A stretch of DNA of 64,000 nucleotides from an uncultured Pelagibacteraceae bacterium (GCA_902521075.1 CABYQM010000002.1:78414-142413); one strand, 5' to 3'; counted from the first letter of the stretch, positions 1 through 64,000 are shown. Notes: a model not told the origin generated them from the letters alone. Numbers and translations are program-made.

Positions 1-1390
1 TAAAACTATATTCATAATTAGGTTCTTTACCATTTAATGAATACCACATTGGTCTTTCAAAACCTCCAGCAACTCCAAAACAAGCTCCTGCTTTTTTTAA
101 TTCTTCATGATAGGGCAAAAGTTTTTGATTTCTTGATGTATTGTGCTGTTTAAATGGCCAATGCATTCCATACAGATCACCAAGCGTTTCTGTTACCCTT
201 TCCATAATGAAATTTTTTGAAGAGTGGAATTTTTGAAACCTTTTAATATCTAATGAAAATAAATCTTCATTAATATGTCCATTCATCATCCACTCGGCAG
301 TAACCCTACCCGCTCCTCCTGAGCTAGCAATTCCAATGCTATTAAAACCACAACATGTATATAGATTTTTAACTTCAGGGGTTTCACCTAATAAATATTG
401 AGTATCTGGAGTAAAAGACTCTGGACCAGAGAAAAATTTTCTTATTCCTGCACTTTCTAACATTGGTAATCTATGAAATGACTTTTCTAAATACGGTTCA
501 AAATGGTCAAAATCATCTGGTAGTTCACCAAATGAAAAATTGTCTGGAACTCTTCCTGTATCTTTAAATGCTGGTTTTGCCTTTGGTTCAAAAATACCAA
601 CAAGCATTTTTCCTGCATCTTCTTTTAAATATAAACAAGCATTATAATCTCTCAGAACTGGAAGATTTTGAGGTAAATCTTTTATTGGTTCTGTAATGAT
701 ATAAAAATGCTCGTTTGGATATAAAGGTACACTTACATTTATTTCTTCGCCTAATTGTCTTGACCACATTCCTGTTGCCATAACAACATATTCACAATCG
801 ATGACACCTTTATCAGTTTCTACCCCACTAATTCTAGAATTTTTAATTAAAATTTTTTTAACAGGTGTTTTTTCAAAGATCTTTGCACCCTCCATTCTTG
901 CAGCTTTTGCAAGCACATTGGTTACTCCAACTGGATCTGCTTGACCATCTTTCGGCATGTAAACACCACCTACAATATCTTCACTATGTAATACGGGATA
1001 CAATTCCTTTAAACGTTTTTTATTAAGAACTTCTACTTCAACATTTGATAATTGAGCAGTTGTTGCTTGTCTTAGTAGTTCTTGCATTCTTTCTTTGGTG
1101 GATGCAACTGTGATTGCACCATTTTGCTTCATTCCAGTTGATAGACCTGTAGTCTTTTCTAAATCTTTATAAAGATCTAAAGAATATTTTCTTATTTTTG
1201 TAATTGTTGATGATGCACCTAATTGACCTAGAAGACCTGCTGCATGCCAAGTAGTTCCTGAAGTAAGTAAATCTCTTTCAAGTAAAACAACATCTTTCCA
1301 TCCAAATTTTGCCAGATGATAAGCGCATGATGTTCCAGCAACACCCCCTCCAATAACAACTACTTTAGTGCTTTTAGGTAACTCTTTCAT
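1..1390 (-). CDS. FAD-dependent dimethylglycine/sarcosine dehydrogenase-like protein, N-terminal part (continues beyond window start)
   Basis: Read by eye on the minus strand from ATG at 1390: [56 protein letters not shown]...; GxGxxG FAD motif and TSGTTWHAAG motif; open to the window edge. Not in the ORF track. Confidence 0.85.
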   Translation of the reverse strand, partial: MKELPKSTKVVVIGGGVAGTSCAYHLAKFGWKDVVLLERDLLTSGTTWHAAGLLGQLGASSTITKIRKYSLDLYKDLEKTTGLSTGMKQNGAITVASTKERMQELLRQATTAQLSNVEVEVLNKKRLKELYPVLHSEDIVGGVYMPKDGQADPVGVTNVLAKAARMEGAKIFEKTPVKKILIKNSRISGVETDKGVIDCEYVVMATGMWSRQLGEEINVSVPLYPNEHFYIITEPIKDLPQNLPVLRDYNACLYLKEDAGKMLVGIFEPKAKPAFKDTGRVPDNFSFGELPDDFDHFEPYLEKSFHRLPMLESAGIRKFFSGPESFTPDTQYLLGETPEVKNLYTCCGFNSIGIASSGGAGRVTAEWMMNGHINEDLFSLDIKRFQKFHSSKNFIMERVTETLGDLYGMHWPFKQHNTSRNQKLLPYHEELKKAGACFGVAGGFERPMWYSLNGKEPNYEYSF

Positions 1391-1416
1391 GCGTATTTAG
1401 ATTTATATAATTAAAT

Positions 1417-2472
1417 TTAAAAGCAAACAATATGATCAATATGGATGGGTCTTTTTATGCCAAATTTTTCATCAACTTCGTGTTGATGAATATGATGAGA
1501 ATGCACAAAAACTGGTATTAATTTATTACTCAATGTTTTTAGCGTGTAAATAAAATTTGAACCTCTAAATTTTCTATCTACTACTTCGAGTTTAAGATTA
1601 CTTGCATCATCATGCTGTAAGTCCTCTGGTTGTATTAATAGTTTTACTTTAGATCCTATTGGGAAAGGTCTAGCAAAATTTCCTGTTATTGTGCCTAAAT
1701 CATCATTTTCAAGACTTTTTGGACTAGTAACTTCAGCAGGTATTAAAATTCCTCTATTTAGAAAATTAACTACTTCTACTGAATTTGGTAAATGGTAGAC
1801 ATTATATGGATCATCATATTGCTTTAACTCACCGTCTAAAATTATTCCACATTTGCTACCCAGGTAAAAAGCTTCATATGAGTCGTGAGTTACAATTATT
1901 GTTGTTATTTTAGAATTGGTTAAAATTTGCTTTAATTCAACTTGAATTTCCTCCTTAAAACTTTGATCTACATTAGATAATGGCTCATCAAGCATTAATA
2001 AGTCTGGTTGAGAGACCAATGATCTAGCTAAAGATGCTCTTTGGGCTTCACCCGCACTGATCTCATGCGGAAATTTATTTAATATTTTGTTTAAATTTAA
2101 AAAATTAATTACTTCTTTAGTTTGTATTTTTTTATCATCCTTCACTCTATCTGAACCAAGATTAATATTTTTTTCTATATTGTAATGAGGAAATAAGCTG
2201 TTCTCTTGAAATGATAGAGCAATATTACGATTTTCTGGCTCAATATGAATATTTTGAGATGAAAGTGTTCTGCCCTTTAGATTAATTTTACCTTTATTAA
2301 TTTTTTCTAAACCCGCAATAGTTCTTAATATTGTGGTTTTACCTATACCAGAGGGACCAAGTAAACATACAATTTCACCTTCATTTTCAATTTTTAAAGA
2401 AACATTATTAACTTTATTTTTCCCACCAGCAGCAAAAGATACATTTTCAATTTCAAAAAAATTATTAGTCAT
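1417..2472 (-). CDS. fbpC: Iron(III)-type ABC transporter ATP-binding protein (FbpC-like)
   Basis: Walker A GPSGIGKTT, signature SAGEAQRASLARSL, Walker B LLMLDEP; adjacent to permease and Fe-binding protein genes. Confidence 0.8.
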   Translation of the reverse strand: MTNNFFEIENVSFAAGGKNKVNNVSLKIENEGEIVCLLGPSGIGKTTILRTIAGLEKINKGKINLKGRTLSSQNIHIEPENRNIALSFQENSLFPHYNIEKNINLGSDRVKDDKKIQTKEVINFLNLNKILNKFPHEISAGEAQRASLARSLVSQPDLLMLDEPLSNVDQSFKEEIQVELKQILTNSKITTIIVTHDSYEAFYLGSKCGIILDGELKQYDDPYNVYHLPNSVEVVNFLNRGILIPAEVTSPKSLENDDLGTITGNFARPFPIGSKVKLLIQPEDLQHDDASNLKLEVVDRKFRGSNFIYTLKTLSNKLIPVFVHSHHIHQHEVDEKFGIKRPIHIDHIVCF

Positions 2473-4082
2473 TAGTCTTTCAAAATAAATTTAGACGTAA
2501 TCAAAATAAATGTACTTGCAATTAATATCAAGAATAATGATGGAACTGCCGCAGCTTCTAAGAGATCTTGAGATGCAAAAATATACGCCGTTGTAGCAAA
2601 AGTTTCAAAATTAAATGGTCTTAAAATTAAAGTTATAGGTAATTCTTTTATTACTTCTATTGTAATTAATATTCCTATTAGAAATACAGAATTTTTTAAA
2701 TAAGGAACATGAATTCCTAGGAAAGTTTTTATTTTAGAATAACCAAGGAGATAAGAACTCTCGTCAATTGACCTATTAATCCTTTCGTAGCCAGTTTTCA
2801 ATCCATTATAAGCTAGTGAATAAAATCTTATAAAATAAACTATTACTAAACCAAAAATAGATCCTATAAATAATTTCTTAATGGAATTAAATTCAAAGGC
2901 TTTAACAAAAGTATCATCGAACCAAGCAATAAAAGTGATGAACGCAACAGCTAAAATTACTCCAGGAATCGCATATCCTGTGATAGAAAATGTTGTAAGA
3001 AAGTTTAAAAATTTACTTTTAGTTACTCTATTTCCATAATTTGAAATAAATGAAAAAACTACTAATACGATACTAGATAAAAAAACTAGATAAATGGTGT
3101 TTGAAAATAATTGAAAGGTATTTAAATCAAATAAATTTTTTGGAAAAATTATTGTCCAATATAACATTTGTAAAACAGGAAATAAAAAACTTATAAAAAA
3201 TACTAAAAAACAAAACCCGAAAGCCAAAGTTCCTTTAGAAATATCTAGTTTAATTTTCTTCTTTTCCTTAATACCACCTTTGATTGGAGAGTGATATTGG
3301 GCACGTTTTCTAGAAATATTTTCAATAAAAAAGAGTCCTAAAATAAATAATAGTAAAAAAAATGAAAGCTGGTTTGCAAAAGCTAAATCATCAAATGATA
3401 TCCATGAGTCATATATTCCCGTTGTAAGAGTTGATATGCCAAAAAATGATACTGCACCAAAATCAGATAGAGTCTCCATTGCAACTAAGGCTAATCCAGC
3501 AACTATTGCGGGCCTAGCTGATGGTAAAATAATTTTAAAGAAAGATTTATATTTTGAAAAACCTAGATTTTGTCCTAATTCTATTAAATTTTGAGATTGA
3601 TAATGAAATGATGCTCTAGTTAGAACGTAAACATATCCAAATAGTGAAAAAGAAACTGATAATATAGCACCAAGCATACCATCAAATTTAGGGATTGACC
3701 TATTATATTCACCAGGTCCAAATAAAGATTTTAAAATTGAATACAGTGTTCCAAAGTTTTCAAAAAAAGCTGTTAATGAATAAGCATAAATATAAGCAGG
3801 TACTGCAAAAGATAATATTAAGGTCCATTTAAAAAATTTAACACCTGGAAAATCATAAAATGAAACTACATAAGCACATCCAACACCTAAAACTAAGGTA
3901 AGTATTAATACTCCAATAAGTAAAGTTAAAGAGTTATAGATGTACTCGATTAGAAAAGTATTTTTTAATATATCGTAGTAATTTGTTGTTTCTTGGAAGA
4001 AACTTGCAAACACAGTTAAAATTGGAATTGCAACAATAAATGAAACTATAAAAGATGATAAATACCAGGAATTTAATTTCAT
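2472..4082 (-). CDS. fbpB: Iron(III)-type ABC transporter permease (FbpB-like, two permease domains)
   Basis: 536 aa multi-TM protein with two EAA-type permease halves; operon context. Confidence 0.8.
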   Translation of the reverse strand: MKLNSWYLSSFIVSFIVAIPILTVFASFFQETTNYYDILKNTFLIEYIYNSLTLLIGVLILTLVLGVGCAYVVSFYDFPGVKFFKWTLILSFAVPAYIYAYSLTAFFENFGTLYSILKSLFGPGEYNRSIPKFDGMLGAILSVSFSLFGYVYVLTRASFHYQSQNLIELGQNLGFSKYKSFFKIILPSARPAIVAGLALVAMETLSDFGAVSFFGISTLTTGIYDSWISFDDLAFANQLSFFLLLFILGLFFIENISRKRAQYHSPIKGGIKEKKKIKLDISKGTLAFGFCFLVFFISFLFPVLQMLYWTIIFPKNLFDLNTFQLFSNTIYLVFLSSIVLVVFSFISNYGNRVTKSKFLNFLTTFSITGYAIPGVILAVAFITFIAWFDDTFVKAFEFNSIKKLFIGSIFGLVIVYFIRFYSLAYNGLKTGYERINRSIDESSYLLGYSKIKTFLGIHVPYLKNSVFLIGILITIEVIKELPITLILRPFNFETFATTAYIFASQDLLEAAAVPSLFLILIASTFILITSKFILKD

Positions 4083-4114
4083 ATATTATAATCCGCCTTA
4101 TAATCATGAAAATC

Positions 4115-4155
4115 AAAAGTGCCGGTGGTTTAGGAGACCAAACCATAGGCACAAA
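4115..4155 (-). terminator. Terminator/attenuator-like hairpin between the fbpA region and fbpB
   Basis: Minus strand: GTGCC-TA-TGGTTT-(GGTCTCCT)-AAACCA-CC-GGCAC followed by TTTTGATTTT. Coordinates approximate by a few nt. Confidence 0.55.
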
Positions 4156-4165
4156 CTTTAGAAAA

Positions 4166-4339
4166 TCAAAAATTAAATACTTTTAGGATATGCGGAACCT
4201 CCTTAGTTTTAATTTCAGACAATTTTCTATTATTTACACGTTTATTGATTTTTTCACACTCCGAAGCACATGCAGGACAGGCTTTGGTAGATTTATTATA
4301 ATCAACTTCCGTAGTAAATTTTTTTTTAACAGCTGTCAT
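4166..4339 (-). CDS. 57-aa cysteine-motif small protein (CPACASEC)
   Basis: Below the ORF-track cutoff. Translation: MTAVKKKFTTEVDYNKSTKACPACASECEKINKRVNNRKLSEIKTKEVPHILKVFNF*. Its ATG directly follows the fbpA TAA (TAAATG). Confidence 0.65.
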   Translation of the reverse strand: MTAVKKKFTTEVDYNKSTKACPACASECEKINKRVNNRKLSEIKTKEVPHILKVFNF

Positions 4340-5362
4340 TTACTTCCAACCAGCAGCTAACATTACTTCTAATGCATCTGCTTGTTTTGCACCGTATGAC
4401 TTAACACTTGTTTTAGTATCCATTACAAAGTTCATCTCTTTGCCTGGAACTAAATCATTAGGTGTTACGCCACCTATCATTGGATACTCAAAAGTATTAT
4501 TTACAATATGATTTTGAGCCTCTTCTGATAATAAAAACTCAACTAATTTTACAGCATTAGCTTTATTTGGTGCATGTTTAAGCATACCAGCTCCACTAAT
4601 ATTAATGTGCGTTCCTCTATCTTGTTGATTAGGGAAAAAAGGCATTACTTTTTTTGCTGCTTCTTGTTGTTCAGCACCTTTTTTTCCAGATAACATCAAC
4701 GCATGATAGTATGTGTTTGCAACAGCAATATCAGCTTCTCCTGCAGCAACAGCCATGATTTGAGCACGGTCATTACCTTTTGGGGTTCTGGCCATGTTTG
4801 CTACAACAGCTTTAGACCATTCTGCAGTTTTTGCTTTACCATTATTCTTAACAAGTGAAGCAACTAAAGATTGGTTATAAATATTGTTAGATTTTCTTAT
4901 TACTAATCTACCTTTCCATTTTGGATCAGCTAGACCTTCATAAGTCATACCATTTAGTTCATTTGCATTTACTCTTTCAGGTGAATAATAAATTATTCTT
5001 GCTCTCTTAGCTATACCTGTCCATTTAGCTGATCTAAATTGTGAAGGTACTGCATCCTTAATAGCTTTTGACCAACCTGCATTTTGCATCATTCCTTTTG
5101 CTGCAAAAGCACCTAGTCTTCCAGCATCAGCTGTGATGTATAAATCTCCAACACAGTCTGCTCCCTCTTCTGTAATTCTTTTCTGCAGGGCTTTGTCTTT
5201 ACCTGATACTACGTTTACTTTAATTCCTGTTGCTGCTGTGAACTTTTCATATAATTGAATGTCAGAATCATAGTGTCTTGCACTAAAAATATTGACCTCA
5301 GCTGCAATCGTAAAACTTGAAATTAAAGCGAAAAACAATGAAATTATTGTTAATTTTCTCAT
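4340..5362 (-). CDS. fbpA: Iron(III) ABC transporter substrate-binding protein (FbpA-like)
   Basis: Signal peptide MRKLTIISLFFALISSFTIAAEVNIFSARHYDSD; track start at 5431 looks too far upstream; AAGGAGTAGA-ATG supports start at 5362. Confidence 0.85.
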   Translation of the reverse strand: MRKLTIISLFFALISSFTIAAEVNIFSARHYDSDIQLYEKFTAATGIKVNVVSGKDKALQKRITEEGADCVGDLYITADAGRLGAFAAKGMMQNAGWSKAIKDAVPSQFRSAKWTGIAKRARIIYYSPERVNANELNGMTYEGLADPKWKGRLVIRKSNNIYNQSLVASLVKNNGKAKTAEWSKAVVANMARTPKGNDRAQIMAVAAGEADIAVANTYYHALMLSGKKGAEQQEAAKKVMPFFPNQQDRGTHINISGAGMLKHAPNKANAVKLVEFLLSEEAQNHIVNNTFEYPMIGGVTPNDLVPGKEMNFVMDTKTSVKSYGAKQADALEVMLAAGWK

Positions 5363-5410
5363 TCTACTCCTTAAATTTATATTTATATTAAACGTATTTT
5401 GTCCTGCAAT

Positions 5411-5479
5411 GCGGATGATAACTATTCTCAATGAAAATGATTATCAATTGCAATATTGTCGCAATTGATAATCAATCGC
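5411..5479. promoter_or_regulatory. Tandem Fur-box-like operators upstream of fbpA
   Basis: 19-bp 9-1-9 palindromes: 5461-5479 GCAATTGAT-A-ATCAATCGC (one arm mismatch), 5433-5451 GAAAATGAT-T-ATCAATTGC, weaker 5411-5429 GCGGATGAT-A-ACTATTCTC; all resemble GATAATGATAATCATTATC. Confidence 0.75.
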
Positions 5480-5507
5480 AATTATTGTTGTTTTTTAGAT
5501 AATTTTA

Positions 5508-6398
5508 TTAAAATTCCCACTCAGAAATTTTACTATAAAGAAAGTTTCTAAATGCTTGGACTCTAGCAACATTTTTAAGTGATTGAGGGTACACAAAGTG
5601 TGCCTCTGTAGTTGGCCCTTGAACGCTAGGTAATACTTTTACTATATTTGGTTGTTTGACAGTTAGGTAATCTGGAATTGCGGCTAATCCTACACCACTT
5701 TGAACAGCTAATAGTAAACCATAAACACTATTCACTCTCATTACAGTTTTTCTTTTTTTATTATCTTTCATTCCAAGTTTTAATGCCCAATCTGGATTAT
5801 AAACTGGTGATGGAGCCCCTCTACCAAATGAAATAAAGTTGTGCTTATTTAAGTCATTAACTGTCTTAGGATATCCATGTTTTTCTAGGTATTTTGGTGA
5901 TCCGTAGATGTGATAATTGATATCTATAAGCTTTTTTTGAATATAATTAAGTTGTTTTGGTCTTCTCATAAATATTCCAATATCTGCTTGTCTAGTGCTT
6001 AAATCTAACTCTCTATCATCAAATATGAGTTCAACTTCAATTTCTGGATTTAATTGCATAAATTCTTGTATTCTTGGTGTTAGCCAAGTTGTTCCAAAAC
6101 TAACAACAGTTGTTACTGATAGTTTTCCTGAAGGTTTGTGTTTTTTATCTCCTAAAGTTGTTTCTACCTCTTTTAGTTTGGAGATAACTTCATGTGCTGT
6201 TTTAAATACATATTCCCCATTTTCAGTGAGTGTTAAGCCTCTTGCATGACGTTCAAATAATTTAACTTTTAAATCTTCTTCTAAAGATTGAATTTGTCTA
6301 CTAATTGCAGATTGACTTAGATTTAGTATTACTGTTGCACTAGTAAAGCTGCCCGCTTCAGCAACTGCATGAAATATCTTTAATTTATCCCAATCCAT
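5508..6398 (-). CDS. LysR-family transcriptional regulator
   Basis: N-terminal HTH MDWDKLKIFHAVAEAGSFTSATVILNLSQSAISRQIQSLEEDLKVKLFERHARGLTLTENG. Confidence 0.92.
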   Translation of the reverse strand: MDWDKLKIFHAVAEAGSFTSATVILNLSQSAISRQIQSLEEDLKVKLFERHARGLTLTENGEYVFKTAHEVISKLKEVETTLGDKKHKPSGKLSVTTVVSFGTTWLTPRIQEFMQLNPEIEVELIFDDRELDLSTRQADIGIFMRRPKQLNYIQKKLIDINYHIYGSPKYLEKHGYPKTVNDLNKHNFISFGRGAPSPVYNPDWALKLGMKDNKKRKTVMRVNSVYGLLLAVQSGVGLAAIPDYLTVKQPNIVKVLPSVQGPTTEAHFVYPQSLKNVARVQAFRNFLYSKISEWEF

Positions 6399-7399
6399 TA
6401 TTTATTTACATCCACTAATATTTTATTTTTTAAGTTTCCTTTTAATATATCTGGATAGACATTTAATAATTCATCTAATCCAACGGTATTCACTGATTTT
6501 TCTAAAATATCAAAATCTAGCAAAGCAGGAAATTCTCCCCAAACAAACTCTTTTCTTTTTTTACTGATATTAACAGAGTCTACCCCCCATAATTTTACTG
6601 CTCTTAATATAAATGGAATTACCGATGTATTTAATTTATTGCCGCTAGCATTTCCACATATGGCAACAATTCCTTTTGGTTTAGTTTGGGCTATTGCATT
6701 AGATAAAATGTTACCACCCACAGTATCTACAACTCCATCCCATGTTCCTTTATCTATTAATCTTGCTTCACCCTCAAATTCTTTACGATCTATAACGTTT
6801 TTTGCACCAAGTTCTTTTAAATAATCAGCTTTATCTGGTTTACCAGTCATTGCAGTTACATTAATTCCCATTTTAGCAAGAACCATTACTGCTACCATAC
6901 CAACACCACCAGTAGAACCTGTTACTAATACATCATTAACTTTTGATTGCATTAATAGTTCCTCTCTTGCTTTAACTGCAAATGCACATAACAAACCTGT
7001 AAGACCAGCAGTTCCTAAAATCATAGCTTGTTTATTTGTCATTCCCTCAGGTGTTTTTGTAATATGATCCTTTTTAACTTTTGCATATTGAGAATATCCA
7101 CCATCAAAAAGTTCACCTGCTCTACAACCTGTTAATATAACTCTGTCTCCTTCTTTAAATTCTTCACCATCGCCTTGTGCAACAGTTCCAGAAAAATCAA
7201 TGCCAGGTATTCTTGGATACTCTTTTACTAATTTACCACCGTCTTTTAGTATCATTGCATCTTTCCAATTAAGATCAGAATAATCAATCTTAACTAGCAC
7301 CTCTCCATCTTTAAAATGGTCTAAACTTAATTCTTTGACTTCTCTAGTAAAATTTTCGTTCTGATTGTTTATTACAACTGCTTTAAATGAGTCCGCCAT
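6398..7399 (-). CDS. acuI: Acrylyl-CoA reductase / MDR quinone oxidoreductase (AcuI/YhdH family)
   Basis: DYSDLNWKDAMILKDGGKLVKEYPRIPGIDFSGTV and VTGSTGGVGMVAV motifs typical of YhdH/AcuI. Confidence 0.8.
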   Translation of the reverse strand: MADSFKAVVINNQNENFTREVKELSLDHFKDGEVLVKIDYSDLNWKDAMILKDGGKLVKEYPRIPGIDFSGTVAQGDGEEFKEGDRVILTGCRAGELFDGGYSQYAKVKKDHITKTPEGMTNKQAMILGTAGLTGLLCAFAVKAREELLMQSKVNDVLVTGSTGGVGMVAVMVLAKMGINVTAMTGKPDKADYLKELGAKNVIDRKEFEGEARLIDKGTWDGVVDTVGGNILSNAIAQTKPKGIVAICGNASGNKLNTSVIPFILRAVKLWGVDSVNISKKRKEFVWGEFPALLDFDILEKSVNTVGLDELLNVYPDILKGNLKNKILVDVNK

Positions 7400-7414
7400 G
7401 TTTATCAGTAAATA

Positions 7415-8017
7415 TTATTTTGCAATAAATCGCAAATATCTATTTTGATAACTTAAATCGTCTTTAAACTGTCCAAGATAAAAATTTGTAACTGTGGTAG
7501 CTTGCTCTTTTTTTATACCTCTCATAGTCATACACTGATGAGTTGAATCTATTGTTACTGCAACACCTTTTGCATCCAACGACTCCATCAAAGTATTCGC
7601 GATCTGAACAGTTAATCTTTCTTGTGTTTGTAATCTTTTTGAAAATACTTCTACAACTCTTGCTATTTTGCTTAATCCAACAACTCTTTGATTTGGAATA
7701 TATGCTACATGAGCAATTCCTATAATTGGTGCCATGTGATGTTCGCAATGACTTTGTACTGAAATATTTTTTTGAACAACCATATCGCTATAGCCTTCAA
7801 CATCTCCAAATGTTTTATCTAGAACTGCTTTAGGATCTTCTTTGTAGCCTTTGAAATATTCTTTAAATGCTTTTGTAACTCTCTTTGGAGTTTCTAATAA
7901 ACCTTCTCTAGTAGGATCTTCACCTAACCATTTAAGGATTTTGACAAAAGCTTCTTCAGCTTCTTTATCAGTTACTTCATTAATTTTTTTTTCGTTTTCG
8001 TTTTTTACTAATTTCAT
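7415..8017 (-). CDS. folE: GTP cyclohydrolase I
   Basis: SQSHCEHHMAPIIGIAHVAYIP zinc/active-site motif. Confidence 0.95.
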   Translation of the reverse strand: MKLVKNENEKKINEVTDKEAEEAFVKILKWLGEDPTREGLLETPKRVTKAFKEYFKGYKEDPKAVLDKTFGDVEGYSDMVVQKNISVQSHCEHHMAPIIGIAHVAYIPNQRVVGLSKIARVVEVFSKRLQTQERLTVQIANTLMESLDAKGVAVTIDSTHQCMTMRGIKKEQATTVTNFYLGQFKDDLSYQNRYLRFIAK

Positions 8018-8074
8018 GACGTGCTTTTATATATATAAAACCTTAATTTTAAAATATTTAATATATTTATTATT

Positions 8075-8563
8075 ATGTTAGATAATTCCACATATATGTT
8101 TAAAAAAAGAGAAAATGTAGCAGAAATAGAAGAAGGTAAGCTTTTATCTCCAAAATTCGACAATGATGGATTGATTCCAGTCATTACAACATGCTCAAAA
8201 ACAAAAGAAATATTGATGCATGGGTATATGAATGTCGAAGCCTTCAAGTTAACTATTGAAACTAAAGAAGCTCATTACTGGAGCAGATCTAGAAAATCAA
8301 TTTGGCATAAAGGAAAAACAAGTGGGTTTGTTCAAAAAGTAAAGGAGATTCGAATTGATGATGATCAAGATGCAGTTTGGATGACTGTAGATATTGGCGA
8401 AGGCTCTAGTTGCCACGTTGGGTACAGATCCTGTTTTTATAGATCTGTTCCTTTGGGTAAAATTGATAATGCAAGACAAATTGAAATGAAATTTGAAGAA
8501 GAAGAAAAAAAATTTGACCCAGAAGTTGTTTATAAAGGACAACCTAATCCAACAAAAATATAA
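8075..8563 (+). CDS. hisI: Phosphoribosyl-AMP cyclohydrolase
   Basis: MNVEAFKLTIETKEAHYWSRSRKSIWHKGKTSG and CHVGYRSCFYR motifs. Confidence 0.9.
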   Translation: MLDNSTYMFKKRENVAEIEEGKLLSPKFDNDGLIPVITTCSKTKEILMHGYMNVEAFKLTIETKEAHYWSRSRKSIWHKGKTSGFVQKVKEIRIDDDQDAVWMTVDIGEGSSCHVGYRSCFYRSVPLGKIDNARQIEMKFEEEEKKFDPEVVYKGQPNPTKI

Positions 8564-8566
8564 AAA

Positions 8567-9178
8567 GTGATGAAAGTTTTAAGTCCGTTTGGACCGAAAA
8601 TTGCTGTTATTAAAATTCCATTAAACTTGGTAAAAAAAATTAATGATGAAGTTGAAAGTATTATTAAAGATAAAAAAAAATCAAAATCAAATGACTATTC
8701 AAAAAAGTTAGTAGGTCAAGTTGAGCAAGAAATTGAATTAAAAAATAAATTTATTAAAAAAAATTTAAAAAGTTTTATTTCTAAAAGTGTAAACCAATAT
8801 TTAAAAAAAAATCTTAATAAGAAGTCAAAAAATATTAAAATTAAGAATTTATGGGTCGTAAGACAATTTAAAAATGATTACAATCCTATTCATTTCCATG
8901 ATGGTAATGTTTCTGGAGTTGGTTATTTGAAAATTCCAAATAATTTAACAAAGGGAAACAAGAAAATAAAAACTAATGGAACAATTGATTTTATTTATGG
9001 TTCTAAATCTTTTTTGAATAATTCTATATTTAATCATAAACCAAAAGTTGGTGATCTTATTTTGTTCCCAAATAATTTAATGCATACTGCATATCCATTC
9101 AAATCTGATGGTGAAAGAAGATCATTTTCGTTTAACATAGATATTGATAAAAAATTAACAGAATTGTTTCATGGCTGA
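8567..9178 (+). CDS. Putative 2OG-Fe(II) oxygenase-like protein
   Basis: HFHDGNVSGVGYLKIP and GDLILFPNNLMHTAYPF...ERRSFSFNID pattern of the TIGR02466-like family. Confidence 0.7.
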   Translation: MMKVLSPFGPKIAVIKIPLNLVKKINDEVESIIKDKKKSKSNDYSKKLVGQVEQEIELKNKFIKKNLKSFISKSVNQYLKKNLNKKSKNIKIKNLWVVRQFKNDYNPIHFHDGNVSGVGYLKIPNNLTKGNKKIKTNGTIDFIYGSKSFLNNSIFNHKPKVGDLILFPNNLMHTAYPFKSDGERRSFSFNIDIDKKLTELFHG

Positions 9179-9545
9179 TAAACAAAAAAATGTTTTAGAT
9201 GAAGATTTGGAGTTATGCTCTAATGACCCTTTAACAGGATGGTATAGAGACGGATGTTGTAATACAGATGAAAATGATCATGGTGTTCACACTGTTTGTG
9301 CAAAAGTAAATACTGAATTTTTAGAATGGTGCAAAGAAGCAGGGAATGATTTAATAACACCTCATCCTGAATTTGGTTTTCCTGGTTTAAAAGATGGTGA
9401 TAGTTGGTGTGTGTGTGCAGGTTGGTATGCTAGAGCTTTAGAAGCGGGAAAAGGATGTCCTATTTATTTAAAAAAAACTCATAAAAACACTTTGAAACTT
9501 ATTCCAATTGAAACTTTAAAAAAGTTTGCAATCGATTTATCTTAA
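9171..9545 (+). CDS. DUF2237 family protein
   Basis: LCSNDPLTGWYRDGCCNT...GDSWCVCAGWYARALEAG motif; overlaps end of preceding ORF. Confidence 0.8.
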   Translation: MADKQKNVLDEDLELCSNDPLTGWYRDGCCNTDENDHGVHTVCAKVNTEFLEWCKEAGNDLITPHPEFGFPGLKDGDSWCVCAGWYARALEAGKGCPIYLKKTHKNTLKLIPIETLKKFAIDLS

Positions 9546-11165
9546 TTACATATTTCCATATTTAGGTCCGCCCCCACCTTCTGGAGTGACCCAAGTAATA
9601 TTTTGAGATGGCTCTTTAATATCACAAGTTTTACAATGTATGCAATTTTGTGCATTAATTACAAATTTTTGAACAGAATTTACTTCTTGAACTTCATAAA
9701 CTCCTGCTGGACAATATCTTTGTGCGGGCTCATCAAATTTCTCTAAAGTATATTTTATAGGCAAATCTGGATCTTTAAGTTTTAAATGCACTGGTTGATT
9801 ATCATCATGAATTGTACCCGTTAAATAAACCGAACTAGTTTTATCAAAAGTAATAACGTTATCAGGCTTAGGATAATCAATTTTTGGCATTTTAGTTGCT
9901 GGTTTTAGAGCTTCATGATCAGCATGTTTATGTTTTAATGTGAAAGGAAGCTTTCCTCTAAATAAAATCTGGTCAATTCCAGTAAATAATATACCCAAAA
10001 TTAATCCCCAAGAGAAACTTGGTTTTACATTTCTTGCCTCATGTAATTCTTTGTAAACCCAACTTTCTTTAAATTTTTGTTCATATGTAGATAAATTTAA
10101 ATTTTTTGTAAGATGCTCATAAATTGTTTCAGCAGCGATCATTCCACTCTTCATCGCAGTATGAGACCCTTTTATTTTAGGCATATTTAATGTTCCTGCA
10201 TCACATCCAACTAACAAAGCACCTGGCATAAACATCTGAGGTAAACTCTGTATACCACCCTCAATTAAAGCTCTTGCGCCATAAGAAATTCTTTTTCCGC
10301 CTTCAATTATTTTTTTTATATCTGGATGAGTTTTAAATCTTTGGAATTCATCGAAAGGTGAGAGATGAGGATTTTGATAATCTAATCCAATTACGTAACC
10401 AAGAAAAACTTGTTTATTTTCTGCATGATACATAAAACTTCCACCGTAGGTGTTATTGTCCAAAGGCCATCCAGCAGTATGCATTACTAAACCTTCTGTA
10501 TGATTTTTTTCATCTATCTCCCAAATTTCTTTAAAACCAATTCCATATTGTTGAGGATTTTTACCTTTGTCTAATTCAAACTTCTTTATTAATTCTTTTC
10601 CTAAGTGACCTCTGCATCCTTCTGCAAATACTGTAACTTTTGCATGCAATTCCATTCCAGGTTCATAAGTATCTTTTTTATTTCCCTCTTTATCGATACC
10701 CATATCTTGAGTAGCAATACCTTTAACTGATCCATCGTCATTATATAAAACTTCACTTGCTGGAAATCCTGGAAATATTTCAACTCCTAATCCCTCAGCC
10801 TGCTCTGCCAACCATCTACAAAGATTTGCAAGACTTATAATATAATTGTTATGATTTTGTTGAACCTTGGGAAGTAACCATGTTGGCCAACTTAATGATT
10901 TTTGTTTTCCTAAAAATAAAAATTTTTCTTTTGTAACTTTTGTTTTAATTGGAGCATTTAATTCTTTCCAATTAGGTATTAGTTCGTCTAAAGCACGTGT
11001 TTCAAACACGTTCCCAGACAAAATATGCGCACCTATTTCAGATGCTTTTTCTAAAAGGCAGACATTAATATCTGGATTTAACTGCTTTAATTTAATTGCA
11101 GTTGAAAGTCCTGATGGTCCGCCACCTACGATGACAACATCGTATTCCATCACTTCTCTGGACAT
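9546..11165 (-). CDS. etfD: Electron transfer flavoprotein-ubiquinone oxidoreductase
   Basis: 539 aa; FAD motif VVIVGGGPSGLSTAIKLKQ; C-terminal cluster motif CIHCKTCDIKEPSQNITWVTPEGGGGPKY. Confidence 0.95.
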   Translation of the reverse strand: MSREVMEYDVVIVGGGPSGLSTAIKLKQLNPDINVCLLEKASEIGAHILSGNVFETRALDELIPNWKELNAPIKTKVTKEKFLFLGKQKSLSWPTWLLPKVQQNHNNYIISLANLCRWLAEQAEGLGVEIFPGFPASEVLYNDDGSVKGIATQDMGIDKEGNKKDTYEPGMELHAKVTVFAEGCRGHLGKELIKKFELDKGKNPQQYGIGFKEIWEIDEKNHTEGLVMHTAGWPLDNNTYGGSFMYHAENKQVFLGYVIGLDYQNPHLSPFDEFQRFKTHPDIKKIIEGGKRISYGARALIEGGIQSLPQMFMPGALLVGCDAGTLNMPKIKGSHTAMKSGMIAAETIYEHLTKNLNLSTYEQKFKESWVYKELHEARNVKPSFSWGLILGILFTGIDQILFRGKLPFTLKHKHADHEALKPATKMPKIDYPKPDNVITFDKTSSVYLTGTIHDDNQPVHLKLKDPDLPIKYTLEKFDEPAQRYCPAGVYEVQEVNSVQKFVINAQNCIHCKTCDIKEPSQNITWVTPEGGGGPKYGNM

Positions 11166-11189
11166 AATGATAATTTCTTACAGTATTTG

Positions 11190-12143
11190 CTATTTTTGTA
11201 TAGTGTTTAATTTGTTCAATTCTGACAAAAATTGAGGAAGCGCTTCAAAAAGATCTGCTTCTAATCCGTAATCTGCGACACTAAAAATTGGAGCTTCACC
11301 GTCTTTATTTATTGCAACAATAACTTTACTTTCTTTCATTCCTGCTAAGTGCTGTATTGCACCTGAAATTCCAACTGCAATATATAAATCTGGAACTACA
11401 ACTTTACCCGTTTGTCCTACTTGATGATCATTCGTAATATAACCAGCATCAACTGCTGCTCTTGATGCACCAATTGCTGCATTAAGTTTATCAGCAATAT
11501 CGCTGATTAATTTGAAATTTTCACCATTTTGCATTCCTCTGCCGCCAGAAATAACTATTCTAGCTGTTCCAAGCTCTGGTCTGTCTGACTTAACTTCTTC
11601 TTTCTTTAGAAATTTAGTTGATGAACTAGCTTCTGCTGGATCGGATTTTGTAATTTCAGCAGATCCACCACTCTTATCAGCAGGATCAAACGATGTCGGT
11701 CTTATAGTAACACATTTTTTCTTGTCATTACTTTTAACCGTAGCAAAAGCATTTCCTGCATAAATTGGTCTTAAAAAAGTATCTTCAGAAATAACTTTAA
11801 TTATATCGCTTACTTGAGAAGTATCTAGTAACGCTGCAATTCTTGGCATTAAATTTTTGCCAAATGTATTTGCTGAGCTTACAATGTGTGAATAATTTTC
11901 TGCATGCTTGATTATTGCTGCTGTATAATTTTCAGCAATGTAGTTTTCGTAAATCTCATTATCAACATGAATAACTTTTTTTACATTTGGAACTTCAGAT
12001 AAAGATTTTGCAACATCGTCAGCTTGATGACCTAAAACCAAAACATGAAGATCATCATTTATTTGAGAAGCTGCTGTAATAGCATTATATGTAAATGGTC
12101 TTACTTCTTTATTGTTATGTTCTGCAATTAATAATACCGACAT
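11190..12143 (-). CDS. etfA: Electron transfer flavoprotein alpha subunit
   Basis: [39 protein letters not shown]. Confidence 0.95.
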
Positions 12144-12893
12144 TTAAATTACCTTAGCCTCATTTTTTAATTTTTGCACCAATTCTTCAACACTAGCGAC
12201 TTTTATTCCAGCTTTTCTTTTTGGTGGCTCTTCAACTTTAATTTGTTCGATTCTAGGATTAATATCAACTCCTAAATCTGAAGCATTTATCTGTTCTATT
12301 GGTTTTTTCTTAGCTTTCATAATATTTGGAAGTGAAGCATATCTTGGTTCATTTAATCTTAAATCACATGTAACAATTGCGGGAACATTCACTTCTATGG
12401 TTTCCAAACCTTCATCAATTTCACGTGTTACCTCTAATGCATTATCCTTTACTTCGATTTTAGATGCAAAAGTCGCTTGTGGCCAATTTAGTAAAGCTGC
12501 AAGCATCTGACCAGTTTGATTACAGTCATCATCAATTGCTTGTTTGCCCATAAAAACTAAATCAGGATTTTCTTTTTCTACAATTTTTTTTAAAATTTTT
12601 GAAACTGCCAATGGTTCAATCACATTATCAACTTTGACATGTATTCCCCTATCCGCTCCAACTGCCAATGCTTTTCTAACAGTTTCTTGTGCTTTTTCTT
12701 CACCAATTGTAATTGCAACTATTTCTTTAGCTTTGCCAGCCTCTTTAATTTTTACTGCTTCCTCTATTGCATTATCATCTGGTGGATTTGTTGACATTTT
12801 AACGTTGTCAGTAACAACACCTGAACCATCTTCTTTAACTCTTATTTGAACGTTGTAATCAATAACTCTTTTAACTGCGACTAGTATTTTCAT
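12144..12893 (-). CDS. etfB: Electron transfer flavoprotein beta subunit
   Basis: [19 protein letters not shown]... [29 protein letters not shown]. Confidence 0.95.
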
Positions 12894-15325
12894 TAAGCTC
12901 TTAATAAATTGTTTTCTGGATCGTAAGGACTTTCGTCTAAAATTGTTGCATCGTATTTCTCACCTAATATTTCAATTTTTAGTTTTTGTCCAACATTTGC
13001 TAATTCTGGTTTAACCATTCCTAAAGCTAAAGATTTTCCAATTCTAAAACCAAAATCTCCTCCTGTTGCTCTTCCTATAACACTTCCATTTTCGTAAATT
13101 GGATTGTTTCCTAAAACATCTGCATCTTTTGGATTATGAACCTCTAAGGTAACAAGCTTGTTATCAAAGCCTTTTTCTCTCCATTTGTTCAATGCATCAA
13201 GTCCAATAAAACTTCCTTTATTAGGGTGTATAAATCTATCAAGACCACTTTCATAAGGTGAGTATTCTATTGATAGTTCTGTTCCAACTAACTTATAAGA
13301 TTTTTCTACCCTCAAACTATTCATAGCTCTAATACCATAAGGCTTTAGTCCAAGATCTTTTCCTGCTTCCATAAGTTTATCAAAAATGTGATTTTGATAT
13401 TCAATTGGATGATGAAGTTCCCATCCTAATTCACCAACAAAGTTAACTCTCATAGCATTTACCGGTGCGTACCCTACATCAACCATTTTTGCACTTAGCC
13501 ATTTAAAGTTTTCATTTGAAAAATCATCTTTTGAAACTCTTTGCATTAACTCTCTTGCTTTTGGACCTGAAACAACCAAAACTCCATTACTATTAGTTAA
13601 ATTTTCAAACTGTACTGAACCATCTGAAGGCATCCATTTTAAAATCCAATCATGATCTAATCTTTGGAAAGCTCCCGCTGATACTAAATAAAAGCTATCA
13701 TGTGACTCTCTCATAATAGTAAATTCAGAATGAACTCCGCCTTTAGTATTTAAAGCGTGGCATAAATTAATTCTTCCAACTTTTTTTGGTAATTTGTTTG
13801 CAACTAAATTATCTAAAAATTCCTCAGCACCAGGTCCTTTAATTCTACATTTTGCAAATGCAGTCATATCCAAAAGACCAACATTTTCTTTTACGTTTTT
13901 GCATTCTTTTTCCATTGCATTGAACCATTTTGATCTTCTAAATGACCAATCATCTTTTTGCTCCATTCCGTCAGTTGCAAAAAAATTAGGTCTTTCCCAT
14001 CCAAATTTTTGACCAAAAACTGCTCCTAAATTTTTCATTCTGTCATAACATGGTGCAGTTCTTAATGGTCTTGCTGCCGGTCTTTCTTCATCAGGAAAAT
14101 GAGTTATGAAAACGTGACTGTAGGCTTCTTCATTTTTAGCTTTTAAATATGATTTAGAGCAATAATCTCCATACCTTCTTGGTTCAACACCAAGCATATC
14201 GATTGTTGGTTCACCATCTACGATCCATTCAGCAAGTTGCCATCCTGCTCCACCTGCTGCAGTGATACCAAAACTGTGACCTTCATTTATCCAAAAATTT
14301 TTCAATCCCCAAGCTGGACCAACAATTGGGTTACCATCTGGAGTGTAACAAATTGCTCCATTATAAACTTTCTTAACTCCCACTTCTCCAAAAGCAGGTA
14401 CTCTATGTATTGCACCTTCAATATGAGGCGCTAATCTATCTAAATCTTCCTGAAATAACTCATACTCAGAATCTTTTGATGGTCCATCTACATAACAAGC
14501 TGGTGCACCATCTTCATATGGTCCTAAAATTAACCCACCCGCTTCTTCTCTCATGTACCATCTACTATCACTATCTCTTAAAACTCCCATCTCAGGCAAT
14601 CCATCTTTTTTTCTTTTTTGAATTTCAGGATGAGGTTCGGTAACAATGTATTGATGTTCTACTGGGATAACTGGAATATCTAAGCCAACCATCTTTCCAG
14701 TTTGTCTTGCAAAATTTCCTGAACAAGAAATAATATGTTCACATTCTATAGACCCTTTATCTGTCTCAACAACCCAACCATCTTTGGTTTGTTTCATTCC
14801 AACAACATTTGTATTTCTATAAATTTCTGCTCCTCTATTTCTTGCACCTGTTGCAAGTGCTTGAGTTAAATCAGCTGGTTGAATATATCCATCTTCAGGG
14901 TGTTGTATTGCACCAACTAAATCTGATGTATTACATAATGGCCAGATTTCCTTAACTTGGTCTGGAGTTAAAAATTTTACATCAACACCAATTGTTTGAG
15001 CAACACCAGCGTATTGAAAGTATTCATCCATTCTATCTTTAGTGCTTGCTAATCTAATATTTGATACAACGCTGAAACCTACGTTCTTACCTGTCTCTTC
15101 TTCTAAAGTTTTATACAAATTGACAGCATACTTGTGGAGTTGTCCCACAGAATAACTCATATTAAATAGTGGTAATAAGCCAGCTGCATGCCAAGTTGAG
15201 CCTGATGTTAGTTCTTTTCTTTCAATTAAAACAACATCTGACCAACCTTTTTTTGCTAAGTGATAGAGTGCACTAACTCCTACTACTCCACCGCCTACTA
15301 CTACAACTTTTGCTTTGGATTTCAT
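12893..15325 (-). CDS. Dimethylglycine/sarcosine dehydrogenase-like protein (FAD DAO domain + GcvT domain)
   Basis: 810 aa; [44 protein letters not shown]-terminal GcvT fold ([24 protein letters not shown]). Confidence 0.88.
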
Positions 15326-15371
15326 TATCAGATTCCTACTAAATTTTAATTACTAACGAAACAAAATTCTA

Positions 15372-15575
15372 TTATTCATCATCTGCGTCACGCCAGCCCA
15401 TTCTGAACATTAAATAAGCGGCAACTACAACGGAAATTGTACCTACTACCATACCAATATTAATCCCAACTTCACTTCCCCAAAAATACCATCCAAGTTG
15501 AGTGGATGAGATTGTTGGAAAGCATAAAATAAACATTAGAATTGCGTACCTAATATACATTGGAGGTTTTTTCAT
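15372..15575 (-). CDS. Small membrane protein
   Basis: Start more likely at MKKPPMYIRYAILMFILCFPTISS (TAATG overlap with upstream ORF stop) than the track start at 15629; two hydrophobic segments. Confidence 0.6.
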   Translation of the reverse strand: MKKPPMYIRYAILMFILCFPTISSTQLGWYFWGSEVGINIGMVVGTISVVVAAYLMFRMGWRDADDE

Positions 15576-16036
15576 TATATTGATGATCCCATTGGTATTG
15601 GTTGTGAAACTGCTGTTGTTAGCCAGCAATCTAGAAGATTGCCCTCTTTATTATTTTTTTCAACTTTCCATTTAAATTTAAAATATTGTTTATCCTTATC
15701 CAAGACAACAACTTCATAAGTTGCCATGGTACTTGATTTGTAAATTTCAGTTACTGTATTTTCTTTGTGATCAATTAACATTGAGTATGAAGCACCCTTT
15801 AACATTCTTTTAAATCTATCTAAAGGACCTGTCATCCTTTGATTATTGGGATGTGCAAATTCCCATGTTTGCTCAATCCCTCTATCTTTATATGGACTGT
15901 CATTTTTCATTAAAGCATTTAATTGAATCACAACAACTTGTTTCGGATCTATATTCACACTTGGTTTTAAAACATCGGCAAATGAAGAATTAAAATAAAT
16001 AAATGTAATTAAAAAAAATAAAATTTTGAATTTCAT
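15575..16036 (-). CDS. Exported DUF4864-like protein
   Basis: Signal peptide MKFKILFFLITFIYFNSSFA; TWEFAHPNNQRMTGPLDRFKRML. Confidence 0.6.
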   Translation of the reverse strand: MKFKILFFLITFIYFNSSFADVLKPSVNIDPKQVVVIQLNALMKNDSPYKDRGIEQTWEFAHPNNQRMTGPLDRFKRMLKGASYSMLIDHKENTVTEIYKSSTMATYEVVVLDKDKQYFKFKWKVEKNNKEGNLLDCWLTTAVSQPIPMGSSI

Positions 16037-16102
16037 ATTTTAAATTTATCTTAAATTTAAAATGAAATAAAAGGTCTTAATATCACACTTAATAATTTGA
16101 TA

Positions 16103-16528
16103 TTATATAGTTTTGAATAATCTATCGTATTCTTTTTTAATACATTTATTAGAGATATAATAAATTTTATTTTGAGAGACTAATTTAGCTGCATTTTCGT
16201 TATGAATTCCTAATTGCAACCATAATACATTTGCTCCAATTTCTATTGTTTGTTTTGCTATTTCCTCAGCCTCTTCACTGGGTCTAAAAACATTAACAAT
16301 TCCAACATGATCTTTTATATCAGTTAGTTTTTTATAAACTGGTTCTCCATGTATAATTTTATTATCTGTTACTGGATTAACAGGAAAAACTTTGTAACCT
16401 GTATTTCTTAAATATTTCATTATTATATTGGAAGTTTTTTTTGAGTCTGGGCTTGCTCCAACAATTGCTATCGTCCGATAACTTAAATAAAGTTCTTTTA
16501 TCTTTTCGTCTACAAGTGTTGTGTCCAT
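16103..16528 (-). CDS. CoA-binding domain protein (paralog A)
   Basis: RTIAIVGASPDSKKTSNIIMKYLRNTGYKVFPVNP ... LWLQLGI. Confidence 0.85.
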   Translation of the reverse strand: MDTTLVDEKIKELYLSYRTIAIVGASPDSKKTSNIIMKYLRNTGYKVFPVNPVTDNKIIHGEPVYKKLTDIKDHVGIVNVFRPSEEAEEIAKQTIEIGANVLWLQLGIHNENAAKLVSQNKIYYISNKCIKKEYDRLFKTI

Positions 16529-16536
16529 AATTTAAT

Positions 16537-16986
16537 TTAAATTTTTAGATCTAGACGCGGTTTCCAAAATGGTCTGAAGAGTTCAATTTTTGGACATCTA
16601 TTCATAACTACTTTTAAACCTGCATCTTCAGCAATTTTTGCTGCATCATGATTAATTACACCAATTTGTCCCCATAATACTTTTGCTCCAATTGATATTG
16701 CCTCTTCAGCAATACCATAGAGATCCTCGGATTTTCTAAATACTTCGACCATATCAACAGGTCTATCTATTGCCGATAAATTTGGATAAACTTTTAAATT
16801 TCTAATTTCCTTTACACCTGGTTTAGGATTTACAGGTATCATGTCATAGCCAGTTTCATGCAAAACTCGTAATACACCATAACTAAATTTAGTTTTGTCT
16901 GGACTAGCGCCAACCATTGCAATTGTCTTAACTGAACTTAGAATATCTTTTAAATATTCAGCGCTATAAGGTTCATTGTGGTTCAT
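16537..16986 (-). CDS. CoA-binding domain protein (paralog B)
   Basis: KTIAMVGASPDKTKFSYGVLRVLHETGYDMIPVNPKPG ... LWGQIGV. Confidence 0.85.
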   Translation of the reverse strand: MNHNEPYSAEYLKDILSSVKTIAMVGASPDKTKFSYGVLRVLHETGYDMIPVNPKPGVKEIRNLKVYPNLSAIDRPVDMVEVFRKSEDLYGIAEEAISIGAKVLWGQIGVINHDAAKIAEDAGLKVVMNRCPKIELFRPFWKPRLDLKI

Positions 16987-17353
16987 CTTTATTTTTTTCT
17001 TCCTTTTTACTTGCGATATTTGCTTTTAATTCGTGTGGCTCTAAAGGATCAAGGAAAGGATTTCGGTATAGTTTATCATGACTTTCAACTCCTATCTCTA
17101 TTGTGCAATCTGTTTTTGCTTTAGCAACACATAAAATAATATATCCATCATTTATTTGTCTATTATTTAAAGCAACTTGAGAACGTTGATCCACTTCCCC
17201 ATTAATCAGTTTAGCTGCACATGTAATACATCCTCCATACTGACATCCGTATGGAAGATCGACACCTTGATCTCTTAATTCATTTAATAAAGGTTTTTTT
17301 CCACTTACTTCGAATGCACTGTTATTTCTGTTTGAGATTGTAATTTTTGTCAT
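16973..17353 (-). CDS. 2Fe-2S ferredoxin-like protein
   Basis: PYGCQYGGCITCAAKLINGEVDQRSQ...YIILCVA; start at MTKITISNRNN gives ATGA overlap with upstream SBP56 gene. Confidence 0.88.
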   Translation of the reverse strand: MTKITISNRNNSAFEVSGKKPLLNELRDQGVDLPYGCQYGGCITCAAKLINGEVDQRSQVALNNRQINDGYIILCVAKAKTDCTIEIGVESHDKLYRNPFLDPLEPHELKANIASKKEEKNKDEPQ

Positions 17354-18702
17354 AGCCAGATGTCGCTTGTGCAATCTCCACCTGGATATCTACTTTCATG
17401 GCACCTACTAGGTCCATTTGGCTCTTTGCCAAAATCAACAATAAAATCTTTATTAATTTTCATTCCTCCATTTTCAACATCACAATCAATCATAATCATT
17501 GCTCCACCCTGTTTTCTAATTTCAGGATAAAATTGATTATCCCAAGTAGAAAATAATGATGTTGTTACATACATTCTTTTGCCATCTAAAGATAATTGAT
17601 ACATTTGAGGTCCACCAGCAATTTTAACACCATTTACTTCTGGAGCCTTTCCTAACAATCCACCCATCCAAACTTGACCAGTTAATTTTGGTTTATGCGG
17701 ATCTGAAATATCGTATTGCCTCATATCCCCATGAAGCCAATTATTTATATATAGATATTTATCATCCATTGAAACTAATATCGCTGACATAACCCCAGGT
17801 ACAGGGATTGGCCAGTCAGGATGTGGTTCATTTTCAACATCGATTATTTTTTCCCATTCCCATTTTCCCTCTTTTGATTTCCAAAAATGAATTACATTTG
17901 CACTTAGCGCTGCACCACAAAATCCATGACTACTGTCAGGATTATGCATAAATTTTACTTCTAATGGTATTAAACCATCCTCACCTAAATACATTGTTTG
18001 AACTGGCTCTTTTTTTTTAAAATCCCAAACATGAAGTCGTCTACCATATTTCAAATGACCAACTTCCTCTAAATCAAATCCAGGCATAAAAGTATTAGGG
18101 GCAGCCCATTCAGAACTAACCATCACATTATGTCTTGGTTGGTACCAGAAGTCATAACTAAAAGGTATGTCTCCCATTGAATTTTCCCATCTACCTACAA
18201 TTTCAAAATCTTTGTTTAAATGTAAATATCCTCCTGGAGCTTCTCCTCTTGCATCTCCTAGAAAAGAAATGATAATTTCAGAACCTAGGCAATGAACTGT
18301 ATGCGGTCCTGATAAATTAGTTTTTTTCTTTATTTCAGATCCATCTACTACTTTATGTATTTTTGGAGCTCTAGGATCGGATGCAGTATCAACAACATAA
18401 ATATTATTTGATCTAACACCTGGAACTAATAAATATTTTCTGCTCATTTTTAAGTCGCCATGACAAGAAGAACATGCATTCCATCCCATATGATGCAATT
18501 CATCACCAATACCTGGCATTTCAAGCCTATGAATTACTTTAGAATAAGTAGGGCTTTGAGGATCAACATCGACGGTTGCTAAGTAGTCTGGTTTTTGTAT
18601 TCCTGTCCCTGTGTAAATCGCTATAGTATATAAAAGCTTTTCTTTTGGTGCTTTTATTGCTTCTGCAGGACTAGCATATCCGGGACCACAACATCCATCC
18701 AT
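17350..18702 (-). CDS. mtoX: Selenium-binding protein 56 / methanethiol oxidase family
   Basis: MDGCCGPGYASPAEAIKAPKEKLLYT; ELHHMGWNACSSCHGD; WLHGDMRQYDISDP; family-wide motifs. Confidence 0.85.
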   Translation of the reverse strand: MDGCCGPGYASPAEAIKAPKEKLLYTIAIYTGTGIQKPDYLATVDVDPQSPTYSKVIHRLEMPGIGDELHHMGWNACSSCHGDLKMSRKYLLVPGVRSNNIYVVDTASDPRAPKIHKVVDGSEIKKKTNLSGPHTVHCLGSEIIISFLGDARGEAPGGYLHLNKDFEIVGRWENSMGDIPFSYDFWYQPRHNVMVSSEWAAPNTFMPGFDLEEVGHLKYGRRLHVWDFKKKEPVQTMYLGEDGLIPLEVKFMHNPDSSHGFCGAALSANVIHFWKSKEGKWEWEKIIDVENEPHPDWPIPVPGVMSAILVSMDDKYLYINNWLHGDMRQYDISDPHKPKLTGQVWMGGLLGKAPEVNGVKIAGGPQMYQLSLDGKRMYVTTSLFSTWDNQFYPEIRKQGGAMIMIDCDVENGGMKINKDFIVDFGKEPNGPSRCHESRYPGGDCTSDIWL

Positions 18703-18762
18703 GATTGATTTTCTCCTTTAATTACAACTTAATCTTTTTTTTAAGTGACTTCAACTTAATGG

Positions 18763-19536
18763 TTATTTGTTTTTCCAACTTGGATTTCTTTTTTCTATAA
18801 ATGCACTTATACCCTCTTTAGCATCATAAGATGACATATTAAGTGTCATCATCTTGCTTGTATAATCATAAGCTTTGTTAAGAGGCATTTCTAATTGTTT
18901 ATAAAAACCCTTTTTACCTATTTTGATAGTTAAATTTGATTTTGAAGATATTTTTTTTGCGATATCTAAAACTTTTTTATTTAAAGTTTTTGGACTGTAA
19001 TGATCATTAATTAATCCGATTTCCTTTGCATATTTTGCACTAATTGGATCACCGGTAAGTAGCATTTCCATCATTCTTTTTCTGCTAATTTTTCGGCTGA
19101 CAGCTACCATTGGTGTACTGCAAAATAATCCAATTTTTACTCCAGGTGTAGCAAACGTTGCTGAGTTCGTACTATATGCAAGATCACAACTGGCAGCTAA
19201 TTGACATCCTGCTGCATAAGCAGCACCATGAACTTTTGCTATTACTGGTTTGTTTCCTTCTACTATTTGCATCATTAATTTTGAACAAAGTTTAAAGAGT
19301 TTTAGATGATTAGATCTATTTTTTATACCCCTTACCTCTTTTAAGTTATGGCCTGCACTAAATCCTTTTCCAGCTCCCTCTAAAATAATGACCCTTGTTT
19401 CTTTATCATTATCTAATTTTTTGAATGCCTTTAATAAAGATGAAAGAGTTTTGTAGGATAATGAATTATAAGTTTTTGGATCATTAATTAAAACTCTTTT
19501 GACGCCTGGTGATAATTTATTTATTTTTACAGTCAC
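18763..19536 (-). CDS. Enoyl-CoA hydratase/isomerase family protein
   Basis: GKGFSAGHNLKEVRG; KPVIAKVHGAAYAAGCQLAASCDLAYSTNSATFATPGVKIGLF. Confidence 0.9.
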   Translation of the reverse strand: MTVKINKLSPGVKRVLINDPKTYNSLSYKTLSSLLKAFKKLDNDKETRVIILEGAGKGFSAGHNLKEVRGIKNRSNHLKLFKLCSKLMMQIVEGNKPVIAKVHGAAYAAGCQLAASCDLAYSTNSATFATPGVKIGLFCSTPMVAVSRKISRKRMMEMLLTGDPISAKYAKEIGLINDHYSPKTLNKKVLDIAKKISSKSNLTIKIGKKGFYKQLEMPLNKAYDYTSKMMTLNMSSYDAKEGISAFIEKRNPSWKNK

Positions 19537-19911
19537 TTATTTTAATTTACCTTCTTCTCTCATCTTAGCTCTAATTTTTGTTGCTGAAATTTTTTGAATT
19601 TCTTCAGGCAAAACTATTTCTTCAATTTTATATCCAACACCTCTTCCATAACAAATATTTGTAATATTAGGGACAAGCATAATTTTAAACCTGCCCTCAA
19701 ACTCTGGATTAAGTTTTTCCTCAATATTTTTTTTGACAGTTTCAAAATCAAATGGGTTATCATCAACACCTTGTACATCTCTAATTTGAATACATACTTG
19801 TCCAGTTTTTTTTATAATTTCCTTAAATAGAGTATGGTGACCATCATGAAACGGTTGCCATCTTCCTAACATTTGAGCTGTTGGTTTTTTATTATCCCAT
19901 TGATACGTCAT
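19537..19911 (-). CDS. Nucleotidyltransferase (cytidylyl/adenylyltransferase fold)
   Basis: MLGRWQPFHDGHHTLF and ISATKIRAKMREEG motifs; start reassigned to MTYQWDNKK (ATGA overlap with kinase gene). Confidence 0.75.
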   Translation of the reverse strand: MTYQWDNKKPTAQMLGRWQPFHDGHHTLFKEIIKKTGQVCIQIRDVQGVDDNPFDFETVKKNIEEKLNPEFEGRFKIMLVPNITNICYGRGVGYKIEEIVLPEEIQKISATKIRAKMREEGKLK

Positions 19912-20318
19912 TTGCTTATCTCCTTTAAAATCTTTGGTGCCCAAGACTTAGCATCTTGTGTGGTAACATGAAAATTATATTTTTCTGGTTTAATAAACAT
20001 TTTATTAGTGTCATCAAATCTACCTTCTTTTATTGTATCTACCCAAACTACATAATCTGCAGGAAATAAACTTCTTGCTTTTGGAGTCGGGCAAATAAAA
20101 TCTGCAATCACATAATTTCCTTCGTTTTTTAATTTTAATGCAAAGTCAGCCATTCTTTTTGCTTGTCTTGTTCTTCCCTCTTCTGAAAAATCCCAATCGT
20201 TTGCAGCTTTTCTTACTTCATCTGCATTTAATCTTTTTGCATTCAATAAAGGAGCAAGTTCATCAGCTAATGTAGTTTTTCCAGCACCTGGAAGTCCCAT
20301 GATTAATATAATTTTCAT
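19908..20318 (-). CDS. APS-kinase-like P-loop kinase
   Basis: MKIILIMGLPGAGKTTLADELAPLLNAKRLNADEVRKAANDWDFSEEGRTRQAKRM resembles CysC-type kinases. Confidence 0.75.
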   Translation of the reverse strand: MKIILIMGLPGAGKTTLADELAPLLNAKRLNADEVRKAANDWDFSEEGRTRQAKRMADFALKLKNEGNYVIADFICPTPKARSLFPADYVVWVDTIKEGRFDDTNKMFIKPEKYNFHVTTQDAKSWAPKILKEISK

Positions 20319-20333
20319 ATTTAGGTTTTAACT

Positions 20334-21509
20334 TTAAATTAAATTACCAGCAACCCACTTATGAAAATGATGTGTTGGATTGTCCATGTTTGGTGAAAAA
20401 TTACCACCATTATAAGCTGGAGAATTTCTTCCTATTTGCATACTTTGAATTATATCTACATCTTCTTTTTGAATATCTTCCCATTGTTTGTGATTTTTTT
20501 GTCTTAGAGATTTATATTTTGTTGAAGTTGCCGCCTCATCTCCTACATAATAAATTTCCATATGTTCTATTGTAAACTCATGATTGATTGGCTCTAACCA
20601 ATAAGCATAATAATGATCTTTGTGAATTCCCAACATTACGTTTGGGAATAACGCTACATACTCAGCTATATTTTCTTTTTCTTTAGGCCAATTAGGAAAG
20701 CAAGGAAACTTTTCTTTTCCTTCAAAACTTGGATTATAAACCACAGTTCCTTGTCCAGCGAAACGATTTGGCAGTCCCTGTATATGATAGTGATCTTCTA
20801 ACTTTGAATAAGAATTTAATCCTGGGTGAACCCAAGGCAAATGATAGCTTTCACAATAATTTTCAATTGCAAATTTCCAATTACATTTTGCATCTAATTT
20901 GAAATAACCATAGTCATTTGCATGATAAATTAATTCTCTATCTTTCAATGGCCAAAATTTTTCCCATCTTTGGCTTAAAGGACTAATGTAATCCTCAAAT
21001 GACATTTCATTGTTGTTAATATTAATCATAATTAGATCTAACCAAATATATGATCTTATCTCTTTTAAATTACTTTTTGATTTATCAAATCCAGGAGTTT
21101 GATGAATATTCATGCCACCTATATGAGGTGTAGCAATTAATTTTCCCTCTAAGTCATAAGACCATGAATGATATGAGCACCTCATAACATTTCTAATTTT
21201 GCCAGCTTCTTTTACTAATTTGACTCCTCTATGACTGCAAATATTATGAAAAACTTTTATTTCTTTATTTTTTGTTCTAACAATAAGTAAGGGTATTCCA
21301 AGTAAATCAATTGGTTTCACATCACCTTCATCTGGAATAGAACTTCCAACTCCAATGACGATCCACTTATCTTCAAATAATTTTTTTCTTTCAATTAAAG
21401 TATATTCTTTACTGATGTAACATTCATTTGGTAAACCATGAGCTTCGCTAATTGGTTTAGATACAATATCTAACTTTTGTTTATCTATAATATTGTAAAT
21501 TTCTGACAT
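20334..21509 (-). CDS. Rieske-type ring-hydroxylating/demethylating oxygenase alpha subunit (choline monooxygenase/GbcA-like)
   Basis: Rieske CSHRG...RCSYHSWSYD; mononuclear Fe motif NWKFAIENYCESYHLPWVHPGL. Confidence 0.88.
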   Translation of the reverse strand: MSEIYNIIDKQKLDIVSKPISEAHGLPNECYISKEYTLIERKKLFEDKWIVIGVGSSIPDEGDVKPIDLLGIPLLIVRTKNKEIKVFHNICSHRGVKLVKEAGKIRNVMRCSYHSWSYDLEGKLIATPHIGGMNIHQTPGFDKSKSNLKEIRSYIWLDLIMININNNEMSFEDYISPLSQRWEKFWPLKDRELIYHANDYGYFKLDAKCNWKFAIENYCESYHLPWVHPGLNSYSKLEDHYHIQGLPNRFAGQGTVVYNPSFEGKEKFPCFPNWPKEKENIAEYVALFPNVMLGIHKDHYYAYWLEPINHEFTIEHMEIYYVGDEAATSTKYKSLRQKNHKQWEDIQKEDVDIIQSMQIGRNSPAYNGGNFSPNMDNPTHHFHKWVAGNLI

Positions 21510-21512
21510 GGT

Positions 21513-22142
21513 TTATTTTATCACTTGATATAACCCTAACCAAGCATTTACGTCTTTGCTCGCAATGTAATCTGATTTAAAAAATTTTATTTCTTTCCAT
21601 TTATTTTGCTCTTTAAGTTGTTCAATTTTTTTATCAAAACCATATTCTTCATGTATTCCCTCATTAATAGTAAAACAGATAAATCCATCATTCTTTGTAA
21701 TCCTGATAAATTCTTCCAAAGCTGGTGGCTTTACATGTCCAAAAGTAAATGTACCAACACACATAACAGAGTCATATTCATCATCTTTTTTATTAATGGG
21801 TTGATTCAAGTCTACTTGTTCAAGCTTTTTATAAAGATCATTTGGTACTAATTCTAATAACTTTTTTGAAAGATCTGCCCCATAAAAATTTTTAAAACCA
21901 TATTTTTTTAATTCAACACCCACCAATCCAGTTCCACAACCAGCATCATAAATTTTTGCATCTTTGTTTTTTTGGAATTCTGAAAATACTTTTGTTGTTT
22001 CTTTTGGTCCTGTGTAATTCCAATCGACCATATCCTTATCATATTTATTACCATCTCCCCACTCATCATAATATTTCATTACTTCATCAGTGTCTTTTAG
22101 CTTATAGATGGGAATTTTGTTACCTACGTCTTTTTGAGCCAT
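21513..22142 (-). CDS. SAM-dependent methyltransferase
   Basis: KIYDAGCGTGLVGVELKKYGFKNFYGADLS. Confidence 0.85.
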   Translation of the reverse strand: MAQKDVGNKIPIYKLKDTDEVMKYYDEWGDGNKYDKDMVDWNYTGPKETTKVFSEFQKNKDAKIYDAGCGTGLVGVELKKYGFKNFYGADLSKKLLELVPNDLYKKLEQVDLNQPINKKDDEYDSVMCVGTFTFGHVKPPALEEFIRITKNDGFICFTINEGIHEEYGFDKKIEQLKEQNKWKEIKFFKSDYIASKDVNAWLGLYQVIK

Positions 22143-22150
22143 AATAAAAC

Positions 22151-23113
22151 TTACTTCACTTTTAATAAAAAAACTCCAAAATAATTTTTTTTATCTGTAA
22201 AATATTTTAAGACTTTAAAGCCTGATTTATTAACTAATTTAACAAAGTTATTTTTTGAATATTTGTGAGAATTTTCAGTATGAATGCTTTCGTCTTTAAT
22301 AAATTTTATATTTTTTTTATTAATTTTTAACGTGAAATTTTTTTTTGAAATAAGATGCATTTCAATTCTATTTTTTTTTAAATTGTAAAATGCTTTATGA
22401 TCAAAATTCTTAGTTTGAAAATTTGAATTACAAATTTTGTTTACTACATTTAATATATTTTTATTAAATTTAGCTGTAACTCCCGATTTATCATTGTAAG
22501 CATTTTCAAGGGTCTTCTTATTTTTGATTAAATCAACCCCAATTACTAAATAAGAATTTTTGCCTATAATTTTTGAAAAATTTTTTAGTATTTTTTTTGC
22601 ATTTTTAGGTAAATAATTTCCTATGGTCGATCCTGGAAAAAAACTGACTATTTTTTTTTTATTTTTTAAAATTTTATTTAATCTATTTGTCTGACTAAAG
22701 TCTGCACATATTGCCGTTACTTTTAAATCTGAGAATTTTTTTGCTATTATTGATGCATTTTCAAACAAATATTCCTTGCTAATATCTATAGGAATGTATT
22801 CTTTAGGTTCACTTAATAATTTTATAAATTTATTAATTTTTTTATTCGAGCCACTACCAAATTCTACAATTGTTGAATTAATTGGTAATTTCTTTCTTAT
22901 TTCTTTTTCTAAGTTATCTAGTATTCCTAACTCTTTATTTGTTGGGTAATATTCTTTGAGGTTTGTAATTTTATTAAATAACTTCGAACCTTTTTCATCA
23001 TAAAAATATTTAGGTAGTAAATATTTTTGTTTTTTATTTAATAATCCTTGTAAGATTAATTTTTTATCATCTTGAATTTGATTGTTTATGTTTATTAATT
23101 TTAAATTAGTCAC
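22151..23113 (-). CDS. egtD: L-histidine N-alpha-methyltransferase (EgtD)
   Basis: YLLPKYFYDEKGSKLFNKITNLKEYYPTNKE; TIVEFGSGSNKK; FFPGSTIGNYLP. Confidence 0.88.
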   Translation of the reverse strand: MTNLKLININNQIQDDKKLILQGLLNKKQKYLLPKYFYDEKGSKLFNKITNLKEYYPTNKELGILDNLEKEIRKKLPINSTIVEFGSGSNKKINKFIKLLSEPKEYIPIDISKEYLFENASIIAKKFSDLKVTAICADFSQTNRLNKILKNKKKIVSFFPGSTIGNYLPKNAKKILKNFSKIIGKNSYLVIGVDLIKNKKTLENAYNDKSGVTAKFNKNILNVVNKICNSNFQTKNFDHKAFYNLKKNRIEMHLISKKNFTLKINKKNIKFIKDESIHTENSHKYSKNNFVKLVNKSGFKVLKYFTDKKNYFGVFLLKVK

Positions 23114-24330
23114 TAGATGTCGTCAGCTAGTCTGACACCACAAAACTGCCAAGTATCACTTGGGTAAAAGAAATTTCTATAAGATGCTCTGACATGATTA
23201 ATAGATGTAGAATGTGAGCCACCTTTTAAAACAAACTGATTACACATGAACTTATTATTATATTCTCCTAGATTTCCTTCATAAGGTTTGTATTTTTTGT
23301 AAGGTGTGTAGTTACTACTTGTCCAAGCCCATAAATTTCCATAAACATCATCTGCCTTTTCCTCTACTTCATGAAAAATTTTATTTTCTAAAAAATTACC
23401 TTTTTTTTCAGATTGTTTTAAAAAATACTCTAGTTCAAATTCAGTCGGTAATCTTTTGTTTTTGTATCTTGCAAAAGCATCTGCTTCATAGAAACTTATA
23501 TGAGAAACTGGCTTTTCATTATCAATTTTTTTTACACCGTTTAATGTAAAATAATTATTATTATCTATCCAATACATTGGTTTTTCTAATTTGTTATTAT
23601 TTACAAAATCCCATCCATCAGATAACCAATACTCGTGGTTTTTGTATCCTCCGTCATTAATAAATTCTTTCCACTCTCCATTAGTAACAAATGAATATAT
23701 TTTAAAAGGATCTAATTGTGTTTCTGATACTGGTAATTCGTTATCGTAACAAAAAATATCCTCGTTATTTCCGTATTTAAATTTTTTAGTAGTTTCTAGT
23801 GTCAATTCATTTTCTTCTTTTGCAGTTGGTTTTTCGTCGTTTGAATTATAAGTCGGCATCAATGGATTGTTGTAAAAAATATTTTTAATATCCATTAACA
23901 TTAATTCCTGATGCTGTTGTTCGTGATTTGAACCTAGTTCAACTAAAAATGATGTTCTGTTATTTTTTGTTCTTTTTAAAAAATCAATAATATTTTCAGT
24001 TACATAATGTCTATATTTTACAACATCTTTTAAGATGGGTCTATTTAGTGAACCTCTCTTATTTCGAGGATTGTACTCACCTACAGAATTATAATACGAA
24101 TTAAATATGTAATTATAATCTTTGTTAAAAGGTTTGTAACTTTCATCCAATTCTGACAAGATGAATTTTTCAAAGAACCATGTGGTGTGACCAAGATGCC
24201 ACTTAAGAGGACTAACATTTTTGCTGGGCTGTATGACCATATCCTCAGCCTCTAAATTCTCACACAGGGATAGAGTTTGTTGTCTTGTTTTGGAGAATAA
24301 TTCTGTGATTTGAGATAATTTATTTTCCAT
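23113..24330 (-). CDS. egtB: Ergothioneine biosynthesis sulfoxide synthase-like (EgtB)
   Basis: DinB-like LKWHLGHTTWFFE; NHEQQHQELMLMDIKN; C-terminal FGE-sulfatase domain VLKGGSHSTSINHVRASYRNFFYPSDTWQFCGVRLA. Confidence 0.88.
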   Translation of the reverse strand: MENKLSQITELFSKTRQQTLSLCENLEAEDMVIQPSKNVSPLKWHLGHTTWFFEKFILSELDESYKPFNKDYNYIFNSYYNSVGEYNPRNKRGSLNRPILKDVVKYRHYVTENIIDFLKRTKNNRTSFLVELGSNHEQQHQELMLMDIKNIFYNNPLMPTYNSNDEKPTAKEENELTLETTKKFKYGNNEDIFCYDNELPVSETQLDPFKIYSFVTNGEWKEFINDGGYKNHEYWLSDGWDFVNNNKLEKPMYWIDNNNYFTLNGVKKIDNEKPVSHISFYEADAFARYKNKRLPTEFELEYFLKQSEKKGNFLENKIFHEVEEKADDVYGNLWAWTSSNYTPYKKYKPYEGNLGEYNNKFMCNQFVLKGGSHSTSINHVRASYRNFFYPSDTWQFCGVRLADDI

Positions 24331-24434
24331 GACTAAATTTAATTAAATTTTCAGATCATGACAATGGGTTACAATGTGTTCATCTGTTTAATATTTTTAT
24401 AGACACGGAATATAAAATAATTAAGAATTTACTT

Positions 24435-25163
24435 ATGAATTTTTCTTTAGAAATAGGTCCTAAAACTGATTTAAGCACGTTACCGAAGGTAAAAGATGTT
24501 TATGTTACAATGCTACCTGGGGGTGATTATAAAGAGACCGCTCAACAGTCTGGAGAGTTAGTTAAAGAGGGATTTAATCCAGTTCCTCACTTCCCAGCAA
24601 GGTCAATAAATGATGAAAATCAGCTGAAAGATTATGTTTCTAGATGTAAAGATTTGGGTGTTAAGCAGGTCTTGGTGATAGGTGGAAGTCGTGACCCGAT
24701 CGGAAAATTTGATAGCTCATATCAAATGCTAGAGACAGGGTTTTTTGATGGTATCAAGATTGGAATTGCTGGACATCCCGAGGGGAGTCCTGATATATCC
24801 GACTCTGATTTAGAAAAAGCTATGATAGATAAAAAGCCTTATGCTGATTATATAGTTACACAGTGGCTAATGGATACTCAGCCTATTATAGATTTTATCT
24901 CAAAACAAACAATACCAGTTCATGTTGGAATAACTGGGCCAATGAAAATATCTAGCTTAATTAAATTTGCTAATATTGTAGGGGCAAAAAATTCCATTAA
25001 CTTTCTTAAATCTAATTTTAGTAAGGCGTTAGATTTATTGAAACCTAAAGACCCTAATGATTTAATTGGGAAAGTTAAATCGCATACTGATTATTTCCAC
25101 ATTTATACATTCGGCGGCTTGAAGGAAACTAACAAGTGGTTGAAGGAGAATAACTATGTCTAA
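24435..25163 (+). CDS. Methylenetetrahydrofolate reductase-like protein (MetF family)
   Basis: YVTMLPGGDYKETAQQS; HFPARSI; VLVIGGSRDPIG; FFDGIKIGIAGHPEGSP; VTQWLMD. Confidence 0.82.
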   Translation: MNFSLEIGPKTDLSTLPKVKDVYVTMLPGGDYKETAQQSGELVKEGFNPVPHFPARSINDENQLKDYVSRCKDLGVKQVLVIGGSRDPIGKFDSSYQMLETGFFDGIKIGIAGHPEGSPDISDSDLEKAMIDKKPYADYIVTQWLMDTQPIIDFISKQTIPVHVGITGPMKISSLIKFANIVGAKNSINFLKSNFSKALDLLKPKDPNDLIGKVKSHTDYFHIYTFGGLKETNKWLKENNYV

Positions 25164-26511
25164 TGAATTTGACTATAGTAAACTAAGACATACAACATCA
25201 GTAGATCAGTCTGATAGAAAAGTACCATACAATTTAAGACAAAGCGGACCTACTAAAGTTGAGATGCTAATATCAACAAGAGTAAGGAAATCTCCATACT
25301 GGCATTTATCTATGAAAGCAGGATGTTGGAGAGCAACTGTTTATAACAGAATTTATCATCCAAGAGGTTATGTTAAACCTGAAGATGGTGGTGCAATGGT
25401 TGAGTACGAGGCAATTAAAAACCATGTAACAATGTGGAATGTTGCAGTTGAAAGACAAATACAAGTTAAAGGACCAGATGCAGAAAAATTTGTTGATTAT
25501 GTAATTACAAGAGATGCTACAAAAATTTCTCCAATGAGAGGAAGATATGTAATTTTGTGTAATGCATACGGAGGAGTATTAAATGATCCTATTCTTTTAA
25601 GAATATCTAAAGATGAATTTTGGTTCAGTTTATCAGATAGTGATATTGGATTGTATCTGCAAGGAGTAAATGCGGATGAAAGGTTTAATGTTCAAATTAA
25701 TGAAATAGATGCTTGTCCTGTACAAATTCAAGGTCCTAAAGCAAAAGCTTTAATGAAAGATCTTTGTGGAAGTGAAGTTGACATAGACAACATGCCTTTT
25801 TATGGATTGGCATCTGCAAAAGTTGGTGGAAGAAGTTGTATTATTTCTCAAACAGGTTTTTCTGGCGAGTCTGGATTTGAAATATATTTAAGAGAAGCAA
25901 CTTTATATGCCGAAGATATGTGGAATGCTGTTCTTGAAGCAGGTAAAAAACATAACTTAATGGTCATTGCTCCTGCTCACCACAGAAGGATACAAGCTGG
26001 AATTCTTTCATGGGGACAAGATATGGATCATGAACATAATCCATTTCAATGTAATCTTGGTTATCAAGTTTCTTTATCTGGCAAAGGTGAATGGAACAAA
26101 AAAGGTGATTATGTTGGAAAAAAAGCTCTCGAGAAAATGAAAGCTGATTTAAAAGCAGGTCATAAACCTTACAAACTTCAATTAGTTGGACTTGAATTAG
26201 GAGGAAAACCTATTGAAGAATATGCTCCAGATTTTTGGTTAATTTCAGAAAACGGCAGTGAGCCTGTGGGATTTATAACTTCTCCTTGGTATCACCCAGA
26301 AAAAGGGAAAAATATTGCTATGGGATACGTTCCATTTGATGGCACGCTAAATGCAAATGGTTTTCCAAGAGGTAAGGTTGGATCGAAATTTAAAGTCCAT
26401 CTACCCGAAAAATATTCTGATAAACCTGGAGAACCAGTCGATGCAGTTGTAGTTGATATTCCATTTACAGAATCTTACAACGCAAATACAAGAGAAGTAG
26501 TCAGTAAGTGA
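25156..26511 (+). CDS. GcvT/DmdA-superfamily aminomethyl/methyltransferase
   Basis: GcvT fold: NVAVERQIQVKGPDAEKFVDYVITRD, QTGFSGESGFEIYLRE; overlaps metF-like gene. Confidence 0.88.
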   Translation: MSNEFDYSKLRHTTSVDQSDRKVPYNLRQSGPTKVEMLISTRVRKSPYWHLSMKAGCWRATVYNRIYHPRGYVKPEDGGAMVEYEAIKNHVTMWNVAVERQIQVKGPDAEKFVDYVITRDATKISPMRGRYVILCNAYGGVLNDPILLRISKDEFWFSLSDSDIGLYLQGVNADERFNVQINEIDACPVQIQGPKAKALMKDLCGSEVDIDNMPFYGLASAKVGGRSCIISQTGFSGESGFEIYLREATLYAEDMWNAVLEAGKKHNLMVIAPAHHRRIQAGILSWGQDMDHEHNPFQCNLGYQVSLSGKGEWNKKGDYVGKKALEKMKADLKAGHKPYKLQLVGLELGGKPIEEYAPDFWLISENGSEPVGFITSPWYHPEKGKNIAMGYVPFDGTLNANGFPRGKVGSKFKVHLPEKYSDKPGEPVDAVVVDIPFTESYNANTREVVSK

Positions 26512-26521
26512 TAAAAATTTT

Positions 26522-26548
26522 TTTAGGGGGAATTTAATTCCCCCTAAA
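26522..26548. repeat. Perfect 13-1-13 inverted repeat (RNA hairpin / processing or attenuation element)
   Basis: TTTAGGGGGAATT-T-AATTCCCCCTAAA; no T-tract immediately following on either strand. Confidence 0.75.
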
Positions 26549-26549
26549 T

Positions 26550-26657
26550 ATGACGAAAACCTTTTTCATAGTTGTTTGCATTATAATCGCTATTGCTCTA
26601 ATAATATTCCCATTAATCGTTTCGTATAAGGCGCAAAAAAAAAATAAAGATAATTAA
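26550..26657 (+). CDS. 35-aa single-TM mini-protein
   Basis: MTKTFFIVVCIIIAIALIIFPLIVSYKAQKKNKDN*; stop overlaps next ATG (TAATG); below the ORF-track cutoff. Confidence 0.55.
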   Translation: MTKTFFIVVCIIIAIALIIFPLIVSYKAQKKNKDN

Positions 26658-27202
26658 TGTTTGCTCAGTTTTTAGATATTGTTTTTAAATCTTTAAAGCT
26701 TGATAAAACTCTTTATAGAACTCCAAGATATTATGGAGAAGCTGGAATTTATTTTGCAATTCTAATTATGATTTTAGATGGGGTTGCTGGAGCAGTTGCG
26801 GCTAATACGATTGTAAAAACATCTGTTGGTATATCTGGTTTAACAGCATTATTAACTTGGTTGGTGTGGGCAATTTTTATATTTGTAATTGGAGTTAAAA
26901 TTTTTCCTGATAAAGATAGAAAAATTCCATTTAAAAGAGTTCTTATAGCCGTTGGGTACGCACACGCTCCAGGACTGATAAGATTTTTTGCTGTCACACC
27001 AGAATTAGTACTTTTAATTATTTTTCTTACTCAATTTTGGATTTTTGCTTCATTAATTATAGCAACAAGACATATTTTAAATTTAAAATCAAATCTAAAA
27101 GCATTTGGAATTGTATTTTTATCTTTTTTAATTATTTCTTTTTTGACAATTTCATTTGTAATGACAAAAATTAATTCATTACCTGTAAGTACAAATATTT
27201 AA
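26657..27202 (+). CDS. YIP1-family membrane protein
   Basis: Multiple TM segments; FKRVLIAVGYAHAPGLIRFF. Confidence 0.7.
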   Translation: MFAQFLDIVFKSLKLDKTLYRTPRYYGEAGIYFAILIMILDGVAGAVAANTIVKTSVGISGLTALLTWLVWAIFIFVIGVKIFPDKDRKIPFKRVLIAVGYAHAPGLIRFFAVTPELVLLIIFLTQFWIFASLIIATRHILNLKSNLKAFGIVFLSFLIISFLTISFVMTKINSLPVSTNI

Positions 27203-27366
27203 AGCGGAAATAAAGTTTTAGATGTTCTGCAGGAGTTACAAAGTTTATATCCTGTGAGTATTAAATTTTGAGTTACTGTCTCATCTTCTTTTTTACATTC
27301 ATCACAAATATCATTTAATTCATTATTATCTGATTTGTCTGATTTATATTCAAAGTTATCAGTCAT
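27199..27366 (-). CDS. 55-aa zinc-ribbon-like mini-protein
   Basis: MTDNFEYKSDKSDNNELNDICDECKKEDETVTQNLILTGYKLCNSCRTSKTLFPL*; CxxC-CxxC; start overlaps stop of the DUF3726-like gene (ATGACTGA). Confidence 0.7.
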   Translation of the reverse strand: MTDNFEYKSDKSDNNELNDICDECKKEDETVTQNLILTGYKLCNSCRTSKTLFPL

Positions 27367-27967
27367 TATCTGTTAATCCTGCGCCTGCAGTTTTTTGTTT
27401 TAACTCATCAGTTTCTTCTACAAATGTGTTTTCTGATAATTTTGTTAATTCTTTCCAATCTTCTTCAGAAAAATTATTCTTATTTTCTAAGAATTGAATT
27501 TTAATTACATCAGCTTTTTCTACAATCTCACTACTTAAGTAATTCGAATAAATTGATTGATTGAAATTTAATAAAAATTCTTTTTGATCTATCTTTAAAA
27601 AAATTCTCTTTCCCGTTATTTCCGAAGATCTGCTGACAAACGGCAAAAATATCAATGGGTAAGCCATTTTTTCAATTTCTATATCATTTAGTTCTTGGAT
27701 AGAGATTGATTGATCAAAAAAACTTAATCCAAGTTTAATCGGACAGTAAAAGTTTTGAGGTCTGTTGCTTTTTTTAAAAGATTGGCAATTTTCAAACTTC
27801 TCATTATTAAAAATCTTAAAATATTGGTTTATGTTTTTTATTCCTGGTAAACCAAATAACTCAAGTTGTTTAATGTTCTTTCCTATTTCTTCGGCAACAC
27901 CCCAAGAGAAACCTTTTGCTTTAGTTGAACGTTTAACAATTGTATCGATTTCACTATAACTTCTCAT
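27359..27967 (-). CDS. DUF3726-like protein
   Basis: MRSYSEIDTIVKRSTKAKGFSWGVAEEIGKNIKQLELFGLPG; family call from memory of family pattern. Confidence 0.6.
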   Translation of the reverse strand: MRSYSEIDTIVKRSTKAKGFSWGVAEEIGKNIKQLELFGLPGIKNINQYFKIFNNEKFENCQSFKKSNRPQNFYCPIKLGLSFFDQSISIQELNDIEIEKMAYPLIFLPFVSRSSEITGKRIFLKIDQKEFLLNFNQSIYSNYLSSEIVEKADVIKIQFLENKNNFSEEDWKELTKLSENTFVEETDELKQKTAGAGLTDND

Positions 27968-29628
27968 TAATTACTTTGGTTATATATCCAATATTGATTA
28001 AATGAATTAAGTTCATTTGGTAATGGAGCTCCTTGAAACATACAAATCCTTAACCATTTGTCAGATCTTGGATCAAACTTTACTGCCCCAAAAAAAGATA
28101 GTTTAAGTCTTAACATATCAATAGGAACTAATTTTGAGCCGATGGTGTTATCTTGAATTTCAGAATATGGATATTTCTCTGTTATAAACACTCTTCTTAC
28201 AATATGTCTTAAATCATTGTTCCGTAATAGAAAATTGCCAATCTTTAAGCTGTTTTTTAATGTAAAAATAGTTTCATAAAGTTTTTTTATATCTCTAGCA
28301 ATAGCTGTAGGCTGCTCAAGTTCTGAACCATTATCTTCAAAACGATCTCCAATTCTAGGTTCTTCTTTATTTTTTGAAATGAACCAAAATTTTTTATTAT
28401 TTTCATTTTTTGAAAAATCAATTTTTAAAATATCTGAATAATTTTTTTCAATTATTTCCCTTAGGTCATTTATAGTTCTATCTACAGGAATGTTAAAACT
28501 ACTATCCTCGTCTGAACTCATTTTAGAAATTAAAGGATCGGTTATTTCATTATATGGCTCCATCATTATAGAAACCAAATACTCAACTCCTTCTTCAGAT
28601 AAATTTTCCTCTGCCCAGTTATATAATTTATCAAATATATAAAAATTTGATTTATCAATATTATTTTTCAAATAATTAATTAAATTTTGTAAATCATTAA
28701 TTAAATTGTTTATTTTTTTCTTTTGGTATTCGCTATCAGTATTCCATGAAGTTACATTTTTTAAAGATTTTATTAAACAATTGTAAAAAATTTTAAACTC
28801 TTCTTCTGATACTTTTTCTATTTCTCTGATTTTTTTTAAAGCTGTCTCTTTAGCTAGAATCCAATTATTTAACAATGAAGGGTGGTTTACAATAAATGGC
28901 GCCATTCCCAATCCAGTTGAATTTCCAATTCCTAAATTTCTGCAAATATCCAAGTCTAATTCTACAGCGTCTTTAGGATTTTTATGTTTTGCAATATGAT
29001 TGACTTGATCGAAAGTGAATTGTCTTACAAGGTAGACTAACATCATTTCCAATCTAAAAGGACCATTTATTTCATCTCTATTTTTAATTCTAAACCTGTC
29101 TGCTAATCCAAATTTTCCTGAGCCATATACTGCGGTTGTTCTGTACAAATATCCAACTTTTGAAAGCTCATTAGTATTGGGCTGGATACCTTTTGATAAA
29201 CACTCGACTACGTAATTAAATGCTCTAACTGATCTATTTGCTCTTGAAAGAGTAAGTTCTTTATAAGAAAGTCTCCCTACTTCTTGCTTAGGGACATTTT
29301 GTGAAAGTCTATCAATATCGATCTTTGAAGGAATACCATCATACAAAGCAAATGCAGCATCCCATTTAGTTGCTATTACTCTATCAGATCTTTCCTCATC
29401 TTTAAGCTCATTGGCAAAACAAACTAGAGAATATGTTTTTTTTTCTTTTGAAAATGAATAAATAGCAACTCCAAATCCCCTATCATTCAAGTCGAACAAA
29501 TCTCTGTTATATTTCCAATCTTTGAACTCGTTTAAAAATGATCTTAGAAAAGATAATTTAGATTGATGAAACGATCCAAGCCTAGAAAGTTTCATTACAA
29601 TTTTAGGATCTCTGAGTGGAACTTGCAT
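27967..29628 (-). CDS. Uncharacterised 553-aa protein
   Basis: Single long ORF, TAATG overlaps on both sides; no recognisable catalytic motif. Confidence 0.85.
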   Translation of the reverse strand: MQVPLRDPKIVMKLSRLGSFHQSKLSFLRSFLNEFKDWKYNRDLFDLNDRGFGVAIYSFSKEKKTYSLVCFANELKDEERSDRVIATKWDAAFALYDGIPSKIDIDRLSQNVPKQEVGRLSYKELTLSRANRSVRAFNYVVECLSKGIQPNTNELSKVGYLYRTTAVYGSGKFGLADRFRIKNRDEINGPFRLEMMLVYLVRQFTFDQVNHIAKHKNPKDAVELDLDICRNLGIGNSTGLGMAPFIVNHPSLLNNWILAKETALKKIREIEKVSEEEFKIFYNCLIKSLKNVTSWNTDSEYQKKKINNLINDLQNLINYLKNNIDKSNFYIFDKLYNWAEENLSEEGVEYLVSIMMEPYNEITDPLISKMSSDEDSSFNIPVDRTINDLREIIEKNYSDILKIDFSKNENNKKFWFISKNKEEPRIGDRFEDNGSELEQPTAIARDIKKLYETIFTLKNSLKIGNFLLRNNDLRHIVRRVFITEKYPYSEIQDNTIGSKLVPIDMLRLKLSFFGAVKFDPRSDKWLRICMFQGAPLPNELNSFNQYWIYNQSN

Positions 29629-30596
29629 TAATTAATTCCTTTATAAAAATTAAACCAGTTATTGCCAAGTATCTTATTTATCTCTTCTTCGTAAAAACCT
29701 TTATTTTTTAGTTCTGTGTTTATATTATTAAATCCTCTTGCATCTAAAAACCAATCTGGTTGTTTTGGAAAACTAGGTTTATCTTTACTGCCTTCACCAA
29801 AATTTTTTGATTTTGACCATGTTCCATTTCTCATCCACTCAACTACGCTGTCTGGCTGGTTTAAACATAAGTCTGATCCTATTCCAACATTATCAATACC
29901 CATAATTTCAACTGTTCTTGCAACCATTTCACAAAAACTTTCTAATTTACAATTCGTTCCATCTTTTAAATGGTGAGCATACAATGATAAACCTAACATT
30001 CCTCCACTTGCAGATAAAACTTTTAATAATTCTGTAGATTTATTTCTTTTAGCTTCAAACCAAAAAGTTGGATTTGCATGAGTGATCGCAATTGGTTTTT
30101 GACTAATTTCAATTGCATCAAGTGTACTTTTTTCTGCTGAATGAGACATGTCAACAACGATACCTACTCTGTTCATTTCTTTAATAGCCTCTTTTCCAAA
30201 ATTAGTAACCCCACTATCATTTTTTTCATAACATCCAGTGGCTAATAATGATTGGTTGTTATAAGTTAATTGCATAAATCGACAACCTTGTGAGTGTACT
30301 TTTTCTATAAGGCCTATGTCATCTTCAATTGGTGAACAATTTTGAAATCCAAAAAAAATTGCAGTTTTGTTTTCTTCTTTTGCTTTTGTAATATCGTTGT
30401 AGTTATTTCCTAGAAATATAAGATCTTTATTTTCTTCGAAATGTTTATTCCACTCTTGTATTCTTTGTTGTAATTCATCATAGTCTTCATGATAAACTAA
30501 CGTTACGTGAACCGCATTTAATCCAGCTTTATTATTTATTTCAAAGATTTCTCTAGACCATTTACAATACTGAAGATTATCAATTCGATAATTCAT
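29628..30596 (-). CDS. Membrane dipeptidase-like metallohydrolase (peptidase M19)
   Basis: GCRFMQLTYNNQSLLATGCYE; GIVVDMSHSAEKSTLDAIEISQKPIAITHAN; VGIGSDL. Confidence 0.9.
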   Translation of the reverse strand: MNYRIDNLQYCKWSREIFEINNKAGLNAVHVTLVYHEDYDELQQRIQEWNKHFEENKDLIFLGNNYNDITKAKEENKTAIFFGFQNCSPIEDDIGLIEKVHSQGCRFMQLTYNNQSLLATGCYEKNDSGVTNFGKEAIKEMNRVGIVVDMSHSAEKSTLDAIEISQKPIAITHANPTFWFEAKRNKSTELLKVLSASGGMLGLSLYAHHLKDGTNCKLESFCEMVARTVEIMGIDNVGIGSDLCLNQPDSVVEWMRNGTWSKSKNFGEGSKDKPSFPKQPDWFLDARGFNNINTELKNKGFYEEEINKILGNNWFNFYKGIN

Positions 30597-30700
30597 ATTT
30601 GGTATACACTATTATTATTATTATGATTGTCACTAACTTAAACTGTCCTTAGCTAAAAATTGCAATTTAAGGGAAATATCTGTAAATTGATATTGGTTTC

Positions 30701-31195
30701 ATGAAATACAAAAAAAAATCACATAAAGTATCAATTGTAATGGGCAGTCAGTCTGATTACAAAACAATGAAAAATTGTGAAAAAGTTCTTAAGATTTTAA
30801 AAGTTAATTATGAGACAAGTATCGTCTCTGCTCACAGAACGCCTGATAGACTTTATGCCTATGCAAAGAAAGCAGAAAATAATAATATTTCTATTATTAT
30901 TGCTGGAGCCGGAGGATCAGCACATTTACCTGGTATGATTGCTGCTATAACTAGAATTCCAGTCATAGGTGTTCCCATTGAAAGTAAAAAGTTAAAAGGT
31001 TTAGATAGTCTACTATCAATTGCCCAAATGCCAAAAGGAATTCCTGTTGGTACAGTTGCTATTGGAGAAGATGGTGCAATCAATGCTGGTTTATATGCTG
31101 CTTCAATTATAGCTACGTATGATAACAATGTAAAAAAAACACTTTTAAATTGGCGAAAAAAACAAACATCAAAAGTAAAAAAAAAACCAAAGTAA
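30701..31195 (+). CDS. purE: N5-carboxyaminoimidazole ribonucleotide mutase
   Basis: VSIVMGSQSDYKTM...SAHRTPDRL...AGAGGSAHLPGMIAAITRIPVIGVPI. Confidence 0.96.
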   Translation: MKYKKKSHKVSIVMGSQSDYKTMKNCEKVLKILKVNYETSIVSAHRTPDRLYAYAKKAENNNISIIIAGAGGSAHLPGMIAAITRIPVIGVPIESKKLKGLDSLLSIAQMPKGIPVGTVAIGEDGAINAGLYAASIIATYDNNVKKTLLNWRKKQTSKVKKKPK

Positions 31196-31198
31196 TTA

Positions 31199-32242
31199 AT
31201 GTCTAAACCTGATCTAGGAATAATAGGTGGAGGACAATTAGGAAGTCTATTAGCATCCGCAGCAAAAAAACTTAATATTAAAACGGTTATTTTATCTGAC
31301 GATAAAGATGCACCTGCAATCAATTTTGCTGATGAATTTATTTATGGAGATTACCAAGACATAAATATTATCAATAACTTTTTAGAAAAAGTCGATCTTG
31401 TAACATATGAGTTTGAAAATATCCCATATGATATATTAAAAAAAATTAATGAAACCAAATCTGTATTACCAAGCCCTGAAATAAATAAATTAATCCAAAA
31501 TAGACTAACTGAAAAAGAATTTTTAAATAAAAATAATATAACTACAACTCAGTATGTAAGTATAAATGATTTAGATGATATAAAAATAAACGATAAATTT
31601 ATACCTGGTTTATTGAAAACTTGTACACTAGGTTACGATGGAAAGGGCCAATATAAAATAAATAATACAAATGATTTAAACAATGATTTCGATTTTTCAA
31701 AAGGCTACATCTTAGAAAAGATAGTAAATTTAAAAAAAGAAATTTCAGTTGTGGTTACAAGATTTGGTCACCAAAAATATGAAATTTATGATCCAATTGA
31801 AAATTATCATGAAGACCAGATTTTAAAATACTCTAAAATTCCCGCAGATATAAGTAATGAAATTAAAAATAAAGCATTGGACTGGGCAAAAACAGTAGCT
31901 GAAGAGCTTGATTATATTGGTACTATGTGCGTTGAATTCTTTATAGATAAAAATAATAATTTATATGCTAATGAAGTTGCACCAAGAGTACATAATTCTG
32001 GGCACCTAACTATAAATTCACACAACATTAGCCAATTTGAAAACCACATCAGAGCTGTATGTGGACTCGAAAAATTAGAAACAAAAAAAATTTATAATGC
32101 AAAAATGCTTAATTTGATTGGTGAAGATATATTAGAATATAAAAATAAAAAGTTTAAAGAAAATGAATTTTTTTATGATTATTTAAAAAAAGAAGTTAAA
32201 GCTAAAAGAAAAATGGGACATTTAACAACTATAGAAAAATAG
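31199..32242 (+). CDS. purK: N5-carboxyaminoimidazole ribonucleotide synthase
   Basis: LGIIGGGQLGSLLASAAKKL; NEVAPRVHNSGHLTI. Confidence 0.96.
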   Translation: MSKPDLGIIGGGQLGSLLASAAKKLNIKTVILSDDKDAPAINFADEFIYGDYQDINIINNFLEKVDLVTYEFENIPYDILKKINETKSVLPSPEINKLIQNRLTEKEFLNKNNITTTQYVSINDLDDIKINDKFIPGLLKTCTLGYDGKGQYKINNTNDLNNDFDFSKGYILEKIVNLKKEISVVVTRFGHQKYEIYDPIENYHEDQILKYSKIPADISNEIKNKALDWAKTVAEELDYIGTMCVEFFIDKNNNLYANEVAPRVHNSGHLTINSHNISQFENHIRAVCGLEKLETKKIYNAKMLNLIGEDILEYKNKKFKENEFFYDYLKKEVKAKRKMGHLTTIEK

Positions 32243-32244
32243 TT

Positions 32245-32868
32245 TTAAGAAATTGTTTGGATCAAAGAAATATTATTGTTTGTAGGTTTATTAACTTCCT
32301 TTGAAACCTCATGAAAGTTTAATTTTGTTTTTTTACACTCTTTAAGAAAACTCGATCCTGTTAATTCAAGATTTAAATATCTATTAACATCATTTTCATT
32401 AATTATAACAGGCTGTCTATGATGTATTTCTTTAATATTTTCATCTGCATCCTCGGTTATTAAACAAAATTGATCATTGTCATAAATAGCCGCTAAATAC
32501 ATAAGCTTTTTATCTTCTCTTAAAAAATAATAAGGTGTTTTATTTTCTTTTTCTCTTTTCCACTCATAAAAACCATCTGCTACAGCTACACATCTATGTA
32601 GTCGAATTAATTTTTTGAAAGACACTTTTTCATCTATAGTTTCTAGTCTTGCATTTATTAAAGGTTTAAAATCTTTTTGCTTAGCCCAGCTAGGTACTAC
32701 TCCCCACTTTAAATTTTCTAGAGTATTTCCATTATTATATTTTTTAATTACAGGTAATTTTTGAAATGGATGTGCATTATAATTTTCATTATCTTCAACT
32801 TGTATAGCTGACTTAACAAGTTTTTTTGTTTTTGTAACAGGGCTAGTTATTACGTATCTTCCACACAT
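32245..32868 (-). CDS. SRAP/HMCES family protein (YedK)
   Basis: MCGRYVIT N-terminus; WGVVPSWAK; NARLETI; VADGFYEWK; HHRQPVII. Confidence 0.93.
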   Translation of the reverse strand: MCGRYVITSPVTKTKKLVKSAIQVEDNENYNAHPFQKLPVIKKYNNGNTLENLKWGVVPSWAKQKDFKPLINARLETIDEKVSFKKLIRLHRCVAVADGFYEWKREKENKTPYYFLREDKKLMYLAAIYDNDQFCLITEDADENIKEIHHRQPVIINENDVNRYLNLELTGSSFLKECKKTKLNFHEVSKEVNKPTNNNISLIQTIS

Positions 32869-32904
32869 ATTTAATTTTCTTGGTTTAATCTAAATTTAGA
32901 TTAT

Positions 32905-33375
32905 ATGTTTTTCAAAACTATGAAATCAATAGAAAATAATTTTGATGATCCGCAAGTAAATGAGTTGCTAACTAAGCATTTTATTGAATTGAGATCAGTT
33001 TCTCCTGAGGGGAGTTCTCATGTATTAGATATTCCTGGATTAAAGGATCCAAGTATAAAATTCTGGAGTTTATGGGAAAATAATGAATTAATTGGTTGTG
33101 GAGCTTTAAAATTATTTGATGAAACGCATGGAGAATTTAAATCTATAAGAGTTTCAGATAAATTTAGAAATAAAAAATATGGTGGAAAAATAATTTCACA
33201 TCTTATTGAAAAATCTAAACAAATAGGAATTACTAAACTTAGTGTCGAAACTGGTGCAGGTGATTTTTTTGCACCCGCTAGAAAACTTTTTAAAAGTTTT
33301 GGTTTTAAAGAGTGTGGGCCTTTTGCGCACTATAAAGATGATCCTAATTCATGCTATTATTCAGTAGATATTTGA
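32905..33375 (+). CDS. GNAT family N-acetyltransferase
   Basis: GCGALKLFDETHGEFKSIRVSDKFRNKKYGGKIISHLIEKSK. Confidence 0.88.
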   Translation: MFFKTMKSIENNFDDPQVNELLTKHFIELRSVSPEGSSHVLDIPGLKDPSIKFWSLWENNELIGCGALKLFDETHGEFKSIRVSDKFRNKKYGGKIISHLIEKSKQIGITKLSVETGAGDFFAPARKLFKSFGFKECGPFAHYKDDPNSCYYSVDI

Positions 33376-33385
33376 GGAGTTTAGT

Positions 33386-33826
33386 TTGGAAACTGATAAA
33401 TCGAGACCATTTGTATTATATGTTGCCGAAATCATTTATCAAAAGATATATGAAATCAAAATTAAGAACCCTAATTTAACTAATATTCAAGCTTTTGAAA
33501 TATTTATTGCATCAGATGATTATAATGAAATTAGTTCAGGAAATTTTCATGATAAGTGGTTTAAAGAACTTGAGAGCAATGACTACGTAGATAAATCTAC
33601 AAAAAAAAAGATTAATCAAGAAACTATAAGACTTTTACAAATACAAAAAGATACTATGATTAAACAATTAATGAAAATCCCAAAATTATATTATGCAAAA
33701 AGTCACTTTCCGTTGGAGTTATCTCAAAGAGCATTTGATCATTTGTGGAGAGTTTGTGAAAGTTATGAACTTTGGTGCAAAGAAACTAAACAAAATGGAT
33801 TAATATTATTAAATTTAACAGAATAA
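33386..33826 (+). CDS. Hypothetical protein (TTG start)
   Basis: 146 aa; TTG at 33386 preceded by GAGGAG; tightly packed between GNAT and BT1 genes. Confidence 0.65.
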   Translation: METDKSRPFVLYVAEIIYQKIYEIKIKNPNLTNIQAFEIFIASDDYNEISSGNFHDKWFKELESNDYVDKSTKKKINQETIRLLQIQKDTMIKQLMKIPKLYYAKSHFPLELSQRAFDHLWRVCESYELWCKETKQNGLILLNLTE

Positions 33827-33829
33827 TTT

Positions 33830-35446
33830 ATGAGTAATAAAATTTTGAGATTTATAGATAGTACTTTAATAGATTTAGGAAGACAGTTTAAGTGGACCTA
33901 TCTACCACCATTGATGATTTATCTTGCTGCTGGTATTTCAGGACTAACAGGTATTGTTGGAACTTTTTTTGTTAAAGACTATCTAAACTTATCTGCTGCT
34001 TTTCTTGCTGGACTGGGTTTTTGGGCTGGAATTCCATGGGCATTGAAGATGCCTTTAGGTCATCTTGTTGATCTAATCTGGAATAAAAAAAATTACATGG
34101 TTTTTGTTGGAGCATCCTTAATCTCATTAAGTTTAATTATAATGTACGGTTTAATAATTCATACTGAATGGATGTCATCAATTCTTTCAGTAGAAACATG
34201 GTTTGTGATCAGTGTTTTACTTGCTCCGATTGGCTATGTTGTGCAAGATGTTGTGGCTGATGCTATGACTGTAGAGGCTGTTCCTTTAGTTGATGACAGT
34301 GGAAATAAATTTTCAAGAGATGAAATCAAGCTTATGCATACAACAATGCAAACTCTTGGAAGATTTGCAATAATTGGTGGAACTGTTTTAGTTGCTTTAG
34401 CTAATGTAATTCTCTTTAAAGGAGTAGACGAACTTGAACAAGCAGATAAGATAAGTTTATACGGTTCAATTTATATATATGCTTTAATTATTCCAATTGT
34501 ATCTGTACTAGGAATATTTCTTGCTTCATATCTAAAAAATCAAAAGAAAAAAAAACTTATTGAACAAGGTTTAGAGGGTGACCAAGATTATGCTCCTTCA
34601 GAGAAAACTGAAGTTAACTGGTGGATATTAGGTGGAAGCTTGGTTTTTGTTATCTTCACTTTAGGTATTGGATCATTCAAAGTGCCTTTTGCTCAAGAAA
34701 TTGTTTTTGTAGGTTCAATGGCAATTATTCTATTTTTAATGAATAAATTAGTTAAAGAACTTCCTCAAGATTTAAGACTTACTGTTGTAGGAACGGCAAT
34801 AATAATTTTTATTTTTAGAGCAATGCCAGGACCTGGTCCAGGTTTATCGTGGTTTGAAATTGATGTACTTGAATTCAATGAACAATTTTTTTCTGTATTA
34901 TCTCTTATAGCCTCTGTTTTAACGCTTGTTGGTATTATTTTATTAAGACCATTTATGGCAAACAACTCAATAGCTAGAATAATAGTGATTTTATCTGTTG
35001 CAGGTGCAATTTTATTTTTACCAAGTGTAGGAATGTATTATGGATTTCACAATTGGACATCATCAATTACTAATGGAGTTGTTGATGCCAAGTTTATTGC
35101 AATATTAAATACTGCACTTGAGTCACCTTTGGGACAAGTCTCAATGATACCTTTGCTTGCATGGATTGCTAAAAATGCTCCGTCGCACTTAAAAGCAACT
35201 TTCTTTGCAGTATTCGCATCTTTTACAAATCTTGCTTTATCAGCAAGTGCTTTAGGAACTAAATATTTAAATGAAATTTATGTTATTACTAGAGAGGTAA
35301 AGGATAAGGTAACAAACGCTATTCTTACCACTGCCGATTATTCAGATCTAGGTATTTTGTTGATAACAGTAACACTAATAACTTTAATAATTCCAATTGT
35401 GTTTGTGGTTATTATTCAAAAAACTAAATTTAAAACTTCAGAATAA
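33830..35446 (+). CDS. BT1/folate-biopterin transporter-like MFS protein
   Basis: ~12 TM; GYVVQDVVADAMTVEAVPLVDDSGNKFSRDEI resembles the BT1-family motif. Confidence 0.7.
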   Translation: MSNKILRFIDSTLIDLGRQFKWTYLPPLMIYLAAGISGLTGIVGTFFVKDYLNLSAAFLAGLGFWAGIPWALKMPLGHLVDLIWNKKNYMVFVGASLISLSLIIMYGLIIHTEWMSSILSVETWFVISVLLAPIGYVVQDVVADAMTVEAVPLVDDSGNKFSRDEIKLMHTTMQTLGRFAIIGGTVLVALANVILFKGVDELEQADKISLYGSIYIYALIIPIVSVLGIFLASYLKNQKKKKLIEQGLEGDQDYAPSEKTEVNWWILGGSLVFVIFTLGIGSFKVPFAQEIVFVGSMAIILFLMNKLVKELPQDLRLTVVGTAIIIFIFRAMPGPGPGLSWFEIDVLEFNEQFFSVLSLIASVLTLVGIILLRPFMANNSIARIIVILSVAGAILFLPSVGMYYGFHNWTSSITNGVVDAKFIAILNTALESPLGQVSMIPLLAWIAKNAPSHLKATFFAVFASFTNLALSASALGTKYLNEIYVITREVKDKVTNAILTTADYSDLGILLITVTLITLIIPIVFVVIIQKTKFKTSE

Positions 35447-35449
35447 TTT

Positions 35450-36028
35450 TTATTCAGCTTTATAGCCAAATTCTAAACAAGCATCAGTTATTGAATGATA
35501 AAGAGATTCTCCAAAACTTCTTAAAGCAAATATTCTTACTTTTCTTGGATTTGAACTAATAAAATCAATAGTTATTGTGATTGCATGAAAAGCAGAATTA
35601 GAACATTTTCCTTCATCAAGACCATCTAAATTTAACGGACAACCCTTTTTCAATACTTCATCTACCAAAGAACCTTCTAATTCAAGTATTGTTCTTGAAT
35701 GAGATAGATCAGTTAATGCAAAATCATCATGACTTAGGTTTTCTAAAATAGATTTTTCTATTTCTTTATTCGTTGAAACGACCAACCAATTATCAGGTCC
35801 CATCCATAAAATTCTTGTATTAGTATTTGAAGATACCAAGAGTGTCTCAGGTAAATTTAAATTATCTATTTTTATTTTATCAATACTAATTGAAGATTTT
35901 TTATATTTAACAATTTGATAAATCAAAACATCCTTGATTTCTCTAATATTTATTAGCTCATCTTTACTATCGTGATTGCCAAACAATCCATGTTTATGAA
36001 TATTTTCTAGTGCAGAAACATTTTTCAT
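35450..36028 (-). CDS. soxG: Sarcosine oxidase gamma subunit-like (SoxG/MgdD)
   Basis: Position after SoxA; RILWMGPDNWLVVS; DLSHSRTILELEG. Confidence 0.85.
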   Translation of the reverse strand: MKNVSALENIHKHGLFGNHDSKDELINIREIKDVLIYQIVKYKKSSISIDKIKIDNLNLPETLLVSSNTNTRILWMGPDNWLVVSTNKEIEKSILENLSHDDFALTDLSHSRTILELEGSLVDEVLKKGCPLNLDGLDEGKCSNSAFHAITITIDFISSNPRKVRIFALRSFGESLYHSITDACLEFGYKAE

Positions 36029-39021
36029 GATCTAACTCTTTTTCCTTCAGGGTCAACATAATGTGAAGATATAACTTCTACTTCAATTGATTTATTTTTT
36101 AATGGTGATACCGCAAAAAACTTTTTACCTATCATATTTTTTCCATCTTTCATTATTGCCAGAGAAAATGGATTATTATTTTCTACACTCCAACAAGAAG
36201 AAGAAACGTGACCAAGTTTAGGGTTTGGTAATTTTGCATTCTGATCTTGGACGATATGAGATCCTTCGGGAATACTAGACTTTCTATCAATTGGAATAAG
36301 TCCAACAATTTTTTGTCTGCTCTCAACATTAAATGCTTCTCTCCCTAAAGAATTTTTGCCGATAAAATCTTTTTTCTTTGAAACTAATCCATTTAATGAA
36401 ACATCTGATGGGATTGTTCGACCATCTAATTCTGGCCCTGCAACGTGTCCCATTTCTATTCTTAATGTTGACAAAGCTTCAGTTCCATAAGGCTGATTTC
36501 CAAAATCTTTTCCTACTTCCATCATTTTCTCCCACATGAACATGCCATGATCTGATTTGACATTAATCTCATATGCAAGCTCACCAGAAAATGAAATTCT
36601 AAAAATTCTTGATGGAACACCAAAAAATTCTGCTTCTTTATAGCCCATAAAAGGCAAAGCTTCATTTGATACGTCTAAGTCCGGATATAATTTTGATAAC
36701 ATGTCTCTAGATTTAGGTCCAGCAATTGCAGCCCCTGCCCATTGCTCAGTTGTAGAGACAACATTTACATTTAATTCTGGCCAAACAATTTGAAGATAAT
36801 ATTCTAAGTGAGATAAAACATTTGCAGCTTGTGCAGTTGTTGTTGTCATATGATAATGATTTTCTGAAATTCTTGTTGTTGTTCCATCGTCCATGACAAT
36901 TCCATCTTCTCTAAGCATCAATCCATATCTTGCTTTTCCAACAGGTAATTTCATCCAAGCATTTGTATAAACTCTATTTAAAAATTCTGCTGCGTCTGGA
37001 CCTTTAATATCAATTTTTCCTAATGTAGTTACATCGCATATACCAACATTCTCTCTAACATTTTTTGCCTCTCTCTTTGAAGCTTCAAATAAAGTTTCAC
37101 TTCCTAGCTTATAATATCGAGGTCTTTTCCAAGCACCTGCATCAACAAATACAGCATTATTTTTCTCATGCCATTCATGCATTGGGGTTTTTCTAGTCGG
37201 CATATATTCCATACCTACTTCACGACCAACTATTGTCCCGATTGTAATTGGTGTGAAAGGTGGTCTAAATGTTGTGTGTCCCACTTCAGGAACTATTTTA
37301 TTTTCTATATTAGATACCAACTGAAGGCCATTTAAATTACTTGTACGGCCTTGATCTGTTGCCATTCCAAGAGTTGTGTATCTTTTGACATGCTCTATTG
37401 ATCTGTAGCCTTCACTTAATGCGATTTCTATATCAGAAACAGATACATCATTTTGAAAATCAACAAATCTTTTTGGATTTTCATTCTTAGGTAACGGCAT
37501 ACACCAAAATTTATCATGAGCTCCGTATTTCTTTTCATTTACATTTGGAATTGAGATTTCTGTTTTAGTCTCTGTAATTTTTGCGGAAAGATTTGAACCA
37601 TTTTCAAAACCATGTTTTAAACTTTCTTCTAATGTGAATGATCCATTTGCTGCGCCAACTGAGGTCTCATGTTGTTTTTTCTTATCTGGAATAAATGCAT
37701 CAATTTTTTCTTCATACTTAAGTTTATTTCCTGACTGTGATGCTAAATGTACAGATGGTGTCCAAAATCCAGACACACAAATACAATCACAATCTACAGT
37801 TTCTATTTTCTCAAAAGAATTTTTATCTTTATTCAGTTTGCCAATTTTTGCAGATTTAACTTTTTTGTAACCATTAGCAACAATAACACCGTGAGAAAAT
37901 CTTATATCAATTCCCTTTGATTTAGCTTCATCAATTAATTCTGATGAATGTTCTTCTCTTGTATCTAATATAATTGGTTCAACATTATTTTTTTTGAACT
38001 CTAAAGCTGTTTCATATGCACTATCGTTATTTGTGAATATTAAAGGTTTCTTTCCAACCAATACTCCATAGACTTTCATATATTCTTTTGCAGCTGCTGA
38101 TAAAAAAATTCCTGGAGTATCATTGTTGCCGAACACAATTGGTCTTTCAATTGAGCCAGTTGATAAAATTGTTTCTTTGGCTCTAATATACCAAAGTCTT
38201 TGTCTTGGGGTGAATTTTGATTTTTTCTCTAAATGATCACTAACTCTCTCAAACATTACCAGCATGTTATGATCATAATAACCAAAAACTTGAGATCTAT
38301 TTTTTACAGTGACATTGGGCATAGATTTTAATTCAGTAATTATTTTTTCTGCCCAATCTTTTCCTGATAAATTATCGATGCTTACGTCATCAGTTAAAAG
38401 TGTTCCTCCAAATCTTGGTTTATCCTCAGCTAAAATTACTTTTGCTCCATTTTTTGCAGCAGCATAAGCACTTGCTAATCCAGAGGGTCCAGATCCAGTA
38501 ACTAATAAATCGCAATACTCAAATTTATGTTCATATCTTTCTTTATCTTTTTCTATCGAAGCAACCCCTAATCCTGCGGCTTTTCTAATGAAAGGTTCGT
38601 AAATTTTATACCAGAAACTTTTAGGCCACATAAATGTTTTGTAATAAAACCCTGCAGGGAAAAACATTTTTAAAAAATTATTAATTGCACCAACATCAAA
38701 ATTAACTGATGGCCAACAATTTTGGCTTGTTGCGGACAAACCTTCAACGAGTTCCATTTCTGTTGCATTAACATTTGGCTCTGAATGACCATTGAATTCT
38801 ACTTGAAGCTTTGCGTTTGGTTCTTCTACTCCTGCTCCAAAAAAACCTCTTGGTCTATGATATTTAAAACTTCTACCAACTAAATGTATTCCATTTGCAA
38901 TCAAAGCAGATGCAATTGTATCTCCCTCATATCCAAATAATTTTTTTCCGTTAAAAGTAAAAGATATTTTTTTGTCTCGATTAATTAATCCCTCTTTATT
39001 TAATCTAAATGGTTGGCTCAT
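36025..39021 (-). CDS. soxA: Sarcosine oxidase alpha subunit-like (SoxA/MgdC), C-terminal GcvT domain
   Basis: 998 aa; FGYEGDTIASALIANGIHLVGRSFKYHRPRGFF; LLVTGSGPSGLASAYAAAKNGAKVILAED; GcvT-like C-terminus. Confidence 0.93.
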   Translation of the reverse strand: MSQPFRLNKEGLINRDKKISFTFNGKKLFGYEGDTIASALIANGIHLVGRSFKYHRPRGFFGAGVEEPNAKLQVEFNGHSEPNVNATEMELVEGLSATSQNCWPSVNFDVGAINNFLKMFFPAGFYYKTFMWPKSFWYKIYEPFIRKAAGLGVASIEKDKERYEHKFEYCDLLVTGSGPSGLASAYAAAKNGAKVILAEDKPRFGGTLLTDDVSIDNLSGKDWAEKIITELKSMPNVTVKNRSQVFGYYDHNMLVMFERVSDHLEKKSKFTPRQRLWYIRAKETILSTGSIERPIVFGNNDTPGIFLSAAAKEYMKVYGVLVGKKPLIFTNNDSAYETALEFKKNNVEPIILDTREEHSSELIDEAKSKGIDIRFSHGVIVANGYKKVKSAKIGKLNKDKNSFEKIETVDCDCICVSGFWTPSVHLASQSGNKLKYEEKIDAFIPDKKKQHETSVGAANGSFTLEESLKHGFENGSNLSAKITETKTEISIPNVNEKKYGAHDKFWCMPLPKNENPKRFVDFQNDVSVSDIEIALSEGYRSIEHVKRYTTLGMATDQGRTSNLNGLQLVSNIENKIVPEVGHTTFRPPFTPITIGTIVGREVGMEYMPTRKTPMHEWHEKNNAVFVDAGAWKRPRYYKLGSETLFEASKREAKNVRENVGICDVTTLGKIDIKGPDAAEFLNRVYTNAWMKLPVGKARYGLMLREDGIVMDDGTTTRISENHYHMTTTTAQAANVLSHLEYYLQIVWPELNVNVVSTTEQWAGAAIAGPKSRDMLSKLYPDLDVSNEALPFMGYKEAEFFGVPSRIFRISFSGELAYEINVKSDHGMFMWEKMMEVGKDFGNQPYGTEALSTLRIEMGHVAGPELDGRTIPSDVSLNGLVSKKKDFIGKNSLGREAFNVESRQKIVGLIPIDRKSSIPEGSHIVQDQNAKLPNPKLGHVSSSCWSVENNNPFSLAIMKDGKNMIGKKFFAVSPLKNKSIEVEVISSHYVDPEGKRVRS

Positions 39022-39287
39022 CTTATTTCTTCTGTGACTTTTGCTGTTTGGAAAATTTCATGTGTAGCGGTGTCTCTTTGCACCTTAATCCATTGTCTAC
39101 ATCCTGCTATATGTTGCCATAACTCTATATGTTTGCCTCTTGGACTTTTTCTCATATAAACAAAATTATCCCAATCTTCACTTGGTACTTCTTCATTTAT
39201 ATTAGGTCTTTTTACAGTTGCATCACCTCCATATGAAAATTCTTTTTGTGCTCTTAAACCGCAATAAGGACATTTGATGTATAACAT
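39018..39287 (-). CDS. soxD: Sarcosine oxidase delta subunit-like (SoxD/MgdB)
   Basis: IKCPYCGLRAQKEFSYGGDATVKRP; GKHIELWQHIAGCRQWIKVQRDTATHEI. Confidence 0.93.
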   Translation of the reverse strand: MLYIKCPYCGLRAQKEFSYGGDATVKRPNINEEVPSEDWDNFVYMRKSPRGKHIELWQHIAGCRQWIKVQRDTATHEIFQTAKVTEEIR

Positions 39288-39290
39288 TTT

Positions 39291-40547
39291 TTAACCAATC
39301 CAGGTTTTAGTTCCTAAACCTTTTTCATCTAGAAGATGACCTGTAGAAAATCTATTTAATCTTAATTCTGAATTTAATTCATGAACTTTATCTTGCGCAA
39401 TTGTGTGTGCAAATGTCCAACCTGAAACAGGAGTTGATTTAAAACCTCCATAACACCATCCACAATTTAAATATAAACCTTCAATATGAGTTTTATCAAT
39501 TATTGGAGAACCATCCATAGACATATCCATGATCCCTCCCCATGTCCTTAACATTTTTAATCTACTTAAAAATGGAAACAAAGCTAAGCCACCTGTCAAG
39601 ACATGTTGTATAGTTGGCAAGTTACCTCTTTGAGCATAACTATTATATCCATCAAGATCACCACCCATTACCATCTCACCTTTATCTGATTGACTTATAT
39701 AAAAGTGGCCTGCACCAAAAGTTACTACTCCGTCTAATAATGGTTTTACAGGTTCTGAAACACAAGCTTGTAGTACGTGAGTTTCTATTGGCAGTGTCAT
39801 ATTTAATTTTTCAGCTAATATATTTGTGCTACCTGCAACACATAATCCAACTTTTTTTGCTTTAATATCTCCTCTTGAAGTTCTAATTCCTTTTATCTTT
39901 CCATTAACAACATCAAAACCAGTGACCTCACAATGTTGAATTATATCTACGCCCATATCATCTGCTTGACGCGCATAACCCCAAGCAACAGCGTCATGTC
40001 TTGCGGTACCAGCGCTTGGTTGCATTAAGCCTCCAAAAATTGGGAAACGTACTTCATCACTAAAGTCAGCCATTGGAATTAATTTTTTAACTTCGTCTCT
40101 ATCCAATAACTTTGCATCTATTCCATTTAATCTCATAGAGTTTCCTCTACGAGCATATGCATTCATTTGAGCATCAGAGTGGGCTAAGTTTATTATTCCC
40201 CTTGGAGAAAACATCACATTAAAGTTCAGTTCTTGACTTAAGTTTCTCCATAAATCCATTCCAAATTCATTAAATCTTGCATTAGCATCGTACATAAAAT
40301 TTGATCTTATGATCGTTGTATTTCGACCAACATTTCCACCACCAATCCAGCCTTTCTCAATGATAGCTACATTTCTAATATTATGTTCTTTTGCTAAATA
40401 ATATGCAGTAGCAAGACCGTGTCCTCCACCTCCGATGATGACTACATCATATTCACTTTTTGGAGTTGGATCTTTCCAAGCAACTTCCCAATTTTGGTGA
40501 TTGGAGAAAGCGTTTTTGATTAGACTAAATACTGAATATTTCTGCAT
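39291..40547 (-). CDS. soxB: Sarcosine oxidase beta subunit-like (SoxB/MgdA)
   Basis: YDVVIIGGGGHGLATAYYLAKEHNIRNVAIIEKGWIGGGNVGRNTTIIRSNF. Confidence 0.93.
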   Translation of the reverse strand: MQKYSVFSLIKNAFSNHQNWEVAWKDPTPKSEYDVVIIGGGGHGLATAYYLAKEHNIRNVAIIEKGWIGGGNVGRNTTIIRSNFMYDANARFNEFGMDLWRNLSQELNFNVMFSPRGIINLAHSDAQMNAYARRGNSMRLNGIDAKLLDRDEVKKLIPMADFSDEVRFPIFGGLMQPSAGTARHDAVAWGYARQADDMGVDIIQHCEVTGFDVVNGKIKGIRTSRGDIKAKKVGLCVAGSTNILAEKLNMTLPIETHVLQACVSEPVKPLLDGVVTFGAGHFYISQSDKGEMVMGGDLDGYNSYAQRGNLPTIQHVLTGGLALFPFLSRLKMLRTWGGIMDMSMDGSPIIDKTHIEGLYLNCGWCYGGFKSTPVSGWTFAHTIAQDKVHELNSELRLNRFSTGHLLDEKGLGTKTWIG

Positions 40548-40668
40548 CCGTAAGTTTTATAAAATTAAATATAAGTTTTTGCTAATTTTTTTTATATATA
40601 TTTTTTAGATGTTTAAATACGTGACAAAAAAGGATAGTAATTCTGCTCATTAATAAGTAATTAGATTT

Positions 40669-42348
40669 ATGTCAAAATCAGATATCCAAATTGCACGAGA
40701 AGCAAAAATGAAACCCATAAATGAGATTTTGGGTAAAATTAATGTTCCAGACGAACCAAGTGCTTTTAGCCCTATGGGACGTCATATTGCTAAAATAAAT
40801 TTAGAATATTTAGATAGTTTAAAAGATAAACAAAATGGAAAATTAATTTTAGTTACTGCTATTACACCAACTCCTGCAGGTGAGGGAAAAACCACTACAT
40901 CAGTTGGTTTAAATGATGGATTAAATAAAATTGGTAAAAATTCTATAGTGTGTTTACGTGAACCTAGTTTAGGTCCTTCGTTTGGAATGAAAGGTGGAGC
41001 AGCAGGTGGTGGATATGCTCAAGTTGTTCCAATGGAACAAATCAATTTACATTTTACGGGCGATTTCCATGCAATTACATCTGCTCACAATTTATTATCA
41101 GCGTTAATTGATAATCATATTTATTGGGGAAATAAATTAAACATAGATGTAAGAAGAGTGGTTTGGAGAAGAGTTATGGATATGAATGATAGATCTTTAA
41201 GATCTATCAATATTAATTTAGGTGGAGTTGCTAATGGTTTTCCAAGAGAAGACGGTTTTGATATTACAGTAGCATCTGAGATAATGGCTATCTTTTGTTT
41301 GGCAAATGATCTTGAAGATTTGGAAAAGAGAATAGGTAATATTACAGTTGCTTATACTAGAGATAGAAAGCCTATATTTGCGAAAGATTTAAATGCCCAC
41401 GGACCAATGACTGTTTTGTTAAAAGAAGCAATTAGGCCTAACGTAACTCAAACGTTAGAAAATAATCCAGCAATTATTCATGGTGGTCCTTTTGCAAACA
41501 TTGCGCACGGTTGTAACTCTGTAATAGCAACTAAAGCAGGTTTAAAACTAGCTGATTATGTTGTAACTGAAGCTGGATTTGGAGCAGACCTAGGAGCAGA
41601 AAAATTTTTAGATATTAAATGTAGAAAATCAAATTTAAAACCTGAGTGTGTAGTTATTGTTGCAACAATCAGAGCATTAAAAATGCACGGCGGTGTAGCT
41701 AAAGATGATTTAAAAAATGAAAATGTAGAAGCGCTAAAAAAAGGTTTAGTAAATTTAGAAAGACACATTGAAAACGTAAAAAAATTTGGTTTACCGGTAG
41801 CGGTTGCTGTTAATCATTTTATTGCTGATACTGATAATGAGGTAAAAGAATTAATAAATGCTTGTGATAATATGGGAGTTAAAGCTACTTTATGCACTCA
41901 TTGGTCAAATGGTGGAGAAGGAACAAAAGAACTTGCTTCACATGTTGTAGATTTGATTGATCAAAAACAAGCAAATTTTAAATTTTTATATGATGAAAAA
42001 ACACCTTTGTTAAAGAAAGTTGAAACTGTTGCAAAAGAAATTTATCGAGCAAACGAAGTTGTTGCTGACAGCAAAATAAAAGATCAATTAAAATCTTTTG
42101 AAGAAGCGGGTTATGGAAATTTACCGATATGTGTAGCTAAAACACAATATAGTTTTTCTACTGATCCAAATGCAAAAGGTGCTCCAACAGGTCACTCGTT
42201 ACCAATTAGAGAAGTAAGATTATCTTCAGGTGCAGAATTTATTGTTGTTATATGTGGAGCCATCATGACAATGCCTGGACTACCAAGGGTTCCAGCAGCA
42301 GACTCTATTAAGCTTAATGAAAAAGGTGAAATAGAAGGCTTGTTCTAA
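40669..42348 (+). CDS. fhs: Formate-tetrahydrofolate ligase
   Basis: [44 protein letters not shown]. Confidence 0.98.
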
Positions 42349-43127
42349 TTTAAATTATTTAGCCAATTTTCTAATTCTCTCATCCTTGCATCTTTATTAG
42401 AAATTTTATTTTCATCTTCTATAATTTTTACATGAGAGTCTATTTCCATTTGGTCAATAAAGGCTTTTTTTTCTAATAGTCGATCTCTCCTAAAATGAAT
42501 TAAACTTATCATTTTGGCATAAGTTATCTCTGGGTGATATTGTATTCCCCATACTTTAGTTGAACCAACATTAAAATTTATACCCATTACTTTATTTATT
42601 GGATTTGATGAAAGTAATGTAGAGCCCTCAGGTAATTTTACAACTTCATCAAAATTAAACGCAGGGGTATTAAATTTTTTATTTTTATTTTTATAAAGCG
42701 GATGTTTAAGGCCGTTTTCGTTTATTTCTATGTCATGAGCTATTCCTCTATGTGCACCATTAGGGCATTTCTTTACTTCACCACCAGCAACAGTCACAGC
42801 AACTTGCATTCCCCAACATATTGCGAATATATTTTTTATATTCTTTTGACATTCCCTCATAAAGTTAATTTGTCTTCTTATTTCTGGAGTATCATTGTAA
42901 ATATTTAAACTACTACCACCCCATATCATTCCATGATATTTAGTTAAATCTTTAGCTACTTCATTAATATTTTCATCTGATGAAGGATTAACAACATCAA
43001 TTTCTAATTGATCTGTAAAATAACTAATACTATCCTTTAAACTTTCAGTATGAGTTTTAATTCCACCATCTGTAAAGCTTTGATTTTCCTCTCTAAGGTT
43101 GCCTTCAACTATAAGAATTCTTTTCAT
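42345..43127 (-). CDS. Class I glutamine amidotransferase-like protein
   Basis: [20 protein letters not shown] (nucleophile Cys context) and GIQYHPEI. Confidence 0.85.
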
Positions 43128-44284
43128 TAAAATAATTTACCTGAAATACTGTGTTCATAAAGTGCTTTCATGTCATCCTTACTCATTGTCCTTGGATTGG
43201 TAGAAGTTGATGGATCTTCTAATGCCATTACTGATAACTGTTCTAAATTTATTTTATTTACATCAACAATTTCTGATAATTTATGTGGTATATTTAATTC
43301 TTTTCTTAGTTCTAAAATCCAGTGTAAAAAACTATCAAAACTTTTATCGAGTTCGAGATAATCACATATAGAAATTATCCTTTTTTCAATCATTTCTTTG
43401 TTAAAAGTTAATACATAAGGCATAAAGATTGCATTTGATAAACCGTGGTGAACATTAAATTGCGCATTAATAGGGTGGCTTAAAGAATGAATAGCACCAA
43501 GCCCTTTTTGAAAAGAGGTAGAACCCATACTAGCTGAGGCTAATAATTCTGCTCTAGCATTTAAATCTTTACCGTTCTTAACTGCTTTAATTAATGAGTT
43601 TTTAATTAACTTCATTCCCTCAATCGCAATTCCATCAGCCATCGGGTGGAATCCTGGTGCACAAAAGGCTTCTAAATTGTGTGCCAAAGCATCCATACCT
43701 GTCGCTGCAGTCAATCTTGGAGAAAGATCTAAAGTTAAATTAGGATCTAAAATTACTATTGAAGGTAAAAATTTCGGGTGGAAAATAATTTTTTTTATAC
43801 CTGTTTGTTTATTGATTATAGCTGATGCTCTTCCAGTTTCTGATCCTGTCCCTGCTGTAGTGGGTACAGCAATGATAGGTGCAATGTTAGTTTCATCTGC
43901 TCTTTTCCAATAATCACCTATATCTTCAAAATCCCATATTGGTCTAGACTGTCCTGACATAAAAGCAATAGCTTTACCTACATCAAGACCGCTGCCACCA
44001 CCAAATGCAATAACTCCATCACAACCTAATTTTTTAAACTCCCCTACTCCCTCTTCCACATTCTCGCCTACAGGATTACCTGAAAAATTTGAAAAAACTT
44101 GAAGATGATTAAAGGTTTTTTTTAAATCTAAAATAATATCTTGAACCATTTTTAGATTAATTAAATCCTTATCAGTGACAAATAATGGTTTATCGATTTT
44201 TAGATTTTTACATGCTATGCTTAAATCTTGAATTCTGTTCTCTCCAACCCAAATTGTAGTAGGATAATTCCAATTAGTTTTCAT
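43127..44284 (-). CDS. Iron-containing alcohol dehydrogenase
   Basis: GVIAFGGGSGLDVGKAIAF; PTTAGTGSETGRASAI; SLSHPINAQFNVHHGLSNAIFMPYVL. Confidence 0.93.
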   Translation of the reverse strand: MKTNWNYPTTIWVGENRIQDLSIACKNLKIDKPLFVTDKDLINLKMVQDIILDLKKTFNHLQVFSNFSGNPVGENVEEGVGEFKKLGCDGVIAFGGGSGLDVGKAIAFMSGQSRPIWDFEDIGDYWKRADETNIAPIIAVPTTAGTGSETGRASAIINKQTGIKKIIFHPKFLPSIVILDPNLTLDLSPRLTAATGMDALAHNLEAFCAPGFHPMADGIAIEGMKLIKNSLIKAVKNGKDLNARAELLASASMGSTSFQKGLGAIHSLSHPINAQFNVHHGLSNAIFMPYVLTFNKEMIEKRIISICDYLELDKSFDSFLHWILELRKELNIPHKLSEIVDVNKINLEQLSVMALEDPSTSTNPRTMSKDDMKALYEHSISGKLF

Positions 44285-44360
44285 ATTAAAATAATATTTA
44301 ATTTTTCTATTTTTCTTAGTACAATATATTTATAATTTTAATTGTAGAGGAAAAATTATC

Positions 44361-45695
44361 ATGACTAAAGTCGCTATTATCGGTGCTGGACCTTGTGGGT
44401 TATCAATACTCAGGGCTTTTGAACATGCCGAGAAAAAAGGAGACAAAATACCTGAAATAGTTTGCTTCGAAAAACAAAGTGATTGGGGAGGTCTTTGGAA
44501 TTATAGCTGGAGAACAGGATCTGACCAATATGGAGATCCAGTTCATAATAGTATGTATAGATATCTTTGGTCAAACGGACCTAAAGAGTGTCTTGAATTT
44601 GCAGATTATTCTTTTGATGAACATTTTGGTAAACCAATTCCATCTTTCCCACCTAGAGAAGTACTTTATGATTATATCACGAGTAGAGTAAGTAAAGGAA
44701 ATTTAAGAAATAAAATTAAATTTAATACAAGAGTAGTTAATACAGTTTTTAAATCAGATAAATTTGAAGTTAGCTATCAAGATAAAAAAAATGATAAAAT
44801 TTTAACTGATCATTTTGATTACGTTGTAGTGTCCACTGGTCATTTTTCAGTTCCTTTTATACCCGAATATAAAGGTATGAGTTCATTTCCTGGAAGAATA
44901 ATGCACTCACATGATTTTAGAGATGCAGAAGAATTTAGAGGAAAAAATATTATAGTTTTAGGAAGCAGTTATTCCGCTGAGGATATTGCGCTTCAATGCA
45001 ATAAATATGGAGCAAAAAGTGTAACAATTGGCTACAGGCATAATCCTATGGGTTTTAAATGGCCTGAAGGAATGAAGGAAGTATTCTATTTAGATAGATT
45101 AGAGGGAAAAAAAGCAATTTTTAAAGATGGCACAGAACAGGATGCAGATGTAATAATACTATGTACTGGTTACCTACATCATTTTCCTTTCTTGGAAGAA
45201 AATTTAAAACTTAAAACAAGAAACAGACTCTATCCCCCAAAATTATACAAAGGTATTGTTTGGCAAGATAATCACAAACTTTTGTATCTAGGAATGCAAG
45301 ACCAGTTTCACACATTTAATATGTTTGATTGCCAAGCTTGGTACGCAAGAGATGTTATAATGGGGAAAATAAATATGCCAAGTGGAGGGGATATTGAAAA
45401 AGATATTAATAAATGGGTTGCTTTAGAAGAAAAACTAGAAAATCCTGATCAGATGATTGATTTTCAGACTGAATACACAAAAGAATTACATGAGATGTCG
45501 GATTATCCAAAAATAGATTTTGAACTAATCAGAAAACATTTTAAAGAATGGGAACATCATAAGGTTGAAGATATATCAACGTATAGAAATAAATCTTTTT
45601 CATCTCCAGTTACAGGGTCAGTAGCTCCTGTTCATCATACAGCTTGGGCAAAAGCAATGGACGACTCCTCTGAAACATTTCTAAATAAAAACTAA
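44361..45695 (+). CDS. tmm: Trimethylamine monooxygenase-like flavin monooxygenase
   Basis: VAIIGAGPCGLSILRAFEHA; WGGLWNYSWRTG; FPGRIMHSHDFRDAEEFRGKNIIVLGSSYSAEDIAL; ~444 aa. Confidence 0.88.
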   Translation: MTKVAIIGAGPCGLSILRAFEHAEKKGDKIPEIVCFEKQSDWGGLWNYSWRTGSDQYGDPVHNSMYRYLWSNGPKECLEFADYSFDEHFGKPIPSFPPREVLYDYITSRVSKGNLRNKIKFNTRVVNTVFKSDKFEVSYQDKKNDKILTDHFDYVVVSTGHFSVPFIPEYKGMSSFPGRIMHSHDFRDAEEFRGKNIIVLGSSYSAEDIALQCNKYGAKSVTIGYRHNPMGFKWPEGMKEVFYLDRLEGKKAIFKDGTEQDADVIILCTGYLHHFPFLEENLKLKTRNRLYPPKLYKGIVWQDNHKLLYLGMQDQFHTFNMFDCQAWYARDVIMGKINMPSGGDIEKDINKWVALEEKLENPDQMIDFQTEYTKELHEMSDYPKIDFELIRKHFKEWEHHKVEDISTYRNKSFSSPVTGSVAPVHHTAWAKAMDDSSETFLNKN

Positions 45696-45704
45696 AAATC
45701 TAAT

Positions 45705-46964
45705 CTAATTTTCTAGAACCAGGTCTAAATATAAAGCTGCGCTCCATGAGAAATTATTTGCGCCCATAACTGATCCATCTTTATAACTGTAATATTCATG
45801 AAAACCTTTTTCTTCAATTAATTCTAAAGTTTTTTTTTTGATTTCATTTGCATATTCTGGCTCTTTTTTAATAAGTCCTTGATAAATCAACCAATTACAA
45901 TTTATCCATATTGGACCTCTCCAATATCTTTTTTCTTCAAATGAAGGATGATTTGGTTTTATTGTTGAGAAATAGTAATTGTCATTAATATTATGATTTT
46001 TTAAATTATTAATAATTTTTTTATTTAATTGATCATTTTCTAAATTTGCAAATAAGGTAAAATAATTTGTTATTGATGGAACAACGATATTCAAATTAGT
46101 TTTTAAATCTTTTGAGACAAAATCATTAATATTATCATCATATAATTTTAATATTTGATTTTCAGTTTTGGATACGAAATTATTTAAATCATCGAAATTT
46201 AAATCTAAATTTTTAGCTAAGGTAAGTAGATCTTTATTTGCTCTCAAAAATAAAGCATTAAATCCAACATCTACTACATTAAAATCAGAAATCTCATACA
46301 ATTTATGTGGATCATACTGAACATCCCTAAATTGATCTCTTAAAGTTACATATCTATCATAATCAGTTTTTAAAGGTCTCTCATCAGAGTTTGAAACTTC
46401 AAGGTCTCTTCTTTTATAATTAAGGTCTTTATCTACTTTGATATTACTCATTGGCTGATCCCAAATTGGTGAATTATCATACCCGCTTTCCCAAGGATGC
46501 AATATGGATACAAGGCCCGTTTTATTAGGATCTCTGAATTTTATGAACCAATCATGATAATTTTTAATTTTTTTGATTACTTTAGTTATTCTTGAATTTT
46601 GATCATTATTTAGTTTATTTTTTTCAACAATTTTTCTCAAAATACTGGCTAAAACTGGTGGCTGAGTAATACCAGAAGAAGGTATATTTTTTCCACATTG
46701 CCAAGTTGTGTGATTTGGAAAATAAGATGTGTCTTTTTCATGAAAAAGAATGTGGGGTACCATGCCATCGTCCCACTGACCGTTAAGCAAAGTTTCAATT
46801 TCTATAATTGAAAAATCTAAATTAAAGTAAGAATAGCCAAGAGCTATAAAAGCTGAATCCCAATTCCATTGAGCAGGATATAATTTGTTATTAGTAGGAA
46901 GTGTGTAACCATTTTTTCTGTTACCTAATAATATTTTTTTTGCCTCTTCTACTTTATTTTTCAT
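45705..46964 (-). CDS. GH63-like glycosidase (glucosylglycerate/mannosylglycerate hydrolase-like)
   Basis: QWNWDSAFIALGYSYFN; GMVPHILFHEKDTSYFPNHTTWQCG; HPWESGYDNSPIWDQPM; RYWRGPIWINCNWLIYQGL. Confidence 0.75.
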   Translation of the reverse strand: MKNKVEEAKKILLGNRKNGYTLPTNNKLYPAQWNWDSAFIALGYSYFNLDFSIIEIETLLNGQWDDGMVPHILFHEKDTSYFPNHTTWQCGKNIPSSGITQPPVLASILRKIVEKNKLNNDQNSRITKVIKKIKNYHDWFIKFRDPNKTGLVSILHPWESGYDNSPIWDQPMSNIKVDKDLNYKRRDLEVSNSDERPLKTDYDRYVTLRDQFRDVQYDPHKLYEISDFNVVDVGFNALFLRANKDLLTLAKNLDLNFDDLNNFVSKTENQILKLYDDNINDFVSKDLKTNLNIVVPSITNYFTLFANLENDQLNKKIINNLKNHNINDNYYFSTIKPNHPSFEEKRYWRGPIWINCNWLIYQGLIKKEPEYANEIKKKTLELIEEKGFHEYYSYKDGSVMGANNFSWSAALYLDLVLEN

Positions 46965-48157
46965 TATCCTTTAACACTTCCTGCAGTAAGACCACTTACT
47001 AAATATTTTTCAAAATAAACAAAAATTATTAAAATAGGCAAAGTTACTACTACAGACCCTGCCATCAAATATTGTCTAGGTGTTTCAGCTCCAACATTCA
47101 GAAACTGAATAGCTCTTGATAATGTGAATGTATTTGGCCGGTCTAAAAACATTAATGAAAACAAAAATTCATTCCAAGCTATCATAAACACATACAAAGC
47201 TACTGATGATATTGCAGGTAAACTAAGTGGGAGTATAATTTTAAAAATTATACCAAGCCAATTTTGACCATCTATTATCCCTGCTTCTTCTAATTCTTTT
47301 GGTATACTTTTAAAGTAACCTTGCAGCATATAAATTGCTACAGGTAAGGTTGTGGCTGTATAAACTATTAACAAACCCTCAATAGAATTTCTTAAACCAA
47401 GTTGACTAAAAATTGTATACAAAGGTATCACTAAAACTATCGCTGGAAACAAATAAATTATCAATATGGATGTTGATAAAAAATTTTTTCCAAAGAAATT
47501 AAGTCTTGCAACCGCGTAAGCAGCTGGTATTGCAAATATTAATGTTATAATGACTGTACCTAAGGAGACTATTGTGCTCGTTAGCATATATCTTCCAAAA
47601 TTATAATCTTTGAACACTATAAAATAAGATTTGAACAACTCTGGCAATCCTTGTGCAAAGTTAATACTAAAGTCTAATGGGTTCAATAATAACAATGCTT
47701 GGGTTTTAAAGCTTGTAACTAACATCATATAAAAAGGGAAAAGAATTACAAAAGAGAACAGTGTAATTCCAAATAATGTTAAAAAATTAAAGAATAATTT
47801 TTGAGAGGAATGATTTTTTGACAAAAAGTTTTTGTCGTAATCTTTAATATTATTGAAAAAAAATAATGAAATTAAGAATATGCCAAAACTATACCAAATA
47901 GGTAAATTTATTGAGACTAAATAATCAAAGATAGAAAATAAAAGTGCTAGTAAAATTATTTTAATATTTAAATTTAATTTTTTCCCAATAAGAAGATTTA
48001 TTGCACAAAGAATTATTCCAAATATAAATAATTTATTAAAATTAAAATTTGTTAATTCAATTCCTTGTAATGTAACTAAGATTTTCCAAATACAAATTAA
48101 TGAAAACAAAAACAAAGACGAGATAAAGCAATAAGTAAATATATTTTTAATTTTCAT
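46964..48157 (-). CDS. Sugar ABC transporter permease (MalG-like)
   Basis: ELEEAGIIDGQNWLGIIFKIILPLSLPAISSVALYVFMIAWNEFLFSLMFL. Confidence 0.92.
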   Translation of the reverse strand: MKIKNIFTYCFISSLFLFSLICIWKILVTLQGIELTNFNFNKLFIFGIILCAINLLIGKKLNLNIKIILLALLFSIFDYLVSINLPIWYSFGIFLISLFFFNNIKDYDKNFLSKNHSSQKLFFNFLTLFGITLFSFVILFPFYMMLVTSFKTQALLLLNPLDFSINFAQGLPELFKSYFIVFKDYNFGRYMLTSTIVSLGTVIITLIFAIPAAYAVARLNFFGKNFLSTSILIIYLFPAIVLVIPLYTIFSQLGLRNSIEGLLIVYTATTLPVAIYMLQGYFKSIPKELEEAGIIDGQNWLGIIFKIILPLSLPAISSVALYVFMIAWNEFLFSLMFLDRPNTFTLSRAIQFLNVGAETPRQYLMAGSVVVTLPILIIFVYFEKYLVSGLTAGSVKG

Positions 48158-49406
48158 CAGCTCTTTTTCCTAAAAGTTTAAAATAGATAAACATAAAAAT
48201 TAATAGAAACACTACAATCACAATAGAAACTGCAGAACCCATACCAATATCCCCGATTGAAAAACCTTGTTGATATACATTTATTGGCAATGTTCTTGTG
48301 CCTGATGCCCCGCCAGTGAGTAAGAAGATGTCTTCGAATTTATTAAAATTCCAAATAAATCTAATCATAAATAGAATTGAAATCACTGCTAATATCTGGG
48401 GCAAAGTAATATTAAGAAATTTTTGGATAGGATTTGCACCATCAACATCAGCTGCTTCATACAACTCTTTTGGAACTGCTTGAAGACGAGCAAGAATAAA
48501 TAAAAATGCTAGAGGAAAATATCTCCAAATTTCAAAAATAATTACAGTTGTTAATGCTAGCCTCAATTTAAAATCAAAACCAAGTATGTTTAAAGTTACA
48601 TATTTTTGTCCTAGTAAATTTATTGGTCCATCAATAATTTGATAGTTAATTAATAAATTATTCAAAGTTCCACTTGTTGGATCAAGTAAAAGTTCCCAGG
48701 TATAAGCAAGAGCAACAACTGGCGCAACATAAGGAAATAAAAGAACACTTCTCATAAATGTTCTTCCAAAAAATTTTTGATTTACCATTTGTGCAGCTAA
48801 AATTCCAAAAACTATTGCACCTATGGTTCCAAAAAAAGTGTAATAAAAAGTTGTTGATAATAGATCTATAAAAGCTTTGTCTTTAATTACTTTTTTGAAA
48901 TTATTTAATGTAAATTCATAAGTTAATAATATATTTTGTGACTTACCTGATAGTTTAGGCTTATAAGATTTTAGTTCCTTCTTGGAAATTTCTTGATTAT
49001 TAATATTTTGAAATACTATTTCTAAATTTTCTCGATATTTTTTTGGCCAATTACCTAACTCACACTTAAGTAAATTTGATTTAAATTGACATTTATTATT
49101 TAAACTTATTGGTTCGATATCATCTGGATATTTATCTTTAAATTTTACATTAGTAATTTCTTGTGTAAGAGAACTATTTCTTAATTTATAAATTACTTTT
49201 ATTTGATTTGGATTATCATTAATTGATTTTACTAATTTTTTTGCTCTTGGTTCAGGAATTCTTAAATCTTTGAGCTCTACATTTTTAAAACTTATCCAAA
49301 TATTAGAAAATATTGGAAATAAAATTATAGAAAATACTAAAAGAACTGATGGTAATATTAAAAGATAAGCTGTTCTTTTTTCAATTTTTGCAAGTTTTGA
49401 ACTCAT
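48147..49406 (-). CDS. Sugar ABC transporter permease (MalF-like) with large extracytoplasmic insertion
   Basis: ELYEAADVDGANPIQKFLNITLPQILAVISILFMIRFIWNFNKFEDIFLLTGG; ~130 aa hydrophilic insertion after TM1. Confidence 0.92.
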   Translation of the reverse strand: MSSKLAKIEKRTAYLLILPSVLLVFSIILFPIFSNIWISFKNVELKDLRIPEPRAKKLVKSINDNPNQIKVIYKLRNSSLTQEITNVKFKDKYPDDIEPISLNNKCQFKSNLLKCELGNWPKKYRENLEIVFQNINNQEISKKELKSYKPKLSGKSQNILLTYEFTLNNFKKVIKDKAFIDLLSTTFYYTFFGTIGAIVFGILAAQMVNQKFFGRTFMRSVLLFPYVAPVVALAYTWELLLDPTSGTLNNLLINYQIIDGPINLLGQKYVTLNILGFDFKLRLALTTVIIFEIWRYFPLAFLFILARLQAVPKELYEAADVDGANPIQKFLNITLPQILAVISILFMIRFIWNFNKFEDIFLLTGGASGTRTLPINVYQQGFSIGDIGMGSAVSIVIVVFLLIFMFIYFKLLGKRADEN

Positions 49407-49443
49407 AAAAAAAAGCGGATAATTAATATTACCCGCTTTTTTT
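49407..49443 (-). terminator. Intrinsic terminator-like hairpin between binding-protein gene and MalF-like gene
   Basis: Minus strand: AAAAAAAGCGG-(GTAATATTAATTAT)-CCGCTTTTTTTT. Confidence 0.8.
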
Positions 49444-49457
49444 AATTTTTTAAATTA

Positions 49458-50786
49458 CTAGAAGCTAGCTAGCACAGTATTAATTTCAACTACTGCTTCA
49501 TCTAGCGTCAATTGATCGTCAATATATTGTCTAGTGATTCTATTAATAAACTTATTGTTAATAATTTTAGATGCTCTAGATAGTTCACCTTCTTTAACAC
49601 CCCATCTATTAGCAGTATCTAAACCTGCAACAATATTATTTATTACATCTGCTGAATATAGATCTGTTAAAGGAGCTTTTCTATCAACTCCAACAGGCAG
49701 TTTACTCCAAGCTGTTGTAAATGCATTTGGATCACTTGCATTACCTCTTCTTACAGGGAACTTACCTTCTGGTGCTATAGATAAAGTGCTTGTATATCCT
49801 TCATCCATTGAATAAAGAATAAACTGCTTAGCTTCATCTGTATCTGCATCTGCAGTTACACCAAAGTATCTAACATCCGCCCAAGCTGCGCCTTTTACAT
49901 TATTTGGTCCACTAAAATTAGTTATAAAACCAGTTTTAGATGCCAATTCTGGTGATGTAGGATCACTGTTAATTGTTGGTGGAGCTGAGTCTCTTAAACC
50001 AGCTAATTCATCCATGATAAATGGTGACCATATAATCATTGGAGTTTTACCAGCGAAATAAAGTTCTCTTGATTGTTTCCAGTAAAGTTCTCCTGGAGGG
50101 CTAGCCTTAGCTAATTTTTTATAAAACTGTAAAGAATTCTTTAAAGCTCTTCCTTGTTTTTTTGTTCCACCTTTTTTTACAATATTTACACCGTTTGCAA
50201 GCATGACATGTTCTAAAACTTGACTCATAAAGTTTTCGTCAGTTTTAGTTGCCGCAACAAATCCAAACATATCATTACTAGATAAAGCATCTATTGCTTT
50301 CTCGATGTTTGCATAAGTCGTCGGTGGTTCTAAACCAGCAGCTTTAAACAAATCTTTTCTGTATACAACCATTTGCGTCCAGCCATCTACTGGCACGGCT
50401 GCAATTTTGCCACCTTTTTTAGCCATCTTTAAAGCACCTGGAGCAAAAGTTTTCTTTCCAAGTGAGTTAACGATATCATTATTTGCATCAACGTCTAAAA
50501 TTCCCGCTTCTGCCCATGGCAGCACATATTGCAATGTATGATAAATTACATCAGGAAGATCTCCTGCTGCAGCTGCTGCAGTAGCTCTTGTTCCTAAATC
50601 TTTTTCATCAATCGGGATAACTTCAACTCCAATTCCAGTTTTGGCTTCAAAAGCTTTTGCCATCTCTTCTTGTTTAGCCATCCTTGCTGGTTGAGTTTCT
50701 GTCGTCCAGAATTTGATATCTGCAAATGCAATTGAATTAAAAACAAAAGCTATTGCAGAGATCGTTATTAATATATTTTTAAACAT
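49458..50786 (-). CDS. Sugar ABC transporter substrate-binding protein (MalE-like)
   Basis: Signal peptide MFKNILITISAIAFVFNSIAFA; MAKAFEAKTGIGVEVIP. Confidence 0.93.
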   Translation of the reverse strand: MFKNILITISAIAFVFNSIAFADIKFWTTETQPARMAKQEEMAKAFEAKTGIGVEVIPIDEKDLGTRATAAAAAGDLPDVIYHTLQYVLPWAEAGILDVDANNDIVNSLGKKTFAPGALKMAKKGGKIAAVPVDGWTQMVVYRKDLFKAAGLEPPTTYANIEKAIDALSSNDMFGFVAATKTDENFMSQVLEHVMLANGVNIVKKGGTKKQGRALKNSLQFYKKLAKASPPGELYWKQSRELYFAGKTPMIIWSPFIMDELAGLRDSAPPTINSDPTSPELASKTGFITNFSGPNNVKGAAWADVRYFGVTADADTDEAKQFILYSMDEGYTSTLSIAPEGKFPVRRGNASDPNAFTTAWSKLPVGVDRKAPLTDLYSADVINNIVAGLDTANRWGVKEGELSRASKIINNKFINRITRQYIDDQLTLDEAVVEINTVLASF

Positions 50787-50898
50787 ATATTCCCCTCTTT
50801 TTTCTTGTTTTCTAAAATTATTTAAAAATTAACACATAATGAACATTTAAAAGAAGAATAACAAGTATGTAATTTAAACAATACTACCTGAGATTGAT

Positions 50899-51984
50899 TC
50901 AAGAATTTTTAAAAGAAATACCTTTATTATCAAATAAATGGCAACGAAATGGATCAAAACCTATTTTAACAGTGTCACCTACTTTAATATTTGTGTCTCC
51001 ATCAGTTTGTACAACAAGAGGATCTCCCTCTTTCTCTAAATATAAATATGTTCCTGACCCTAATTTTTCTACAACGAAGACTTTACTTTCCCATAATGAA
51101 TCTGTTTTTGCATTTAATATCAAATGCTCTGGTCTTATTCCAATTTTTATACTATCCCCTTCTTGAGTATTATCAGAAATTTTTGGTACATTTAACTTTC
51201 CAGTCCCCATTATATCTACTTCAGAACTCTTTGAACTTTTACTTAAAATTTTACTATCTATAAAATTCATTTTTGGAGATCCGATAAAACCACCAACAAA
51301 CAGATTATCTGGGTTATTATATAAGTTCATGGGTGATCCCTTTTGTGAAACTATACCTTGATCCAATACAACAATATCATTTGCAAGTGTCATGGCTTCA
51401 GTTTGATCATGAGTTACGTAAATCATTGTTGCATTAAGTTGATCATGTAATTTTGCCAATTCTACTCTCATTTGTACTCTTAATGCTGCATCTAGATTAG
51501 ATAATGGTTCATCGAATAAGAAAACTTTTGGTTTTCTTGTAATGGCTCTACCAATAGCTACTCTTTGACGTTGTCCTCCAGATAATTGTTTGGGTTTTCT
51601 CTCAAGATACTCTTCTATCTGTAAGATTTTAGCAGCCTCCATCACTCTTTGCTCTATCTCTTCTTTTGATTTTTTTTCAATTTTTAAACCAAAAGCCATA
51701 TTATCAAATACAGTCATATGAGGATAAAGAGCATAAGATTGAAATACCATTGCAATATTTCTTTCTTTAGGTGGTAGATCATTTACAACTTTATCATCAA
51801 TAGATATTGTACCTGAATTAATTTCCTCTAAACCAGCAATCATTCTTAAGATTGTTGATTTACCACATCCGCTTGGGCCTACTAGAACTGTGAAAGACTC
51901 ACTTTTTATATCAAGAGAAACATCTTTGATCACATGTGTGCTACCAAAAAACTTGTTTACTTTATCTATTTTAATACTTGCCAT
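50899..51984 (-). CDS. Sugar ABC transporter ATP-binding protein (UgpC/MalK-like)
   Basis: GPSGCGKSTILRMIAGLEEI; LSGGQRQRVAIGRAI; FLFDEPLSNLDAALRVQMRVELAKLH. Confidence 0.95.
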   Translation of the reverse strand: MASIKIDKVNKFFGSTHVIKDVSLDIKSESFTVLVGPSGCGKSTILRMIAGLEEINSGTISIDDKVVNDLPPKERNIAMVFQSYALYPHMTVFDNMAFGLKIEKKSKEEIEQRVMEAAKILQIEEYLERKPKQLSGGQRQRVAIGRAITRKPKVFLFDEPLSNLDAALRVQMRVELAKLHDQLNATMIYVTHDQTEAMTLANDIVVLDQGIVSQKGSPMNLYNNPDNLFVGGFIGSPKMNFIDSKILSKSSKSSEVDIMGTGKLNVPKISDNTQEGDSIKIGIRPEHLILNAKTDSLWESKVFVVEKLGSGTYLYLEKEGDPLVVQTDGDTNIKVGDTVKIGFDPFRCHLFDNKGISFKNS

Positions 51985-51986
51985 TT

Positions 51987-52946
51987 TTAATTTAATATTA
52001 ATTTTTTGTTATTAATTATAGATTTAATTAATTTTGTCATCAAAGGGATTTTTTTTTGTTGAATTTTTTTTATTACAAATGGAGCAATTTCTCTTGCAAG
52101 TTGCTCTCCCTCCACGGTTTCATTAGGCATAAATTTTCTTTTAGCATTTTTGAATGTATAGCCTTGCCCTAAGTAACTTCCCATTTTACTATTTCTACCT
52201 CCAGCAGCACTGACGTATAAATCTCCAACTCCAGCCAATCCAAGAGCAGTCTCAATTTTTCCTTTAAAATATTTAGTAATATATATCATCTCATTTATAG
52301 ATTTTTTGAATAAACTTGAAGACATATTTAAACTATCTCCAGCCCCAATAATCATTGAATAAATATTTTTAATTGAAGAACAGATCTCAACTCCAATAAC
52401 ATCTTTCGAAGTTTCGGTTAAATAGTATTTTGTAGTTATCATATTACAAATTTTTTTTGCGGTTTTGATATTTTTATTAGCAACAATTACACTTGTTTGT
52501 TTTTTATTTGAAAGTTCTTTTGCTAAGCAAGGTCCTTTTAAAACTGAAACGTTTATATTTTTATTAGTTTTCTTTATATCCTCTGAAATAGTAAAAATTT
52601 TCTGTTTTTTTTTCTCATACTTCAAACCTTTGGTAAGAATAAGAATTGGACTTTTAATATTTGATTTTTTAAATTCTTCACTAATAAAATTTATTCCTGA
52701 TAAACTTAACGCAACAACTACCAAATCATATTTATTTTTTAATATATCAGTTGAATATTTTTTGTATTTTAGTTTATTTGGTAAATTTATTTTTAAACTA
52801 GAATGATATTTCTTTTTTGAAGACAAATTTTTAATAAAAGTTTTATTATAAGGCTCTGTGATAGTTACTTCATTTTTATTATCTATACATGGAAAAGTAA
52901 AAGCAGATCCCATTGCGCCACCGCCTATTATTAAAATTTTTTTCAT
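51987..52946 (-). CDS. gpsA: NAD(P)-dependent glycerol-3-phosphate dehydrogenase-like protein
   Basis: ILIIGGGAMGSAFTFPC; VLKGPCLAKEL; ALGLAGVGDLYVSAAGGRNSKMGSYLGQG. Confidence 0.88.
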   Translation of the reverse strand: MKKILIIGGGAMGSAFTFPCIDNKNEVTITEPYNKTFIKNLSSKKKYHSSLKINLPNKLKYKKYSTDILKNKYDLVVVALSLSGINFISEEFKKSNIKSPILILTKGLKYEKKKQKIFTISEDIKKTNKNINVSVLKGPCLAKELSNKKQTSVIVANKNIKTAKKICNMITTKYYLTETSKDVIGVEICSSIKNIYSMIIGAGDSLNMSSSLFKKSINEMIYITKYFKGKIETALGLAGVGDLYVSAAGGRNSKMGSYLGQGYTFKNAKRKFMPNETVEGEQLAREIAPFVIKKIQQKKIPLMTKLIKSIINNKKLILN

Positions 52947-52952
52947 TTAAGA

Positions 52953-55106
52953 TTAAGCAATTCCTAGATGTTTTTTTCTTTTTTCTACCCAAGTTCTTAT
53001 CAAATTATCAAAAATTAAACCTATAAAAGCTACACAAATACCCAAAGTTAATCCAATACCAGCACCATTTTTATCTGATAAAGCTTTTAAAATATATTGC
53101 CCTAAATCTTCAGTGCCGATAAATGCTCCTATAATCACCATAAATAATGCAAACACTATTGTTTGATTTATACCAAGCATCATATGAGGGAATGCTAAAG
53201 GAAATTCAATTTTTGTTAATCTTTGAAATTTATTTACACCAGACATCGTCGCTGCATCATGTAAACCTGCTGGAACACTTCTAAGCCCTTCAATTGTGTA
53301 TCTTGTTGCTGGTATAGTTGCATAAACAATGACAGCAATAAGAACAGAAGTGTCAGTTATTCCAAAAAGCATCATAACAGGAATAAGATAAACAAATGAT
53401 GGAAATGTTTGAAATATATCACATACCCCTAACATAAATTTTGCAGAATGTTTATTTTGAAAACATAATGTGCCAACCGTAAAACCAATTATACAAGAGA
53501 CAATTACCCCAAATGTTGCCATGTAAGCCGTTACTAAGGCTCTATCCCACCAAGGGCTTAGAGCTATGAATAATGTCAAACCACAAACTACTAATGCAGA
53601 TCTAATTCCACCAATTAAATAGCCTGCACCAACAACTAGAACTAATGTAGCAACAGCTGGCATCCTTAAATACAAAGCCCTCATTGGTTGTAACACTTCT
53701 TGAATTAACCATGTATTAAATGCTTTTATATAAACAAAGAAGGTATCAAAAATCCAATCGACACCTTTATTCCAAAAATCAGCAGTTGATATTCCTTTAT
53801 TGTGTGGAACTTCAAATAAATAATTGTAACCACCTTTAAAATAAACAGATCCAAAGTAAGCGAGTAAAATTCCAATTATGACCGTAATACTAAAAAATAA
53901 TAAATTTTTATTTCTTTGAAAAAAATTCAAATTGCCAAAATAATCGACTTGCTTGTTTGCCCATGCTAATGACATTTTATCTAATAAAATTGCAATTAGA
54001 CTTATACAAAGACCAGCTTCTAATGCTAATCCGATATTAAGCTGATTTAGTGCTAACAATAAATTAAAACCTAGACCTTTCGCTCCAATGAAGGCTGAAA
54101 TAACAGCCATAGAAAAGCACACCATGATAACCTGGTTTACGCCAATTAAAATATCTCGTCTGGCCGTTGGAATTAGCACTTTAGACATTAGTTGCCAATT
54201 ATTACAACCACTCATTCTTCCAGCTTCAATTACTTCTGGAGGAATAGCTCTCAATCCTAGTAAAGTAAGTAATATCATGGGTGGAACAGCAACAACCATA
54301 GTTATAATTACTGCAGCGTGGTCACCGACTCCAAAAAGAACAAGTGCAGGGACTAATACTGCATATTGTGGCATTGTTTGCATAACTAATAAAATTGGAT
54401 ATAGAGCTTTTTCTACACGTTTACTTTTATAAGCTGCAATACCTAAACTTAACCCAAATATAAAAGATAGAGGCGCAGCAACTAAAATAAAAGAGAGTGT
54501 TTGCATCGATGGTTTCCATTGTCCAAATATAGAAATATAAACCATTGTTAAACCGGCAAATAAAGCGAGTCCAATACCACTTAATTTATAAGCAAGTATT
54601 GCAAAGCCAGCTGCAACTATTGTCCAAGGTAGACCTGGTAACTCTGCCCAAGGGTTCGCATCGATCCAATCCCAACTTGTGAAGGCAACAATTGTTTCAA
54701 GTCCACCTAATAGAATTTCTCTAATTAATTCTATTAAAAAGGTCATAAAAGCTGTTAAATTTCTGCTAATTTGCAAAACTATTGGTCTGGTTTTAAATTC
54801 TTGAGTGTCCTCATTCCAAAACTCCATTGGCATCCACTCATTCATTAAGAAAAACAAGGAGTCATTTATCCATATTGGTAACCATCCAAGTAATGGAGGA
54901 AGACGCCAGAAAACATCAAAGGCATAATATCTTACTTCTTTGCCTAAAAATATATAACTACTTTGATTAGGGTCTTTTACGAATTCAGCTTGGCCTCTAA
55001 TGAATTTATATGTTTCTGGAACATCAATAGCAAAACAAAGAGCAAAGAAAACAATTAATAGAAATAACCACTGAAATATTTTTGGATATTTTTTTAAAAA
55101 TTCCAT
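52953..55106 (-). CDS. tmoW: TMAO/betaine ABC transporter permease (TmoW-like, duplicated permease domain)
   Basis: 717 aa with two ProW-like permease units (VIEAGRMSGCNNWQLMSKVLIPTARRDILIGVNQ and LHDAATMSGVNKFQRLTKIEFPLAFPHMMLGINQ). Confidence 0.82.
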   Translation of the reverse strand: MEFLKKYPKIFQWLFLLIVFFALCFAIDVPETYKFIRGQAEFVKDPNQSSYIFLGKEVRYYAFDVFWRLPPLLGWLPIWINDSLFFLMNEWMPMEFWNEDTQEFKTRPIVLQISRNLTAFMTFLIELIREILLGGLETIVAFTSWDWIDANPWAELPGLPWTIVAAGFAILAYKLSGIGLALFAGLTMVYISIFGQWKPSMQTLSFILVAAPLSFIFGLSLGIAAYKSKRVEKALYPILLVMQTMPQYAVLVPALVLFGVGDHAAVIITMVVAVPPMILLTLLGLRAIPPEVIEAGRMSGCNNWQLMSKVLIPTARRDILIGVNQVIMVCFSMAVISAFIGAKGLGFNLLLALNQLNIGLALEAGLCISLIAILLDKMSLAWANKQVDYFGNLNFFQRNKNLLFFSITVIIGILLAYFGSVYFKGGYNYLFEVPHNKGISTADFWNKGVDWIFDTFFVYIKAFNTWLIQEVLQPMRALYLRMPAVATLVLVVGAGYLIGGIRSALVVCGLTLFIALSPWWDRALVTAYMATFGVIVSCIIGFTVGTLCFQNKHSAKFMLGVCDIFQTFPSFVYLIPVMMLFGITDTSVLIAVIVYATIPATRYTIEGLRSVPAGLHDAATMSGVNKFQRLTKIEFPLAFPHMMLGINQTIVFALFMVIIGAFIGTEDLGQYILKALSDKNGAGIGLTLGICVAFIGLIFDNLIRTWVEKRKKHLGIA

Positions 55107-55109
55107 AAT

Positions 55110-56141
55110 TTATTTTCCGTTCTTTCTTCCGCCAAAGACAGTATTTATTATTTTTGTCGGGTTGATTGACCCAACGGTTTTGTTATTTTCATCTATAACA
55201 GCTACAGATTTTTCTTGCGTTAATATTTTCTCTGCAACATTTTCTATGATTTCATCTTTTGAAACTTTAACATCACCTAAATTATTAGATATAGATTCAT
55301 CCATTACATCTTCGATTAATAAAACTTTTTCTCTAGGCACTTCTTCAGTAAATTTTCTTACATATTCCGTGGCTGGGTTTAGAACTATATTTGCAGGTGT
55401 ATCTAGTTGTTCAATTATACCATCTTTCATAATTGCAATTCGATCAGCAAGTTTTAATGCTTCATCAAAATCATGAGTAATAAACATAATTGTTTTTTGT
55501 AATTTTTCTTGAAGTCTTAAAAATTCATCTTGCATTTCTTTTCTAATTAAAGGATCTAAAGCAGAAAAAGGTTCATCTAAAAACCATATATCAGGTTCAA
55601 CTGCTAGAGATCTTGCAATACCCACTCTTTGTTGTTGTCCACCTGAAAGTTCTCTTGGAAAATAATTTTCTCTTCCATCAAGTCCAACTAATTTAACCAT
55701 CTCCATTGCTTTATTAATGCTCTCCTCAGTTTTGATACCTTTGATTTGAAGAGGAAAAGCTATATTTTCTACAACGGTTTTGTGTGGAAGAAGAGCAAAG
55801 CTTTGGAAAACCATTCCCATTTTGTTTCTTCTAAGCTCAATTAACTCTTTATTATTTAAATTTAATAAATCTTGACCTTCAATGAAAATTTTTCCACCTG
55901 TTGCATCTGTTAATCTTGATATACACCTTAGTAAAGTTGACTTACCAGATCCAGATAAGCCCATTACAACAAGCATCTCTCCTTTTGCCACTTCAAAAGA
56001 GGCATTGTTAACACCTACTATACAACCATTTTCTTGAAATGTTTTAGCATCAACATTACCATTTGAATCTTGAAGCATCTTTTTGGCGTTTTCACCAAAA
56101 ATTTTATAAACTGCTTCGCATTTGATTACTGCTTCAGACAT
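55110..56141 (-). CDS. tmoV: TMAO/betaine ABC transporter ATP-binding protein (TmoV-like)
   Basis: GLSGSGKSTLLRCISRL; LSGGQQQRVGIARSLAVEPDIWFLDEPFSALDPLIRKEMQ; ProV-like C-terminus. Confidence 0.85.
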   Translation of the reverse strand: MSEAVIKCEAVYKIFGENAKKMLQDSNGNVDAKTFQENGCIVGVNNASFEVAKGEMLVVMGLSGSGKSTLLRCISRLTDATGGKIFIEGQDLLNLNNKELIELRRNKMGMVFQSFALLPHKTVVENIAFPLQIKGIKTEESINKAMEMVKLVGLDGRENYFPRELSGGQQQRVGIARSLAVEPDIWFLDEPFSALDPLIRKEMQDEFLRLQEKLQKTIMFITHDFDEALKLADRIAIMKDGIIEQLDTPANIVLNPATEYVRKFTEEVPREKVLLIEDVMDESISNNLGDVKVSKDEIIENVAEKILTQEKSVAVIDENNKTVGSINPTKIINTVFGGRKNGK

Positions 56142-56205
56142 AATTCTTATAAAAGTATACGAAAATTAATTAAATTAAAATCAATATAATTGAAGCTTAT
56201 TTCCA

Positions 56206-56757
56206 TTAAAAATTTTTAATAAAATAAACCCTTGTATCAATTCCAGTACTTAAAAAACTTAAGGCTTCACCGCTTACTTTAATTGTTTCGTCTACTCCTA
56301 CGTTATTTCCACTAACTGTAAAACCTGCAAAACATTTCTTTTTTTCAGCATCCCATTCAACAAATGTTTCATCAATCTTATTGCCGTTAATAGTATAAAT
56401 TTCGTGTGCTCTAAAATTTAAGAAATTTGCACCCATTATTGCTCTTTGGGGGATAAGCTTTGTGGCATTACACACTCCCTCATACAATTCATCTGATAAT
56501 TTATAATGATCAGTACCATCAAAAGTTACTAATATACCCGAGGGAAGTTTTGAAATTAATGCACTTAGTTTTCTCTCTTTTGCAATTCTCTCTTCTTCCA
56601 ATTTCATTTTCCTAACTAATTCATCACCCTCGCTAAATATATTATTTAAAATAGCAAAAGAAGAAATTATGACTATTGTTAAAACTATTAGTCCTATAAA
56701 TTGTTTTAGGTTCTCGGGTAATCCTTTTAATTTATTAAATGAAGTTTCGTTCGACAT
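56206..56757 (-). CDS. Hypothetical single-TM protein
   Basis: 183 aa, one TM near N-terminus; TAATG overlap with MORN gene. Confidence 0.65.
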   Translation of the reverse strand: MSNETSFNKLKGLPENLKQFIGLIVLTIVIISSFAILNNIFSEGDELVRKMKLEEERIAKERKLSALISKLPSGILVTFDGTDHYKLSDELYEGVCNATKLIPQRAIMGANFLNFRAHEIYTINGNKIDETFVEWDAEKKKCFAGFTVSGNNVGVDETIKVSGEALSFLSTGIDTRVYFIKNF

Positions 56758-57134
56758 TAATCTTGCAATTTACCGTTTTTCCAAATTCCTACTTTTTGGT
56801 CGCCATTAGCCCAAGTAAATGTTCCTTTGCCATTCATAAAACCATTAGCCCACTCTCCTTCATAAGTAGAACCATCTGGGAAAGTTAAAGTTCCAACTCC
56901 ACTCCAAACACTGTTTTTAAACTCACCTTTATAGATATATCCGTTTGGCCATGTTTCTATACCTTGGCCATTTTTTTTTGTTCCTACCCACTCACCTTCA
57001 TAAGTAGTTTTATCTGTATAAACCCATTTTCCATATCCATTTTCACAGTTACCTTCTTTACATCCGGTGCTTCGAGCAAAAACTGATGAGCTTATTAATA
57101 AACTTAAAAAAAAGTAAAAAAGATATTTTCTCAT
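56757..57134 (-). CDS. Exported MORN-repeat protein
   Basis: Signal peptide then repeats TYEGEWVGTKKNGQGIETWPNGYIYKGEFKNSVWSGVGTLTFPDGSTYEGEWANGFMNGKGTFTWANGD. Confidence 0.9.
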   Translation of the reverse strand: MRKYLFYFFLSLLISSSVFARSTGCKEGNCENGYGKWVYTDKTTYEGEWVGTKKNGQGIETWPNGYIYKGEFKNSVWSGVGTLTFPDGSTYEGEWANGFMNGKGTFTWANGDQKVGIWKNGKLQD

Positions 57135-57159
57135 AAATATATTTTACACAAATCTTTAT

Positions 57160-57192
57160 AAAAAAAAATCCCCCCCAACAGAATTGGGGGAG
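57160..57192 (-). terminator. Rho-independent terminator after tmoX
   Basis: Minus strand CTCCCCCAATTCTGTTGGGGGGGATTTTTTTTT. Confidence 0.85.
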
Positions 57193-57216
57193 ATCTTAAT
57201 TTTTTAACTTTTATCC

Positions 57217-58161
57217 TTATTTAAGGAAAGCTTTCCAAGTTGACTCGTTATCAGCTAACCATTTTTTAGCTGCATCTTCGTGAGTCATTTTGTCAACGTC
57301 TACTAAAGCTGCCATTGCACCAATTTGACTTGTTGAAAATGACAATTTTTTAAACGCTGCTGCTGCATCTGGATGAGTTTTTGGAAAATCTTCGTGTACT
57401 GCTTTTTTCAAATAACCATCCGGAGAACCACATTTTCCGTCACCACCATCTGCTGGTCTGCAACCAGCTGTGTATGGAGGGAAGTCGATAAATGTAAAAC
57501 CAGCACCATCAGTAAAGTTTGGTGTCCAGTTGAAAATTATAGTTCCTCTTCCTTCTTTTTCAGCAGCTGCTAATTCTGCCCAAAGTGCATCAGCACCTCC
57601 AGCAAACTTAACCCACCATAAATCACCTAAGCCTAGTGCATCAATCCTTTGAGGGATTAAGTCACCATGCCAAGTTTGTGGTCCTTCCAACATTCTTCCT
57701 TTTCCATCTGGAGAGTCAGGTGTTGTAAAGTTTTTTGCACAGTCTGGATTTTTTAGAGCTGTCCAATCTGGTAGACCTGGACATAGACCTTTTTCAACAA
57801 CCCAGTTTGGATATCCCATATCCTCAAGAGTTCTTGCTTCATGATCACCCCAATCTAACAAACCACCTTTGTCTAAAGCTGTTGTAAATGACTTACCAAA
57901 AGCAGATTCCCATACTTCATGAGATATAGTTACATCACCAATTCTAATTGACTCGTAAACCGCTTGAGAGTCTGCATTTACATATTTAACATTGTTTCCC
58001 ATGCTTTCAAAGATTCCACCAATAACATAGGCCATAACAATTTGACTTGACCAGTTATGAGTTGGGATCACTATGGGTTTTTTACTGTCAGCGTTAGATA
58101 TTCCTGCAAAGCTTACTACAGTAATTACTATAGCTGAGAGTAAAGATAGTATTTTCTTCAT
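57217..58161 (-). CDS. tmoX: TMAO/betaine ABC transporter substrate-binding protein (TmoX-like)
   Basis: MKKILSLLSAIVITVVSFAGISNADSKKPIVIPTHNWSSQIVMAYVIGGIFESMG; WTPNFTDGAGFTFIDFPPYTAGC; divergent from Tdm gene. Confidence 0.85.
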   Translation of the reverse strand: MKKILSLLSAIVITVVSFAGISNADSKKPIVIPTHNWSSQIVMAYVIGGIFESMGNNVKYVNADSQAVYESIRIGDVTISHEVWESAFGKSFTTALDKGGLLDWGDHEARTLEDMGYPNWVVEKGLCPGLPDWTALKNPDCAKNFTTPDSPDGKGRMLEGPQTWHGDLIPQRIDALGLGDLWWVKFAGGADALWAELAAAEKEGRGTIIFNWTPNFTDGAGFTFIDFPPYTAGCRPADGGDGKCGSPDGYLKKAVHEDFPKTHPDAAAAFKKLSFSTSQIGAMAALVDVDKMTHEDAAKKWLADNESTWKAFLK

Positions 58162-58174
58162 TTATTTCTCCTCT

Positions 58175-58188
58175 CTTAATATATTAAG
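58175..58188. promoter_or_regulatory. 14-bp perfect palindrome CTTAATATATTAAG (candidate operator)
   Basis: Located at/after the predicted tmoX transcription start. Confidence 0.5.
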
Positions 58189-58194
58189 TATTTA

Positions 58195-58223
58195 AGTATC
58201 CTTAAATTTAATCTTACAGTCAA
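58195..58223 (-). promoter_or_regulatory. Predicted sigma70-type tmoX promoter
   Basis: Minus strand TTGACT (58223-58218), 17-bp spacer, GATACT (58200-58195). Confidence 0.65.
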
Positions 58224-58256
58224 CAAAAGTTGGTACTAAAATTTATATATACAATT

Positions 58257-58270
58257 AATCAGTACTGATT
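58257..58270. promoter_or_regulatory. 14-bp perfect palindrome AATCAGTACTGATT in tmoX-tdm intergenic region
   Basis: Direct reading; perfect self-complementarity. Confidence 0.5.
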
Positions 58271-58302
58271 TATTCTTAAACATAAGTAATCATTGATTTA
58301 AA

Positions 58303-60642
58303 ATGTTAGACGAAAATTTAAGGATAAATGAACCTGGTTTAAATGTTTTGCCACCTGGGGTTGAAAGATATGTAATTAATGGCGGTGGACTTACGGGGGT
58401 TCAGATTTTTCCAGATGATGAAATTGAAATTATTAATAATGAAGGAAATCAAATTTGCGAAATAGTTGTTTTTAATTCTGATGGAAATTCAGATCCATCG
58501 ATTTTAAATTTAAAATCTTCTAAATCAGAAAATGATATAATCAAAATTTTAAATAGAAATGAAGAAAGCTCAAAAATTGCATTGCGTCAATTAGAAAAAA
58601 GAAATCTTAAAATTGCAAAGTCTAAATCTTCAATCCTTTTTGATAAAGACACTCCACCAGGAGAAAAAATTAAAATAACTTCAAAAGATAAATGTTATTG
58701 TATTTTTTCTGCCCCTGGCGATGATATGTTGGTTCATGAACAAAATCCTCCAACAGAATTAACTTTATTTATTAAAAGAAATAATATTGTTGACCATAAA
58801 GAACATAGAATAATTCCAGATCCAATTTTTGATCCTCTAGACGAAAAAAATATTGCAAAACAATCAGCGATTTCTTTTGAAGTTAAAGAAGGAGATTATA
58901 TTCAAATAATTTGTCCAACTGGTAGACAATGTTCAGATTTTGTTGCTTTTGATACAGCTAAATTAGGTAAAGGTATTGAAAAAGGTTTAGACTGGCAAAC
59001 AACCAGGACCTTTATGGGAAATACATTTCCAGGACCAGGATTGTATTCAAAATTTTATGATACAGACCATGAGCCTTTAGTAGAAGTAATAAGAGATACT
59101 GTTGGTAGACATGATACTTTTAATCTAGCTTGTACATCGAAGTATTACGAAGATGCTGGTTATTTTGGGCATCCAAATTGCTCAGATAACTTAAGTGGTG
59201 CTATGGAAAATTTTGGGGTTAATAGACAAAAGGGATGGCATGCTATCAATTTATTTTTTAATACTTCAGCAGGAGGCTTAAATACCGTACTTTCTGATGA
59301 GTCATTTGCTAGACCTGGAGATTATGTAATATTAAGAGCTTTAAAAGATTTAACCTGCGGAACATCAGCCTGTCCAAGTGATATAGATCCATGTAATTCA
59401 TGGAACCCTACAGATATTTTTGTTAGAACTTATGAAAAAAAAAGAGAATTTACAAAATCTTTTGCATTTAGAATGAAACCAGACTCAGAATTAAAACTAA
59501 CAAAAAATACAGGATTTCATGAAAGAACTTCAAAGTTAACAAGAAACTTTGTTGATGCTAGAGGATATTGGCTGCCCAATGATTACACTAAACACGGAGT
59601 AATAAATGAATATACAGCGTGTAGAGAAAAAGCAGTTTTAATTGATTTATCTTCTTTAAGAAAATTTGAAATATTAGGTCCGGATGCAGAAGAATTAATG
59701 GACTATACTTTAACAAGAAATGTTAAAAAATTGTCAGTTGGACAAATTGTTTATTCTTCGATGTGTTATGAAAATGGTTCTATGTTTGATGATGGAACAT
59801 TGTTAAAAATGAGTGATCATGGATTTAGATGGGTATGTGGTGATGAATACGCAGGTGAATGGTTAAAAGAACAAGCAAAAAAGAAAAGATTTAATGTTTT
59901 AGTTAAAAACTCTACTGATCAAATAAATAATATTTCTCTACAAGGACCTAACAGTAGAAAAATTTTAGAAAAATTTATTTTTACTCCACCAACACAACCT
60001 TCTATTTCAGAATTACAATGGTTTAGGTTTACAATCTGTAGAGTAAAAGAACTTAGTGGAATTCCATTAATGGTTTCTAGAACTGGATACACAGGCGAGT
60101 TAGGATACGAAATATGGTGTCACCCTTCAGATGCACCAGCAGTTTGGGATGTGCTTATGGAAGCTGGCAAAGATGAAGGAATAATACCTGCTGGTTTTGG
60201 AGCATTAGATTTATTAAGAATTGAAGCTGGACTAATATTATTTGGTAATGAATTTGACGGCCAAGTTGACCCTTTTGAAGCTGGTGTTGGATTTACGGTT
60301 CCTTTAAAAACAAAAACAGCAGATTTCATTGGTAAAGAAGCATTAATAAAGAGAAAAGAAAATCCGCAAAAGAAATTAGTTGGATTAGAACTTGTAGGCA
60401 AAGAAAAAGCTAATCACGGTGATTGCGTTCACATTGGAAGATCCCAAGTTGGCGTAGTTACAAGCGGATGTCTATCTCCTACTTTGAATAAAAATATTGC
60501 TTTGTGCAGAATTGATGTAGGTCATTCAGAAATAGGTATGAACGTTGAAGTAGGTAAAATTGATGGACATCAAAAAAGAATACCTGCTAAAATTGTTGGT
60601 TTCCCGCATTACGATCCTCAAAAAACACGTGTAAAATCTTAA
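58303..60642 (+). CDS. tdm: TMAO demethylase (Tdm): N-terminal DUF1989-type domain + C-terminal GcvT domain
   Basis: 779 aa; CPTGRQCSDFVAFD and LTCGTSACPSDIDPCNSWNPTD in N-half; SRTGYTGELGYEIWCHP GcvT in C-half; adjacent to tmoX. Confidence 0.88.
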   Translation: MLDENLRINEPGLNVLPPGVERYVINGGGLTGVQIFPDDEIEIINNEGNQICEIVVFNSDGNSDPSILNLKSSKSENDIIKILNRNEESSKIALRQLEKRNLKIAKSKSSILFDKDTPPGEKIKITSKDKCYCIFSAPGDDMLVHEQNPPTELTLFIKRNNIVDHKEHRIIPDPIFDPLDEKNIAKQSAISFEVKEGDYIQIICPTGRQCSDFVAFDTAKLGKGIEKGLDWQTTRTFMGNTFPGPGLYSKFYDTDHEPLVEVIRDTVGRHDTFNLACTSKYYEDAGYFGHPNCSDNLSGAMENFGVNRQKGWHAINLFFNTSAGGLNTVLSDESFARPGDYVILRALKDLTCGTSACPSDIDPCNSWNPTDIFVRTYEKKREFTKSFAFRMKPDSELKLTKNTGFHERTSKLTRNFVDARGYWLPNDYTKHGVINEYTACREKAVLIDLSSLRKFEILGPDAEELMDYTLTRNVKKLSVGQIVYSSMCYENGSMFDDGTLLKMSDHGFRWVCGDEYAGEWLKEQAKKKRFNVLVKNSTDQINNISLQGPNSRKILEKFIFTPPTQPSISELQWFRFTICRVKELSGIPLMVSRTGYTGELGYEIWCHPSDAPAVWDVLMEAGKDEGIIPAGFGALDLLRIEAGLILFGNEFDGQVDPFEAGVGFTVPLKTKTADFIGKEALIKRKENPQKKLVGLELVGKEKANHGDCVHIGRSQVGVVTSGCLSPTLNKNIALCRIDVGHSEIGMNVEVGKIDGHQKRIPAKIVGFPHYDPQKTRVKS

Positions 60643-60992
60643 TGTCAAAATCATCAAAGGATTTACTGGAATTTTGGGAAGATCAAATGAAACTGTCCCA
60701 TACATCCAGTAATTACTTTTTCAGAAAGTCTCCTTCACATTATCACATGATGTTGATTGTGATGAATTCCTATAAATTAAATGAAAACTTATCTGTCGAA
60801 GAACTTAAGACTAGACTTTTCAAAACTTCTAGACCCAAATCTGCACTCATGATCAAAGAAGCTTGTGATAAAGAATTTTTTTACCTCGAGAAAACCGGAA
60901 ATGACCATAGAAAAAAGTACGTTTTACCCACACAGAATTTTGTTAATGAATTTAACGAATATTTGAAAACTCTCAAAAATTTGAGTTTTTAA
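60642..60992 (+). CDS. Small winged-helix (MarR-like?) candidate regulator
   Basis: 116 aa; KSALMIKEACDKEFFYLEKTGNDHRKKYVLPTQNFVNEFNEYL resembles recognition helix/wing/C-helix; TAATG overlap with tdm. Confidence 0.55.
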   Translation: MSKSSKDLLEFWEDQMKLSHTSSNYFFRKSPSHYHMMLIVMNSYKLNENLSVEELKTRLFKTSRPKSALMIKEACDKEFFYLEKTGNDHRKKYVLPTQNFVNEFNEYLKTLKNLSF

Positions 60993-61081
60993 TTAAAAAT
61001 CTAATAAATATTTAGAATTTATATAAATTATATATAAAAATTATTATATTCTTTCCTTTGCTAAAAAATTAAAGTTCGTTC

Positions 61082-62410
61082 ATGTCGTTACCGACAAAAG
61101 CAAAAGTTGTAATAATTGGTGGAGGAATTCACGGGTTAAGTACTGCTTGGAAACTTTCCGAAAAATATAAAAATCCAAACGATGTCGTTGTCCTAGAAAA
61201 AAAAGACACTGCTGCAGGTGCAAGTGGAATTGCATGTGGAGTTGTTAGAAATAATTATTTTCAACCAGCAATGAGAGAATTAATGGCTCATTCAGTTAGT
61301 GTTTGGGAAAGTGATCCAGAGGCATTTAAATATAATGCTGTCGGCTATATGCAAATTTCTCCAGAAGTAATGCATAAAGATGTTGCAAGTATTTATGAAC
61401 AACAAAAAGCGATCGGATATGAATCAGAATTTATAGAAGGTGAAAAAGATTGCATGAAATATATGCAAGGAATTTTTAGTGATTGGCAAGCAAAAGGTAT
61501 TACATCTGTCTTGCATGAAAAAAAAGGTGGATATGCATTTAATAAGGACTCAATTAAAGCACTAGAGAAAAAAGCAAATTCAAACGGTGTAAACGTTCAT
61601 AAAGGAGTAAAGGTTACAGGTTTTAAAAGAGGTAGCAACAGCAATGCAATTACTGGCGTGGTTACAGACAAAGGTACAATTGATTGTGATCAGGTAGTTA
61701 TTGGAGCAGGACCATGGGTAAGAGATTTTTGGAATATGTTGGAGTTACCAAAAACTACTAACATAAAAGATGCTAAAAATGGAAAAATGCATGAAGTTGA
61801 AATGTGGAAGTACTGGTTTTTACAAGAAGGTGTATTGGGTGTAGATGCAGATTATTTAAAAACTAATGAAGGTAAACCGCCTCCAGTAATTCATGTTGAT
61901 ACAGATGCACCACTTTATTCTGACAAAGATGGTAAAATAATTACAGAAGACTTATGGGGTATTTATTATAAACCTGATATTGAAGGATTGGGAGTTCAAG
62001 GTGGAACATCACCTTACATTGTTCAAAAACATTTTGATGAAGTTAATATTGACCCATATGGAATTGACTCTCCTGAATATCAAACTACTGATAAATTTTC
62101 TGATATGTGGACTTCAGCACTTGCACATATTCAGAAACGTTTTGTTGGTAAATCTCATTTGTATAGAAAGGGACCATCAGGAGGATTGGGTTGTTTAACT
62201 CCAGATTCATTCCCGATATTCGATAGATTTTTTGAAAATGTTTACATGATTGCAGATGCAAATCATGGTTATAAAATGATAGGTGTTGGGCACCTTGTTG
62301 CACAAGAAATTTTAGGTCAAGAAAGTGAATTACTTAAACCGTTCAGGTTCGATAGATATGAAAAAGGCAAACTTCATCCGACATCGAACAGTCCGTTTCC
62401 TTGGAGCTAA
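61082..62410 (+). CDS. FAD-dependent oxidoreductase (DAO / sarcosine oxidase beta-like)
   Basis: KVVIIGGGIHGLSTAWKLSEKYKNPNDVVVLEKKDTAAGASGIACGVVRNNYFQP. Confidence 0.88.
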   Translation: MSLPTKAKVVIIGGGIHGLSTAWKLSEKYKNPNDVVVLEKKDTAAGASGIACGVVRNNYFQPAMRELMAHSVSVWESDPEAFKYNAVGYMQISPEVMHKDVASIYEQQKAIGYESEFIEGEKDCMKYMQGIFSDWQAKGITSVLHEKKGGYAFNKDSIKALEKKANSNGVNVHKGVKVTGFKRGSNSNAITGVVTDKGTIDCDQVVIGAGPWVRDFWNMLELPKTTNIKDAKNGKMHEVEMWKYWFLQEGVLGVDADYLKTNEGKPPPVIHVDTDAPLYSDKDGKIITEDLWGIYYKPDIEGLGVQGGTSPYIVQKHFDEVNIDPYGIDSPEYQTTDKFSDMWTSALAHIQKRFVGKSHLYRKGPSGGLGCLTPDSFPIFDRFFENVYMIADANHGYKMIGVGHLVAQEILGQESELLKPFRFDRYEKGKLHPTSNSPFPWS

Positions 62411-62477
62411 TTTATCTAAGTAGACAAACGTTTTTTTTTCAGTTACCTTTTTGATCTGAAAATTCAAAGGGGGAAGA

Positions 62478-63947
62478 ATGACGGATCTTGAAAAACACGT
62501 AAACCAACCAGGTAGAGCTAAACTCGTCAAAAAAGTTAGAGAAAAAATAAACGAATTAGGAATTACTTATATCTATTATCAATTTATTTCAGTAACTGGG
62601 AGAGTTGTTGGAAAAGGAATACCAGCAGACCACTGGGAAAGAACTGCAGAAAAAGGTTTTCAATTGGTTTATGGAGCAACAGCAAATTTATTTTTAGATC
62701 GTCATAATAATTATATTGGATATGGTCCAGAAGCTATGGAATTGGTAGGAATACCTGATCCAGAAACTTTTGTTCAATTGCCTTGGGATAAGAGAGTTGG
62801 AAGAGTTTTTGTTACATGTTTTAGAAATAGAGAAGAAAGAAAAAATCCAGGTGGTCATTTAACAAGTGACTGCAGAGGTAATCTTAGAATTTTCATGAAT
62901 GAGTTTAAAAAGAAACATGGATTAGAATTAAGAGTTGGAACAGAGCCTGAAATGATGTGGTTAACAAAAAATCCTGACGGAACTCCAACTGGACAAGGTT
63001 TCTCAAAACCTTTCTGTTATCATATTGATCAATTTGAATCATTAAGACCTGTGTTTATGAAGGTTATTGAATACGCAAAAGCGATGGGTCTTGATATGAT
63101 CCAAGGTGACCATGAAGATGCTCCTGGTCAATTAGAGCTTAACTGGACATTTGATAATGTTTTAAGAAATGCTGATAGACTATCTACATATCGACAAATT
63201 TGTGCTCAGGTAGCAAGAGAACATAATCTTATTGCTTGCTTTATGACCAAACCATTTATGGGAGTTTCAGCAAGTGGATGTCACACCAACATGTCTTTGT
63301 GGAAAGGTGGAAAGGTATCTGTAAATAAATTAGGTAACAAAAAACTTCCAGGAGTAGAGGAAGTCTTTAGTTATGTATCCGGTGGCACTAATACTTTCAT
63401 GCCTGATACTAAAGATATGCAATTACCTGGAAAAATTGGATTACAATCAATTGCAGGGATAATGAAACACTTGCCAGCTTTAACAGCAATTGGTTCTTCA
63501 ACAGTTAACTCATATAGAAGATTATGGGATCAAGGTTTTTGGGCACCAGTATATGCTGACTGGGGTTATCAAAATAGAACATGTGGTCTAAGAGTATCTG
63601 CTCCAGGTAGATTCGAATACAGATCAGTTGACTCTATGCATAATCCATATTTATTAGGTGCAGCATTACTTAAAGCTTGTGATGAAGGAATATCTAAAAA
63701 AATGAAACCAGCCAAACCTGAGTCTAGAAATATATATGAAGCTCAAAAAGCTGGTAAAGATGTTAAAAAACTTCCACTAAGTTTAGGTGAAGCTTTAGAT
63801 AGATTGGCGGAAGATGAGGTAATAAAATCATCAATGCCAGATGAAATGTATAAAGTTTTTAATTGGTACAAACGAGATGAGTGGGAAAAATTCTTGGGTG
63901 CAACAACACAATGGGATCTTGATACCTATCTGGATTGTTTACCATAA
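62478..63947 (+). CDS. gmaS: Gamma-glutamylmethylamide synthetase (glutamine synthetase family)
   Basis: GS fold motifs GTEPEMMWL, GDHEDAPGQLELNWTF, SGCHTNMSLW, NRTCGLRVSAPGRFEYRSVD; immediately upstream of mgsA-like gene. Confidence 0.82.
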   Translation: MTDLEKHVNQPGRAKLVKKVREKINELGITYIYYQFISVTGRVVGKGIPADHWERTAEKGFQLVYGATANLFLDRHNNYIGYGPEAMELVGIPDPETFVQLPWDKRVGRVFVTCFRNREERKNPGGHLTSDCRGNLRIFMNEFKKKHGLELRVGTEPEMMWLTKNPDGTPTGQGFSKPFCYHIDQFESLRPVFMKVIEYAKAMGLDMIQGDHEDAPGQLELNWTFDNVLRNADRLSTYRQICAQVAREHNLIACFMTKPFMGVSASGCHTNMSLWKGGKVSVNKLGNKKLPGVEEVFSYVSGGTNTFMPDTKDMQLPGKIGLQSIAGIMKHLPALTAIGSSTVNSYRRLWDQGFWAPVYADWGYQNRTCGLRVSAPGRFEYRSVDSMHNPYLLGAALLKACDEGISKKMKPAKPESRNIYEAQKAGKDVKKLPLSLGEALDRLAEDEVIKSSMPDEMYKVFNWYKRDEWEKFLGATTQWDLDTYLDCLP

Positions 63948-63964
63948 TTTAATAAGGAAATTAT

Positions 63965-64000
63965 ATGTGCGGAATAGCAGGATTAATTCATAGAGGAAAT
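63965..64000 (+). CDS. mgsA: Class II glutamine amidotransferase domain protein start (N-methylglutamate synthase subunit A-like), truncated by window end
   Basis: MCGIAGLIHRGN (N-terminal Cys nucleophile motif) 17 nt after gmaS stop. Confidence 0.65.
   Translation, partial: MCGIAGLIHRGN

Follow-up and report, generated by a model that had tools for sequence, protein, structure and literature searches.

An M19-U553-DUF3726 gene cluster in a SAR11 bacterium as a probable reduced form of a betaine catabolism module, with homarine as the likely substrate

The window analyzed here, a 64,000 nt stretch of a Pelagibacteraceae (SAR11) contig, carries on its minus strand a run of four overlapping genes. 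These encode an M19-fold protein, an unclassified protein designated U553, a DUF3726 protein and a 55-aa CxxC protein (Table 1). All four ORFs described in the first-pass annotation were present, and their overlaps could be read in the sequence as TAATG junctions with a one-base overlap at 29628 and 27967, and as an 8-base overlap between the DUF3726 gene and the 55-aa ORF at 27359-27366. A scan for promoters and terminators gave no more signals than were seen in shuffled sequences. A SoxB-D-A-G-like operon (35450-40547) is found 5-10 kb away, and about 9 kb separate its SoxB-like gene from that of the M19 protein.

Table 1. Genes of the overlapping cluster and of the nearby Sox/Mgd-type operon (positions counted from the first nucleotide of the window).
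Feature	Position	Strand	Remarks
M19-fold amidohydrolase, 322 aa	29628-30596	-	PF01244; divergent clade near PDB 2i5g
U553, 553 aa, unclassified, Arg-rich	27967-29628	-	no Pfam/NCBIfam/PDB match
DUF3726, 202 aa	27359-27967	-	PF12525
CxxC...CxxC zinc-ribbon-like mini-protein, 55 aa	27199-27366	-	kept in SAR11 loci
SoxB/MgdA-like subunit, candidate N-methylglutamate dehydrogenase	39291-40547	-	TIGR01373, 666 bits, over cut-off
SoxD/MgdB-like delta subunit, 89 aa	39018-39287	-	matched delta subunit of locus L181
SoxA/MgdC-like alpha subunit, 998 aa, candidate N-methylglutamate dehydrogenase	36025-39021	-	TIGR01372, 1309.7 bits
SoxG/MgdD-like gamma subunit, 192 aa	35450-36028	-	position only, as in L179/L181; overlaps SoxA-like gene

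The smallest of the four genes had been proposed as one missed by the ORF track, and the proposal is well borne out. The ORF was found in 78 of 80 SAR11 loci and has 46 distinct variants, of which every one displayed has the pattern C-x2-C...C-x2-C with all four Cys, and dN/dS values were low (0.07-0.3 for most pairs, 0.47 for one). Judged by this conservation, it is a real gene. Strong matches in the other neighborhoods searched came from three only, all of them SAR11, and since the protein was seen in SAR11 alone it is ruled out as a member of the general module described below.

U553 had been noted as a protein of unrecognized function, and it stays unclassified. Searches of Pfam, NCBIfam and the PDB found nothing significant, either with the single sequence or with a 32-sequence profile, and the low-scoring PDB matches were rejected as chance matches of the coiled-coil or helical type. 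No cofactor motif could be recognized and no confident fold was obtained, the AlphaFold model (input of SAR11 sequences only) having a pLDDT of 61 and a pTM of 0.40. Across subfamilies that are down to about 22-30% identical, 36 positions are invariant, and 11 of these are Arg. Homologues were found in 53 of 385 alphaproteobacterial genomes, which form an evenly spread sample, and occur in other Proteobacteria as well. DUF3726 lies directly downstream in 55 of the 58 U553 loci examined, and in 38 of these 55 adjacent pairs its start codon overlaps the U553 stop, so the pairing is not due to chance. Among 41 SAR11-order genomes, the presence of the two genes agrees in 40, the sole exception (G008) having a partial U553. 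The unit that is conserved in SAR11 and beyond is U553-DUF3726, usually joined by M19.

The DUF3726 protein matches PF12525 with E=5.6e-18 (65 bits, against a curated cut-off of 22.1), and its AF2 model has a pLDDT of 87. When this model was submitted to Foldseek, the best 16 matches were all Ldh2-type dehydrogenases, each of them individually weak (E 0.006-0.07, TM 0.37-0.50). Foldseek, suggested for both proteins by the first-pass annotation, gave nothing meaningful for U553, whose low-confidence model came from the SAR11-only alignment. An hhalign comparison of the N-terminal part of DUF3726 with Ldh2 (E=4e-4, probability 36%) weakly backs a kinship of fold, and a profile search of the PDB with DUF3726 found nothing. 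We propose that DUF3726 is remotely related to the Ldh2 fold, of which it would be a shortened form. It may resemble the Ldh2/DpkA family in its predicted fold and N-terminal helices, but differs in being about 200 aa long, in lacking most of the reductase sequence and in having a conserved C-terminal tail of its own. Although no other part of the protein is as conserved as this tail (SRxxGAGAGxxDND, with GAG in 51 of 55), the monomer model shows it as disordered, and it may thus serve to bind a partner.

Membership of the M19 protein in PF01244 is unambiguous (E=6.1e-71), and the nearest PDB entry, 2i5g (E=9e-58), is an uncharacterized amidohydrolase. Like membrane (renal) dipeptidase, the protein belongs by sequence to the TIM-barrel family and retains the second-site histidines, His152 and His173, which together with the late Asp242 are kept in 52 of 52 homologues. 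Unlike that enzyme, it has neither the first metal site nor the bridging Glu: the N-terminal His-x-Asp is absent, with no His at all in residues 1-29, and where human renal dipeptidase has its bridging Glu there is Gln85, which is invariant in the 52 homologues. Going by this comparison, the binuclear zinc ligands of renal dipeptidase have been lost. Peptide or peptide-conjugate processing round a true M19 dipeptidase, for which the unambiguous fold would speak, is highly improbable in view of this loss, and neither a peptide transporter nor a peptide ligase was seen in the neighborhoods examined. A small-molecule or peptide-conjugate pathway had been put forward for the cluster, and of this the conserved small-molecule pathway stands. 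The processing of peptides, beta-lactams or conjugates finds no support, given that the metal ligands are lost and the neighbors are betaine-type transporters, ALDH, an imine-reductase-like Ldh2 and sarcosine-oxidase-like genes. The M19 protein is proposed instead as a candidate N-formyl/amide hydrolase of the pathway.

Outside SAR11, the usual gene order is LysR, ALDH-M19-(BCCT)-U553-DUF3726-Ldh2, followed by BCCT or ProXWV transporter genes, and part of the LysR-ALDH-M19-U553-DUF3726-Ldh2 order is kept in Shinella. The neighborhood is decisively conserved beyond the genome of the window, a point that had been singled out beforehand for checking. In several lineages the module adjoins a sarcosine-oxidase-like operon. 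In Phaeobacter porticola and 'Roseateles' XES5 this operon comes with a GlxA/AraC regulator, and the XES5 neighborhood also includes PurU and FolD. Clusters of the Vibrio/Caballeronia type have RidA and lack Ldh2, and the two genes were found together in 0 of 58 loci, a count that is not significant alone. The ALDH is nearest (below cut-off) to the curated models for 2,5-dioxovalerate / alpha-ketoglutaric semialdehyde dehydrogenase, and because of this kinship a C5 semialdehyde is proposed as its substrate. The clustered Ldh2 has as its nearest solved structure the delta1-piperideine-2-carboxylate reductase DpkA (E=3e-55); it resembles an imine reductase and is closely related to DpkA.

In SAR11 the core is either solitary or lies near Sox/Mgd-like, ALDH, Ldh2 and Pot genes. 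Only M19-U553-DUF3726 and the zinc-ribbon-like protein are clustered in the window, where the full hom-like set (regulator, ALDH, Ldh2 and transporter) is not, its members being absent or distant. Going by its gene content, the locus is treated here as a reduced SAR11 member of the wider module. The genome has a single Ldh2, distant from the clustered type, and ALDHs with 30-32% identity. A strict co-occurrence of U553 and Ldh2 in SAR11 was ruled out, because several near-complete SAR11-order genomes have U553 and no Ldh2 of any kind. The later steps in these bacteria must therefore differ from those of the clustered module, or be unlinked.

U553 is associated with genes of the Sox/Mgd type. 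Other SAR11 likewise retain a SoxB/MgdA-like gene close to the cluster, and a SoxA-type gene is present in 50 of 53 genomes with U553 compared to 99 of 332 without it, with at least two copies in 46 of 53 and 60 of 332, respectively (all raw counts, uncorrected for kinship, which genome size may confound). In a tree of the SoxA copies, those near U553 outside SAR11 formed one clade (100/98) with the second copies of six other U553-bearing genomes. This main clade stands apart from the other copies and also holds a member from one genome that lacks U553. The SAR11 copies near U553 form a clade of their own. Sox and Mgd were told apart by the tree alone, and the SoxA-like neighbors of U553 could be sarcosine oxidase.

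The observed gene coupling, conservation and neighborhood, the loss of the dipeptidase metal site and the Sox/Mgd association are consistent with the four genes being the SAR11 version of a widespread module for the catabolism of N-methylated heterocyclic betaines, most probably homarine (N-methylpicolinate), a reading to which we assign a probability of about two in three. In such a route, U553 with DUF3726 would dearomatize homarine and open its C5-C6 bond, giving N-formyl-N-methyl-dehydroglutamate semialdehyde, which the aldehyde dehydrogenase, to go by its kinship, would convert to the 5-acid. The M19-fold hydrolase would take off the N-formyl group as formate to leave 2-(methylimino)glutarate, and the Ldh2/DpkA-like reductase would turn this into N-methylglutamate; in Vibrio-type clusters RidA would hydrolyze the imine instead. 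Mgd would then produce glutamate and a C1-tetrahydrofolate unit. From homarine (C7H7NO2) to N-methylglutamate (C6H11NO4) one ring carbon is lost, and homarine + [O] + H2O, followed by ALDH, deformylation and imine reduction, adds up to N-methylglutamate and formate.

Ring opening was given to U553 and DUF3726 because it is the sole step without an owner and they are the sole proteins without an assignment, and the pair is proposed on this basis of composition as the putative ring-opening enzyme. More tentatively, and at somewhat less than even odds, the two could represent a new pyridinium ring-opener in SAR11, with no relation to flavin, Rieske or P450 oxygenases, in which an Arg-rich catalytic protein is combined with a small subunit that descends from the Ldh2 fold, the conserved C-terminal tail of the subunit reaching into its partner. 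It is distinctly unlikely that U553 and DUF3726 are instead a non-catalytic scaffold or regulator of M19, ALDH and Ldh2, with the ring opened by a separate oxygenase (e.g., Rieske) encoded elsewhere. The lack of a recognized cofactor motif in U553 would suit such a role, and Rieske genes do occur near some clusters, with one in the window at 20334-21509, but their proximity is sporadic (few of 58 loci), the most constant pair is U553-DUF3726, and the invariant polar residues of U553 have a density typical of an active site.

The trigonelline pathway, tgnABCDE, was reportedly described by Perchat et al. in 2018 as the opening of an N-methylpyridinium carboxylate ring, followed by an aldehyde dehydrogenase and then by amide hydrolysis. 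The proposed homarine route formally parallels it in ring opening, aldehyde oxidation and amide hydrolysis, but differs in that U553/DUF3726 stand in place of the TgnA/TgnB oxygenase. TgnA/TgnB carry out the first, ring-opening step of the trigonelline route, and homarine has been considered an improbable substrate for them (PMC8269262). None was found among the U553 matches or the named neighborhood genes. That the same module serves some other N-methylated or quaternary amine (stachydrine or hydroxyproline betaine, trigonelline, a polyamine-derived or an unknown betaine) is an alternative with some points in its favor, although we regard it as unlikely. BCCT, ProXWV and Pot transporters lack substrate specificity, and homarine supported poorer growth of Ruegeria pomeroyi than trigonelline did (PMC8269262); the megaplasmid of this species, the sole replicon covered, was not among the Ruegeria matches to U553. 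The clusters of a divergent subfamily, as on pSymB of S. meliloti, have a different gene set with Pot transporters, an aminotransferase and RidA, and the U553-DUF3726 pair would therefore act on more than one compound. Against another substrate, the ALDH for a C5 semialdehyde, the imine reductase and Mgd jointly fit N-methylglutamate as the product.

A homarine operon, homABCDER, is said to have been described by Ferrer-Gonzalez et al. in Nat Microbiol in 2026, and reportedly consists of five genes and a regulator that feed Mgd. The module found here is similar by gene count, with five enzymes and a LysR tied to Sox/Mgd-type genes, but the SAR11 locus differs in having no clustered ALDH, Ldh2, LysR or transporter, and in adding the 55-aa zinc-ribbon-like protein. 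A literature search for DUF3726 or homABCDER by name gave no matches. The earlier description of the cluster as a candidate for an undescribed system is now doubtful, since a 2026 report of homarine catabolism through Mgd is cited in PMC13390433, and the homarine pathway itself has probably been described already. Of continuing interest are the zinc-ribbon-like protein, the reduced form of the module in SAR11, the proposed kinship of DUF3726 to Ldh2 and the unclassified U553.

Of the metabolites measured in one survey of North Pacific particles, homarine was the most abundant and made up as much as 3% of particulate carbon (PMC8269262), and its concentrations were later revised downward (PMC10134881). 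If SAR11 degrades homarine in the way proposed, the most abundant heterotrophs of the ocean would act directly as a sink for this nitrogen compound made by phytoplankton, whose carbon and nitrogen would become usable for them. DUF3726/U553 would then provide simple metagenome markers for homarine breakdown, and U553 would represent an unrecognized family of enzymes that open an aromatic N-heterocycle.

A search of viral contigs for U553 found none. Phaeobacter inhibens DSM 17395 has U553 matches at two places on its 262-kb plasmid. Many plasmids carry the gene, including those of Phaeobacter, Sinorhizobium, Aminobacter and others (rhizobial plasmids among them), and two Vibrio records are also present among the plasmid matches.

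A divergent second subfamily of the module around U553, the unclassified 553-aa protein, is found at about 28–30% identity at four loci: L186 (S. meliloti pSymB), L187, L156 and L216. The gene order there is IclR, U553, DUF3726-like, M19 and a Pot-type ABC transporter, and neither ALDH (aldehyde dehydrogenase) nor Ldh2 (a DpkA-like reductase) is present at these loci. The L186 copy also carries a class III aminotransferase and RidA. In Phaeobacter inhibens (NC_018291 and related plasmids), U553-matching places occur twice on one plasmid, one of which is nearer the Rhodobacteraceae M382 type.

In several SAR11 genomes, the U553 cluster is adjoined by the same MTHFR-like and GcvT/DmdA-fold gene pair, its position retained. 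The GcvT/DmdA-fold gene scores 237 bits, far under the DMSP demethylase cut-off of 410 bits, which points to its likely being a different folate-dependent demethylase. Judged from reading the sequence alone, two neighbouring genes resemble EgtD and EgtB, and look like a pair for the synthesis of ergothioneine or a related thiohistidine. Methylated-amine genes are abundant throughout the window (at 1417-63947), among them several GcvT-domain FAD oxidoreductases, betaine and sugar ABC transporters and a GlnA-like gene.

Coordinates of the genes and modules discussed
Feature	Location	Strand	Remark
Rieske-type oxygenase alpha subunit	window 20334-21509	-	
Methyltransferase-like gene	window 21513-22142		adjoins Rieske-type alpha subunit gene
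EgtD-/EgtB-like genes	window 22151-24330	-	
MTHFR-like and GcvT/DmdA-fold genes	window 24435-26511	+	overlapping
GlnA-like gene	window 62478-63947		
Divergent U553 module	L186 9226-20746		S. meliloti pSymB
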